Shown here piece after piece: positions 1 through 48,230 of a stretch of DNA of 48,230 bases. The notes under the pieces were generated by a model. It was not told the DNA's origin and searched no databases. It saw nothing but the letters and a program-made list of their open reading frames with translations. Within the stretch, counting starts at the first letter, position 1. Each line of letters starts with the position of its first letter. The translations under genes and the position numbers were made by a program. The stretch lies in the NCBI GenBank assembly GCA_017848635.1, contig JAFIHK010000100.1, positions 1 through 48,230 on the forward strand, given 5' to 3'. The DNA comes from Bacteroidales bacterium (GTDB taxonomy: Bacteria; Bacteroidota; Bacteroidia; Bacteroidales; UBA932).

Positions 1-576
1 AAACGTAGCAGAGCTGGTGCTCATAGAATGGAAAGAACAGATTTAACATCTATTAATCAATCCTGGAGTATGGATTTTGTCTCTGATCAATTATTTGATG
101 GAAAAAGATTCAGAGCGCTGACTGTAGTGGATAATTTCAGTCGGAAGTGCCCTGCCATTGAAGTCGGTCAGTCATTGAAAGGAATTGATGTGGTAAACAC
201 TTTAAACAGAATTAAAGAAGAAACAGGAAGTATTCCACAAAGGATTCAGGTAGATAACGGGCCTGAGTTCGTATCAAAAGAGTTGGACAGATGGGCATAT
301 GAAAATAATGTAACGCTTGATTTCTCAAGACCAGGCAGGCCAACCGACAACCCTTTCATTGAATCATTCAACGGAAGTTTCAGAGATGAGTGTTTAAATA
401 CAAATTGGTTCTTATCTTTGTCTGATGCAAGGGCTAAAATAGAGTCCTTTCGTAGAGATTATAACTCATACCGCCCTCATAGTTCTTTGCAAGGAATGAC
501 GCCCGAAGAAGCAGAAAACGAATGTACCAAAAACCCCGAATTTTCTACTTTTGAGCTGTCCGAAAAATGGGAGTAG
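1..576 (+). CDS. IS3-family transposase OrfB, C-terminal part (DDE integrase core)
   Basis: The frame is open to the first base, so the N-terminus lies outside the window; the first ATG inside is at 28. The product is the catalytic half of an IS3 OrfB. The three acidic residues of the RNase H-like core are visible: D in SWSMDFVSD, D in QVDNGPEF, and E in PFIESFNG, 35 residues after the second D. The usual C-terminal DYNSYRPHSSLQGMTPEE motif follows. The last 15 codons and the TAG stop lie inside the first copy of the 50-bp terminal repeat, as expected when an IS3 orfB runs almost to the end of the element. Nothing in the visible part looks broken. Confidence 0.9.
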   Translation, partial: KRSRAGAHRMERTDLTSINQSWSMDFVSDQLFDGKRFRALTVVDNFSRKCPAIEVGQSLKGIDVVNTLNRIKEETGSIPQRIQVDNGPEFVSKELDRWAYENNVTLDFSRPGRPTDNPFIESFNGSFRDECLNTNWFLSLSDARAKIESFRRDYNSYRPHSSLQGMTPEEAENECTKNPEFSTFELSEKWE

Positions 577-679
577 GTCAAAACCCCGAATTTTCTACTT
601 TTGAGCTGTCCGAAAAATGGGTGTAGGTCAAAACCCCGAATTTTCTACTTTTGAGCTGTCCGAAAAATGGGAGTAGGTC
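530..679. repeat. Three tandem 50-bp copies of the IS right end
   Basis: The unit runs from AAAACCCCGAATT to GGGAGTAGGTC. Copies occupy 530-579, 580-629 and 630-679 with exactly 50-bp period. The only difference I see is A to T at 622 in the middle copy. The first copy encodes the transposase C-terminus and stop; the other two lie outside the gene. Each copy ends with a potential IS terminus (GTAGGTCA). Confidence 0.95.
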
Positions 680-793
680 ATTTATTAAATTTGTATAAAG
701 AGACGCTGTCCTCCATTCAGGGGCTCCGACATACCCGCCTGAGCTGGAATTAAGAAACTATATAAATTCTCTAAATATTTAAAATCATATGTT

Positions 794-1729
794 ATGAAAA
801 AATTATTCATAGTTTTAATAATTTTTTTCTGCGGATTATCTCCAATATTTTTACAAGGTAAGTCAATAAAATGGATACCGTTTTTATGGCAAGGTGACAC
901 TATCTCTGGGAAGTATATTGAAAAAGCCTATATCTATGTTCCTGTAAAATTAGATGAACTGCCAATCGATTTTACAATGCAGCTCGATCTTGGTACAGCA
1001 GAGACTCAGATATATGGAAATACTATTAGACCTTATCTGGAGAAATATCCTTCTCTTGCGAATAAGCTAGATTCAATTGGGAAATTTCAGAAAATAATAT
1101 TCAGAGATGTCAATCTGAAAATGGGATCTACAATCTTTTTATTTGATATATGGCATCATTTAGGATTTGGAGAAGAAATTTCTAAAGATGTCAAACAATC
1201 TAAAAAATCTGTTCATATTGGAACAATTGCTCCTGATTTATTTAAAAATAAAATTCTTATCATAGATTATCGGCTGAACCGATTTGCCGTAATAGATAAA
1301 ATACCTGTTGAATATCAGAGATTGCCAACTGTACCTTTTGAATTAATAAATGGAGTCATCGTATTCCCGTTCCAAATTAATGGAATTGAGCAACGGGTAA
1401 TGTTCGATACCGGTTCAAGTACTTTCCCTCTGGCAACTTCGAGAGAAAGAGCTCTGGAAATATCACAATCAAAAATTGTAGACTCTTTGAGCGGTCCGCT
1501 TTGGTGGGGGCGATACATAACATTTTATGGTCTCAAGGTTGATAAACCTATTAAATTTGATGGAAAAGAGTTAGAAAAAACAATTGTATACTATGATAAA
1601 GAGGGGTTATGGGAGAAAAATGTTTTTAGGCCATTTAATATTTGGGGCCTTACAGGAAACGCATATTTTCTAAATGATATAATAATCATAGATTATAAAA
1701 ATAAAATATTTAGAATTAAAAAAAATTAA
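794..1729 (+). CDS. Exported two-lobed aspartyl-protease-like protein
   Basis: 311 residues. An N-terminal signal sequence (MKKLFIVLIIFFCG) indicates export. Two similar halves are visible. Lobe 1 has LDLGTA (Asp65) and later an IIDYRLNRF strand; lobe 2 has FDTGSS (Asp205) and a matching IIDYKNKIF strand near the C-terminus. This is the layout of pepsin or retropepsin-like aspartic proteases (clan AA), where each lobe gives one catalytic Asp in a D-T/S-G motif. Lobe 1 has DLG rather than DTG, so activity is uncertain. The gene is much more AT-rich than its neighbours and lies directly beside an IS, suggesting recent acquisition. Its partners and substrate are unknown. It could instead be a non-catalytic binding protein. 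Confidence 0.6.
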   Translation: MKKLFIVLIIFFCGLSPIFLQGKSIKWIPFLWQGDTISGKYIEKAYIYVPVKLDELPIDFTMQLDLGTAETQIYGNTIRPYLEKYPSLANKLDSIGKFQKIIFRDVNLKMGSTIFLFDIWHHLGFGEEISKDVKQSKKSVHIGTIAPDLFKNKILIIDYRLNRFAVIDKIPVEYQRLPTVPFELINGVIVFPFQINGIEQRVMFDTGSSTFPLATSRERALEISQSKIVDSLSGPLWWGRYITFYGLKVDKPIKFDGKELEKTIVYYDKEGLWEKNVFRPFNIWGLTGNAYFLNDIIIIDYKNKIFRIKKN

Positions 1730-1740
1730 ATATCAGTGAG

Positions 1741-2001
1741 TGTTCTACCCCCCCCCTTAAAGTCTGGACTAAAGATCGATTTAAACCAACTTTTGAGAAG
1801 CATTGGGAAAGCATTAATGATGCAGAAATATTTAGTCGGCTTAAAAATTTGATAGGCAAAGAAGCGAATGGACAATTTTTGGGAGAAGATGCTTATCGGC
1901 AGAGGGGCTTGCGGGAGGATAGTAGTTTTGTCCTCAATGTTACTAAAGAGCAGCCGGGGCATCGCACCACACACTTCCACGACTCCGCCAGGACCTCTTG
2001 A
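1741..2001 (+). pseudogene. Orphan coding-like fragment without start codon
   Basis: A reading frame stays open from upstream of 1741 to TGA at 1999-2001. From 1762 it has a protein-like composition (VWTKDRFKPTFEKHWESI and on), with no ATG in frame before it. It lies just after a run of nine C (1748-1756), where a length change would shift the frame. I do not recognise the family. It fills the 320-base gap between the exported protein and the alkD-like gene and is best read as a remnant of a truncated gene. Confidence 0.3.
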
Positions 2002-2049
2002 GTACAGTCTAAATATCTGCCCGATATTTTTACTATTTTTACAATAAAA

Positions 2050-2766
2050 ATGGATAAAATAGCTATTGCCAACAAAATCAGAGAGTCGCTCATAGCTTTA
2101 TCGGACGAAAATACAAAGGCAGTAAGCGCGCACTTTTTCAAAGAGGCTGTAAATGTATACGGAGTAAAATCTACCGAAGTTAAAAGGGTGGCAAAAGAGA
2201 GCTTCAAATCCTGCATCGGAATCACAAAAGAGCAGGCATTTGAAATATGCGACCTTCTGTGGCAGTCGGGGGTGATGGAGGAGTCATTTATAGCCTGCGA
2301 ATGGTCTTGTCGTTTCAACAAAGAGTATCTGCCCGACGATTTCGCCCGCTTCGAAAAGTGGATAACAAACTATGTGTCCAACTGGGCCTCTTGCGACACA
2401 CTCTGCAACCACACGGTAGGCGACTTCGTAATGCTCTATCCGGAGTACATCGCAAAGCTCAAGGAGTTCACCAAATCGGAGAACCGTTGGGTGAGGAGAG
2501 CAGCCGCCGTAACGCTCATAATTCCCGCAAGAAAAGGGCTCTTCCTGGCAGATATTTTAGAGATTGCAACAACCCTGCTAGCCGATAGCGATGATTTGGT
2601 TCAAAAGGGGTACGGATGGATGCTCAAAGCGGCATCGGAAGCCCATCGGGATGAGATCTACCACTTCGTTCTCAAGCACCGCGCCACTATGCCTCGCACC
2701 GCCTTGCGCTATGCCATCGAGAAGATGCCTCCGGAATATCGCAAGGAGGCGATGATTAAAAAATAG
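2050..2766 (+). CDS. DNA alkylation repair protein, AlkD-like HEAT-repeat DNA glycosylase
   Basis: 238 residues, a normal size for the AlkD/AlkC superfamily. These are all-helical HEAT-repeat glycosylases that excise N3- and N7-alkylated purines. Conserved elements are visible: the SNWASCDTLCNH segment (Trp and Asp of the active cleft), WVRRAAAVTL (Arg) and GYGWMLKAAS (Trp). The start ATG at 2050 follows an A/T-rich leader with no Shine-Dalgarno. Third codon positions in the second half are richer in G/C than in flanking genes, for example the run at 2690-2750. That may reflect a different origin from the adjacent AT-rich segment. It appears monocistronic. Confidence 0.88.
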   Translation: MDKIAIANKIRESLIALSDENTKAVSAHFFKEAVNVYGVKSTEVKRVAKESFKSCIGITKEQAFEICDLLWQSGVMEESFIACEWSCRFNKEYLPDDFARFEKWITNYVSNWASCDTLCNHTVGDFVMLYPEYIAKLKEFTKSENRWVRRAAAVTLIIPARKGLFLADILEIATTLLADSDDLVQKGYGWMLKAASEAHRDEIYHFVLKHRATMPRTALRYAIEKMPPEYRKEAMIKK

Positions 2767-2880
2767 TGATTATAGAATTAGCTGATAAATTCACACAAAA
2801 ACCGAAGGCACAGCTCTTAGTTCAATTGTGCTCCCTCCACATAATCAAATTTCAAAAAACTTAATCTGAACAAAAATCGC

Positions 2881-2888
2881 TAATTTTG
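2881..2888 (+). promoter_or_regulatory. -7 box of the GNAT gene promoter
   Basis: TAATTTTG matches the Bacteroidetes -7 consensus TAnnTTTG exactly and ends 5 bases before the ATG at 2894. No good TTTG -33 box is present at the right distance. A transcript from here would have almost no leader. Confidence 0.4.
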
Positions 2889-2893
2889 CAGCT

Positions 2894-3352
2894 ATGAACA
2901 TAGTTATAAGAGAGGCCGTTGAATCGGACAGTGAGTTGATTTTCAGCTTTATCTGCGAATTGGCCAAATATGAAAAGCTTGAAAATGAGGTCTCTGCAAC
3001 AGCCGATATTATCAGAGATTCACTATTCAATAAGAGGCAGGCAGAGGCGATAATTGCCGAGGCAGATGGTGAACCTGCCGGGTTTGCCTTATATTTTCAC
3101 AATTTCTCAACATTTAAAGGAAAGGCTTGTTTGTATCTGGAAGATATCTTTGTTAAAGAGAATCTGCGAGGAGAGGGTATCGGAAAGAGACTCTTTGAAA
3201 AACTGATCAGCATTGCAGCAGAGAGAGATTGTGATAGGTTTGACTGGAGCGTTCTCGATTGGAACACCCCCTCGAAGGAGTTCTATAAAAGCCTGGGGGC
3301 CGTAGAGATGAGTGACTGGCGGATATTCAGGCTGACAAAAGATAGATATTAG
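2894..3352 (+). CDS. GNAT-family N-acetyltransferase (diamine/thialysine acetyltransferase-like)
   Basis: 152 residues forming one GNAT domain. The acetyl-CoA pyrophosphate loop is LRGEGIG (residues 91-97), preceded by the beta-strand YLEDIFV. The later segment LDWNTPSKEFYKSLGA is typical of the spermidine/spermine and thialysine acetyltransferase (SAT1/SAT2) branch. It would transfer acetyl from acetyl-CoA to an amine; the substrate cannot be read from sequence. It lies 12 bases upstream of mgsA and may be cotranscribed with it. Confidence 0.82.
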   Translation: MNIVIREAVESDSELIFSFICELAKYEKLENEVSATADIIRDSLFNKRQAEAIIAEADGEPAGFALYFHNFSTFKGKACLYLEDIFVKENLRGEGIGKRLFEKLISIAAERDCDRFDWSVLDWNTPSKEFYKSLGAVEMSDWRIFRLTKDRY

Positions 3353-3364
3353 AATATTAACATT

Positions 3365-3829
3365 ATGATTACAAAAACAATAGCATTAGTAGCCCACGAC
3401 AATAGAAAAAAAGACCTCATCGAGTGGGTTGAGTACAACAGAGGCACTTTGTCAAAACACAAAATGGTATGCACCGGAACAACCGGCAGAATGGTGGAGA
3501 CAGCTTTAAACGCTTCCAAAAAGAAGGGAGAGGCTGCCGCCGATGTAACAATTCTCAAATCGGGCCCTCTCGGAGGAGACCAACAGCTTGGAGCTTTGAT
3601 ATCCGAAGGTAAGATAGATATGCTTATTTTTCTCTGGGATCCTATGCAGCCGCAACCACACGATGTAGATGTAAAGGCACTCCTGAGAATATCAAGCCTT
3701 TACAACATTCCGACAGCAATCAACCGTTCATCTGCCGATTTCCTGATATCGTCCGAACTATTTGCTTCGGAGTATGTCCCGAAACAGGAGAACTTCTCAA
3801 GTTATCTGCATCGTAGAATCGATGTCTAG
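3365..3829 (+). CDS. mgsA: Methylglyoxal synthase
   Basis: 154 residues, full length for MgsA, which converts dihydroxyacetone phosphate to methylglyoxal and phosphate as a bypass of lower glycolysis under phosphate limitation. Family motifs are intact: ALVAHD (His11), CTGTTG phosphate-binding loop (36-41), SGPLGGDQQ with catalytic Asp72, and WDPMQPQPHDVD with His99 and Asp102. The 3' end overlaps the convergent thioesterase gene by 4 bases. No terminator is visible between them. Confidence 0.95.
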   Translation: MITKTIALVAHDNRKKDLIEWVEYNRGTLSKHKMVCTGTTGRMVETALNASKKKGEAAADVTILKSGPLGGDQQLGALISEGKIDMLIFLWDPMQPQPHDVDVKALLRISSLYNIPTAINRSSADFLISSELFASEYVPKQENFSSYLHRRIDV

Positions 3830-4563
3830 AGCGTTTTGAAGAGAACGGTAAAAATATTTGTGCCCTCTCTTCTCCCCTCAATAACTACATTATTTTCATT
3901 TTTGTGAGCGCAGATATCGATCTTTTCACCAAGACGACACTCTGAGTTAAAGTTTACCGTCATCTCCCTTATTTCACAACTCTCTCCCGAAATCGAGAAG
4001 AGAGCATCGGTAGCCCACTCAACATAACGAGCATTGTTAGTATGCCTGTTCACATCGATGTCCGAATAGGCGACTACCCTGCTGTATAGTAATTTGCAGT
4101 CGGAAGGTGTCTCGATTTTGCCGGCAGATTCCTCAAGTGCATTCTCCCTCAAAACCCCCTCATCCTCGTTAGAAAGGATTTTATCTACCCGCTGGATCTT
4201 TCTGGTATTTATATCAATAATTAACCATGAGGAGGTTGCCAGAATCATATCCTCGCCGGACTCTCCCTTAAGCCTGAAATCTCTTACTCCGAAAAGTCTT
4301 TCGGTACCTTTGTGCCAGGTTTTTAGCGAGATATTATCTCTCCAAAGAGGATACTCCTTAAAAACAACATGTATTCTGGACAATACCCATACATTTTGAT
4401 TTTCAATCAGATTGTCATATCCAAAGCTAAGTTTCCCGGCATGCTCCTCTGCCATGTATTGCGCATAGTTCATAAATGAGGCCGGTTTTAGCTTTTTTGA
4501 GAAATCGGTCTCGTAACTTCGAACTTCAAAACTTTTTGTCAAGCTGTTCATTGTTAGAATCAT
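3826..4563 (-). CDS. Acyl-ACP thioesterase (FatA/FatB-type double hotdog)
   Basis: 245 residues with two hotdog folds, as in bacterial acyl-ACP thioesterases that release free fatty acids from acyl-carrier protein. The first hotdog carries WVLSRIHVVF and the substrate-facing RLFGVRDFRL. The second carries the catalytic signature DIDVNRHTNN (168-177) with Asp, Asn and His. The annotated ATG is at 4563; Met5 (ATG at 4551) is an equally plausible start. It converges with mgsA with a 4-base overlap. In anaerobes such enzymes are linked to membrane lipid adjustment; the chain length cannot be inferred. Confidence 0.88.
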   Translation of the reverse strand: MILTMNSLTKSFEVRSYETDFSKKLKPASFMNYAQYMAEEHAGKLSFGYDNLIENQNVWVLSRIHVVFKEYPLWRDNISLKTWHKGTERLFGVRDFRLKGESGEDMILATSSWLIIDINTRKIQRVDKILSNEDEGVLRENALEESAGKIETPSDCKLLYSRVVAYSDIDVNRHTNNARYVEWATDALFSISGESCEIREMTVNFNSECRLGEKIDICAHKNENNVVIEGRREGTNIFTVLFKTL

Positions 4564-4578
4564 TGATTATTGAGGGTG

Positions 4579-4610
4579 TAAAAGTAGGATTAAAAAGCGA
4601 TCGATACAAT
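4579..4610 (-). promoter_or_regulatory. Possible promoter of the thioesterase gene
   Basis: On the minus strand a TACTTTTA box (4586-4579) resembles TAnnTTTG, with ATTG 20 bases upstream (4610-4607). Both boxes deviate by one base from consensus. The -7 box is 15 bases from the ATG. Confidence 0.35.
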
Positions 4611-4621
4611 CCGATTTTCAT

Positions 4622-4652
4622 TTTGGATAACCGGAAATTATGGCTACTTTTG
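4622..4652 (+). promoter_or_regulatory. Bacteroidetes-type promoter of pyrG
   Basis: TTTG at 4622-4625 and TACTTTTG at 4645-4652 are separated by 19 bases. This is an exact match to the -33/-7 consensus (TTTG-N19-21-TAnnTTTG) of the Bacteroidetes primary sigma factor. It sits 33 bases before the pyrG ATG. Confidence 0.8.
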
Positions 4653-4684
4653 TATCCCTGTATAACAAATCCATTTAATCTTTT

Positions 4685-6304
4685 ATGAGCACAAAATATG
4701 TATTTGTATCAGGAGGAGTTACCTCTTCCCTAGGGAAGGGTATTATCTCAGCATCATTGGCTAAGTTGTTACAAGCCAGAGGCTTTTCTGTTACAATCCA
4801 AAAATTTGATCCCTACATTAATGTTGATCCCGGAACTCTCAACCCGTACGAACACGGAGAGTGTTTTGTTACCGAAGATGGTGCCGAAACCGATTTAGAC
4901 CTGGGGCACTATGAAAGATTCCTTGGTGTTTATACATCCAAGGCTAACAATGTAACCACAGGAAAGATATACCGGACTGTAATAGACAGAGAGCGTGAAG
5001 GTGCCTATCTGGGTAAAACTGTGCAGATCATTCCCCACATTACCGATGAGATCAAGCGAAGAATGTTGCTTCTCGGAAAGAGCGGGAAGTATGACATAGT
5101 AATCACAGAGCTGGGAGGAACAGTAGGGGACATTGAGTCGCTTCCCTTTGTTGAGGCTGTTCGTCAGCTGCAATGGGAGCTGCCCGAAGAGGATTGCATT
5201 GTTACCCACCTTACACTTGTACCATACCTTAGCGCAGCAAAAGAGCTCAAAACCAAGCCTACTCAACATTCGGTAAGGCTGTTGCAACAAAACGGAGTCC
5301 AGCCCGACATAATTGTCTGCAGGACAGAGCACCCGATCTCTCCTGAGATCCGCCGTAAGGTTGCCCTCTTCTGTAATGTTAAACCCGACTGCGTAATCGA
5401 ATCGCTCGATGCAAAGAGCATATACGAGGTTCCGCTCCTGATGATGAAGGAGAGACTCGATGAGATTGTACTCAAGAAATTTAAACTTATAGATAGTGCC
5501 GCCGCACCGGAACTCGGTAAATGGCGATCATTTCTGGACAGGCTCTTCCACCCTAAAGACGAGGTAAATATTGCTCTTGTAGGAAAGTATGTTGAGCTTC
5601 AGGATGCATATAAATCTATACTTGAGTCATTTATTCATGCCGGTGCGGCTAACGAAGCTAAAGTGAAGGTTCACAGTATTCACAGTGAACACATAAACGA
5701 CACCAATATAGACACACTTCTCGGAAGTATGCACGGAATCCTGGTTGCTCCGGGGTTTGGAGAGAGAGGAATAGAGGGAAAGATCGTTGCTGTCAAATAT
5801 GCAAGGGAGAAGGGGATTCCATTTTTAGGAATATGTCTTGGCATGCAAATGGCAGTAGTAGAGTTTGCAAGAGATATACTCGGCATGGAGGATGCTATGA
5901 CCACCGAAATCAGACCAAATACTACCCATCCTGTAATCGATCTGATGGAGGATCAAAAGAGCCTTACTATAAAGGGGGGAACTATGAGACTGGGAGCATA
6001 CAACTGTCTGATAAAAGAGAACTCCCTTGCTCACAGAGTTTACGGCTCTGTTGAGATTTCGGAGAGGCACAGGCATCGCTATGAAATGAACGACACATAT
6101 CTGCAAAATTTTGAGGATGCCGGAATGGTGGCAAGCGGCAGAAACAGAGAGACAGGGTTGGTTGAGATAGTGGAGCTGCCATCGCACCCATTCTTTATTG
6201 GGGTTCAGTTCCACCCCGAACTGAAAAGTACTCCTGAGAGACCTCATCCTCTATTTGTATCGCTTATTGCCAGCGCATTAAAATATAAAAATGGGAATGT
6301 ATAA
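4685..6304 (+). CDS. pyrG: CTP synthase
   Basis: 539 residues, the usual length. It makes CTP from UTP, ATP and glutamine. The N-terminal amidoligase domain starts with SGGVTSSLGKG (P-loop) and continues with KFDPYINVDPGTLNPYEHGE. The C-terminal class I glutaminase domain carries LGICLGMQM with nucleophile Cys384 and FHPE with His510 and Glu512. An exact consensus promoter precedes it. The last 14 bases overlap the start of the following glutaminyl cyclase gene, so the two are probably translationally coupled. Confidence 0.98.
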   Translation: MSTKYVFVSGGVTSSLGKGIISASLAKLLQARGFSVTIQKFDPYINVDPGTLNPYEHGECFVTEDGAETDLDLGHYERFLGVYTSKANNVTTGKIYRTVIDREREGAYLGKTVQIIPHITDEIKRRMLLLGKSGKYDIVITELGGTVGDIESLPFVEAVRQLQWELPEEDCIVTHLTLVPYLSAAKELKTKPTQHSVRLLQQNGVQPDIIVCRTEHPISPEIRRKVALFCNVKPDCVIESLDAKSIYEVPLLMMKERLDEIVLKKFKLIDSAAAPELGKWRSFLDRLFHPKDEVNIALVGKYVELQDAYKSILESFIHAGAANEAKVKVHSIHSEHINDTNIDTLLGSMHGILVAPGFGERGIEGKIVAVKYAREKGIPFLGICLGMQMAVVEFARDILGMEDAMTTEIRPNTTHPVIDLMEDQKSLTIKGGTMRLGAYNCLIKENSLAHRVYGSVEISERHRHRYEMNDTYLQNFEDAGMVASGRNRETGLVEIVELPSHPFFIGVQFHPELKSTPERPHPLFVSLIASALKYKNGNV

Positions 6305-7073
6305 AGATATTTACAGAAGAGTTTTACCGGCAGTGATTGCAATTTTACTGCCGGCTCTTCTCTTTTCAGCACCGGGAGTTGAACGGTTGAAGGTAAAGGT
6401 TATAGAGAGTTACAACCACGATCAGACCGCATATACTCAGGGACTTTTTTTTATCGGTAATCAACTCTACGAGAGTTGTGGAGAGTACAAAAGGTCAACT
6501 TTCCGAAAGGTCGATCTTACAACCGGAAAGGTTCTTCAAAAGATATCATTCCCCGCACAATATTTTGCTGAGGGGGCGGTGCATCTGAACGGTAAAATAT
6601 TTGTTCTCACATGGAGAGAGAGAGTCTGTTTTGTTCTCGATGCCAAGAGTTTTAAAAATATAAAATCGTTTTATAATCCCAAGATTGAGGGCTGGGGGCT
6701 TACTACCGATGGGAGTGCTTTAATAATGAGCGATGGAAGCTCTTTCTTGTATTTTATGAATCCGGATAATTTTACCGAGAAGAGTAAAATTGAGGTAAAA
6801 CTCAACGGAAGAGCTGTGCAGTATCTTAATGAGCTTGAATACATTAACGGTGAGATTTGGGCAAATGTCTATCAGTCGGACAATATTTTGATAATCAATC
6901 CTAAAACCGGAGCTGTAAGAGCTGTGGTAGATTGTAAAGATCTTTTACCAGAAAGCGAGAGAACACCCAATACAGATGTCCTTAACGGTATTGCCTGGAA
7001 CGAATCGACAAAATCGCTCTACCTGACCGGAAAGAATTGGCCAAAACTTTTTAAAGTGGAAGTTGTGCGCTGA
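6291..7073 (+). CDS. Glutaminyl-peptide cyclotransferase (glutamine cyclotransferase), exported
   Basis: 260 residues. A signal peptide (YRRVLPAVIAILLPALLFSA) precedes a five-bladed beta-propeller of the plant/bacterial glutamine cyclotransferase family, which turns N-terminal Gln of secreted proteins into pyroglutamate. Family signatures are present: AYTQGLFF, EGWGLTTDG, YLNELEYINGEIWANV and LNGIAWN. In Bacteroidetes many secreted proteins are predicted to begin with Gln after signal cleavage, so a periplasmic role fits. The start overlaps pyrG by 14 bases; an alternative ATG is at 6297. The 3' end overlaps the convergent methyltransferase gene by 23 bases. Confidence 0.88.
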   Translation: MGMYKDIYRRVLPAVIAILLPALLFSAPGVERLKVKVIESYNHDQTAYTQGLFFIGNQLYESCGEYKRSTFRKVDLTTGKVLQKISFPAQYFAEGAVHLNGKIFVLTWRERVCFVLDAKSFKNIKSFYNPKIEGWGLTTDGSALIMSDGSSFLYFMNPDNFTEKSKIEVKLNGRAVQYLNELEYINGEIWANVYQSDNILIINPKTGAVRAVVDCKDLLPESERTPNTDVLNGIAWNESTKSLYLTGKNWPKLFKVEVVR

Positions 7074-7779
7074 CATTGTGTCGCTTTCCGTTGATCCCCT
7101 TAAATCTTTTTACAATGAAACCGCTCGCCCTGAGAGCCTCTTTTACCGATCCCTTGGATGAGTAGGTAACGAGAGTTGCTCCAGGAGAACACATCTGCGC
7201 AACTCTTTCGAATATCTCCCGGCTCCAGAGCTCGGGCTGAACATTTGGAGAGAATGCGTCATAATATACAAGATCAACACCTTTGATCCCGTAGAATTGA
7301 GTGAAGTCCTCTCCAATCTTGTTAAGATAAAATCCGGGGATAATCTCTGATATCTCATCCCATTTAGCCGATATCATGCTCTCTTGTATGCTCTTTATCT
7401 TATTTTCGCTAAGGTTTGGGAAGAGGGCGCTTTTAAAGATAACCTCAGAGTGGTTGAGCAGATGGTACTCTTCGGGAGTTAGCGGATATTTTTCAACTGC
7501 TGTATAATTCACCCCGGGAGCAATAGTTGAATCACTTGAGAGGTTTACAATGTGGCAGATTGTTAACAGAGTGTTAAGCCCGGTACCGAACCCCATTTCG
7601 AGTATATTTATCTCTTTACGGCAGTTAACAGAATCGTTGTAAATTCTCTTCAACCCATTGTTTATGAAGATGTGAACAGACTCCTCAAGGGCTCCCGATA
7701 CTGAGTGGTAGTGCTCTCCTATATCTTCCATGTACATTGTGGCACTCCCATCGGCACTAATTATGACATTACGGCGCAT
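7051..7779 (-). CDS. mnmD: MnmD-like tRNA wobble-uridine methyltransferase (MnmC N-terminal domain family)
   Basis: 242 residues from ATG at 7779. This corresponds to the methyltransferase half of MnmC (DUF752), which completes 5-methylaminomethyl(-2-thio)uridine at tRNA position 34. Seen are NILEMGFGTGLN (SAM-binding motif I, 58-69), VDLVYYDAFSPN (168-179) and TYSSKGSVKEALRASGF near the C-terminus. No FAD domain follows, so it is the stand-alone MnmD form. The frame is open further upstream to 8427, but that extension is antisense to secA and lacks homology. The ATG at 7779 has a TACATTTG box just upstream. Confidence 0.85.
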   Translation of the reverse strand: MRRNVIISADGSATMYMEDIGEHYHSVSGALEESVHIFINNGLKRIYNDSVNCRKEINILEMGFGTGLNTLLTICHIVNLSSDSTIAPGVNYTAVEKYPLTPEEYHLLNHSEVIFKSALFPNLSENKIKSIQESMISAKWDEISEIIPGFYLNKIGEDFTQFYGIKGVDLVYYDAFSPNVQPELWSREIFERVAQMCSPGATLVTYSSKGSVKEALRASGFIVKRFKGINGKRHNVSAQLPL

Positions 7780-7801
7780 ATTTTCATTGGCAAATGTTTT
7801 G

Positions 7802-7809
7802 CAAATGTA
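7802..7809 (-). promoter_or_regulatory. -7 box for the mnmD-like gene
   Basis: Minus-strand TACATTTG matches TAnnTTTG, 22 bases from the ATG at 7779. No clear TTTG -33 element is seen upstream. It lies in the divergent interval with secA. Confidence 0.45.
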
Positions 7810-7829
7810 TAAGTTTCCTGCTATTTTGT

Positions 7830-7837
7830 TACCTTTG
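7830..7837 (+). promoter_or_regulatory. -7 box for secA
   Basis: TACCTTTG matches TAnnTTTG and lies 32 bases before the secA ATG. The nearest TTTG (7798-7801) is 28 bases away, longer than usual, so the -33 contact is uncertain. Confidence 0.45.
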
Positions 7838-7869
7838 TGTGTTACAATCGAAAATAAATATAATATATA

Positions 7870-10800
7870 ATGGCAATATTTACCAATATCCTCAAATCGC
7901 TGTTTGGTTCCAAGTCGGAGAGAGATCTTAAAGAGATTCAGCCACTTGTAGATAAGGCTCTGGAACTTTACGCAACAATTGATAAGCTTTCCCATAATGA
8001 ACTTAGAGCTCATACCGATCAAATAAGAAAAACCATATCTGACAGAATAGCAGATGACGAAAAGAGAAAACTTGAGTTGAGGACAAGACTTGAGGATGTT
8101 ACTATTGATGTTAGTGAGAAGGAATCTCTTGCAACGGAGGTAGATAAGCTCACCAAGCAGATAGATGAAAAGATAGAAGAGGTTCTTCTCGAGGTTCTCC
8201 CTGCTGCATTTGCAATTATGAAATCTACTGCAAGGCGCTTTAAGGAGAATCAGTTTATCGAAGTTACTGCAACCGAGAGAGACAGAGATTTTTCCGCAAC
8301 ACACGACTACGTTAAGATAGAGGGCGATAAAGCTATCTGGGAGAATAACTGGATAGCGGGGGGAAACAGAATCACATGGGATATGGTTCACTACGATGTC
8401 CAGCTCTTCGGAGGTGTTGCTCTTCATAAGGGAAAGATTGCTGAAATGGCAACAGGTGAGGGTAAAACACTTGTGGCTACATTGCCTGTTTTCCTAAATG
8501 CACTTGCCGGAAAGGGAGTTCATGTAGTCACTGTCAACGACTACCTCTCAAAACGTGACTCGGAGTGGATGGGCCCTCTATATCAATTCCACGGGCTTAA
8601 AGTTGACTGCATAGATAAGCACGACCCAAATTCCGATGCCCGTAAACGTGCCTATAAGGCAGATATTACCTTTGGTACAAATAACGAATTCGGTTTCGAC
8701 TATCTTCGTGACAACATGGCAATAAACCAGAACGATCTGGTTCAGAGAAAACACCACTATGCAATTGTCGATGAGGTTGACTCGGTCTTGATTGATGATG
8801 CCAGAACCCCTTTGATCATTTCCGGCCCGGTTGAAAAGGGTGATGATCAGCAATTTATGGAGTACAAGCCTTTTGTGGAGAGAGTATACAACGCTCAACG
8901 ACAGCTTGTGACAGGCATCCTGAATGAGGCGAAGAAGAAGATATCGGAAGGTAACGAGCAGGAGGGAGGAGTACTTCTGTTGAGAGCATATAAAGGGTTG
9001 CCTAAATACAATCCGCTCATTAAATATCTCAGTGAACAGGGAGTTAAGCAGTTACTTCTCAAGACCGAGAATGAATATATGCAGGATAATAACAAAAGGA
9101 TGCATATCATTACCGATGACCTCTTTTTTGTTATTGAAGAGAAACAAAAATCTGTAGAACTTACCGACAAGGGTCACGAACTGGTCTCACAGAGCCTTAG
9201 TGATCCGAGATTCTTTATTCTGCCCGATATCGGATCGGAAATATCTGAACTGGAGAAGCAGAATCTCTCCCCGGATGATAAGCTAAAAGCTAAAGATGAG
9301 TTGCTTACAGAATTTGCGCTCAAATCGGAAAGAGTACATACCGTTAACCAGCTTCTCAAGGCATACACTATGTTTGAGAAGGATGTTGAGTATGTTGTAC
9401 TTGACAATAAAATTAAGATTGTAGATGAGCAGACAGGTCGTATCCTTGAGGGGAGAAGATACTCCGAGGGACTTCACCAGGCTATTGAGGCAAAAGAGAG
9501 CGTAAAGGTTGAGGCTGCTACACAGACATTTGCAACGATTACTCTCCAGAATTACTTCAGAATGTATCACAAATTGGCAGGTATGACAGGTACTGCCGAA
9601 ACTGAGGCGGGAGAGTTTTGGTCAATATACAAACTTGATGTTGTTGTAATTCCAACAAACAGGCCGATTATAAGAAAGGATAATGAAGATCTCATATATA
9701 AAACTAAGAGAGAGAAGTATAACGCTGTTATCGACGAGATTGTCAATCTTACCGAGAAGGGCAGACCTGTTCTGGTTGGTACCACTTCGGTAGAGATCTC
9801 AGAGCTTCTTAGTAAAATGTTGAGATTGAGAGGTATAAAACACAATGTCCTCAACGCCAAACAGCACGCAAGGGAGGCGGAGATTGTAGCTGAGGCCGGT
9901 CAACCATCTGCCGTTACAATTGCAACCAATATGGCCGGTAGGGGTACCGACATCAAACTCGGCCCTGGTGTAAAAGAGGCCGGTGGTCTTGCAATTATAG
10001 GTACTGAGAGACACGATAGCCGTCGTGTTGACAGGCAGCTCAGAGGTCGTGCAGGTCGTCAGGGGGACCCAGGTTCTTCAAGTTTCTATGTTTCACTGGA
10101 AGATGATCTCATGAGGCTCTTCGGCTCCGAAAGGATCTCAGGCCTTGTAGACAGAATGGGGCTTAAAGAGGGTGAGGTGTTACAACACTCTATGCTCTCG
10201 AAATCCATCGAGAGGGCTCAGAGAAAGGTTGAGGAGAACAACTTCGGTATCAGAAAAAGATTGCTCGAGTACGACGACGTTATGAACTCTCAGAGAGAGG
10301 TGATCTATAACCGCCGCCGGAACGCACTATACGGAGAGCGAGTAGATGTGGATATTCAGAATATGATGATAGACTACGCCGATATTCTGGTTCAAACTAA
10401 TTTCGGCAAACTCTCTTTTGAAGATTATCGTTTTGAGATTATGCGCCAACTCTCCATAGAGCCTGAAATTGCTGAAGAGGAGTACACCAAATTGTCGGAA
10501 GAGAAGGCCTCAGAGAGATTGCTGGAGGATATTCAGAGCGTATATAAGAGAAGGACGGAGACTCTGGTTCAGCAGGCCTGGCCTATTATGAAACAGATTT
10601 ATGAGACACAGAGCGCCACATATGAGAATATTGCAATTCCTGTAGGAGACGGGAACAAGATGATTCAGATAGTGGTTAATCTTAAAAAGGCTTATGAAAG
10701 TCAAGGGCGTGAGGTTGTAAGATCGCTTAACAAATCCATCACCCTTATGATGATTGATGAGTATTGGAAGGAGCACCTTCGCGAAATGGATGATCTCAAA

Positions 10801-11151
10801 CAGTCGGTACAGAATGCGGCATATGAGCAGAAAGATCCTCTCCTGATATATAAATTCGAGAGTTTTAATCTCTTCAAAGGCGTTTTGGAGAAGGTTAGCC
10901 GCGATGTTCTAAACTTTCTGTTAAAGGCTCACATTCCGTTGAGAGATGACAGAGAGAGCGTGCAGGTAAGACAGGAGCAGACAAGAAAGAGCGACTACTC
11001 GAATCTTAGAACCTCCCGTACGGATCTTGTGGGAAATTCCGGTGAACCAAAGAGCCAGGCTCCTGTTCATGTAGAGAAGAAGGTTGGTAGAAACGATCCT
11101 TGCCCATGCGGCAGTGGAAAAAAATTTAAAAATTGTCATGGACAAAGTTGA
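7870..11151 (+). CDS. secA: Preprotein translocase ATPase SecA
   Basis: 1093 residues, longer than E. coli SecA (901) as is usual in Bacteroidetes. It is the motor that pushes unfolded preproteins through SecYEG. Seen are the Walker A MATGEGKT (about 193-200), DEVDSVLID (Walker B, about 301-309), [15 protein letters not shown] and [14 protein letters not shown] of the second helicase domain, and a C-terminal zinc-binding tail [16 protein letters not shown] that contacts SecB or ribosomes. An insert lies between the first nucleotide-binding motifs and the preprotein cross-linking region (about residues 340-480). Its 3' end overlaps lpdA by 14 bases. Confidence 0.98.
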
Positions 11152-12532
11152 TATATTGATTATCGGATCGGGTCCGGGCGGATATGTTGCGGCTATAAGG
11201 GCTGCACAGCTCGGTTTGTCGGTCTCAGTTGCGGAGAAGGATGATCTCGGCGGGGTGTGTCTTAACTGGGGATGTATCCCTACTAAGGCCCTCCTTAAAA
11301 GCGCGCAGGCGCTTCACTATTCAAAAAACTCAAAAGAGTATGGAGTAGAGATCTCGGGAGATGTAAAACCCGATATATCTGCGATTGTAGCAAGGAGCCG
11401 GGGTGTTGCCGGAAATATGAGCCGGGGTGTAGAGTATCTGTTTAAGAAGAACGGAGTGAATCTGATAAAGGGTTTTGCTTCAATAGTATCTCCCGGAGAG
11501 GTAAAGATAACTGCAGATGATGGGAGTGTTCAGCATATATCTGCAAAACACATTATTGTAGCTACCGGAGCCTCTGCTGCATCCTTGCCGTTTGCACCTG
11601 TAGACGGGAAAAATGTAATCTCATATAGAGGTGCTCTTGTACCGGAAACTATTCCTTCGAAGATAGCAGTTATCGGATCAGGAGCTATCGGAAGTGAATT
11701 TGCGTGGTTCTACCGCTCAATGGGTTCTGAGGTTGTACTTATAGAGTATCTGGATAACATTATACCACTCGAAGATGAGGAGGTATCTGCCCAGCTTTCA
11801 AGATCATTCAGGAAAGCCGGAATTAAAGTTATGACATCTGCTAATGTAAAGGGTGTCAGTCTGGATTCGGGTAAACCTATCCTTACCGTGGAGACTAAAA
11901 AGGGTGTTGAAACCATTGAGGCAGATGTTGTTCTGTCAGCCGCCGGTGTAAGACCAAATACCTCTGGTATTGGTTTGGAAGAGGTCGGTGTCAATATGGA
12001 GAGAGGCAAGATAGTTGTAAATAGTTTGTACGAAAGCTCAGTTAAGGGTATCTTTGCAATCGGAGATGTAATCAATACTCCCGCTCTTGCTCACGTCGCA
12101 TCGGCCGAAGCTGTAAAATGCGTTGAGGGGATAGCCGGAATGACTCCTGAGCCTATCGATTACAATAATATTCCATCTTGTATTTACACCTCGCCCGAGG
12201 TAGCATCTGTAGGTATTACCGAAAAAGCTGCCAAAGAGAAGGGGATCAATTACAGGGTCGGAAAATTTCCGTTCACTGCATCCGGAAAGGCGGCAGCAGC
12301 GGGAGAGAGAGATGGTTTTGTAAAACTGATTGCAGATGCTGATACCGATGAAATTATCGGAGCTCATCTGATAGGTTACAATGTTACTGAAATTATCTCA
12401 GGAGTTGTTACAGCCAGAAGATTAGGGGTTAAAGCTAAAGATATTATAAACACAATACATCCTCATCCTACAATCAGTGAGGCAGTTATGGAAGCTGCTG
12501 CCGCTATTCACAATGAGGTTATTCATATATAA
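11138..12532 (+). CDS. lpdA: Dihydrolipoyl dehydrogenase (E3)
   Basis: 464 residues from ATG at 11138; an upstream in-frame ATG at 11084 lies deep in secA and precedes the Rossmann start, so I reject it. This flavoenzyme reoxidises lipoamide in 2-oxoacid dehydrogenase or glycine-cleavage complexes. Visible are [13 protein letters not shown] (FAD), the redox pair in [13 protein letters not shown] (Cys41, Cys46), [14 protein letters not shown] (NAD), FAIGDV, and HPHPTISE with catalytic His443 and Glu448. No E1/E2 genes are in the window. It overlaps secA by 14 bases and precedes the bactofilin by 6 bases. Confidence 0.95.
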
Positions 12533-12538
12533 AAGAAT

Positions 12539-12922
12539 ATGGCTAAAAATGAAATTGTAACACAAGTCTATGAAGTTAACCGTATTTCCTGCGGAACCGA
12601 AATTAAAGGGAGCCTAATCTCTTCCAGTGATATAAGACTTGATGGCTATTTTGAGGGAAGGCTGATAACTTCGGGAAAACTTGTTGTCGGAGAATCGGCA
12701 AAGCTGCTCGGCGATGTAGTGTGCCGCAGTTGCGACAATTGGGGAGTTATGGAGGGTAAGTTAGTTGTTAAGGAGATCTTTGGACTCAAGAAAACCGGTT
12801 CGATAACAGGAAATATCGGATGCGAAAAGATTTTCATTGAGGAGGGGGGCGTTTTTAACGGCTCCTGTAAAATTATCGATGAACAGACTTTCGAGGAGTT
12901 AAAGGTTAAATTTTCTCAATAG
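12539..12922 (+). CDS. Bactofilin (polymerising cytoskeletal protein)
   Basis: 127 residues of the bactofilin/DUF583 family, which self-assembles without nucleotide into filaments that organise cell-wall enzymes. The core is a right-handed beta-helix of short repeats such as GTEIKGSLISSSDIRLDGYF, GKLVVGESAKLLGDV and KKTGSITGNIGCEKIFIEEG. The N- and C-terminal tails are short and disordered-looking. It follows lpdA by 6 bases. The stop is TAG at 12920-12922, and the same frame then remains open for 48 codons into the terminator (see findings). It converges with an actin-like gene. Confidence 0.88.
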   Translation: MAKNEIVTQVYEVNRISCGTEIKGSLISSSDIRLDGYFEGRLITSGKLVVGESAKLLGDVVCRSCDNWGVMEGKLVVKEIFGLKKTGSITGNIGCEKIFIEEGGVFNGSCKIIDEQTFEELKVKFSQ

Positions 12923-13025
12923 CTATTTTCTTCTATAACAGATCCTGGAGATGATGCCAATGAAATCCTTTTTAAACAACTTGGTTTCAGATACACTCCT
13001 CTGCCTGTAAGAGAGATTTTAAGAC

Positions 13026-13065
13026 AAAAAAAAGACCGGCTGATTAATGCCGGTCTTTTTTTATT
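13026..13065. terminator. Bidirectional intrinsic terminator between bactofilin and the actin-like gene
   Basis: A perfect 10-bp stem (AAAGACCGGC at 13031-13040, GCCGGTCTTT at 13049-13058) with an 8-base loop is flanked by A-rich DNA on the left and T-rich DNA on the right. It can therefore stop transcription from both convergent operons. Confidence 0.93.
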
Positions 13066-13099
13066 ATAATACTTTATTAATGTATACGATTTATTCAGA

Positions 13100-14209
13100 T
13101 TAAAGTCCGCTGTTGTCAACACCGTTATCGTTCGAAATGATGCTTAAGCAAGTATTGGCATTTCCAATATCGATTCCGACATATGCTACATTATCTTTAT
13201 CCTGATGGTAAGAGAGAGAGTCTCTGCTCTCTTGTTGAGAGTTCTTATATTTAGAGTAGAGAGCATAACCTACAGATGCACACTTCTCAGGATGAGACTG
13301 AATAGTTACAGAACATACTCCTCCGAACTCCTCATTAAACAGGTTAACCAACTCCTGGTGGTACGCACCTCCGCCTACAAGAACGATTTTTGAACAAATC
13401 TCAAAATCTTCATCGGTAATATACTTTCTCATAGCAGGTGAAAGTACGTTGGTGTAGTATATCTTCAATGCCTGAAGCTTCTCTTCCGAGAAATCCCTTC
13501 TCTTTCTGTCGATATAGATAAACCCTTTGGTAAAGATCTGATCTATCTGATGGTCGGTCTTAAGTCTCAGGTATGAGTGTTTGTACAGCTCCTGCTGGAA
13601 TACATTAACAGCGTAGTTTATACCGTGCACACTAAATAGAGAGCGGTTAAGAACGCCGTCTGGAGTGCTGACAACTCCCTCAGTGGTACCATAACCGAGA
13701 CTGATGATAATATAGTTTTCGTTTGAAGGATTCTCCCCTTTTCTGATAGCATAGTCGCAACCTAAAATCTCCGGCATCACGTGAACAGATGCAACCGGTA
13801 CGAGGGTCTGCTCTGTAATCATATTGCCAAGATCATCTGCCCTGTAATAGGTGATTATTTTGTCTGACTTGAAGTACTCTGCTGCCTCATCTTTATTATA
13901 CTGGAATGTTGCAAAAGGGAAACCTGTTGTAATAGCAAGCTTTGGAAATACAGAGCTCTTAGTATTTTTAACACTCTCGTTAAGGGCGAGAACCAGTGCA
14001 GATTGGCTAATAAGCTTGTAGTCGGTGTCTGTTGGAGAAGCGTTAATTGATTTGTGAGGAGATACCCCCTCAGTAAATGCCTGCAGACCGACGATGTAGT
14101 CAACGCCATCCATCTTGATTTTTGAAAATCCCAGGATGGAGTCATTCCTTGTTGAATAGTCTCTTAAAGTTGCTTCGTAAACACTTGGGAATAATAAAGT
14201 CTTTATCAT
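13100..14209 (-). CDS. Actin-like ATPase (ParM/Alp-like) with circularly permuted order
   Basis: 369 residues. Actin-fold motifs are recognisable but in permuted order. The N-terminus begins directly with LLFPSVYEA, which in ParM/Ta0583-like proteins follows the first nucleotide-binding hairpin. Then come DGVDYIVGLQA (34-44), the phosphate-2 region IISLGYGTTEG (168-178), the adenosine motif KIVLVGGGAYH (274-284) and the usual family end ASVGYALY (311-318). After a hydrophilic linker (about 321-340) the C-terminus carries VAYVGIDIGNANT (341-353), the phosphate-1 motif that normally opens these proteins. The phosphate-2 Asp is Ser170. An in-frame stop lies just upstream of the ATG, so no canonical N-terminus is hidden. 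It is the last gene of the DUF4199-GT2 operon. Its function is unknown; it could be a filament-forming ATPase. Confidence 0.75.
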   Translation of the reverse strand: MIKTLLFPSVYEATLRDYSTRNDSILGFSKIKMDGVDYIVGLQAFTEGVSPHKSINASPTDTDYKLISQSALVLALNESVKNTKSSVFPKLAITTGFPFATFQYNKDEAAEYFKSDKIITYYRADDLGNMITEQTLVPVASVHVMPEILGCDYAIRKGENPSNENYIIISLGYGTTEGVVSTPDGVLNRSLFSVHGINYAVNVFQQELYKHSYLRLKTDHQIDQIFTKGFIYIDRKRRDFSEEKLQALKIYYTNVLSPAMRKYITDEDFEICSKIVLVGGGAYHQELVNLFNEEFGGVCSVTIQSHPEKCASVGYALYSKYKNSQQESRDSLSYHQDKDNVAYVGIDIGNANTCLSIISNDNGVDNSGL

Positions 14210-14224
14210 ATACTTAAAATTTGA

Positions 14225-15190
14225 TTATATTTTCTCTTTAATTTTATAATTATTTCTCTCTATACTGTTTCTTGTGACAAGTTCTGCAACGAACCCGGTT
14301 AAGAACAGCTGCATGCCTATTATTAAGGCAACTAGTGCGATATAGAACAGAGGTTGTGCTGTTACAGCTCGGTATGCTCCTCCGTTAGCCTGGGTAATCA
14401 GCTTATCTGCAATAATGTATATTGTTGTAAAAAAGCCAATTATAAAGGAGAGTGTGCCTGCAAGACCGAAAAAGTGCATCGGTTTCTTTCCGAATTTTGC
14501 TAGAAACCATAGGGAGATTAAATCTAAAAATCCATTTATAAACCTGTTCAGTCCAAATTTACTCTTTCCATATTTTCTGGCTCTGTGAATTACAACTTTC
14601 TCGCCAATTTTTGAAAAACCGGCCACTTTTGCAAGGTAGGGGATGTAGCGGTGCATTTCGCCGTAAACCTCTATGTTTTTAACCACTTCAAGTTTATAGG
14701 CCTTAAGTCCGCAATTCATATCGTGAAGTTTAATTCCGGTAACCTTCCTTGCCGTTGCGTTATAAAGCTTTGAGGGCAGATTCTTGGTCAGTTTATCGTC
14801 ATACCTTTTCTTTTTCCATCCCGAAACCAGGTCGTATCCATCCGCTGTAACCATTTTGTAAAGATCGGGAATCTCTTCGGGGCTATCCTGAAGATCGGCA
14901 TCCATAGTAACTACCACTTCGCCCTTTGCAAGTTCAAATCCACAGTATAGGGCAGCTGATTTACCGTAATTTCTCCTGAATCTTACCGCTTTGACCGGAT
15001 ATTTTAGAGATAGAGACTGGATGACACTCCAGGATGTGTCGGTACTCCCATCATCGATAAGAATAAATTCGTATGAGAAATTGTTTGCTCTCATCGTAGA
15101 ATCGGTCCACTCCAGAAGTTCCGGAAGTGACTCCTCTTCATTGAAAAGAGCAGTGACGATGGAAATATTTAGATTATCACTATTACTCAT
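14225..15190 (-). CDS. GT2-family membrane glycosyltransferase (DPM1/GtrB-like)
   Basis: 321 residues. The GT-A domain has SIVTALFNEEESLPELL, FILIDDGSTD (43-52) and the metal-binding MDADLQDSPE (96-105). The sequence ends with two strong transmembrane helices (about 242-265 and 280-305). This layout matches polyprenyl-phosphate glycosyltransferases such as GtrB and ArnC-like enzymes, which load a sugar onto undecaprenyl phosphate at the inner membrane. Donor and acceptor cannot be told. It overlaps the upstream DUF4199 gene by 4 bases and is followed after 15 bases by the actin-like gene, so all three are likely one transcript. Confidence 0.88.
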   Translation of the reverse strand: MSNSDNLNISIVTALFNEEESLPELLEWTDSTMRANNFSYEFILIDDGSTDTSWSVIQSLSLKYPVKAVRFRRNYGKSAALYCGFELAKGEVVVTMDADLQDSPEEIPDLYKMVTADGYDLVSGWKKKRYDDKLTKNLPSKLYNATARKVTGIKLHDMNCGLKAYKLEVVKNIEVYGEMHRYIPYLAKVAGFSKIGEKVVIHRARKYGKSKFGLNRFINGFLDLISLWFLAKFGKKPMHFFGLAGTLSFIIGFFTTIYIIADKLITQANGGAYRAVTAQPLFYIALVALIIGMQLFLTGFVAELVTRNSIERNNYKIKEKI

Positions 15191-15699
15191 TGTTGGTTGG
15201 GGCTGCTAAAAATATCTCCTTTTTTTGTAAAGTTTGCAATAATCGAAGATACAATAACTCCGAAAATTGAAAGGTATATCAGTTGAATAATAAACAACAG
15301 GTGAGGGAAATATTTAAGTACTGTGTCAATTGTCGATGAATCTGTAACACCACGGGCACTCATTGCCTGGTTGATCGATTCAGCTATAACATCAATATCG
15401 CCCGGGAAGAGAAGTGCATAGTGAAGGAAGAAGTAGCAACCGGTAAAAAAGGCAGATAAAACAGATGTGAGTGTAGCAAACTGGAACCCGTTTGAGTAGG
15501 TAAAAAGTTCGAACTCTTTTGCATACTCTTTTGTGTAATACATTAAAAGCCATATTGTTCCCACAATCTTAACTATCCATAACAGAATAACAACAAATGT
15601 TGGAGGTGTAAGCATACTGTTAATTAACGTATAGATGATTGTAATCAGGGCTAATAGAAGAGCTCCTGTTGTGGCAATATTCCATTTTCGGTTTTTCAT
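15187..15699 (-). CDS. DUF4199 family membrane protein
   Basis: 170 residues with four predicted transmembrane helices (about 9-28, 34-54, 73-97, 131-155), including the KEYAKEFELFTYSNGFQFA segment between helices 2 and 3. It matches the DUF4199 family, found mainly in Bacteroidetes and without known function. It begins an operon with the GT2 glycosyltransferase (4-base overlap) and the actin-like gene. An exact consensus promoter precedes it. Confidence 0.8.
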   Translation of the reverse strand: MKNRKWNIATTGALLLALITIIYTLINSMLTPPTFVVILLWIVKIVGTIWLLMYYTKEYAKEFELFTYSNGFQFATLTSVLSAFFTGCYFFLHYALLFPGDIDVIAESINQAMSARGVTDSSTIDTVLKYFPHLLFIIQLIYLSIFGVIVSSIIANFTKKGDIFSSPNQQ

Positions 15700-15730
15700 T
15701 GCAGATGAGTTTGGGATTGGTTAATTCTCT

Positions 15731-15761
15731 CAAAAGTAGTAATATTTCTAGGTTTGGCAAA
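15731..15761 (-). promoter_or_regulatory. Promoter of the DUF4199-GT2-actin-like operon
   Basis: On the minus strand TTTG (15761-15758), 19 bases, then TACTTTTG (15738-15731) match the Bacteroidetes -33/-7 consensus exactly. The -7 box ends 32 bases before the ATG at 15699. Confidence 0.8.
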
Positions 15762-15762
15762 A

Positions 15763-15793
15763 TTTATGATTTATAAAAAAAAGATTACCTTTG
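15763..15793 (+). promoter_or_regulatory. Promoter of thrS
   Basis: TTTA (15763-15766), 19 bases, then TACCTTTG (15786-15793): the -7 box is exact and the -33 box has one mismatch. It lies 26 bases before the ATG at 15820. It supports that start over the in-frame ATG at 15754, which would fall upstream of the promoter. Confidence 0.7.
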
Positions 15794-15819
15794 CAAAGGT
15801 TTCAAAAATTACGATTTAT

Positions 15820-17757
15820 ATGATTAATATTACATTTCCGGATGGTAGCGTAAGGTCGTACAACGAAGGGGTAACACCATACGAAATTGCTATGAGCATT
15901 AGCCCCAGGCTCGCATCCGACGTACTGGCAGCAACCGTTAATTCAAAGGTTGTCGAGTTAAACCGTCCAATTAACAACGATTCTACATTAAAACTACATA
16001 AATGGGAAGACACGGAGGCTAAGAGCACGTTCTGGCACTCCTCTTCTCACCTGATGGCCGAAGCTCTTGAAATTCTCTATCCGGGTATAAAATTCGGCAT
16101 AGGTCCTGCAATTGAAACCGGATTTTATTATGATGTCGATTTCGGTGGTAAGAATATATCTGAGGCCGACCTTGTTGCCATTGAGAATAAAATGATGGAG
16201 CTTGCAAGGGAGAATCAGTCCTTTGTCAGAAGAGAGGTTAGCAAGGGTGAGGCGATGGATGTCTATACAAAAAAGGGAGATGAGTACAAATGCGACCTCA
16301 TAAAGGATCTCGAAGACGGAACGATCTCATTTTATACAAATGGTTCGTTTACCGATTTGTGCCGGGGGCCGCACCTCAGAGATACATCGGTTATTAAGGC
16401 AGTTAAGCTCACTTCTATTGCCGGTGCATACTGGAGAGGTGATGAAAATAATAAAATGCTGACCAGAATTTATGGTGTTACATTTCCTCAGAAGAAACTT
16501 CTTGATGAGTATCTGGTATTACTGGAGGAGGCCAAAAAGAGGGATCACCGTAAGGTTGGTAAGGAGCTGGAACTCTTTGCATTTTCGCAAAGAGTGGGTC
16601 AGGGTCTTCCATTGTGGCTGCCAAAAGGTGCTATGTTGAGAGAGAGGCTTGAGAACTTCCTGAAAGCAGTTCAAAAGAGGTACGGTTATCTGCCGGTAAT
16701 CACTCCTCATATAGGACAAAAGGAGCTCTATGTTACATCGGGCCACTATGCAAAATATGGTAAAGATTCGTTCCAACCTATCCATACACCTCAGGAGGGA
16801 GAGGAGTTTCTTCTGAAACCTATGAACTGTCCTCACCACTGCGAAATATACAAGACAAAACCACGTTCGTATAAAGATCTTCCACTCCGTCTTGCAGAGT
16901 TCGGGACAGTATATCGTTACGAACAGAGTGGTGAGTTGCATGGTCTCACAAGAGTAAGAGGATTTACTCAGGACGATGCGCATATTTTCTGCCGTCCCGA
17001 TCAACTTAAGGAGGAGTTCTGCAAAGTGATTGATATTGTTCTGTATATTTTTAAAACTCTTGATTTTAAAGATTATACAGCTCAGGTTTCGCTTCGGGAT
17101 CCCGAAAACAGAGAGAAATATATCGGCTCCGACGAAAACTGGGAGAAGGCCGAAAGAGCTATTATCGAGGCTGCCGACGAGAAGGGGCTGATGACAGTAG
17201 TTGAACTTGGAGAGGCTGCATTTTATGGCCCTAAACTTGACTTTATGGTTAAGGACGCAATTGGCAGAAAGTGGCAGCTTGGAACCATTCAGGTAGATTA
17301 CAATCTGCCCGAGAGATTTGAACTTGAGTACACAGGAGAGGATAACAAGAAACACAGGCCTGTAATGATACACAGGGCTCCGTTCGGGTCTATGGAGAGG
17401 TTTGTTGCAGTTCTTATAGAACACACCGGAGGCAAGTTCCCTCTTTGGTTGGTTCCTGAGCAGGTGGTGATTCTTCCTGTCAGTGAGAAATATTCCGATT
17501 ATGCAAAAAAAGTTTGCGATTTGCTGAATAATTCCGATATTCGCGCTTCAATTGACGACCGTAACGAGACTATCGGCAAGAAAATCAGGGAGAACGAGCT
17601 TAAACGAGTTCCGTTCCTCCTTGTTGTAGGTGAAAAAGAGGCTGATTCAGGCACAGTTGCCGTGAGAAAGCAGGGGGATGGCGATAAGGGAGTTATGACA
17701 GTCGATGAGTTTAGAATACTTGTTGAAAAAGAGGTAAAAGAACAAACAGGTCAATAA
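15820..17757 (+). CDS. thrS: Threonyl-tRNA synthetase
   Basis: 645 residues from ATG at 15820, the usual ThrRS length. The TGS domain (1-60) begins [16 protein letters not shown]. The editing domain has [13 protein letters not shown] (His73 and His77) and DLCRGPHL. The class II core has [24 protein letters not shown] and [11 protein letters not shown], which supply the catalytic zinc ligands Cys, His and His. The anticodon-binding domain has [18 protein letters not shown]. It charges tRNA-Thr. The conserved order thrS-infC-rpmI-rplT follows. Confidence 0.96.
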
Positions 17758-17764
17758 TTTTTAA

Positions 17765-17774
17765 AAAGGAGGAT
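17765..17774 (+). promoter_or_regulatory. Strong Shine-Dalgarno sequence of infC
   Basis: AAAGGAGGAT lies 5-7 bases before the AUC start at 17780, near-perfect complementarity to the 16S rRNA 3' end. It is conspicuous because other genes in the window start after A/T-rich leaders without such a site. It decides the infC start. Confidence 0.85.
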
Positions 17775-17779
17775 AATTT

Positions 17780-18391
17780 ATCGCAACACCATTTAAACCT
17801 CGTCCGGGCGGTTTTTACAGACCAAAACCGTCTCCACAGCCGAACAGGCAAGGGGGTGCCTTTTCGGATAGAAAAAATGACGACGGCCCGAGGATTAACA
17901 GACAAATAACCGCACCACGTGTTAGGGTGGTGGGTGAAAACATAGAAAATCCGGGGGTTTTCCCGCTTTTTGAAGCGATTAAGATGGCAGAAGAGCTGGA
18001 GCTGGATCTCGTTGAGATCTCTCCGAATGCAGATCCGCCTGTTTGTAAGATTACTGATTTTCAGAAATTTCTGTATCAACAGAAGAAGAAGGCAAAGGAG
18101 ATGAAAGCCAATGCCTCTAAAGTAGTTGTAAAGGAGATAAGGTTCGGACCTAATACCGACGAACACGATTATCAGTTCAAGCTAAAACACGCTCAGAGTT
18201 TTCTGAAAGAGGGGAGCAAGGTTAAAGCTTATGTCTTTTTTAAAGGACGCTCGATTCTCTTCTCGGAGCAGGGTGAAAAGCTGCTTTTGAGGTTTGCGGT
18301 TGAGCTTGAAGAGTTCGGTAAGGCGGAGCAGCTTCCGAAGCTTGAGGGGAAGAGGATGATTATGATGCTCTCTCCTGCTAAGAAAAAATAA
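17780..18391 (+). CDS. infC: Translation initiation factor IF-3, AUC start
   Basis: 203 residues if translation begins at ATC 17780 (MATPFKPRP, then a basic stretch). The frame has stops at 17762 and 17774, and the first ATG (17927) would remove the conserved [17 protein letters not shown] segment. The N-domain follows ([20 protein letters not shown]), then the linker [20 protein letters not shown] and the C-domain ([29 protein letters not shown]). IF-3 checks start-codon pairing on the 30S subunit. A non-AUG start is the basis of infC autoregulation in E. coli (AUU). Here the same logic probably holds with AUC. It lies 22 bases after thrS. Confidence 0.95.
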
Positions 18392-18417
18392 AAACCAACA
18401 ATTTTAAAATAAGTACA

Positions 18418-18612
18418 ATGCCAAAAATGAAAACCAACTCCGGTGCCAAAAAGAGATTTCAACTTACCGGATCGGGAAAAGTGAAGAGAAAGCATGCTTT
18501 CAAAAGTCACATTTTGACAAAAAAGACAATTAAACAAAAGAGAAATCTTACCTACTCTGCATTGGTTTCTAAGGCCGATGAGAAGAGAATCAAAGGTTTA
18601 CTCATTGCTTAA
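18418..18612 (+). CDS. rpmI: 50S ribosomal protein bL35
   Basis: 64 residues, very basic, with the family start [20 protein letters not shown] and [12 protein letters not shown]. Standard position between infC (26 bases upstream) and rplT (79 bases downstream). Confidence 0.97.
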
Positions 18613-18691
18613 TTAATTATTAACCTGAGTGCTCAGCCAAAAGATTTACTCTGTTGTAAACGCTGACATTCGCAAAACAGTATTTTAAAAA

Positions 18692-19036
18692 ATGCCAAGA
18701 TCAGTTAATTCGGTAGCTTCCAGAGCACGCCGTAAAAAAATTCTAAAACTCACGCGCGGTAACTTTCTGGCACGTGCAAATGTGTGGACCGTTGCAAAAA
18801 ACACCTACGAAAAGGGTCTTACTTATGCTTACAGAGACCGTAAGAACAAAAAGAGGTCATTCAGAGCTCTTTGGATTCAGAGGATCAATGCAGCTGCAAG
18901 AGAGCACGGTATGAACTACTCTCAGTTCATTGGCAAGCTTGCAAAAAACAATGTAGGACTAAACCGTAAAGTACTGGCCGATTTGGCTATGAATAATCCA
19001 AAAGCATTTGAAGCCGTTATAAATTCAGTAAAATAA
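18692..19036 (+). CDS. rplT: 50S ribosomal protein bL20
   Basis: 114 residues, full length. Family segments are [39 protein letters not shown] and NYSQFIGKL. It binds 23S rRNA early in 50S assembly and in many bacteria represses its own operon. The 79-base spacer from rpmI contains short inverted repeats (CTGAG-TG-CTCAG near 18625-18636, and CTGTT/AACAG farther on) that could form a leader structure. Confidence 0.97.
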
Positions 19037-19043
19037 TTTTACT

Positions 19044-20393
19044 GTGAAACGTTCAAGTATATTGAGAAACAAATGGTTCAGGTTTATACTTTGGACCATT
19101 CTCTATTTATTATGGGTAGTTTGGTTCGATAACTACTGGTACCTGTTAGGTATTGCAGTGTTGTTCGATATATTTATTGCCAAGAAGGTAAAATGGGCTT
19201 TCTGGAAAAAGAACTACAAACCGGGAGAGAAGAAGAATGTTTGGCTGGAGTGGCTCGATGCAATTGTTTTTGCACTGATCGTTTCTTCGTTCATTAAGGT
19301 ATTTTTCTTCGAATCATATGTCATTCCAACCTCTTCTATGGAGAGGTCTCTGATGATTGGCGATTATCTGTTTGTAAACAAATACAAGTTTGGTCCCAGA
19401 GTTCCCGAAACGCCTATAGCATTCCCCTTGGTGCATAACAGAATGCCTGTTATCGGAGGTGAATCGTATCTGAGTTCGGTAAGAAATCCGTATCGCCGCC
19501 TAAAGGGTATTAGAGAGGTTCAGAGAGACGACAAGGTTGTCTTTTCATTTCCTAACGGGGACACTGTTTTGTCGCAGATGCCTGAAGTAGATTATTACTA
19601 CTATGTGAGGATGTACGGCAGAGAGTATACCCAAAGGACCTACGGACCTATAATTGTGAGACCGGACGACAGGAAGGATAACTATGTTAAACGTTGTGTG
19701 GCAATAGCAGGAGACTCCCTTGAAGTGGTTAACGGAAAGGTGTTCGTAAACGGTATTGCTCAAAAAAACTACCCTGGTATACAAAATAGCTATACAGTCT
19801 ATACAAATGGGACAAAGATCAATCCTAAATTAATTGAAGAGATGGGTCTCAATCCCGACGAAATACTGTACGATAATACATTGCCTGGTTACTCATATCT
19901 TCCGCTTAATGAAGATGAGGTGGAAAAGATCAAGACACTTGGTAATGTGCAGGATGTCAGACAGAATGTAGATGTGTATCCTCCCGATTTTCCAGACTCT
20001 CCTCTTATGATATTCCCCTTCTCGGAGAATTTCAAATGGACTAAAGATAATTATGGACCAATATGGATACCGAAGGCCGGTGCGACTGTTGATCTGACAC
20101 TAGAAAATCTGCCGCTCTACCAGAGAGTTATAACCTCATATGAGCATAAAAAACTGGATGTTAAGGATGGTAAGATTTTTATCGACGGAAAAGAGGCTCT
20201 CAAATATACTTTCGAAATGAACTACTACTTTATGATGGGAGACAACCGACACAACTCTCTTGATTCAAGATACTGGGGATTTGTTCCGGAATCTCATATA
20301 GTAGGGACTCCGTCTATAATCTGGTTCTCTAAAACTAATTACCAGCCATTCCCTAAAAATATTCGCTGGAATAGGATTTTTAAATTTGTCTGA
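19044..20393 (+). CDS. lepB: Signal peptidase I
   Basis: 449 residues from a GTG start at 19044; no in-frame ATG lies upstream of the catalytic Ser motif. Two N-terminal hydrophobic helices and a third near 73-92 anchor it. The S26 motifs follow: [13 protein letters not shown] (catalytic Ser), [11 protein letters not shown] (catalytic Lys, about residue 216) and [19 protein letters not shown]. The Ser-Lys distance of about 120 residues and the long insert before the GDN box make it far larger than E. coli LepB (324). This is common in Bacteroidetes. It removes signal peptides at the periplasmic face. It starts 7 bases after rplT. Confidence 0.95.
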
Positions 20394-20395
20394 AA

Positions 20396-20427
20396 TTTGG
20401 AAATTCAAAAAATAAATCAGATATTTG
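20396..20427 (+). promoter_or_regulatory. Promoter of rpmB operon
   Basis: TTTG (20396-20399), 20 bases, then GATATTTG (20420-20427), one mismatch to TAnnTTTG. It begins just after the lepB stop and lies 49 bases before rpmB. Confidence 0.55.
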
Positions 20428-20430
20428 CAG

Positions 20431-20446
20431 CCCCTTATGGGGTTTT
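20431..20446 (+). promoter_or_regulatory. Small hairpin with T-run in the rpmB leader
   Basis: CCCC-TTAT-GGGG followed by TTTT sits between the putative rpmB promoter and the rpmB ATG. It is short (4-bp stem) and could be a weak attenuator or chance. Confidence 0.3.
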
Positions 20447-20476
20447 AAGTGAAAATAATTAATATCGAGATACAAA

Positions 20477-20719
20477 ATGGCACGTGTTTGTCAAGTTACA
20501 GGTAAAAAAAGATTAATCGGAAACAATGTTTCCCACTCGAAACGCCGCACTAAAAGAGAGTTTGCTCCAAATCTCAGAACAAAGCGTTTTTGGTTGGAAG
20601 AGGAGCAAAGATTTGTTACTTTGAAAGTCTCTGCTGCTGGTATTCGTACAATCAATAAAAATGGTCTAAGCGCTACTTTAAAGAAAGCTCAGGCAAACGG
20701 TTTAGTTAAAATCTTTTAA
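20477..20719 (+). CDS. rpmB: 50S ribosomal protein bL28
   Basis: 80 residues. ARVCQVTGKKRLIGNNVSHS is the diagnostic N-terminus, followed by RRTKREFAPNLRTKRFW. The first gene of rpmB-rpmG-DUF4295, a conserved Bacteroidetes cluster. Confidence 0.97.
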   Translation: MARVCQVTGKKRLIGNNVSHSKRRTKREFAPNLRTKRFWLEEEQRFVTLKVSAAGIRTINKNGLSATLKKAQANGLVKIF

Positions 20720-20729
20720 TTAAGAAGTT

Positions 20730-20912
20730 ATGGCAAAGAAAGGTAACAGAGTTCAGGTAATCCTTGAGTGCACCGAACAAAGAGAGAGTGGCGTACCTGG
20801 AATTTCAAGGTATATAACCACTAAAAACAAAAAGAATACAACTCAGAGACTGGAGCGTAAGAAATATAATCCTTTTTTGAAAAAGGTTACACTTCATCGT
20901 GAAATCAAATAA
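20730..20912 (+). CDS. rpmG: 50S ribosomal protein bL33
   Basis: 60 residues. [20 protein letters not shown] and [20 protein letters not shown] are typical. It is probably a zinc-independent form, since only one Cys is present in place of the CxxC pairs. It follows rpmB by 10 bases. Confidence 0.95.
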
Positions 20913-20932
20913 TTAATAACAGGAATTAGAAT

Positions 20933-21094
20933 ATGGCAAAGAAAGCGGTTGCGTCCTTCAGCGCAGATAAATCAGCTCAGAGAAATGCTACAAAATGCAT
21001 CCGTATGGTCCGTTCTGAGAGAACAGGAGCATATGCGTTCCAGGAGGAGATGGTTCCAAACGAACAAATTAAGGATTTCTTCGCTAAGAAGTAA
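20933..21094 (+). CDS. DUF4295 small basic protein
   Basis: 53 residues from ATG at 20933 to TAA at 21092-21094. The product begins MAKKAVASFSADKSAQRN and ends NEQIKDFFAKK. It matches the short DUF4295 family, consistently found directly after rpmG in Bacteroidetes. The small size, basic N-terminus and position in a ribosomal-protein transcript suggest a ribosome-associated role, but none is established to my knowledge. It lies 20 bases after rpmG and is followed by a terminator. Confidence 0.85.
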   Translation: MAKKAVASFSADKSAQRNATKCIRMVRSERTGAYAFQEEMVPNEQIKDFFAKK

Positions 21095-21113
21095 TTTATT
21101 TGAAAAGATATAT

Positions 21114-21144
21114 TAAAAGGGTGTCGGTACGGCACCCTTTTTTT
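21114..21144 (+). terminator. Intrinsic terminator after rpmB-rpmG-DUF4295
   Basis: AAAGGGTGTC and GGCACCCTTT pair (one G-T wobble) around a GGTAC loop, followed by a T run. It ends the ribosomal protein transcript. Confidence 0.88.
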
Positions 21145-21170
21145 ATTGGGAAATGGCTCATTAATTTTGT

Positions 21171-21178
21171 TATATTTG
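21171..21178 (+). promoter_or_regulatory. -7 box of ftsY
   Basis: TATATTTG matches TAnnTTTG exactly, 21 bases before the ftsY ATG. A TTGG at 21146-21149 lies 21 bases upstream and could act as a weak -33 box. Confidence 0.6.
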
Positions 21179-21199
21179 CAGGATAATTACTAAATAAAG

Positions 21200-22162
21200 A
21201 TGGGAATTTTCGGATTATTCGGAACCAAAAGCAACGATGAGAAGAGAGCTTTGAAGGATGGGATGGAGAAGACCAGGATGGGTATCTTCGAAAAGATTTC
21301 CCGTGCGGTTGCCGGCAAATCAAAAATTGATGATGATTCACTTGATGAGATAGAAGAGGCATTAATAGCTTCGGATATTGGAGTAGAGACGACTCTTCGC
21401 ATAATCGAACGATTGGAAGAGAGAGTAGCCAGGGATAAATTTATGAACAGTGAAGAGCTTGATACTATCCTCAGGGACGAGATCGAGGCTCTGCTGCTTG
21501 GCACTACAGGAGGGGATTCTGAGATGCCGTTTGATCTTTCAAAAAAACCTTATGTGGTTATGGTTGTAGGGGTTAACGGTGTGGGGAAAACTACTACAAT
21601 TGGAAAGCTCGCAGCCAGACTGACACAATCCGGTAAAAAGGTTGTGCTTGGAGCTGCAGATACTTTCAGGGCTGCAGCGATAGATCAACTAGCAGTTTGG
21701 GGAGAGAGGGCCGGAGTTGAGGTGATTCGTCAACAGATGGGCTCTGACCCTGCATCCGTAGCATTTGATACTCTATCTCACGCAGTGGCGGTAGGTGCCG
21801 ATGTCGTTCTTATAGATACAGCAGGAAGATTGCATAATAAGATCAACCTTATGAATGAGCTCTCAAAAATAAGGAGTGTTATGAAGAAGGTATTACCCGA
21901 TGCTCCTCACGATGTTCTGCTTGTTCTTGACGGTTCTACAGGACAGAATGCATATCAGCAGGCAAAGGAGTTCTCAAAGGCTACCGATGTTACGGCACTT
22001 GCTGTAACTAAGCTCGATGGAACTGCAAAAGGGGGCGTTGTAATTGGAATATCCGATCAATTCAAGATCCCTGTAAAATTTATTGGTGTGGGTGAAAAGA
22101 TTGAGGATTTGCAAGTGTTTGATAAAAAAGAGTTTGTGAGCTCTCTCTTTAATAGAAATTAA
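21200..22162 (+). CDS. ftsY: Signal recognition particle receptor FtsY
   Basis: 320 residues: a short N-terminal region and the NG GTPase domain, without the long acidic A domain of E. coli. GTPase motifs are GVNGVGKTTTIGKLA (G1, from residue 124), DTFRAAAIDQL (insertion box), DTAGRLHNK (G3), TKLDGTAKGG (G4) and FIGVGEKIEDLQVF at the C-terminus. It receives SRP-ribosome complexes at the membrane. Its own -7 box and the preceding terminator indicate an independent transcript, probably continuing into pheT (12 bases). Confidence 0.96.
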   Translation: MGIFGLFGTKSNDEKRALKDGMEKTRMGIFEKISRAVAGKSKIDDDSLDEIEEALIASDIGVETTLRIIERLEERVARDKFMNSEELDTILRDEIEALLLGTTGGDSEMPFDLSKKPYVVMVVGVNGVGKTTTIGKLAARLTQSGKKVVLGAADTFRAAAIDQLAVWGERAGVEVIRQQMGSDPASVAFDTLSHAVAVGADVVLIDTAGRLHNKINLMNELSKIRSVMKKVLPDAPHDVLLVLDGSTGQNAYQQAKEFSKATDVTALAVTKLDGTAKGGVVIGISDQFKIPVKFIGVGEKIEDLQVFDKKEFVSSLFNRN

Positions 22163-22174
22163 AATTTTGGATAT

Positions 22175-24634
22175 ATGAAAATATCGTTAAACTGGCTGAA
22201 GGAGTATGTTAAATTTGATCTTCAGCCCGAAGAGGCAGAGAAAATTCTGAGTTCAATCGGACTGGAGGTAGAGGCGATGGAGGAGGTCGAGATGATACCC
22301 GGTGGGTTAAAAGGTGTTGTTGTGGCAAAAGTGGTAGAGTGTGTTAAGCATCCCGACGCCGACAAACTCAAGATTACAAAGGTTGATGCCGGAACTGGAG
22401 AACTTTTACAGGTGGTTTGCGGAGCTCCAAATGTTGCTGAGGGGCAGAAGGTGCTTCTTGCTACAGTAGGGACAAATCTGCGCTTCTCTAACGGAGAGGA
22501 TATAAAGATCAAAAAATCAAAGATCAGAGGCGTTGAATCAAACGGTATGATTTGCGCTGAGGATGAACTGGGAATTGGCACATCGCACGAAGGAATTATG
22601 GTTCTGGATGAGAGTGCACTTCCGGGGACATCTGCCAGTGATTATCTTAAACTTGAATCGGATATAATTTTTGAAATAGGATTGACTCCAAACAGAGTTG
22701 ATGCAGCTTCTCATATTGGAGTTGCGAGGGATCTGGCTGCCTGGCTTAAATTTAACAATTCCGGCGGAGAGCTCACCATTCCTGAAATATCCGGATATGA
22801 CTCTTTACCAAAGTCTGCAGATGTTGAGCCTGCAACTGTAAAAGTAGAGTCACCCGAAGGAGCTCCAAGATATATGGGGGTAACCCTTACCGGAATAAAA
22901 ATTGGTCCCAGCCCTGAGTGGTTAAAGGAGAGGCTTAATTCCATAGGCCTGAAACCTATAAACAATGTAGTGGATGTTACCAATTTTGTGCTTCATGAAA
23001 CCGGTCATCCTTTGCATGCATTTGATCTCGAAAAAGTTAAAAACAGAGAGATTGTTGTAAGAACAGCCCAAAAGGGGGAGAAGTTGGAGACTCTCGACGG
23101 AGTTGTAAGGGAGCTCAGAGATGAGGATCTTATGATTTGTGACAAGAGTAAACCTATGTGTATAGCAGGGATTTTTGGGGGGGCAGATTCCGGTGTATCA
23201 GAATCTACAACATCTATATTTCTTGAGAGTGCCTGGTTTAATCCTGTTTATATAAGAAAAAGCTCTAAATATCACTCTCTTAAAACCGATGCATCATTCC
23301 GGTTTGAGAGAGGGTGTGATCCAATGATACTCCCATATGCGCTCAAACGTGCGGCAATACTTCTTAATGAGGTAGCCGGAGCAAAAATCTGCGGAGAGAT
23401 TGTTGATGTAGTATCTGAAGAGTTTGAAAGGGCCTTTGTTTCACTCGATTTTGACAGAATGCGGAGGTTTATCGGTAAGAGTATCTCCAATGAGGATTTT
23501 GTTAAAATTCTGGGTTACCTGGATTTTGAAATCACAAAAATGGAGGGTAATGTTGCAGATGTTCTTGTCCCTTCATACAGAGTAGATGTGACACGAGAAT
23601 GCGATATTGTTGAGGATCTGCTCAGAATATACGGTTATAACAATGTTGAACTGCCACAGAACGTAAAAATCTCTATAAATACAACTCCTCGTCCCGATCC
23701 GGAGAAGATCAGGGGCGAAATATCAACTTTTCTTGCATCTAACGGGTTTTTTGAGACGATGAACAACTCTCTTACAAAATCGGATTATTATGCAAAACTG
23801 AAGAGCTATCCTGAGGAGAGATTGGTATATCTGCTTAACCCATTAAGTTCCGATCTAAATGCAATGAGGCAAACTCTGATATTGAACGGACTTGAGGTTA
23901 TCGCCTGGAATATCAATCGTCAGCAGAGCAATTTAAAACTTTTTGAGTTAGGTAATGTCTACTCAAAAGTTTCTGAAAAGGATGGGAGTGACCTGTCTGC
24001 TTATAATGAGGAGTTCAGAATTTCTCTGTTTATTACAGGTAACAGCGGGCAGTCGTGGAGGTCAGGAGTTGTAAATACACATTACTTTACATTAAAAGGC
24101 TACCTGGAACTTCTATTGCGCAGATTTGGAATTGATGTTAACGATCTTACTTATGAGGCGGCACCATATGATATTTTTGCTGAGGGACTATCCTATTTTA
24201 TCGGTGAAAAGAGGCTGGCAGATCTTGGTACAGTAAACAGTTCCCTGCTGAAAATGTTTGGAATAAAGCAACCGGTATTTGCAGCCGAAATCTCTTGGAA
24301 GGTGCTCTTAAATGCAATTAAAAAGCAGAAGATTCTCTATAAGGAGTTACCAAGATTTCCTGAGGTTAGAAGAGATCTTGCACTTCTTGTTAATGAGGAT
24401 GTTACATTTGCAGAGTTGAGAAAATGTGCCTTTAAGATTGAGAAGAGGCTCCTTAAGCAGGTTGTGCTTTTCGATGTTTACCGAGGTGACAAGATTCCTG
24501 AAGGGAAGAAGCAGTATGCTCTCAGCTTTACGTTACAGGATCCCGAAAAGACTCTTACAGATAAGTATGTTGAGGAGATTATGTCCAGACTGCTGAGTGC
24601 ATTTTCGGATACATTCGGAGCTCAGCTTAGATAA
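22175..24634 (+). CDS. pheT: Phenylalanyl-tRNA synthetase beta subunit
   Basis: 819 residues, full length. In order: the N-terminal and tRNA-binding EMAP-like domain (about 39-150, HPDADKLKITKVD, GVESNGMICAEDELGIG), B3/B4 editing region (RYMGVTLTGIKIG, NNVVDVTNFVLHETGHPLHAFD), B5 domain, core, and a C-terminal FDX-ACB anticodon-binding domain (RFPEVRRDLALLVNEDVTFAEL). It acts with PheS, which is not in this window; in many Bacteroidetes pheS and pheT are unlinked. The UbiA gene begins 1 base after its stop. Confidence 0.96.
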   Translation: MKISLNWLKEYVKFDLQPEEAEKILSSIGLEVEAMEEVEMIPGGLKGVVVAKVVECVKHPDADKLKITKVDAGTGELLQVVCGAPNVAEGQKVLLATVGTNLRFSNGEDIKIKKSKIRGVESNGMICAEDELGIGTSHEGIMVLDESALPGTSASDYLKLESDIIFEIGLTPNRVDAASHIGVARDLAAWLKFNNSGGELTIPEISGYDSLPKSADVEPATVKVESPEGAPRYMGVTLTGIKIGPSPEWLKERLNSIGLKPINNVVDVTNFVLHETGHPLHAFDLEKVKNREIVVRTAQKGEKLETLDGVVRELRDEDLMICDKSKPMCIAGIFGGADSGVSESTTSIFLESAWFNPVYIRKSSKYHSLKTDASFRFERGCDPMILPYALKRAAILLNEVAGAKICGEIVDVVSEEFERAFVSLDFDRMRRFIGKSISNEDFVKILGYLDFEITKMEGNVADVLVPSYRVDVTRECDIVEDLLRIYGYNNVELPQNVKISINTTPRPDPEKIRGEISTFLASNGFFETMNNSLTKSDYYAKLKSYPEERLVYLLNPLSSDLNAMRQTLILNGLEVIAWNINRQQSNLKLFELGNVYSKVSEKDGSDLSAYNEEFRISLFITGNSGQSWRSGVVNTHYFTLKGYLELLLRRFGIDVNDLTYEAAPYDIFAEGLSYFIGEKRLADLGTVNSSLLKMFGIKQPVFAAEISWKVLLNAIKKQKILYKELPRFPEVRRDLALLVNEDVTFAELRKCAFKIEKRLLKQVVLFDVYRGDKIPEGKKQYALSFTLQDPEKTLTDKYVEEIMSRLLSAFSDTFGAQLR

Positions 24635-24635
24635 G

Positions 24636-25496
24636 ATGAAGAATTCATTTGTTAACTTCTATAATCTCGTAAAGTTTCCACATACTGTATTTGCATTGCC
24701 ATTTGCTTTTACAGGATTTGCGCTTGGTATAATAAAGTACGGAGGAGACTTTACAATAGTTCTGTTTTTTCAGATTCTCGGGGCGATGGTATTCGCGAGG
24801 AATGCCGCTATGGGATTCAACAGATATATTGACAGATATATCGATGCTTCCAATCCAAGAACAAAGGGGCGTGAGATTCCTTCGGGACTAATTGCTCCTG
24901 AGCGGGCTTTATGGTTCACTATTATAAACATTGCTCTTTTTATTATAGTTTCATTTTCTATTAACGAGCTCTGTTTTTATCTCTCTTTCCCGGCTTTGGC
25001 GGTTCTTTTGGGATATAGTTACACAAAACGATTTACCTGGCTATGTCACTATGTTCTTGGATTGGGCCTTGCTATGGCGCCTGCAGGGGCATTTATTGCC
25101 GTAACAGGGACATTAACGCCGGCAATAGTGACACTTCTGCTTGCGGTCCTATTTTGGGTAAGTGGATTTGATATTATATACTCTCTCCCAGACGCCGATT
25201 ACGATACTGAAAATAATCTCAATTCGGTTCCTCAGAGATTCGGGATTAAAAGAGCATTGACAATATCTTCGGCCGGCCACTTAATTGTTGCACCTCTTAT
25301 AATTCTAACGGGAGTATTTTCTGGAGCAGGCTCTCTCTATTATATTGGTTCGGTTCTGTTTTTAATACTGCTCGTTTATCAGCATGTTATAGTAAAGGCG
25401 AACGATCTTTCAAGAGTAAATGCGGCATTTTTTACCGCTAATGGCTTCGCCTCCATCATTTACGCAATATTTTCCATATCGGACATGTTCGTATAG
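24636..25496 (+). CDS. UbiA-type prenyltransferase (4-hydroxybenzoate polyprenyltransferase-like, possibly MqnP)
   Basis: 286 residues from ATG at 24636; the earlier in-frame ATG at 24597 lies inside pheT. It has about eight membrane helices. The two Asp-rich motifs that bind prenyl diphosphate and Mg are NRYIDRYID (Asn62, Asp66, Asp70) and LPDADYDTENN (Asp186-Asp190), plus NPRTKGREIPSG. This fits the UbiA-like branch often assigned to MqnP of the futalosine menaquinone route. Assignment to quinone synthesis is inference, since no other quinone gene is nearby. It is probably cotranscribed with pheT. Confidence 0.82.
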   Translation: MKNSFVNFYNLVKFPHTVFALPFAFTGFALGIIKYGGDFTIVLFFQILGAMVFARNAAMGFNRYIDRYIDASNPRTKGREIPSGLIAPERALWFTIINIALFIIVSFSINELCFYLSFPALAVLLGYSYTKRFTWLCHYVLGLGLAMAPAGAFIAVTGTLTPAIVTLLLAVLFWVSGFDIIYSLPDADYDTENNLNSVPQRFGIKRALTISSAGHLIVAPLIILTGVFSGAGSLYYIGSVLFLILLVYQHVIVKANDLSRVNAAFFTANGFASIIYAIFSISDMFV

Positions 25497-25507
25497 AGAA
25501 GAGGAAT

Positions 25508-25543
25508 AAAAAAACTCCCCCGGTACTAAAAGTACTGGGGGAG
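25508..25543 (-). terminator. Intrinsic terminator of eno
   Basis: A stem of about 13 bp (CTCCCCC-G-GTACT with AGTAC-T-GGGGGAG, one G-T pair) and AAA loop. Read on the minus strand it is followed by a run of T (the A run at 25508-25514). It lies 45 bases after the enolase stop and just past the convergent UbiA stop. Confidence 0.9.
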
Positions 25544-25588
25544 AAGGAAGCACACCAATCAGTGACCTTTTGAATTGTGCTCTCTCAA

Positions 25589-26863
<1,275 letters not shown>

Positions 26864-26921
26864 CTATTTTTTTGTTAAATTTACAAATTAATTTCGCACA
26901 AATTACAACAAATATCACGCC

Positions 26922-28379
26922 ATGAAGAGTATTAAAAATTTTTTGACCGTTTTCTTTTTCGGTTTATGCACTCCTGCTATGCTTTTTGCTCAGCAAGAGG
27001 CTGGAATTAAGATTGTAAGAGGAGCTTCTGACACAGTTTACAGCTCTAAAATCACAATTGTTGGAGTGGCTGCTCCACAGTCGATTATTACGGTGAATGG
27101 AACCAGCGTAAAACAATATAAAACAGGCTCTTTTGGCACTGAAGTCTCTCTGAACGAGGGCTTAAATACAATTGAAATTAAGGCGCTCTCACCTTCTGGT
27201 GAATATACAAAGAGTATCAAGACCTTTTATAAATCTGGTTTTCAGCCTGCCAAACCAGCACTTAACAGCTACTATCCGGGAAGAGTTCTGGTTACAAAGC
27301 AGGGAGCATATTTAAATTATGGTGCCGGAAAAGATAGACTCGGCGGTGCCAAGATCAATTTTTTGGATGAGGGTATAAGAATGGCTGTGATTGACTCTGT
27401 TGAGAATCTTTATAAAGTAAGATTGTCGGAGAGCAGATACGCATATATTCCGAAAGAGTATGCAACTTTTACCCAGTTCGGGACAACACCTCCAAAATCG
27501 CTTACAGGTTCCTGGAGTGTATCTCCTGTCGGTAAGGTCGATGTCGTAAGAATCGGGCTTGAAGAGAGGCTTCCATATATTGTGAGGGAGGAGCTTGAAC
27601 CTTCGAGAATAGTTCTCGATATTTTTGGAGCTGAATGTAATACAAACTGGATAACTCAGTATACCAATCTATCTGCAATAGAGTATGTGGATCTGAATCA
27701 GGTTGATGGAGACATTCTAAGAGTTGTTATTAAACTTAAGGATAAATATTCATGGGGATACAAAGTGGCCTATAGCGGTAACTCACTTACTGTTTCTGTG
27801 AAAAAATCACCTGTCCCCGAGTTGAAAAATTTAGTTATCGGTCTGGATGCCGGCCACGGAGGTTCTGCATCGGGAGCGGTGAGCCCATCGGGTTTGATCG
27901 AGAAGGAGCTTAATCTCTCTATGGTCTATATTCTAAAAGAGGAGCTTGAAAAGAGGGGTGCAAAAGTGGTTCTCAGCAGAAGTGAAGATAAGGATGTTTC
28001 AATGGCAGAGAGAAAAGAGATTTTTGAGAAAGAGAATATCGATCTGCTAATTTCGGTTCACTGCAATGCCGGAGGAAATCCGCTTAATCCGCTTGGGACC
28101 AGTACATATTATAAGCATATAGAGTACAGGGATCTTGCTGAGACAATCCTCAAAAGATTACTTGAAATGGATATAAACAGCTTTGGTCTTGTAGGTAATT
28201 TTAATTTCTCAGTGAATGCTCCTACAAACTATCCGTCGGTACTTGTGGAGACAATGTTCCTGAGCAGCCTTCCCGATGAGGAGAAGATGGCTGATCCTGA
28301 ATTCAGGAGAGATTTGATGAAGAGAGTTGTTAAGGGCTTGGAGGATTATCTGGCCAAGGTCAAAAAATCAATTAAATAA
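26922..28379 (+). CDS. N-acetylmuramoyl-L-alanine amidase (Amidase_3), exported
   Basis: 485 residues. A signal peptide (FLTVFFFGLCTPAMLFAQ) precedes an Ig-like N-terminal region (about 30-105), an SH3-like region (about 118-185), an AMIN-like beta-domain (about 195-295) and the catalytic zinc amidase. Zinc ligands are LDAGHGG (His312), GLIEKELNLS (Glu327) and SVHCNAG (His380); catalytic Glu443 lies in LVETMFLS. It cleaves the bond between MurNAc and the stem peptide in the periplasm, a step in daughter-cell separation. Its stop overlaps the uvrB start (TAATG). Confidence 0.92.
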   Translation: MKSIKNFLTVFFFGLCTPAMLFAQQEAGIKIVRGASDTVYSSKITIVGVAAPQSIITVNGTSVKQYKTGSFGTEVSLNEGLNTIEIKALSPSGEYTKSIKTFYKSGFQPAKPALNSYYPGRVLVTKQGAYLNYGAGKDRLGGAKINFLDEGIRMAVIDSVENLYKVRLSESRYAYIPKEYATFTQFGTTPPKSLTGSWSVSPVGKVDVVRIGLEERLPYIVREELEPSRIVLDIFGAECNTNWITQYTNLSAIEYVDLNQVDGDILRVVIKLKDKYSWGYKVAYSGNSLTVSVKKSPVPELKNLVIGLDAGHGGSASGAVSPSGLIEKELNLSMVYILKEELEKRGAKVVLSRSEDKDVSMAERKEIFEKENIDLLISVHCNAGGNPLNPLGTSTYYKHIEYRDLAETILKRLLEMDINSFGLVGNFNFSVNAPTNYPSVLVETMFLSSLPDEEKMADPEFRRDLMKRVVKGLEDYLAKVKKSIK

Positions 28380-30367
28380 TGTTCAAGCTCGAATCGGAAT
28401 ACAAACCCACAGGGGACCAGCCAGAGGCAATAGAGGGGTTGTGCAGATATATTTCGGATGGTGTTCCGGCCGTTACTCTGCTGGGTGTGACAGGTTCGGG
28501 TAAAACATTCACTATGGCCAATGTAATCGAGAGATTACAGAGGCCTGCTCTCATATTGAGCCACAATAAGACTCTTGCTGCTCAGCTCTATGGGGAGTTT
28601 AAATCCTTCTTCCCCAATAATGCAGTTGAGTATTTTGTATCGTACTACGATTACTATCAGCCGGAGGCTTATCTGCCAGTGAGTGACACATATATAGAGA
28701 AGGATCTCAGTATTAACGATGAAATTGAAAAGCTCAGGCTCTCAGCAACATCTGCACTGCTTTCGGGCAGAAGGGATGTGATTGTTATTTCTAGTGTATC
28801 CTGCCTCTACGGTATTGGAAATCCTGAGGATTTTCACTCTAATACTATTTTTATCAAGAGCGGTCAAAAGATCTCAAGAAATAAACTGCTCTACTCGTTG
28901 GTAGACAGTCTCTATTCAAGGAATGAGCAGGAGTTTACCAGGGGAACCTTTAGAGTAAAGGGAGATACCGTGGATATCTTCCCTGCATATACAGACACTG
29001 CTCTGAGGATAATTTTCTTTGGTGACGAAATTGAGAGCATCGAGTTGATGGATCCGTTGACAAACAGGGCGATAGAGCCTCTCAATGAGGTTGCTGTATA
29101 TCCTGCGAATATATTTGTCACTACAAAGGAGAGGATGAAGAGTGCAGTATCTGCTATTCAGGACGATATGATGCATCAAGTGGAGTACTTCAATGAAATC
29201 GGGAAATATATCGAGGCAAAAAGAATAAAACAGAGGGTGGAGCACGATCTTGAGATGATAAAGGAGATTGGTTATTGCTCCGGAATTGAGAATTACTCTC
29301 GCTATTTCGACGGTAGATCATCGGGAATGAGACCGTTCTGCCTGCTGGACTACTTCCCCAAGGATTATATAACTTTTGTAGATGAGAGCCACGTTACAAT
29401 TCCACAGATAAGGGCTATGTACGGAGGTGACCGATCGCGCAAAGCTACTCTTATAGAATATGGATTCAGGTTGCCTGCCGCAGCAGATAACCGTCCTCTG
29501 AGGTTTGAGGAGTTTGAGTCATTGACCGGTCAGGCTGTTTTTGTGAGTGCAACTCCTGCCGAGTATGAATTAAACAAATCGGAGGGGCTGATTGTTGAAC
29601 AGGTTGTGCGGCCTACAGGTTTGCTTGATCCTCCTATAGAGGTTAGACCTACCTACGGGCAGATAGAGGATCTTCTTGAGGAGATAAGGGTGAGAGCCGA
29701 TAAGGATGAAAGGGTTCTGGTGACCACACTGACCAAAAGAATGGCTGAGGAGTTGGATAAGTATCTGTCAAATATTGAGATTAGATGCCGTTATATTCAC
29801 TCCGATGTGGATACTCTCGAGAGAATCGAGATACTTGAGGATTTTCAGGCCGGACGGTTCGATGTTCTCATTGGGGTGAACCTGTTGAGAGAGGGATTGG
29901 ACCTGCCACAGGTCTCACTTGTAGCAATTCTTGATGCCGACAAAGAGGGTTTTTTGAGATCGGAGAGGTCGCTAACTCAGACAGCAGGAAGGGCTGCAAG
30001 AAATATCAGGGGACGGGTGATCATGTACGCCGATAAAATAACTCAATCTATGCAGAGTACGATTGATGAGACTGAACGGAGAAGGAAAAAACAGGAGCAG
30101 TATAATATCGAGAATAATATCACCCCTGTTCAGATTGAGAAACAGGTTCGTAACGTTTTAGGAAAACAGAGGAGCAGCTACGATTATGTAGAAAAGGAGC
30201 ACTCTTTGCTTGAAGATCCTGTAATTGCAAGGTTTAATCCCGATCAGATTAAACGGGCTGCCGAGTCTGCGAAGAGAGAGATGGAGAGAGCGGCGGCGGA
30301 GCTCGATTTTTTAAGGGCGGCGAAGTATCGCGACGAGATGAATGCGCTGCTTAAATTGTTGGATTAG
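28379..30367 (+). CDS. uvrB: Excinuclease ABC subunit B
   Basis: 662 residues. Nucleotide excision repair helicase that loads UvrC at lesions. Visible are Walker A GVTGSGKTFT (36-45), LSHNKTLAAQLYGEF, the damage-probing hairpin YYDYYQPEAYLP, DESHVTIPQ (motif II), ATLIEYGFRLPAA, NLLREGLDLPQVSLVAI, QTAGRAARN, and a C-terminal UVR domain (about 622-658). It starts at the ATG overlapping the amidase stop by one base. Confidence 0.97.
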   Translation: MFKLESEYKPTGDQPEAIEGLCRYISDGVPAVTLLGVTGSGKTFTMANVIERLQRPALILSHNKTLAAQLYGEFKSFFPNNAVEYFVSYYDYYQPEAYLPVSDTYIEKDLSINDEIEKLRLSATSALLSGRRDVIVISSVSCLYGIGNPEDFHSNTIFIKSGQKISRNKLLYSLVDSLYSRNEQEFTRGTFRVKGDTVDIFPAYTDTALRIIFFGDEIESIELMDPLTNRAIEPLNEVAVYPANIFVTTKERMKSAVSAIQDDMMHQVEYFNEIGKYIEAKRIKQRVEHDLEMIKEIGYCSGIENYSRYFDGRSSGMRPFCLLDYFPKDYITFVDESHVTIPQIRAMYGGDRSRKATLIEYGFRLPAAADNRPLRFEEFESLTGQAVFVSATPAEYELNKSEGLIVEQVVRPTGLLDPPIEVRPTYGQIEDLLEEIRVRADKDERVLVTTLTKRMAEELDKYLSNIEIRCRYIHSDVDTLERIEILEDFQAGRFDVLIGVNLLREGLDLPQVSLVAILDADKEGFLRSERSLTQTAGRAARNIRGRVIMYADKITQSMQSTIDETERRRKKQEQYNIENNITPVQIEKQVRNVLGKQRSSYDYVEKEHSLLEDPVIARFNPDQIKRAAESAKREMERAAAELDFLRAAKYRDEMNALLKLLD

Positions 30368-30390
30368 TAATAACAAACATATAATAAGAA

Positions 30391-32484
30391 ATGGTCAATA
30401 AAGCATATGAGACAGCGGAAAGAGCGCTGCAGGGTTTGCTGCGCAGCGACGGATCCCCGTTTATTGATCACGCCGCCGCCGTTGCAAAGATTGTTACCGA
30501 CGAAATTGGTCTTACACCGGAGGCTGTTGCCGGGATGTATCTGCACGAAGCTACAAGGGTTAATTCCGAACTTTTTTCTGTTGTCAGGAGAGAATTTACT
30601 CCTGAAGTTGTCAATATCGCCGAGAGCCTGAATAGAATTTCGGAGATTAAACCCAAGGATACAGGACTTCAGGCGGAGAACTATAGAAAACTTATTGTTT
30701 CATACTCCAGAGATCCGAGGGTAACTCTCATTAAACTTGCCGACAGGCTGGAGATAATGAGAAATCTGGATCACTTTACAAAGGCAAAGCAGATTGTTAA
30801 GGCAACCGAGACACTCCTTCTATATGCACCTCTAGCCCACCAGCTTGGTTTGTATAACATAAAGAGCGAATTGGAAGAGCTATCCTTTAAATATACCGAA
30901 CCAGAACAATATCGTCTGATTACAAATAAACTGAAGGCGTCGGAGAGGGATCGTGAGAAACTGATGAAATCATTTGTTAAACCTCTCGAGGAGGTATTGA
31001 AAAGTGACGGGATCTCATACAAGCTCAAAATAAGAACAAAAACATCCTATTCAATTTGGAAGAAGATGCAGGTTCAGCAGATTCCTTTTGAGAAGATCGC
31101 TGATATTTTTGCGATCAGATTCATTATCGATTGCGAGCCTGAAGAGGAGAAAGAGTTATGTTGGAAGGTATATTCCAGAGTTACTGAATATTATACGCCC
31201 GATACTAGCCGTTTAAGGGATTGGATCACAGTTCCAAAGGAGAATGGATATGAGTCGCTCCATACAACCGTAAGTAATGCAGCGGGTCACGTTGTTGAGG
31301 TTCAGATCAGGACTTCCAGAATGGATGAAAATGCCGAGAGCGGAAGGGCTGCACACTGGAGCTACAAAGGCGTTAAGAGGGAACAGGGTCTTGAGGGGTG
31401 GCTTGATGGAGTACGACGTTTGCTCGAAAAGGCCGGCGGAGAGGATGAGGGTGCCCTTTTGAATCTGTCACTCGATGAGATTTTTGTTTTCACTCCAAAC
31501 GGCGACTTGAGACGTTTGCCGGCCGGAGCAACCGTTCTGGATTTTGCGTTCGATATTCATACTAACCTCGGTCAAAAGTGTTCGGGAGCAAAGGTTAACA
31601 ACAAACCCTCCTCCATAAGAGAGAGACTCAAAACCGGTGATGTGGTTGAGATAATGAGTTCAAAAAACCAGAAACCATCTATGGACTGGCTCAACTATGT
31701 CGTAACTTCAAAAGCCAGAGCAAAGATTAAACAGAAGATTAACGAGGAGGAGAGTAAGAGGGCTGCAACCGGTCGTGAACTTCTTGTTAGAAGGATGAAC
31801 AACTGGAAGATCGAGCTGACTGATGAGAGAATGATGCTGATTATAAAGAATTTCAAGTATAAGAGTGTACCTGAATTCTATTCGGCGCTTGCAACAGGAG
31901 ATCTGGATATTGCACTGGTAAAACAGTTTTTAAACGAAAAACTTAATTCAGAGCCAGAGACAAATATAGAACTCAAAGAGAATCAAACATCTGTACCCTC
32001 TAAAGATGAGCGTGTTGCCGGATCGAAGAGCGATTATCTCATAATTGACGATAAGCTAAACAATGTAGGGTATAAACTGTCAAAGTGCTGTAATCCAATA
32101 CATGGAGATGAGGTTTTCGGTTTTGTATCGGTAAAGGAGGGGATTAAGATTCACCGCTTGACCTGTCCTAATGCTTCAAGGCTGATAACCAATTATCCGT
32201 ACAGGATTCAAAAAGTGCGATGGAGAGAGGATGCTACCGGGCAGACCTTTCAGACCGGACTAAGGATCAGCGGGTATGGTGAGGCGAATGCAAACAGAGA
32301 AATTGTTGAAATAGTAGGACAATTTCCGGTATCTTTGCGGTTCTTTTCAATAAATGATTCAGGAGGAAAATTTGAAGCAAAATTGCAGATTGCTGTTCCT
32401 AATAATCAGATATTGGATAAGTTGATATTCAGCTTAAAGAAAATTAAAGGAGTAAAATCGGTAAGCAGGGTTTCCAATGGATGA
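30391..32484 (+). CDS. RelA/SpoT-family (p)ppGpp synthetase with degraded hydrolase motif
   Basis: 697 residues. The domain order is the full-length RSH one: HD-like hydrolase (about 15-150), synthetase (about 200-330), TGS (about 362-425), zinc-finger region with KLSKCCNP and HRLTCPNA, and C-terminal ACT. The synthetase looks intact: [39 protein letters not shown] and EVQIRT (Glu303). In the hydrolase the usual HDxxED signature reads HEATRVN (from residue 52), although [11 protein letters not shown] is kept. I infer a mainly synthetic enzyme, RelA-like rather than SpoT-like. It lies between uvrB (23 bases) and uvrA (8-base overlap). Confidence 0.9.
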
Positions 32485-35305
32485 GTTCATATATATAAAA
32501 GGGGCGAAAGTTAATAATCTTAAAAATATATCTCTTTCAATTCCAAGAGATAAACTTATTGTTGTTTCGGGAGTGTCCGGTTCCGGAAAATCGAGTCTTG
32601 CATTTGATACTATTTATGCCGAAGGGCAGAGAAGATTTGTAGAGAGTCTCTCATCATTTGCCAGACAGTTTTTGGGGAGGATGAATAAACCCGATGTTGA
32701 TATTATAACGGGTATTCCGCCTGCTATTGCCATTGAACAGAAGGTAATATCTCGTAACCCACGCTCGACTGTAGGAACAAACACGGAGATTTATGACTAT
32801 TTGCGGCTTCTCTTTACAAAAATAGGTAGGACGTACTCTCCTGTAACAGGCAGGGAGGTTCGGAGAGACAGTGTGGATGATGTATCAAAATATATTGAAT
32901 CTCTTGAGGATGGTACGGTAATATACATATTGGCACCTTTCGGCTGGGAAAACAGTAACAGAAGGACAGAGAGGCTGCTTTATCTGAGAGAGGAGGGCTT
33001 CAGTCGACTCTGGAACGGGGGAACAATTCTTAAAATTGATGATGTATTGTCAGGAGATGTTACTCCGGAGGGAGATGTATACCTTTTGGTCGATCGTCTC
33101 AGTACCGGAAGCGAAAATGAGGATTTAAACTCAAGAGTTGCAGATTCGTTGGGAACTGCTTTTTCCCTGGACAGGGGTGACGGTAAGAGTGGTAATGTAG
33201 TTATCGCACATGCCGATAATCCATCAAAAATAATAAGTTTTTCAACGCATTTTGAGGCAGATGGAGTAGAGTTTATGGAGCCGGAGGAGCTTCTGTTCAG
33301 CTATAACAATCCCTTAGGTGCGTGCCAGGAGTGCGGAGGTTTCGGTAAGATTATCGGAATAGACGAAAATCTGGTAATTCCCGATCATACTCTATCGGTA
33401 TATCAGGAGGCTATTGCATGTTGGAGGGGGGAGACTATGAAAATGTTCTATAACGATCTTATAATGAACGCTCATAGGTTCAATTTTCCAATTCACAGGC
33501 CATTTCTTGAACTCACTCCCGACGAAGTCTCTCTTCTATGGACCGGAAACGAGTACTTTACCGGATTAAATAAATTTTTCCAGATAATGGAGCAAAATAA
33601 ATATAAGATTCAATATAAGTATCTGCTCCACAGATATTCAGGAAAAACTACCTGTCCATCCTGCCGTGGCAGTCGGCTAAGGAGTGAGGCGCTCTATGTT
33701 AAGATTGCAGGAAAAGATATTTCGGAGTTGATGGAGATGAGTATAGAGGAGCTTACTGCTTTTTTAGATTCGCTTAAACTTACAGATTATGAGGCTAAAG
33801 TCTCTGACAGAATACTTAAAGAGATCCGAGGCAGGGTTGAGTGTCTAAATAAAGTGGGGCTCTCATATCTTACTCTTAACAGGGCATCGAATACTCTCAG
33901 CGGGGGTGAGAGTCAGAGGATAAATCTTGTAAGTTCAATAGGCAGTTCCCTGGTGGGATCACTATATATTCTCGATGAACCGAGCATCGGATTGCACCCC
34001 AGAGATACTGAGTGTTTGATAGAGGTGCTCAAAAGCCTGAGAGACCTTGGTAATAGCGTTCTTGTTGTTGAACACGATGAGGAGATAATCCGTTCGGCAG
34101 ATCATTTGGTCGACATAGGCCCCGGTGCCGGAGTACATGGTGGTGAAGTAGTGTTTGAGGGGGGGATTACTCCTGAAAATATTAAAAAATTCAAGGGAAC
34201 AAGTCTGACGATGTCATATTTGTCGGGTGAAGAGAAGATCGCTCCCGAAAAAGCACCCAGAGAGTGGGGATATTCTATAAATATTGAGGGTGCGCTTGAA
34301 CACAATCTTAAAGATATTACTGTTAAGTTTCCTTTAAAAACACTTACTGCGGTTACAGGAGTGAGTGGTTCCGGAAAATCTACACTGGTGAGAGATATTC
34401 TTTATCCTGCTCTTTTCCGTAGATTTAATCAGGTGGGAGACAAACCCGGAAGATTTAGAGCACTGACCGGCGACCTGGGCAGAATTTCTGCCGTCGAGTA
34501 TATCGACCAAAATCCGATCGGGCGCTCTACCCGCTCCAATCCGGCAACATATCTCAAGGTTTATGATGAAATACGTAAACTCTTCAGTGAACAACCATAT
34601 GCAAAGATAAACGGCTTCGGCCACTCTCACTTCTCTTTCAATATTGACGGGGGGCGCTGTCCTGAGTGCCAGGGAGAAGGGGTTATCAATATAGAGATGC
34701 AATTTATGGCCGATGTTCAAATGGTTTGTGAAGCATGTGGGGGGAAACGGTTCAAGCAGGATATTCTCGAGGTAAAATACCACGACAAAAACATAAATGA
34801 TGTACTCAATATGAGTGTGGGGGAGGCTATTCAATTTTTCTCCGGCAAAAAGGATTCTGCTGCCAAAAGAATTGCAGAAAAACTTAAGCCTCTAGACGAT
34901 GTCGGCCTATCTTATGTTCAGCTCGGTCAGAGCAGCAGTACGCTAAGCGGTGGTGAGAGTCAGAGGGTAAAACTTGCATCTTTTCTTGGAAAAGATAAGA
35001 GTGCAGAGTCAATTCTGTTTATATTCGATGAGCCTACTACCGGATTGCACTTCCACGATATAAAGAGCCTGCTGAAGTCATTCAATGCACTTATAGATAA
35101 GGGACATACGGTTGTTGTGGTTGAGCACAATATGGATGTTGTAAGATGCTCCGACTGGGTAATTGATCTTGGACCTGAGGGTGGAGATAAGGGAGGCTCC
35201 CTCGTTTTTGAGGGAACTCCGGACGAATTGGCTAAATGCGAAGAGAGTTATACCGGAAGGGCTCTGTCAGGTATTCATCAGATCCATCGCAATAAAGTAA
35301 ATTAG
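32477..35305 (+). CDS. uvrA: Excinuclease ABC subunit A
   Basis: 942 residues, full length. Damage-recognition ATPase of nucleotide excision repair. First Walker [21 protein letters not shown] and [16 protein letters not shown]; zinc modules [16 protein letters not shown] and [17 protein letters not shown] signatures [11 protein letters not shown] and [11 protein letters not shown]; second Walker [16 protein letters not shown]; and both D-E-P Walker B strands ([26 protein letters not shown]). It overlaps the upstream RSH gene by 8 bases and the convergent M28 gene by 39 bases. Confidence 0.97.
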
Positions 35306-36214
35306 CTTTAATCTTCGCGTCATAACTTCGTAATTGAGCAGATCGTAATCGTCTGACGGTTTGTATGTATGTGCCGTAATGCCCGAAGTGAATAGAAGTG
35401 CAGGTATTCCCCTGTCGGTAAAAGAGGATTGATCGGAAACTCTGTAAAATATTGAGGCGAATGCACGGCTCCCGTAAAAGGTGAAGTCAACATCGAGATA
35501 GCTCCTTGAGAATATATTCAGAAAGTCGATCCTCTCTCTAAGAGCTGCTCTCTTATCGGCGCCAAGAATAAGAATATATGAGGGGCTTTTCGAAGGCGGT
35601 GCGAATGTTGATCCTATCTGGTCGATATTAAGATTCCACAATATCTTCTTTGAGGGTATGTTAAGAGTATTCAGGAAATATGTCGATCCCGACATATTCA
35701 TCTCCTTTGCGTCAAAGGCGGCAAAAATTATATTCTTAGAGGGGCCTGTCCCCTCACTTTTCATTTTTGTGAATATCTCGGCAAGTCCCAATAGAACTGA
35801 TACACCCGATGCGTTATCATCTGCTCCGTTGTAAATCTTTTCCTCCAGTGCCCCTATATGATCGTAGTGTGCCGAGATCACGATATACTCATCGCTCTCT
35901 CTGTAAGCAGGTATAACTCCTAAAATATTCCTTCCGATAGCGGAGTCGATGGCAAAGCTTTGATAATAAGATCCTTTGTATGGTATTAATCCGAATTTTT
36001 CAAAGTGATCCTTTATGTATGTACCTGAAATCTGCCCTCCTCTGGTTCCTGTCTGCCTTCCTCTGCAGATATCGTTTGCCAGGAATGATACATAGCTTTC
36101 AAGTTTTTCGGCAGATGCAAGAGCTGAGTACCTCTCCGGATCATACCCCTGAGAGTATGCAGATATTGAAAAAAGTGTAACTATTATTATGCTTGTTAAT
36201 CTAATTCTCTTCAT
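35267..36214 (-). CDS. M28-family metallopeptidase homologue, exported, catalytic Glu replaced
   Basis: 315 residues with signal peptide (LTSIIIVTLFSISAYSQ). The di-zinc ligands of M28 aminopeptidases are present: SAHYDHIG (His116, with conserved Asp118), GADDNASG (Asp132), Glu171, NIDQIG (Asp198) and HTYKPSDDYD (His282). The paired Glu-Glu of the family reads AAFDAKEM: Glu171 (ligand) is kept, but the preceding general base is Lys170. If the alignment holds, the protein binds metal but lacks normal peptidase activity. It is divergent from mtgA and overlaps the uvrA 3' end by 39 bases. Confidence 0.85.
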   Translation of the reverse strand: MKRIRLTSIIIVTLFSISAYSQGYDPERYSALASAEKLESYVSFLANDICRGRQTGTRGGQISGTYIKDHFEKFGLIPYKGSYYQSFAIDSAIGRNILGVIPAYRESDEYIVISAHYDHIGALEEKIYNGADDNASGVSVLLGLAEIFTKMKSEGTGPSKNIIFAAFDAKEMNMSGSTYFLNTLNIPSKKILWNLNIDQIGSTFAPPSKSPSYILILGADKRAALRERIDFLNIFSRSYLDVDFTFYGSRAFASIFYRVSDQSSFTDRGIPALLFTSGITAHTYKPSDDYDLLNYEVMTRRLKLIYFIAMDLMNT

Positions 36215-36224
36215 TTAATAATAC

Positions 36225-36232
36225 TATATTTG
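36225..36232 (+). promoter_or_regulatory. -7 box for mtgA
   Basis: TATATTTG matches TAnnTTTG exactly, 27 bases before the mtgA ATG. No TTTG at the expected -33 distance. Confidence 0.45.
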
Positions 36233-36259
36233 TCAAAATTAATCTATTTGTCTTAATCT

Positions 36260-37027
36260 ATGAGAAAGAAAGGGTCAAAAAGTGGAAGTAAATCTAAAAA
36301 AAGGGGTAAAATCTCTAAAATCCTCAGATTTATCTTTATTAAACTACCTCTTATCTTTTTTGCCGTAACATTCGTATGGATACTGGCTCTCAGATGGATA
36401 CCGGTATATGTCACCCCACTGATGGTGATTCGAAGCGTTCAGTTTATCGGGGATGATACTTTTCATACATATAAGAGGTGGAAACCCATCTCAAAGATTT
36501 CAGACAATATGACTCTTGCCGTAATGGCATCGGAAGATAATAAATTCTTGATTCATAATGGATTCGACTGGGAGGCCATAGAGAAGGTTATGAATATGAA
36601 CAAACGAAGCAAACGTTTGAGGGGGGCGAGTACAATAAGTCAGCAGACTGCAAAAAATGTCTTTCTATTTCCGAGCAGGACATGGTTGCGGAAAGGATTG
36701 GAGACCTATTTCACTTTTGGCATAGAAATAGCTTGGAGTAAAAAAAGGATAATGGAAGTATATCTAAATGTTGTAGAGATGGGCAGGGGTATATACGGGG
36801 CTGAGGCTGCAGCAAACAGACTTTTTAATAAAAGTGCAGCCAATCTTACGGCCAGAGAGTGTTCGCTTATAGCGGCCTCTTTGCCGAACCCTCTCAAAAG
36901 AAGGGCGAACTCTCCCTCGGGATATCTATCTGCCAGAGCTTCCAGAATCCAGAACCTGATGTATAAGATGGAGACCCCATACTGGTTCGATACATATAAA
37001 CCACCTAGGAAGAATGTGAAAAGATGA
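36260..37027 (+). CDS. mtgA: Monofunctional peptidoglycan glycosyltransferase
   Basis: 255 residues. A basic cytoplasmic tail and one transmembrane helix (about 23-46) precede a GT51 domain that polymerises lipid II into glycan strands. Motifs are AVMASEDNKFLIHNGFDW (catalytic Glu92), RGASTISQQTAKNVFL, KKRIMEVYLNVVEMG (second Glu, 166) and GIYGAEAAA, then LIAASLPNP. No transpeptidase domain follows. It overlaps the next gene by 4 bases (ATGA). Confidence 0.95.
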   Translation: MRKKGSKSGSKSKKRGKISKILRFIFIKLPLIFFAVTFVWILALRWIPVYVTPLMVIRSVQFIGDDTFHTYKRWKPISKISDNMTLAVMASEDNKFLIHNGFDWEAIEKVMNMNKRSKRLRGASTISQQTAKNVFLFPSRTWLRKGLETYFTFGIEIAWSKKRIMEVYLNVVEMGRGIYGAEAAANRLFNKSAANLTARECSLIAASLPNPLKRRANSPSGYLSARASRIQNLMYKMETPYWFDTYKPPRKNVKR

Positions 37028-39000
37028 AGAGGATTGCTATTTTAATTTTTTTTGTTTTTGTATCTTCGGTACAGTTGTACTCTCAATATGACAAACAGCA
37101 GTTTTATGCAAGGGGCAGGCAATTGCTTGTTGAGGGGAAGTATCCGCAGGCTATTGAGATGTTCAATATTCTGGCGCAGATTGACTCTCTCAATTATGAC
37201 GCATTTTTCCTCAGAGGAATTGCAAAATACAACCTTGGTGACTTCTTTGGTGCAGAGTCCGATTTTAATACAACATTAAGAAAGAATCCGATTTATACTC
37301 CTGCATATCACTACAGAGCCATAACTCTGAGCAGAACCGGAAAATATGATTTAGCGCTGAAAGATCTTGAGGCTGCCGTAGATTTGCGGCCAAGCTATAC
37401 AGGTCTATATTTCAGCAGGGGAGTTACCTTTTTCCTCTCTCAGCAATTTGAGAAGGCAATCTCCGACTTTAATCGTTTCCTTAAATATGAACCAAAGGTT
37501 CAGGATGCGTATCTGAATCGTGGTGCGGCATATCTGTACCTGGGAGATACTACAAAAGCCCTTGACGATTACAATACTGCAATAAATCTGAACAGATTTG
37601 AGCCTGAAGGTTATATCAGGCGCTCCAGGGTATTTCAAATGAAAGGGATGAACAGGGAGGCTCTTGAGGATCTCGATAAAGCTATTCAGCTCGATTCATC
37701 TAATACATTCGCATATTTTAACCGGGCACTTATACGATACAACTCCAAGGATATAAAGGGTGCGCTCACCGATTTTGACATTGTATTGAAGGAGGAGCCG
37801 GGTAATGCTCTCACTCTCTACAATCGGGCTCTGATCAGGTCTCAGATTGGGGATTTTAATAATGCTCTGGACGATTACGATAAGGTGCTTGAGGTAAATC
37901 CGAATAATGTTCTGGCATTTTACAACAGAGCTGCCCTGTTTGCTCAGCTTGGCCGCTGGAGGGACGCCGTTGATGATTATTCAAAGGCCATTAAACTCTA
38001 TCCCGACTTTGCAAATGCCTATATGAACCGCTCTTTTGCCAAGACAAGAATAGGCCAGCTCTCATCTGCCAAGAGTGATTATGAGACTGCTCTCCGAAAA
38101 ATCAGAGAGTATAAGGCTACTGTTTCGGACTCTGCGGGAAAGCTTGCTTTTGCAGACACAACAAAGAAGTATGATAATCTCTTGTCGCTCGATGCCGATT
38201 TTGCCAAGAAGGATTTTGACAACGATCTGCTTCAGCATAAGGATGTTGATATCAGGCTCAAGTCGATGTACAAAATTGCATCAGTAGAGAGCTCCGGCGA
38301 TAAACTGGCTGTTGAGCACTTCTATTATAACCCAAAGGTTGCATCTTTCCTGGCATCTCTTCCTTATAAATCCGATTTCATATCTGCTCCGGTTTCAGCC
38401 GGTGTATCCGATGTTAAACTGGTTGAAAATAGGGCAGATGTTTCGGACGACCTTGTACTGTTCGGTACAGCAATATCGCAGTCTGTCAAAAAGCAGTTTA
38501 ATGCTGCGCTGGAAAGCTATAATAAGGCGATCGAAAAGAATAAAAACGAAGCTCTCTTCTATCTTAACAGAGGGGTTCTGCAGGCAGATATGATTGAGTT
38601 TATATCGTCAATGGAGAGCAATGTGAGAGTGCTGACTCTTGATAATGCCGGTGCTGCAAGGGCGAAGGTTCAGGATGGCACAGTAAAGAGTTACGACTAC
38701 TCAGCAGCTATAAGGGATATGCAAAAGGCTGTTTCTCTCTTTCCGGAGCTGCCTTACTCATATTATAACCTTGGTAACCTCTATTCGCTCTCAAACAATC
38801 TGCCTGAGGCGATAAAACAGTACTCAAAAGCGCTTGAGATCTATCCCTATCTTGCCGAGGCATATTACAACAGGGGGCTGGTTCTTATTTATCTTAAAGA
38901 CAAGGATAAAGGGTGTCTCGACATAAGTAAGTCGGGAGAGTTGGGTGTGAAAGAGGCATACAGTGTGATTAAAAAGTACTGTACCGATACAAAATACTAG
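37024..39000 (+). CDS. Exported tetratricopeptide-repeat protein
   Basis: 658 residues. A signal peptide (IAILIFFVFVSSVQLYSQ) is followed by about ten 34-residue TPR units from residue 22 to about 350, for example AYHYRAITLSRTGKYDLALK and FYNRAALFAQLGRWRDAVDD. A non-TPR region (about 360-480) follows, then further TPRs to the C-terminus. TPR arrays mediate protein contacts, so this is likely a periplasmic or outer-membrane-associated scaffold. Coupling to mtgA through an ATGA overlap hints at a cell-wall role, which is inference. A 7-bp inverted repeat (TAGTTGA-A-TCAACTA) spans its stop codon. Confidence 0.88.
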   Translation: MKRIAILIFFVFVSSVQLYSQYDKQQFYARGRQLLVEGKYPQAIEMFNILAQIDSLNYDAFFLRGIAKYNLGDFFGAESDFNTTLRKNPIYTPAYHYRAITLSRTGKYDLALKDLEAAVDLRPSYTGLYFSRGVTFFLSQQFEKAISDFNRFLKYEPKVQDAYLNRGAAYLYLGDTTKALDDYNTAINLNRFEPEGYIRRSRVFQMKGMNREALEDLDKAIQLDSSNTFAYFNRALIRYNSKDIKGALTDFDIVLKEEPGNALTLYNRALIRSQIGDFNNALDDYDKVLEVNPNNVLAFYNRAALFAQLGRWRDAVDDYSKAIKLYPDFANAYMNRSFAKTRIGQLSSAKSDYETALRKIREYKATVSDSAGKLAFADTTKKYDNLLSLDADFAKKDFDNDLLQHKDVDIRLKSMYKIASVESSGDKLAVEHFYYNPKVASFLASLPYKSDFISAPVSAGVSDVKLVENRADVSDDLVLFGTAISQSVKKQFNAALESYNKAIEKNKNEALFYLNRGVLQADMIEFISSMESNVRVLTLDNAGAARAKVQDGTVKSYDYSAAIRDMQKAVSLFPELPYSYYNLGNLYSLSNNLPEAIKQYSKALEIYPYLAEAYYNRGLVLIYLKDKDKGCLDISKSGELGVKEAYSVIKKYCTDTKY

Positions 39001-39020
39001 TTGAATCAACTAATCACCAA

Positions 39021-39449
39021 TCACCTCTTTTTCCGATTAAGCTTTTTTGTGACTTTTCTCAAACTTGTGACAGATCTTACAAGTGCTTCGTCTCTTGCAA
39101 TATATCTTACTGCCAGGAATGTTAGTATTGCTGAAATTACAGGAAATATTATGGTAATTGAGAATGCTGAGCCTTCGGGAGCCGTAAAATATCCGTAGCC
39201 GAGCCACACCTGGTAAGCCACAAGTACAACAGTAGCAAATACGGAGAGCCTGATCTGAATCATCCTTTTTCTGTAAAGAAATATTGATAGAAATAGGATT
39301 ATCGATAAAACGATTGAAATAATATAAAAAGATGTGTTCTGGCTGTATTTGACTGCTTCATTCCCGTTAACAACCATAGTTGTGTATAGGTGTGAAGATG
39401 TAAGTGCGAGTGCTGCAAGTAAAAAAAGTGTCTGAATTCTTTGTATCAT
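39021..39449 (-). CDS. DUF4293 family membrane protein
   Basis: 142 residues with four hydrophobic helices (about 5-25, 41-59, 68-88, 97-117) and a very basic tail (LRKVTKKLNRKKR). It matches DUF4293, a Bacteroidetes-restricted family of unknown function that begins MIQRIQT/SLF/WL. It converges with the TPR gene (20-base gap) and is divergent from the nucleoside phosphorylase gene. Confidence 0.82.
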   Translation of the reverse strand: MIQRIQTLFLLAALALTSSHLYTTMVVNGNEAVKYSQNTSFYIISIVLSIILFLSIFLYRKRMIQIRLSVFATVVLVAYQVWLGYGYFTAPEGSAFSITIIFPVISAILTFLAVRYIARDEALVRSVTSLRKVTKKLNRKKR

Positions 39450-39460
39450 ACGGCATTTTA

Positions 39461-39494
39461 TTTGCGCAAAAGTATAAAATAAAGCGTATTTTTG
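39461..39494 (+). promoter_or_regulatory. Promoter of the nucleoside phosphorylase operon
   Basis: TATTTTTG (39487-39494) is an exact TAnnTTTG match; TTTG at 39461-39464 lies 22 bases upstream, one longer than ideal. It is 19 bases before the ATG and overlaps the divergent promoter region of the DUF4293 gene. Confidence 0.55.
39467..39474 (-). promoter_or_regulatory. -7 box of the DUF4293 gene
   Basis: Minus-strand TACTTTTG, exact to TAnnTTTG, 17 bases before the ATG at 39449. The -33 region is not clear. It lies inside the spacer of the opposite promoter, so the two may interfere. Confidence 0.5.
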
Positions 39495-39513
39495 TTATTT
39501 AAAATTTAAAATT

Positions 39514-40386
39514 ATGAGGGGAATTGCACCATCGGAACTGATAATCAATAGTGACGGTTCAGTATTTCATTTGCATATTAAACCAGAAGAGTTGGCAGAT
39601 ACTGTTCTTCTCGTTGGTGACCCGGGTAGGGTGGATCTTGTTGCATCATATTTTTCTGAGATAGAATTCAGACGTCAGTCTCGTGAGTTTGTAACTGTTA
39701 CCGGACAGTACAAGGGGAAGAGAGTTACAGTTCTCTCAACCGGTATAGGTACCGATAATATCGATATAGTGGTAAATGAATTAGATGCTCTTGCAAATAT
39801 TGATTTTACTACCAGGGAGATTAAACCGGAGCTTAAACAGCTTACTCTTATAAGGATAGGAACTTCGGGAGCGATTCAGCCTGACATTCCTCTTGGATCC
39901 TTTGTGCTATCACACTACTCTGTAGGTTGTGACGGATTACTTAACTGGTACGCGTCGAGGGAGAAGATTAATGATTCGGAGATGGAGAGTGCATTTATGG
40001 CTCATATGGATTGGCCGGATACTCTGCCTCACCCTTATTTTGCATCTGCTCACAAGGATATTATTAAATTACTTGAAAAGGAGAGTGTAAAAGGTGTTAC
40101 AATTTCGGCACCTGGATTTTATGGTCCACAAGGTAGGGTTTTACGAATAGGGCTTGTAATTCCGGATCTTCTGGATAAGCTTGAATCATTTTCAAAGAGT
40201 GGATACAGGATCACAAACTTTGAGATGGAGGGTTCGGCATTGGCAGGATTATCTGCACATCTGGGCCATAAGGCAGCAACTATCTGCTGTATTATTGCCA
40301 ACAGGCATCTGAAGGAGAGTGAACCAGATTATAAACCTTATATAAAGAGGCTTGTGGAGTTGGTTTTAGAAAAAATATCAGGATAG
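39514..40386 (+). CDS. Nucleoside phosphorylase (uridine phosphorylase-like)
   Basis: 290 residues of the PNP/UDP phosphorylase family (NP-I), which cleaves nucleosides with phosphate to base and pentose 1-phosphate. Motifs are LLVGDPGRVD (35-41, phosphate and ribose site), STGIGTDNIDIV (75-86), IRIGTSGAIQPDIPLGS and the nucleoside-binding FEMEGSALAGL. The sequence resembles uridine phosphorylase more than purine nucleoside phosphorylase, but the exact substrate is not certain. The next ATG follows its TAG stop directly. Confidence 0.85.
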   Translation: MRGIAPSELIINSDGSVFHLHIKPEELADTVLLVGDPGRVDLVASYFSEIEFRRQSREFVTVTGQYKGKRVTVLSTGIGTDNIDIVVNELDALANIDFTTREIKPELKQLTLIRIGTSGAIQPDIPLGSFVLSHYSVGCDGLLNWYASREKINDSEMESAFMAHMDWPDTLPHPYFASAHKDIIKLLEKESVKGVTISAPGFYGPQGRVLRIGLVIPDLLDKLESFSKSGYRITNFEMEGSALAGLSAHLGHKAATICCIIANRHLKESEPDYKPYIKRLVELVLEKISG

Positions 40387-41238
40387 ATGATTACAGGCAG
40401 CGAGATAGACAATCTTGTTCTACTTTTTGACGACAGAGACAATGTTGTTAAGGAGGCTGTTGCAAAACGTCTTCGCGAAGCTGGTCTCGATGCACTTGAT
40501 GTGCTGTCGGCAATGATTGCTGCCGAAAATAGTGATAGTAAAAGAGAGAGATATCTGGCTTTTAAGGAGTTTCTGATACATGAGACAGTAATTTCCGAAT
40601 TTAAAAAGATGCTGGTCAAACCGGAGTTCTCTCTTGAGGATGGATTAAGTGCCCTCTCTGTCATTACTGAAGAGGCCTCTCACGGCAGATTCCGGAACCA
40701 TATTGATAGTGAGGTATATGAGATAATTTCGGAGATATCCGATGATAGAACAGATGTTGAGAATATGGAGATTTTCAACTATATATTCTTTAACAGGTTA
40801 AGATACTCATTTACTCACCCCTCTCTTAATGAGATTAGATTTATCAATGTAGGAGATGTGGTTTTTAATAAACTTGGAAACCCTCTTGTTGTATCGGTAA
40901 TCTATTTTCTTTACGCTTCAAAGGCTGGTATTCCTGTCTATCCTCTGGCTTTCCGTGGCGGGTTCATTCCTGTCTATCTGAATAAGAAGGGCGATGTACT
41001 TTTCTATCTGAACATATATAAGAACGGAGAGATCTTTCTTGAGAACAGTCTTAAAAAATTCTTTTCCGATGCCGGATTTGAAATAGATGAGAGTACTTTA
41101 AGGATTAAAGGTGATAAGTACCTCACAGCCATTTTTGTAGAGGTTTTAAAACACTATTACGCATCAAAGGGTAATCTGAGGTGCGAGGCTCTTCTGGGTG
41201 AGATATCGATTCTCCTGGATGAGGAGGAGTTCATATAA
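40387..41238 (+). CDS. SirB1-like transglutaminase-fold protein
   Basis: 283 residues. The central part (about 90-210) matches the SirB1/transglutaminase-like family: LSALSVITEEA, FNYIFFNRLRY, and the core VGDVVFNKLGNPLVVSVIYF with GIPVYPLAFRGGFIPVYL. The last segment corresponds to the 'RRRGNPISLSVLYLEIARRLGLPV' type region of SirB1. No catalytic Cys is evident there, as in other family members, which are not known to be active transglutaminases. The C-terminal part is helical. Zero bases from the phosphorylase gene, so one transcript. Function unknown. Confidence 0.7.
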   Translation: MITGSEIDNLVLLFDDRDNVVKEAVAKRLREAGLDALDVLSAMIAAENSDSKRERYLAFKEFLIHETVISEFKKMLVKPEFSLEDGLSALSVITEEASHGRFRNHIDSEVYEIISEISDDRTDVENMEIFNYIFFNRLRYSFTHPSLNEIRFINVGDVVFNKLGNPLVVSVIYFLYASKAGIPVYPLAFRGGFIPVYLNKKGDVLFYLNIYKNGEIFLENSLKKFFSDAGFEIDESTLRIKGDKYLTAIFVEVLKHYYASKGNLRCEALLGEISILLDEEEFI

Positions 41239-41330
41239 AAAACCCCCGGCGACGGATCGACGAGGGTTGATGGTGTTAAGTCTTAGGTTAAGCAATAACA
41301 AACATTACACAAATGTAAAAAATATTTTTT

Positions 41331-42578
41331 TTGAATACAATTTTTTTTATATCCCGGGCGCTAAAAAAAAGTGAAAAAAATAGCGGTAAAAGTGAGAGAA
41401 AATCTGCAAATACATTTATCGCAGGTCTCACAGTCGCAGTTAGTACCGCAATAATGATCTCCGCAGTCTCAATTTCTGACGGATTCAAGAGAGAGATCAG
41501 GGAGAAGGCTACAGGTTTCTCTGGTGAAATTATGATCAATTCGACAGCACTGGATATGAGTGGAAGCGGTTATCCTGTTCCCATCTCAAGAGGATTCTCA
41601 GACTCAATATCTGCACTAACTGGCGTGAGGTCCGTAAATCCTTTCTGCTATAAACCGGGAATAATTAAAAGCGGTACTAATATTCAGGGAATTATATTAA
41701 AGGGGGTAGGTAAGAGTTACGACTGGAGTTTCTTCGGCTCCTCATTGGTTTCAGGTAAGCTTCCGGAGTACAATGATACTCTCATCTCCGACAAGATTCT
41801 GGTCTCGGCGCGATTGTCAGGATTTATGAGTAAAAAGACTGGCGATACTCTGCTTATATACTTTGTTGATAATAGTGTCAGAGCCCGTCGCTTTATAATA
41901 TCGGGAGTCTATGATGCTCAATTGGAGGAGATCGACAAAAGTATGGTTATAGGTGACATCTCTATGGCTCGGAATCTAAATGGATGGGATACGACACTTG
42001 TTTCGGGCCTTGAGGTAAGATTATCCAGCTATAATGATATTCCGCAGATAAGGGACTCAATTGAGAATCTGATTATTACTAATTCCAATGAGGAGATAAA
42101 CATGAATATCTCCACTATAAATGATATTTATCCGAATCTGTTCGACTGGCTGAGGTTGTTGGATTTCAATGTTCTTGTCGTATTGGTATTGATGACAATC
42201 GTAGCTGGTTTTACAATGCTTTCGGGGATATTAATAATAATATTCGAGAAAATACCGGTTATCGGTACTCTAAAGGCGCTCGGAATGAAAAACGGCGATA
42301 TTCATAAAACATTCCTTGCAGCAGCCTCTATTTTGATAATTAAAGGTATAGTAATCGGGAACCTATTCGCTTTTGGCATACTCTCAATACAGAAATATTT
42401 CAAAGTTATCTCTCTTAATCCAGTAAATTACTTTGTGAAATGGATCCCGGTAAGTATAGATCTCTTAAAGATCGTGGCAATTGACCTTACATCTTTCGCA
42501 CTTATAATTCTCTTCCTATATATACCGCTATACTTTATCGCCGCTGTAAATCCTTCGGAGAGTATTAAGGTAAAATAG
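41331..42578 (+). CDS. LolC/LolE-type ABC transporter permease (FtsX domain)
   Basis: 415 residues from a TTG start at 41331; no ATG is available before the first membrane helix, and the N-terminus NTIFFISRAL is the family pattern. Helix 1 (about 28-48) is followed by a large periplasmic MacB-core-like domain (about 50-265), then the FtsX module with three helices (about 277-303, 328-352, 380-406). The segment EKIPVIGTLKALGMKNGDI matches the coupling region (typical ExKxxIGxLKAxGxxxxxI). Such permeases work with LolD-type ATPases to release lipoproteins from the inner membrane; no ATPase is in the window. It converges with the MltF-like gene with a 1-base gap. Confidence 0.82.
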   Translation: MNTIFFISRALKKSEKNSGKSERKSANTFIAGLTVAVSTAIMISAVSISDGFKREIREKATGFSGEIMINSTALDMSGSGYPVPISRGFSDSISALTGVRSVNPFCYKPGIIKSGTNIQGIILKGVGKSYDWSFFGSSLVSGKLPEYNDTLISDKILVSARLSGFMSKKTGDTLLIYFVDNSVRARRFIISGVYDAQLEEIDKSMVIGDISMARNLNGWDTTLVSGLEVRLSSYNDIPQIRDSIENLIITNSNEEINMNISTINDIYPNLFDWLRLLDFNVLVVLVLMTIVAGFTMLSGILIIIFEKIPVIGTLKALGMKNGDIHKTFLAAASILIIKGIVIGNLFAFGILSIQKYFKVISLNPVNYFVKWIPVSIDLLKIVAIDLTSFALIILFLYIPLYFIAAVNPSESIKVK

Positions 42579-42579
42579 A

Positions 42580-43641
42580 TCAGGATTCGACCATGCTCTT
42601 GTACTCTTCGTAACGGTTAAGTACCTCATCGACGTGTTTGACAGTCTCGACTCCTTTAAAAATTCCGAATTTGAGTATACCCTCAGGTATGATGTCTCTC
42701 TTCATTTCGGGAATCAATCGCTTTAATGTATCCCAATTATATGTCGAGTAGCCCTTGTGCCTTGCATAGCTGATCAGATCATTGATTCTGCCCTCTCCTG
42801 CATTATAGGCCGCCAGAACAAACTTTATTCTGCTTGCAGAGTCAATTGCTATTCCTGAATACATTCTATCCAGCTTTTGAAGTAATCGGGTTCCTGCCAT
42901 AATATTTTGTTCCGGATCGTATGGGTCAGAAACGCCGAATCGCTGGGCTGTAGTATTTTGAATCTGCATAAGTCCGTGGGATCCTCTGTGCGATTTTGCC
43001 CTGTTGTCAAAGCCGGACTCCTGATATATCAGAGAAGCAACCAACCTCCAGTCCCATCCGATTTTATTCGAATACTTTTTGATTATTTTGTCAAATGGCG
43101 ATATCTTATTTCCTGCTGCAGCCTGAGTGAGAGCAATGAAGTTGTACCTTTTGTAATAGGTATTGATCAACTGAGAGTATAATGGCTTTTGCTGAAAGAA
43201 TGAAAACCATTCGTTCAGATGCAGCAGAAGGTCGTAGTTACTCTTCTTTACTACCCAAACATCATCATTGAGATTGAGCGGTGTGCTTGAAATGAGGTCG
43301 GCCTGATACTCTTCCGGAATAGGTTCCGATGAGTTTATAACAAGGATATCGGTTTTGCCACTTATAAGATCTCCCCAAAAATCGTTCATATAGTAGGGTT
43401 TGATCACCGAGTTGCACTTTTCATATCTGCTAAACTCTTTAAGAAGATCGTAATGAAATCCTTTGGTCACACCTCTCTTGAGGTATATTCCGCCTTTTGC
43501 GTGTACAACACAGTTTAGCGTCTTGCCCTACAAAAAGAAACGGTGGATTCTGTTGTCAATTTTGTTTGATACTGTGGAGAGGGCTATAAAGAAGATAACT
43601 AGTGTTAGTGTGAATAAAATTTTGTTTACCGGTTTTGTCAT
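42580..43641 (-). pseudogene. MltF-like membrane-bound lytic transglycosylase, interrupted by in-frame TAG
   Basis: From ATG at 43641 the frame encodes a signal anchor (NKILFTLTLVIFFIALSTV) up to codon 37, then TAG at 43530-43528. Without a frame change it continues as GKTLNCVVHAKGGIYLKRGV and GFHYDLLKEF, the start of an SBP-type domain as in MltF. The C-terminal lysozyme-like SLT domain is complete, with catalytic Glu in ASLIYQESGFD, then RGSHGLMQIQNTTAQRFGV and AAYNAGEGR. The longest intact frame starts at GTG 43470 and gives 296 residues without any export signal. It lies 5 bases after the porin gene. The break could be a real nonsense mutation or a sequencing error. Confidence 0.75.
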
Positions 43642-43646
43642 CGGCT

Positions 43647-45731
43647 CTATTTTACATAGAATGGCCAGTGTATTCCGAACTTAACTGCAGTCTGCGGCTT
43701 TATATAGTGCAAAGCCGAGAAATAATCTGCATTAGGCCACCCCTGAAATGCGTTTTCATACTTAACGAATATACTTGCTCTTTTCCATTGCAAGTTAACA
43801 AAGAGGTCAATGTATGGAGTATTTCCGATTTTTTTCTCATTCTGATTGTGGAATACATTGAGGGCAGGATTATAGGCCGGAGAGTAGTATTTTGTGTTCC
43901 ATGTCGCATCGGCTCCGAACTGCCCTCTTAAAACCCCTTTTACAAGGTCAAATTCGAGGAAATAGCGCAGATTGGCACTTAGAGAGGGTAGGGGAACAAT
44001 AGAGTCGTTAGACGAAACCTGTGCAAGAACCCTGTTGTTCATATGAAGTATGCCAAGTTTTATATCTTTCTGCAGATACCCCGAAAGTATATTTACAGCA
44101 TCGCCGTATTGGCGAACGATACCTTTTGTATCATAAAAGATTTTATTGTTAATTAACTCATAGCCTACGAAGGCTTTGAACTTAAATGCCGGTATGTCGA
44201 GTGTTGCCTCAACTCTTGATTTGTCAGTTTTACTGAAGTTGTTTGTCCAGGAGTAGTGATTTGTATAGGTGTAGTTATCAAACCAATCCGGAGTTGATTT
44301 AGAGATTGATATCTCTCCGGTCAGGTGGATTCCCTCTCTAATGGGATATAGAGAGAATCTGACCTTGCCATTTATTTTAAAATCGTTGGCAAAACATCCC
44401 CCCAGGTTATATTGTCCGAAGCCCTCCCATCCGAAATATTTACGGAATTTGCCAGAGGCTCCTGCATAAAGATAGAGGTTATTGTAGTGCTTATTTACCT
44501 CAGGGATAGAATCAAACTCGGGTCTATTCCCGAATAGAGATATCATTTGATATCCGACTCCTCCATCGAGATTTGATATTATAGCCTCAGAGGACCAGGG
44601 CTGGAGCCTTATGAAGAGTTTGTTTTCAAATGATGCAACCCTTGTAGAGTCGTAACTTCCTGTTTCGCTTATATTGAATTTGTTGTCATAGAAAGTTGCT
44701 CCGAGTTCATCGGACGGTGTTACGTCATCTATATATACTCTCCTGTATGTTGTGTACTCTCCTGAGTGTCCAATATAAGCTATTGTGCCCAAATCTTTAG
44801 CTGCTGCCGATGTATCTCTGCTCTTTATCAGCCTCATGCCGTAGGATTGGGTGAGGAATATAGTGTTTCTCTTATACACATTGGACGCCTTCTCAAGGTT
44901 CACAACAAGGGTTCTGGGATCGGCTATCGTATCCAGGATTTGACCGTCATCGGCCACTCCGCCGTTCTCACTTCTTCTGACTCCCTGATATATATAACCT
45001 CCGTGCATTATATATTTCTTGCCCAAATAGTTGGCGGCAATGACAAAGGTTCTGTTGTCGGTTTTCTCGTTTAATAGTAACCCTTTAGCTCCATATCTTT
45101 TATGCATCACCATAAAATTGAAGTTAGGAGAGATATTTTGAGTATGCATAAAACGCACATTACTCTCCTCGGTCTGTCTGTTTGCCAGCAGCGTTCCTGC
45201 GTATACCAGTTCGGTAACAGGTGTTTTCACATTGTAAAACGGAAGATTCTCCGGAGTATAGCTATAAACGGAATAGAGCGATGCAGGTTTGAATACTCTG
45301 TTTTCGTCTCTTAAGAAATAATTGAGTGTTTGTGTTGCAGAGCCTGCAACTCCGAGATATGTGGCGCCGACATCGGATCTGAAAAAGGGGAGGTCGTAGA
45401 AATTCTCGTTATAAGTTGTGTCTGGGTTTAACCTGGTTATCGAATTGAAATGAGAGTTGTGCTTCCAGGTAATAACTCGTTTGTATTTAAGCGAATCAGG
45501 AAGTATATATGTCTCCAGAATCAATGGAGTTGCATTTCTGATACTATCCCTTAACTCTCTCTTTTTAATCCTTTCCGCTTTTCTCACTTGAGAAGCTGAA
45601 AGATTGAGCGTGTCCTTACTTTGTGTTGCTACTGTATCCTTTTTTTGGGCAGATCCCTGAAAAGGTACAAGCATTGCGGCTGCAACAACCGCAATGCTGA
45701 CGATATATTTTTTAATACCTTTCGTTTGCAT
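43647..45731 (-). CDS. Putative outer-membrane porin (Bacteroidetes 'putative porin' family)
   Basis: About 694 residues from ATG at 45731 (MQTKGIKKYIVSIAVVAAAM); an ATG five codons earlier (45746) overlaps a TATGTTTG box. A signal peptide ending near FQGSAQ is followed by a charged segment, then alternating beta-strands rich in aromatics over the rest, ending FGIHWPFYVK, a terminal aromatic strand typical of beta-barrels. It matches the large porin-like family annotated in Bacteroidales (PF14121). It would sit in the outer membrane. The gene lies between the SIS protein gene (27 bases upstream) and the broken mltF-like gene (5 bases downstream). Confidence 0.8.
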   Translation of the reverse strand: MQTKGIKKYIVSIAVVAAAMLVPFQGSAQKKDTVATQSKDTLNLSASQVRKAERIKKRELRDSIRNATPLILETYILPDSLKYKRVITWKHNSHFNSITRLNPDTTYNENFYDLPFFRSDVGATYLGVAGSATQTLNYFLRDENRVFKPASLYSVYSYTPENLPFYNVKTPVTELVYAGTLLANRQTEESNVRFMHTQNISPNFNFMVMHKRYGAKGLLLNEKTDNRTFVIAANYLGKKYIMHGGYIYQGVRRSENGGVADDGQILDTIADPRTLVVNLEKASNVYKRNTIFLTQSYGMRLIKSRDTSAAAKDLGTIAYIGHSGEYTTYRRVYIDDVTPSDELGATFYDNKFNISETGSYDSTRVASFENKLFIRLQPWSSEAIISNLDGGVGYQMISLFGNRPEFDSIPEVNKHYNNLYLYAGASGKFRKYFGWEGFGQYNLGGCFANDFKINGKVRFSLYPIREGIHLTGEISISKSTPDWFDNYTYTNHYSWTNNFSKTDKSRVEATLDIPAFKFKAFVGYELINNKIFYDTKGIVRQYGDAVNILSGYLQKDIKLGILHMNNRVLAQVSSNDSIVPLPSLSANLRYFLEFDLVKGVLRGQFGADATWNTKYYSPAYNPALNVFHNQNEKKIGNTPYIDLFVNLQWKRASIFVKYENAFQGWPNADYFSALHYIKPQTAVKFGIHWPFYVK

Positions 45732-45758
45732 ATTCGATGCAAACATACAAAAATCGGG

Positions 45759-46520
45759 CTAAATTCCAGCAACTCTCTCTTTATATGCCGCAAGGCATGC
45801 ATCGAGTCTTTCGTGTGCTGTCGTATCTCCCGGTACATTGTGTGAAGGGTGTATATATAGCTTAACGCCTCTCTCTGCAAGGATTTCGGCTACGGTGGTA
45901 ACTGTCATCCAAACTAAAGTTACAAATGCCAGAGTCGAAACCGGACCAACTTTGTCGAAATGATTTTTGAGAGGAACACTTGCATCTGTTAGGGGTGCAC
46001 ATGAGTCAACTACAATATCGGCAAGTTCAAAAAGAGTTTTACCGCATGAGTGCCTTGTTTTTTTACCGACAGATTCGGACGCAGATCCAAATACAATAAC
46101 CTTCATTCCAAGCTCCTTGGCTTTTAGTGCTACATCAATATTGACATTGTTGATACCGGTATGTGAGAAGATCCACATAGTATCACGTTTGTCAAAGTTG
46201 TAAGATTTCATAATGGCATCTCCGTATCCCTCTGCTCTCTCAAGGAATAGAAACTGGTGAACACCCATCTCTCCTGTAATTCTTGTAAAAAATGTGAGAG
46301 GTAATTCTACCATAGGGTGAAAACCAACAAATCCTCCGATTCTTGGATACATCTCCTCAATCGGAATTGTTGCGTGACCACATCCGAAGGTGTGAACCCA
46401 TCTGCCGGCCTCAATACTGTCTGCCATAAGGGTTGCTGCTTTTTTGATGTTTTCAAGCTGTGAATCTTCGATTTTGGACATTACAGCTCTCGCATTTTTT
46501 AACCATTCTAGTGCTAACAT
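45759..46520 (-). CDS. SIS-domain sugar isomerase-like protein (UPF0309-type)
   Basis: 253 residues with one SIS (sugar isomerase) fold, which binds phosphorylated sugars. Visible are VHTFGCGHATIPIEEMYPR, IFSHTGINNVNIDVALKAKE (phosphosugar-binding strand-loop), VIVFGSASESVGKKTRHSCGK, DASVPLKN and the C-terminal HPSHNVPGDTTAHERL. It resembles the UPF0309 group of uncharacterised SIS proteins rather than MurQ or GlmS. The location between an MFS/ROK pair and a porin suggests a step in sugar-phosphate metabolism. Reaction unknown. Confidence 0.8.
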   Translation of the reverse strand: MLALEWLKNARAVMSKIEDSQLENIKKAATLMADSIEAGRWVHTFGCGHATIPIEEMYPRIGGFVGFHPMVELPLTFFTRITGEMGVHQFLFLERAEGYGDAIMKSYNFDKRDTMWIFSHTGINNVNIDVALKAKELGMKVIVFGSASESVGKKTRHSCGKTLFELADIVVDSCAPLTDASVPLKNHFDKVGPVSTLAFVTLVWMTVTTVAEILAERGVKLYIHPSHNVPGDTTAHERLDACLAAYKERVAGI

Positions 46521-46544
46521 TTCTTTTGATATTTATTGGGTTAA

Positions 46545-47696
46545 TTAATTTGCTCTTTTATCTTTTATATGATTTATAACAAACAACAGTGTTACCATAA
46601 ATGTGCAGATAACTGCTATTATCGGGAAAGAGGATAGTCCGAAGAGACCTATCAGCAGATTCAGCAACGTGTTACCAAGAAGTGCAATTACTAGTGCGAA
46701 GCTGAAAGCGGTTGCCGAAAGCTCTTTAAATTTGTTGCCTACTGCTGCCAGAACTATTGGGAAAGTCGATGCAAATCCGAATCCGAGAAGAAAGGTTCCG
46801 GCAAGTGCTGTAAACATATGAGGGAATAGTGTAAAGAGCGTAATACCCAGGGCCGAAAAGGCCATTCCTGCCGTAAGTACGCTAAGATTCGATATCTTAT
46901 CGAGAATCAGGCTAAGCAATACTCTTCCTGCCAAAAGTCCTACTACCATTACAGAGAGAGCTGTCATTGCGTTCTCCTGTGAAAAACCGTTTTCTCCCGA
47001 GAGATATGTTGGTATCCAGTTCTGACTGATGCCCTCAAGTGCGCTCTGGAAAAAGAGTGCAAAGCTCAGAAGAAGCAGGGTGGGATTTCCGGCCATCTGC
47101 GCTGCTTTGGCAAGTGGAAACCCTTGCTTCACCTTAGGTTCAGGGAACTTTACAGCAAGGTGATAGACAACGGAGAGTAGCATTAATATTGAGATGGCGC
47201 CTACTATGTGGACATAAGTAACCGATTCTGGCATAACCTTGAACAGAAGAGGGATCGTTATGGCTCCGAAACAGTAAAATATTCCAAGGATACTAAGGTT
47301 GGTACCCCTGGTTTTATCGTCTGATATCTCCGAAACAAGGGCATTTGATTCTCCATTCATTATACCGCCGCCGGTTCCCATTATAAGTATTGCAATCCTT
47401 ACTACCTCAAGCTGATCTGCCAAAACCATCAGCATCAATCCTGAGACTGTTACCAGAGTAGATACAATCAGCAGAGATTTGTACCCGAAGCGGTCTACAA
47501 TTGGTCCGAATAGAAGTGACCCGGCAAGAACTCCAAAGGGCAATAGTCCTGTTAAAATTGAGGCTTCAGCAGTTCCGAGGTTGAATTTTGCTGTTAATGA
47601 GGGAAGTACCGATCCCATTGCTATGAATGCGGCTCCGAAAAATAGCATTCCGGCAAACCCGGATGCTAGTACTTTAAAGTGAGATGAGTTTTTCAT
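46545..47696 (-). CDS. MFS sugar transporter (FucP/sugar-MFS-like)
   Basis: 383 residues with 12 hydrophobic helices. Between helices 2 and 3 the MFS loop motif is GPIVDRFGYKSLL. The gene neighbours (ROK kinase before, SIS protein after) indicate a sugar or amino-sugar substrate. It is likely a proton symporter of the inner membrane. It lies 14 bases after the ROK gene and 24 before the SIS gene, on the same strand. Confidence 0.85.
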   Translation of the reverse strand: MKNSSHFKVLASGFAGMLFFGAAFIAMGSVLPSLTAKFNLGTAEASILTGLLPFGVLAGSLLFGPIVDRFGYKSLLIVSTLVTVSGLMLMVLADQLEVVRIAILIMGTGGGIMNGESNALVSEISDDKTRGTNLSILGIFYCFGAITIPLLFKVMPESVTYVHIVGAISILMLLSVVYHLAVKFPEPKVKQGFPLAKAAQMAGNPTLLLLSFALFFQSALEGISQNWIPTYLSGENGFSQENAMTALSVMVVGLLAGRVLLSLILDKISNLSVLTAGMAFSALGITLFTLFPHMFTALAGTFLLGFGFASTFPIVLAAVGNKFKELSATAFSFALVIALLGNTLLNLLIGLFGLSSFPIIAVICTFMVTLLFVINHIKDKRAN

Positions 47697-47710
47697 ATTT
47701 TAAAATCGGA

Positions 47711-48230
47711 TTAGTAATTATTTACAGCAATGGCTCCGGCACCATACAATCCGGCTTTGGAACCGAGCTGCGAGGTGGTGAATTTACACTCTCTGATGCT
47801 GATAGGTTGGGCCCATTTGAGTGCCTCTCTGTATATTTTGTCTACAAGTGACGATGCAGGTCCGAATACTCCGCCCCCAAAGATTATAAATTCAGGGTTG
47901 AAGAGACTTACAAAGTTGGCAGCAGCCATCCCCCACATCTCTACAGCTTTGTCGATAATGAGAGAGGCTATTTTATCGCCTCTTTCATATGCATCGAATA
48001 CCTCGTATGATGTAACTTTACCGGAGTCATAATTTCTTAGAAGACTGTCTTCGAATGGATTATTGAGCAGATATTTGTTGGCTTGAGCAGCAATTCCATT
48101 GCCCGAAGCGTGAGTTTCGAAACATCCGCACTCGTTGTATTCATCTCTATATGGAGGTTGTAGCGCCATCCATCCTGTGGCTCCTGTAATGTCGGAGTGG
48201 CCGTGAAGTATTCGTCCGTCTATCAGAATA
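47711..48230 (-). CDS. ROK-family sugar kinase, N-terminal part outside the window
   Basis: The frame is open to the window edge; 172 codons are visible. From the N-side the visible part has ILIDGRILHGHSDITGATGW, then ECGCFETHASG (the Cys-rich ROK zinc region, here shortened from the usual CxCGxxGCxE), then AANFVSLFNPEFIIFGGGVF, the typical ROK C-terminal glycine strand. ROK kinases phosphorylate glucose, GlcNAc, ManNAc and similar sugars with ATP. First seen gene of a leftward run with MFS, SIS, porin and mltF-like genes. Confidence 0.88.
   Translation of the reverse strand, partial: ILIDGRILHGHSDITGATGWMALQPPYRDEYNECGCFETHASGNGIAAQANKYLLNNPFEDSLLRNYDSGKVTSYEVFDAYERGDKIASLIIDKAVEMWGMAAANFVSLFNPEFIIFGGGVFGPASSLVDKIYREALKWAQPISIRECKFTTSQLGSKAGLYGAGAIAVNNY

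Follow-up and report, generated by a model that had tools for sequence, protein, structure and literature searches.

The roles of the phosphate-1, phosphate-2, adenosine-motif and catalytic residues in actins are general knowledge. In ParM, described from plasmids and chromosomes (pCBH ParM, 6ixw; Dh-cParM1, 8x1i; PMC12270681), these motifs follow a canonical order, with an N-terminal phosphate-1 hairpin and a phosphate-2 Asp, and the protein has ParR/parC partners. The archaeal actin homologue Ta0583 (2fsj/2fsk) also shows the canonical order, as does BeeR (8r2n; PMC11929497), a recently described additional bacterial actin of unknown function, which is MamK-related, comes from Verrucomicrobiota and possesses a disordered N-terminal extension. 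Chromosomal ParM-related actins occur in cyanobacteria as CorM (9rmi) and FcmB (PMC12645912), the latter with a demonstrated role in cell morphology that sets a precedent for morphology actins derived from ParM. No permutation is reported for CorM or FcmB in the literature searched, the FcmB paper (PMC12645912) making no mention of one, and no natural circular permutation of the actin family was found there. An initial annotation, made from sequence alone, had known of no described actin with such a permutation, and none was found in the literature searched.

A protein that very probably is so permuted is encoded on the minus strand of the window (the whole 48,230-nucleotide stretch of Bacteroidales DNA analysed) at 13100..14209, as a 369-amino-acid ORF with an ATG start, recognised by ALP_N, phrog_691, an AlphaFold2 (AF2) model and Foldseek. 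The N-terminus reads MIKTLLFPSV, and the motifs run in the order FPS (residues 7–9), E147, SLGYGTT (170–176), VLVGGGAYH (276–284), ASVGYALYSK, linker and VGIDIGNANT (344–353). FPS (14183..14191, minus strand, as for all features of this gene) opens the strand that is third in canonical actins, and its P and S are invariant (43/43). The phosphate-2 loop SLGYGTT, with Ser in place of Asp, lies at 13682..13702, and the adenosine motif GGG (residues 279–281) at 13367..13375. Following ASVGYALYSK, the usual end of an actin-like protein, and a hydrophilic linker (residues 320–340, 13190..13252; expanded only in a subset of Bacteroidales members, as judged by pLDDT and spacing), the chain continues as VAYVGIDIGNANTCLSII. 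The C-terminal phosphate-1 hairpin itself (residues 341–360, 13130..13189) is defined by two model strands and by conservation of the motif.

Both ends of the gene are closed. Upstream, an in-frame TAA at 14225–14227, which is also the stop codon of a GT2 glycosyltransferase gene, stands five codons ahead of the actin ATG. Downstream, two perfectly matching 14-bp inverted arms (13027–13040 and 13049–13062), accompanied by runs of A and of T, form a probable bidirectional terminator in the bactofilin/actin intergenic region (13027..13062), likely to terminate both of these convergent genes. The C-terminal motif therefore cannot be put down to a missed start or to a second, fused actin. The GT2 and actin genes share a reading frame, with one TAA and 15 bases between them (window 14209–14227).

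Profile matches placed the protein among ParM-like actins, in each case without the first strands of the family at the N-terminus: Pfam ALP_N matched residues 3–148 (E 2.7e-7) from profile position 17 on, and PHROG 691 (‘partition protein’, phrog_691) matched residues 4–301 (E 5e-20) from profile position 25. The MreB profile PF06723 gave 13.5 bits, below its cut-off of 27, and a separate full-length MreB was present in 24/24 genomes tested (for example at G000:C138). Single-sequence searches of genome contigs, viral contigs, phages and plasmids returned no relatives above noise, and of the PDB no match; profile searches alone succeeded. Searching 300–399 genomes of the window's family with ALP_N and phrog_691 recovered four close homologues in another genus, and alignments seeded with these four were used for wider profile searches. 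Relatives were thereby detected in 15/295 genomes of the order, 4/295 of the class and 17/247 of other classes of the phylum (counts that include the window's own genome, with some sets overlapping), together with 12 loci in named Bacteroidetes/Bacteroidales MAGs. The family is patchy but spread through Bacteroidota, in many genera and several classes, the profile search having been confined to that phylum; this patchiness explains why 60 close relatives yielded no homologue outside the window's own genome. Two scans found no viral contig encoding a relative, although the closest PHROG comprises partition proteins of phages. A role in anti-phage defence was considered and rejected, there being no PADLOC match.

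The displaced hairpin is a property of the whole family. The phosphate-1 motif lies solely on the C-terminal side in 46/46 family proteins, which span several classes of Bacteroidota and many genera, and N-terminally in none; the PS[VI] strand is never more than a few residues from the start of these 46. Within the motif, GxDxGN[AS]xT, the G, D, G, N and T are invariant in 43/43 aligned sequences. The pattern GxDxGNxxT was found in 2/20,000 random 60-mers of family composition, against 46/46 family proteins near the C-terminus, which excludes a chance origin. When the hairpin was moved in silico to the front and the proteins rescored, every member tested scored higher. Against phrog_691 the scores of 5/5 members increased by 8.0 to 16.7 bits (72.9 to 89.6, 82.2 to 95.1, 67.1 to 75.1, 77.9 to 94.6 and 80.8 to 90.3), the profile start shifting from 25–45 to 3–6; against ALP_N those of 4/4 members increased by 8.0 to 12.0 bits (31.4 to 42.2, 54.3 to 66.3, 34.1 to 44.2 and 39.7 to 47.7), the start shifting from 17–21 to 1. 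With the residues of the moved hairpin shuffled, the gain was only about 1 bit (ALP_N, 32.3 versus 31.4). PDB sequence searches with the family profile also matched MreB in swapped order (331–346 to MreB 14–29, 158–205 to 162–208 and 266–305 to 291–328) and aligned profile positions 329–349 with residues 6–26 of Hsp70s, each match being weak alone. Taking the MreB alignment, the un-permuting and the shuffled control together, the protein satisfies one criterion for circular permutation, in that a pair of its segments fits the parent family in exchanged order. It is very likely, on the evidence of sequence and model and without an experimental structure, that the circular permutation of this actin-like protein of the ParM/Ta0583 type is real and conserved.

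Structure prediction agrees in outline. The AF2 model of the window protein (25-row alignment; pLDDT 86, pTM 0.88) contains the hairpin as strands 341–348 and 352–359, with pLDDT about 90, and a disordered linker segment (331–336, pLDDT below 50). A short-linker member modelled from 43 rows (pLDDT 91.7, pTM 0.90) has its last helix at 298–314 and hairpin strands at 320–326 and 330–336, again with a hairpin pLDDT of about 90. The spacing from a conserved Gly (G314 in the window protein) to the hairpin Gly is 17–18 residues in most members, and 25–38 in a Bacteroidales subset that includes the window. Foldseek with the window model retrieved pCBH ParM (1.4e-13) and Ta0583 (1.6e-13), and the nearest structures for both models were pCBH ParM, Ta0583, Dh-cParM1, CorM and Alp-type (Alp12), with E from 1e-13 to 4e-16. 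The hairpin is predicted to return to its usual place in subdomain IA, an inference drawn from confidence, topology and conservation rather than from coordinates.

The nucleotide site is partly preserved. E147, which aligns with the catalytic Gln/Glu, the adenosine GGG and the phosphate-1 Asp are each invariant (43/43). The phosphate-2 Asp position, which the family profile aligns with the Asp of Dh-cParM1 in the PDB sequence search, is never Asp (Ser in 40, Gly in 2 and Asn in 1 of 43; Ser170 in the window protein), and the ParM-type Lys after the phosphate-1 Thr is absent from all 43, being replaced by small or aliphatic residues (V/C/S/I/T/A among those listed). Since the phosphate-1 Asp/Gly, the GGG and the catalytic Glu are invariant, binding of ATP/ADP is probable, and since the phosphate-2 Asp and phosphate-1 Lys are gone, hydrolysis is likely to be altered; both are inferences, made without binding, turnover or polymerisation data. 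With these two residues lost, the protein could also fail to hydrolyse nucleotide, or to bind it.

These results bear out the core of the initial annotation. Its reading of an actin-like protein with the phosphate-1 hairpin at the C-terminus held, on the strength of the 46/46 conservation, the profile gains, the out-of-order MreB matches and the confident models, and so did its use of the upstream stop and downstream terminator to exclude a misplaced start or second fused actin. Its replacement of the phosphate-2 Asp by Ser170 held too and proves to be a family trait. The outcome that it named as refuting, homologues without the motif or with the motif N-terminal, was sought and not seen in 46 proteins.

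Several members depart from the common form. Three (L066:1222-2514, L067:1219-2514 and L068:1222-2517, all minus strand) carry an additional low-complexity tail of about 85–100 amino acids beyond the hairpin, ending in a conserved R[LI][GH]KFL[KI][TS]G[MT]W that is perhaps a membrane- or partner-binding tag. Another (L050:1117-2505, minus strand; 463 amino acids in total) has a long His/Glu/Lys-rich tail beyond the hairpin (ETHKHESHETHKHE...). In L116 (G427:C131) the permuted actin is split across several frames, with one TAG inside one piece, through either faulty assembly or decay of the gene.

In the window, the actin gene is preceded in the same operon by a polyprenyl-phosphate-type (ArnC/PgfS-like) GT2 glycosyltransferase (14225..15190, minus strand; PF00535 E 1.6e-29, NF007986 E 1.6e-50 but under its cut-off) and by the operon's first gene, a DUF4199 membrane protein (15187..15699, minus strand; PF13858 E 1.3e-10). 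Its convergent neighbour is a bactofilin (12539..12922, plus strand; PF04519 E 5.2e-22), the only one found in the window's genome assembly. All three neighbours had been named correctly in the initial annotation. In the window's clade the conserved order is secA-lpd-bactofilin>-<actin-<GT2-<DUF4199-thrS-infC-rpmI-rplT-lepB, and the bactofilin, convergent and behind the terminator, is therefore not co-transcribed with the actin. Also in the window, an ORF listed at 7051–8427 (minus strand) extends over part of the oppositely oriented secA; the genuine portion resembles an MnmC/MnmD-like methyltransferase (MGFGTGLN), which is conserved as a neighbour at four related loci. No ParR-like gene was found among the genes beside the actin, nor parC-type tandem direct repeats in 12500–15800.

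Across the family these associations differ in reach. DUF4199-GT2-actin order is kept in 8 loci, and close relatives in G124/G184 (L033/L034) have the actin beside ComM and aroB instead. With loci sampled at roughly genus level, bactofilin was found within 1.3 kb of the actin in 11/23, on either side and in most cases as the adjoining gene on the same strand, where chance would give about 0.03 of 23 (treating related loci as independent; sampled genomes had 0 to 4 bactofilins); about half of loci have no bactofilin neighbour. On the unrooted tree, bactofilin adjacency needs at least 6 changes. The GT2/DUF4199 operon is thus limited to the window's own clade of Bacteroidales, and bactofilin linkage recurs across the phylum. 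The initial annotation had proposed that co-occurrence of the DIGN motif with GT2 and DUF4199 be checked; it is confined to that one clade (8 loci), while the motif itself is family-wide. Its suggestion of a surface-glycan or cell-shape system consequently held only in part: because GT2/DUF4199 belong to one clade and bactofilin linkage extends across the phylum, a cell-shape or envelope role is better supported as a general role than surface glycan. Other loci show further arrangements. One genome (G1093:C1) encodes two permuted actins (L107 and L108), about 2.4 Mb apart on the main contig and each adjoining its own bactofilin. In L112 and L113 the order is M23 peptidase-actin-TPR protein-bactofilin-small membrane protein, likely an envelope module. 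The actin-adjacent bactofilin at L090:7412-9022 (plus strand) has 536 amino acids, with a long extra region past the bactofilin domain.

Taken as a whole, these data are best explained, and probably so, by a permuted ParM-type actin of Bacteroidota that works with bactofilin at the envelope. Under this proposal a ParM-type actin would have become chromosomal, then been permuted at the loop between strands 2 and 3, and then gained an envelope role beside bactofilin. The inferred route is tandem duplication or fusion, followed by trimming: the chain would be opened between the second and third strands of subdomain IA, and the hairpin of strand 1, loop and strand 2, which carries the first phosphate-binding loop, would be rejoined behind the C-terminal helix through a linker of a few residues. 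Folding back to its usual place, a packing that is inferred, the hairpin would rebuild the nucleotide cleft in another order. One event in a common ancestor is the simplest assumption, although the tree is unrooted and a single origin unproven. Filaments or oligomers at the inner membrane, with a bactofilin scaffold, would then place envelope-building or -cutting enzymes, putatively the M23 endopeptidase in some species and the polyprenyl-phosphate glycosyltransferase in the window's clade, and the permuted actin would act beside MreB rather than replace it. Gene adjacency is shown; polymerisation, interaction and function are inferred, and for the bactofilin-associated, envelope-organising role taken by itself the balance tips neither way.

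Rival readings of the protein itself can be weighed against this. That the hairpin only appears C-terminal, through a missed start, frameshift or second fused actin, gains some colour from the member broken into frames in its assembly (G427, L116), but with the window gene bounded by its stop and terminator, and the same layout in 46/46 proteins from unrelated assemblies, artefact is as good as ruled out. More elaborately, the hairpin might act in trans, donating strands to the next subunit and completing its IA sheet, such that assembly itself builds the nucleotide site. The expanded linker of the window's subset (25–38 spacing), disordered in the model, could reach a neighbour; most members, however, have only about 5 residues between last helix and hairpin, which favours closure within the chain, and in the confident monomer models the hairpin is ordered. 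This reading is very improbable, and just as remote is its bolder form, in which phylum-wide actins with a detachable C-terminal hairpin would couple filament growth to nucleotide binding by strand donation on an envelope bactofilin scaffold. A closer contest is offered by a pseudo-ATPase scaffold, the fold kept and hydrolysis lost, serving as a static regulator or adaptor (FtsA/PilM-like) and not as a dynamic filament. Change of the phosphate-2 Asp to Ser/Gly/Asn and loss of the phosphate-1 Lys in all 43 speak for it, but the invariance of the phosphate-1 Asp, GGG and catalytic Glu suggests continuing selection on nucleotide chemistry, and this reading is held to be rather unlikely.

As regards function, a chromosomal DNA-segregation system (cParM-like) is suggested by the nearest relatives in sequence and fold, which are partition proteins (phrog_691, pCBH ParM and Dh-cParM1). 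Against this stand the lack of an adjoining ParR-like partner gene and of parC-type repeats in 12500–15800, and the recurrent neighbours, which are bactofilin and, in two genera, M23 peptidase; it is accordingly given very little weight. A plasmid-type partition system (ParMRC) was ruled out by the same absence of ParR/parC. Finally, the actin could position the GT2/DUF4199 lipid-glycan machinery in an operon-specific surface-glycan system, as the DUF4199-GT2-actin order in 8 loci and the 15 bases between GT2 and actin would suggest, but GT2/DUF4199 are absent at all other members, including the close ones beside ComM (L033/L034), which leaves this unlikely.

As far as the literature was searched, no bacterial actin of this kind had been reported before. 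That the permutation is stable and persists across a phylum demonstrates that the active site of the actin fold can be re-wired. With both chain ends at new positions in the fold, the protein is an experiment of nature that bears on the order of folding, on where termini can be placed and on how filaments make contact. Bactofilin polymerises without nucleotide, and its repeated association with the permuted actin suggests an envelope system built on two polymers in Bacteroidota.

Set beside the known systems, the permuted family shares with pCBH ParM and Dh-cParM1 the fold (Foldseek E down to 5e-16, TM 0.71), the ALP_N domain, the GGG and the catalytic Glu/Gln position, but differs from ParM in being permuted, in having lost the phosphate-2 Asp and phosphate-1 Lys, and in having no ParR-like neighbour. 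The fold is likewise common to Ta0583 (E 4e-16, TMt 0.72), at 15–19% identity, and is matched in CorM (E 4e-13) and BeeR; CorM and FcmB, however, have partners unlike those of the permuted family, and BeeR is unlike it in lineage, motif order and N-terminal extension. With MreB the family has in common the actin fold and, by inference, an envelope role, the three matching motifs lying out of order. No actin–bactofilin operon, and no actin-like third component of a bactofilin–M23 morphogenesis module, was found in the literature searched. It is such modules, known from Hyphomonas neptunium (PMC10945521), that L112 and L113 resemble, with bactofilin, and in two genera M23 peptidase, adjoining the permuted actin.
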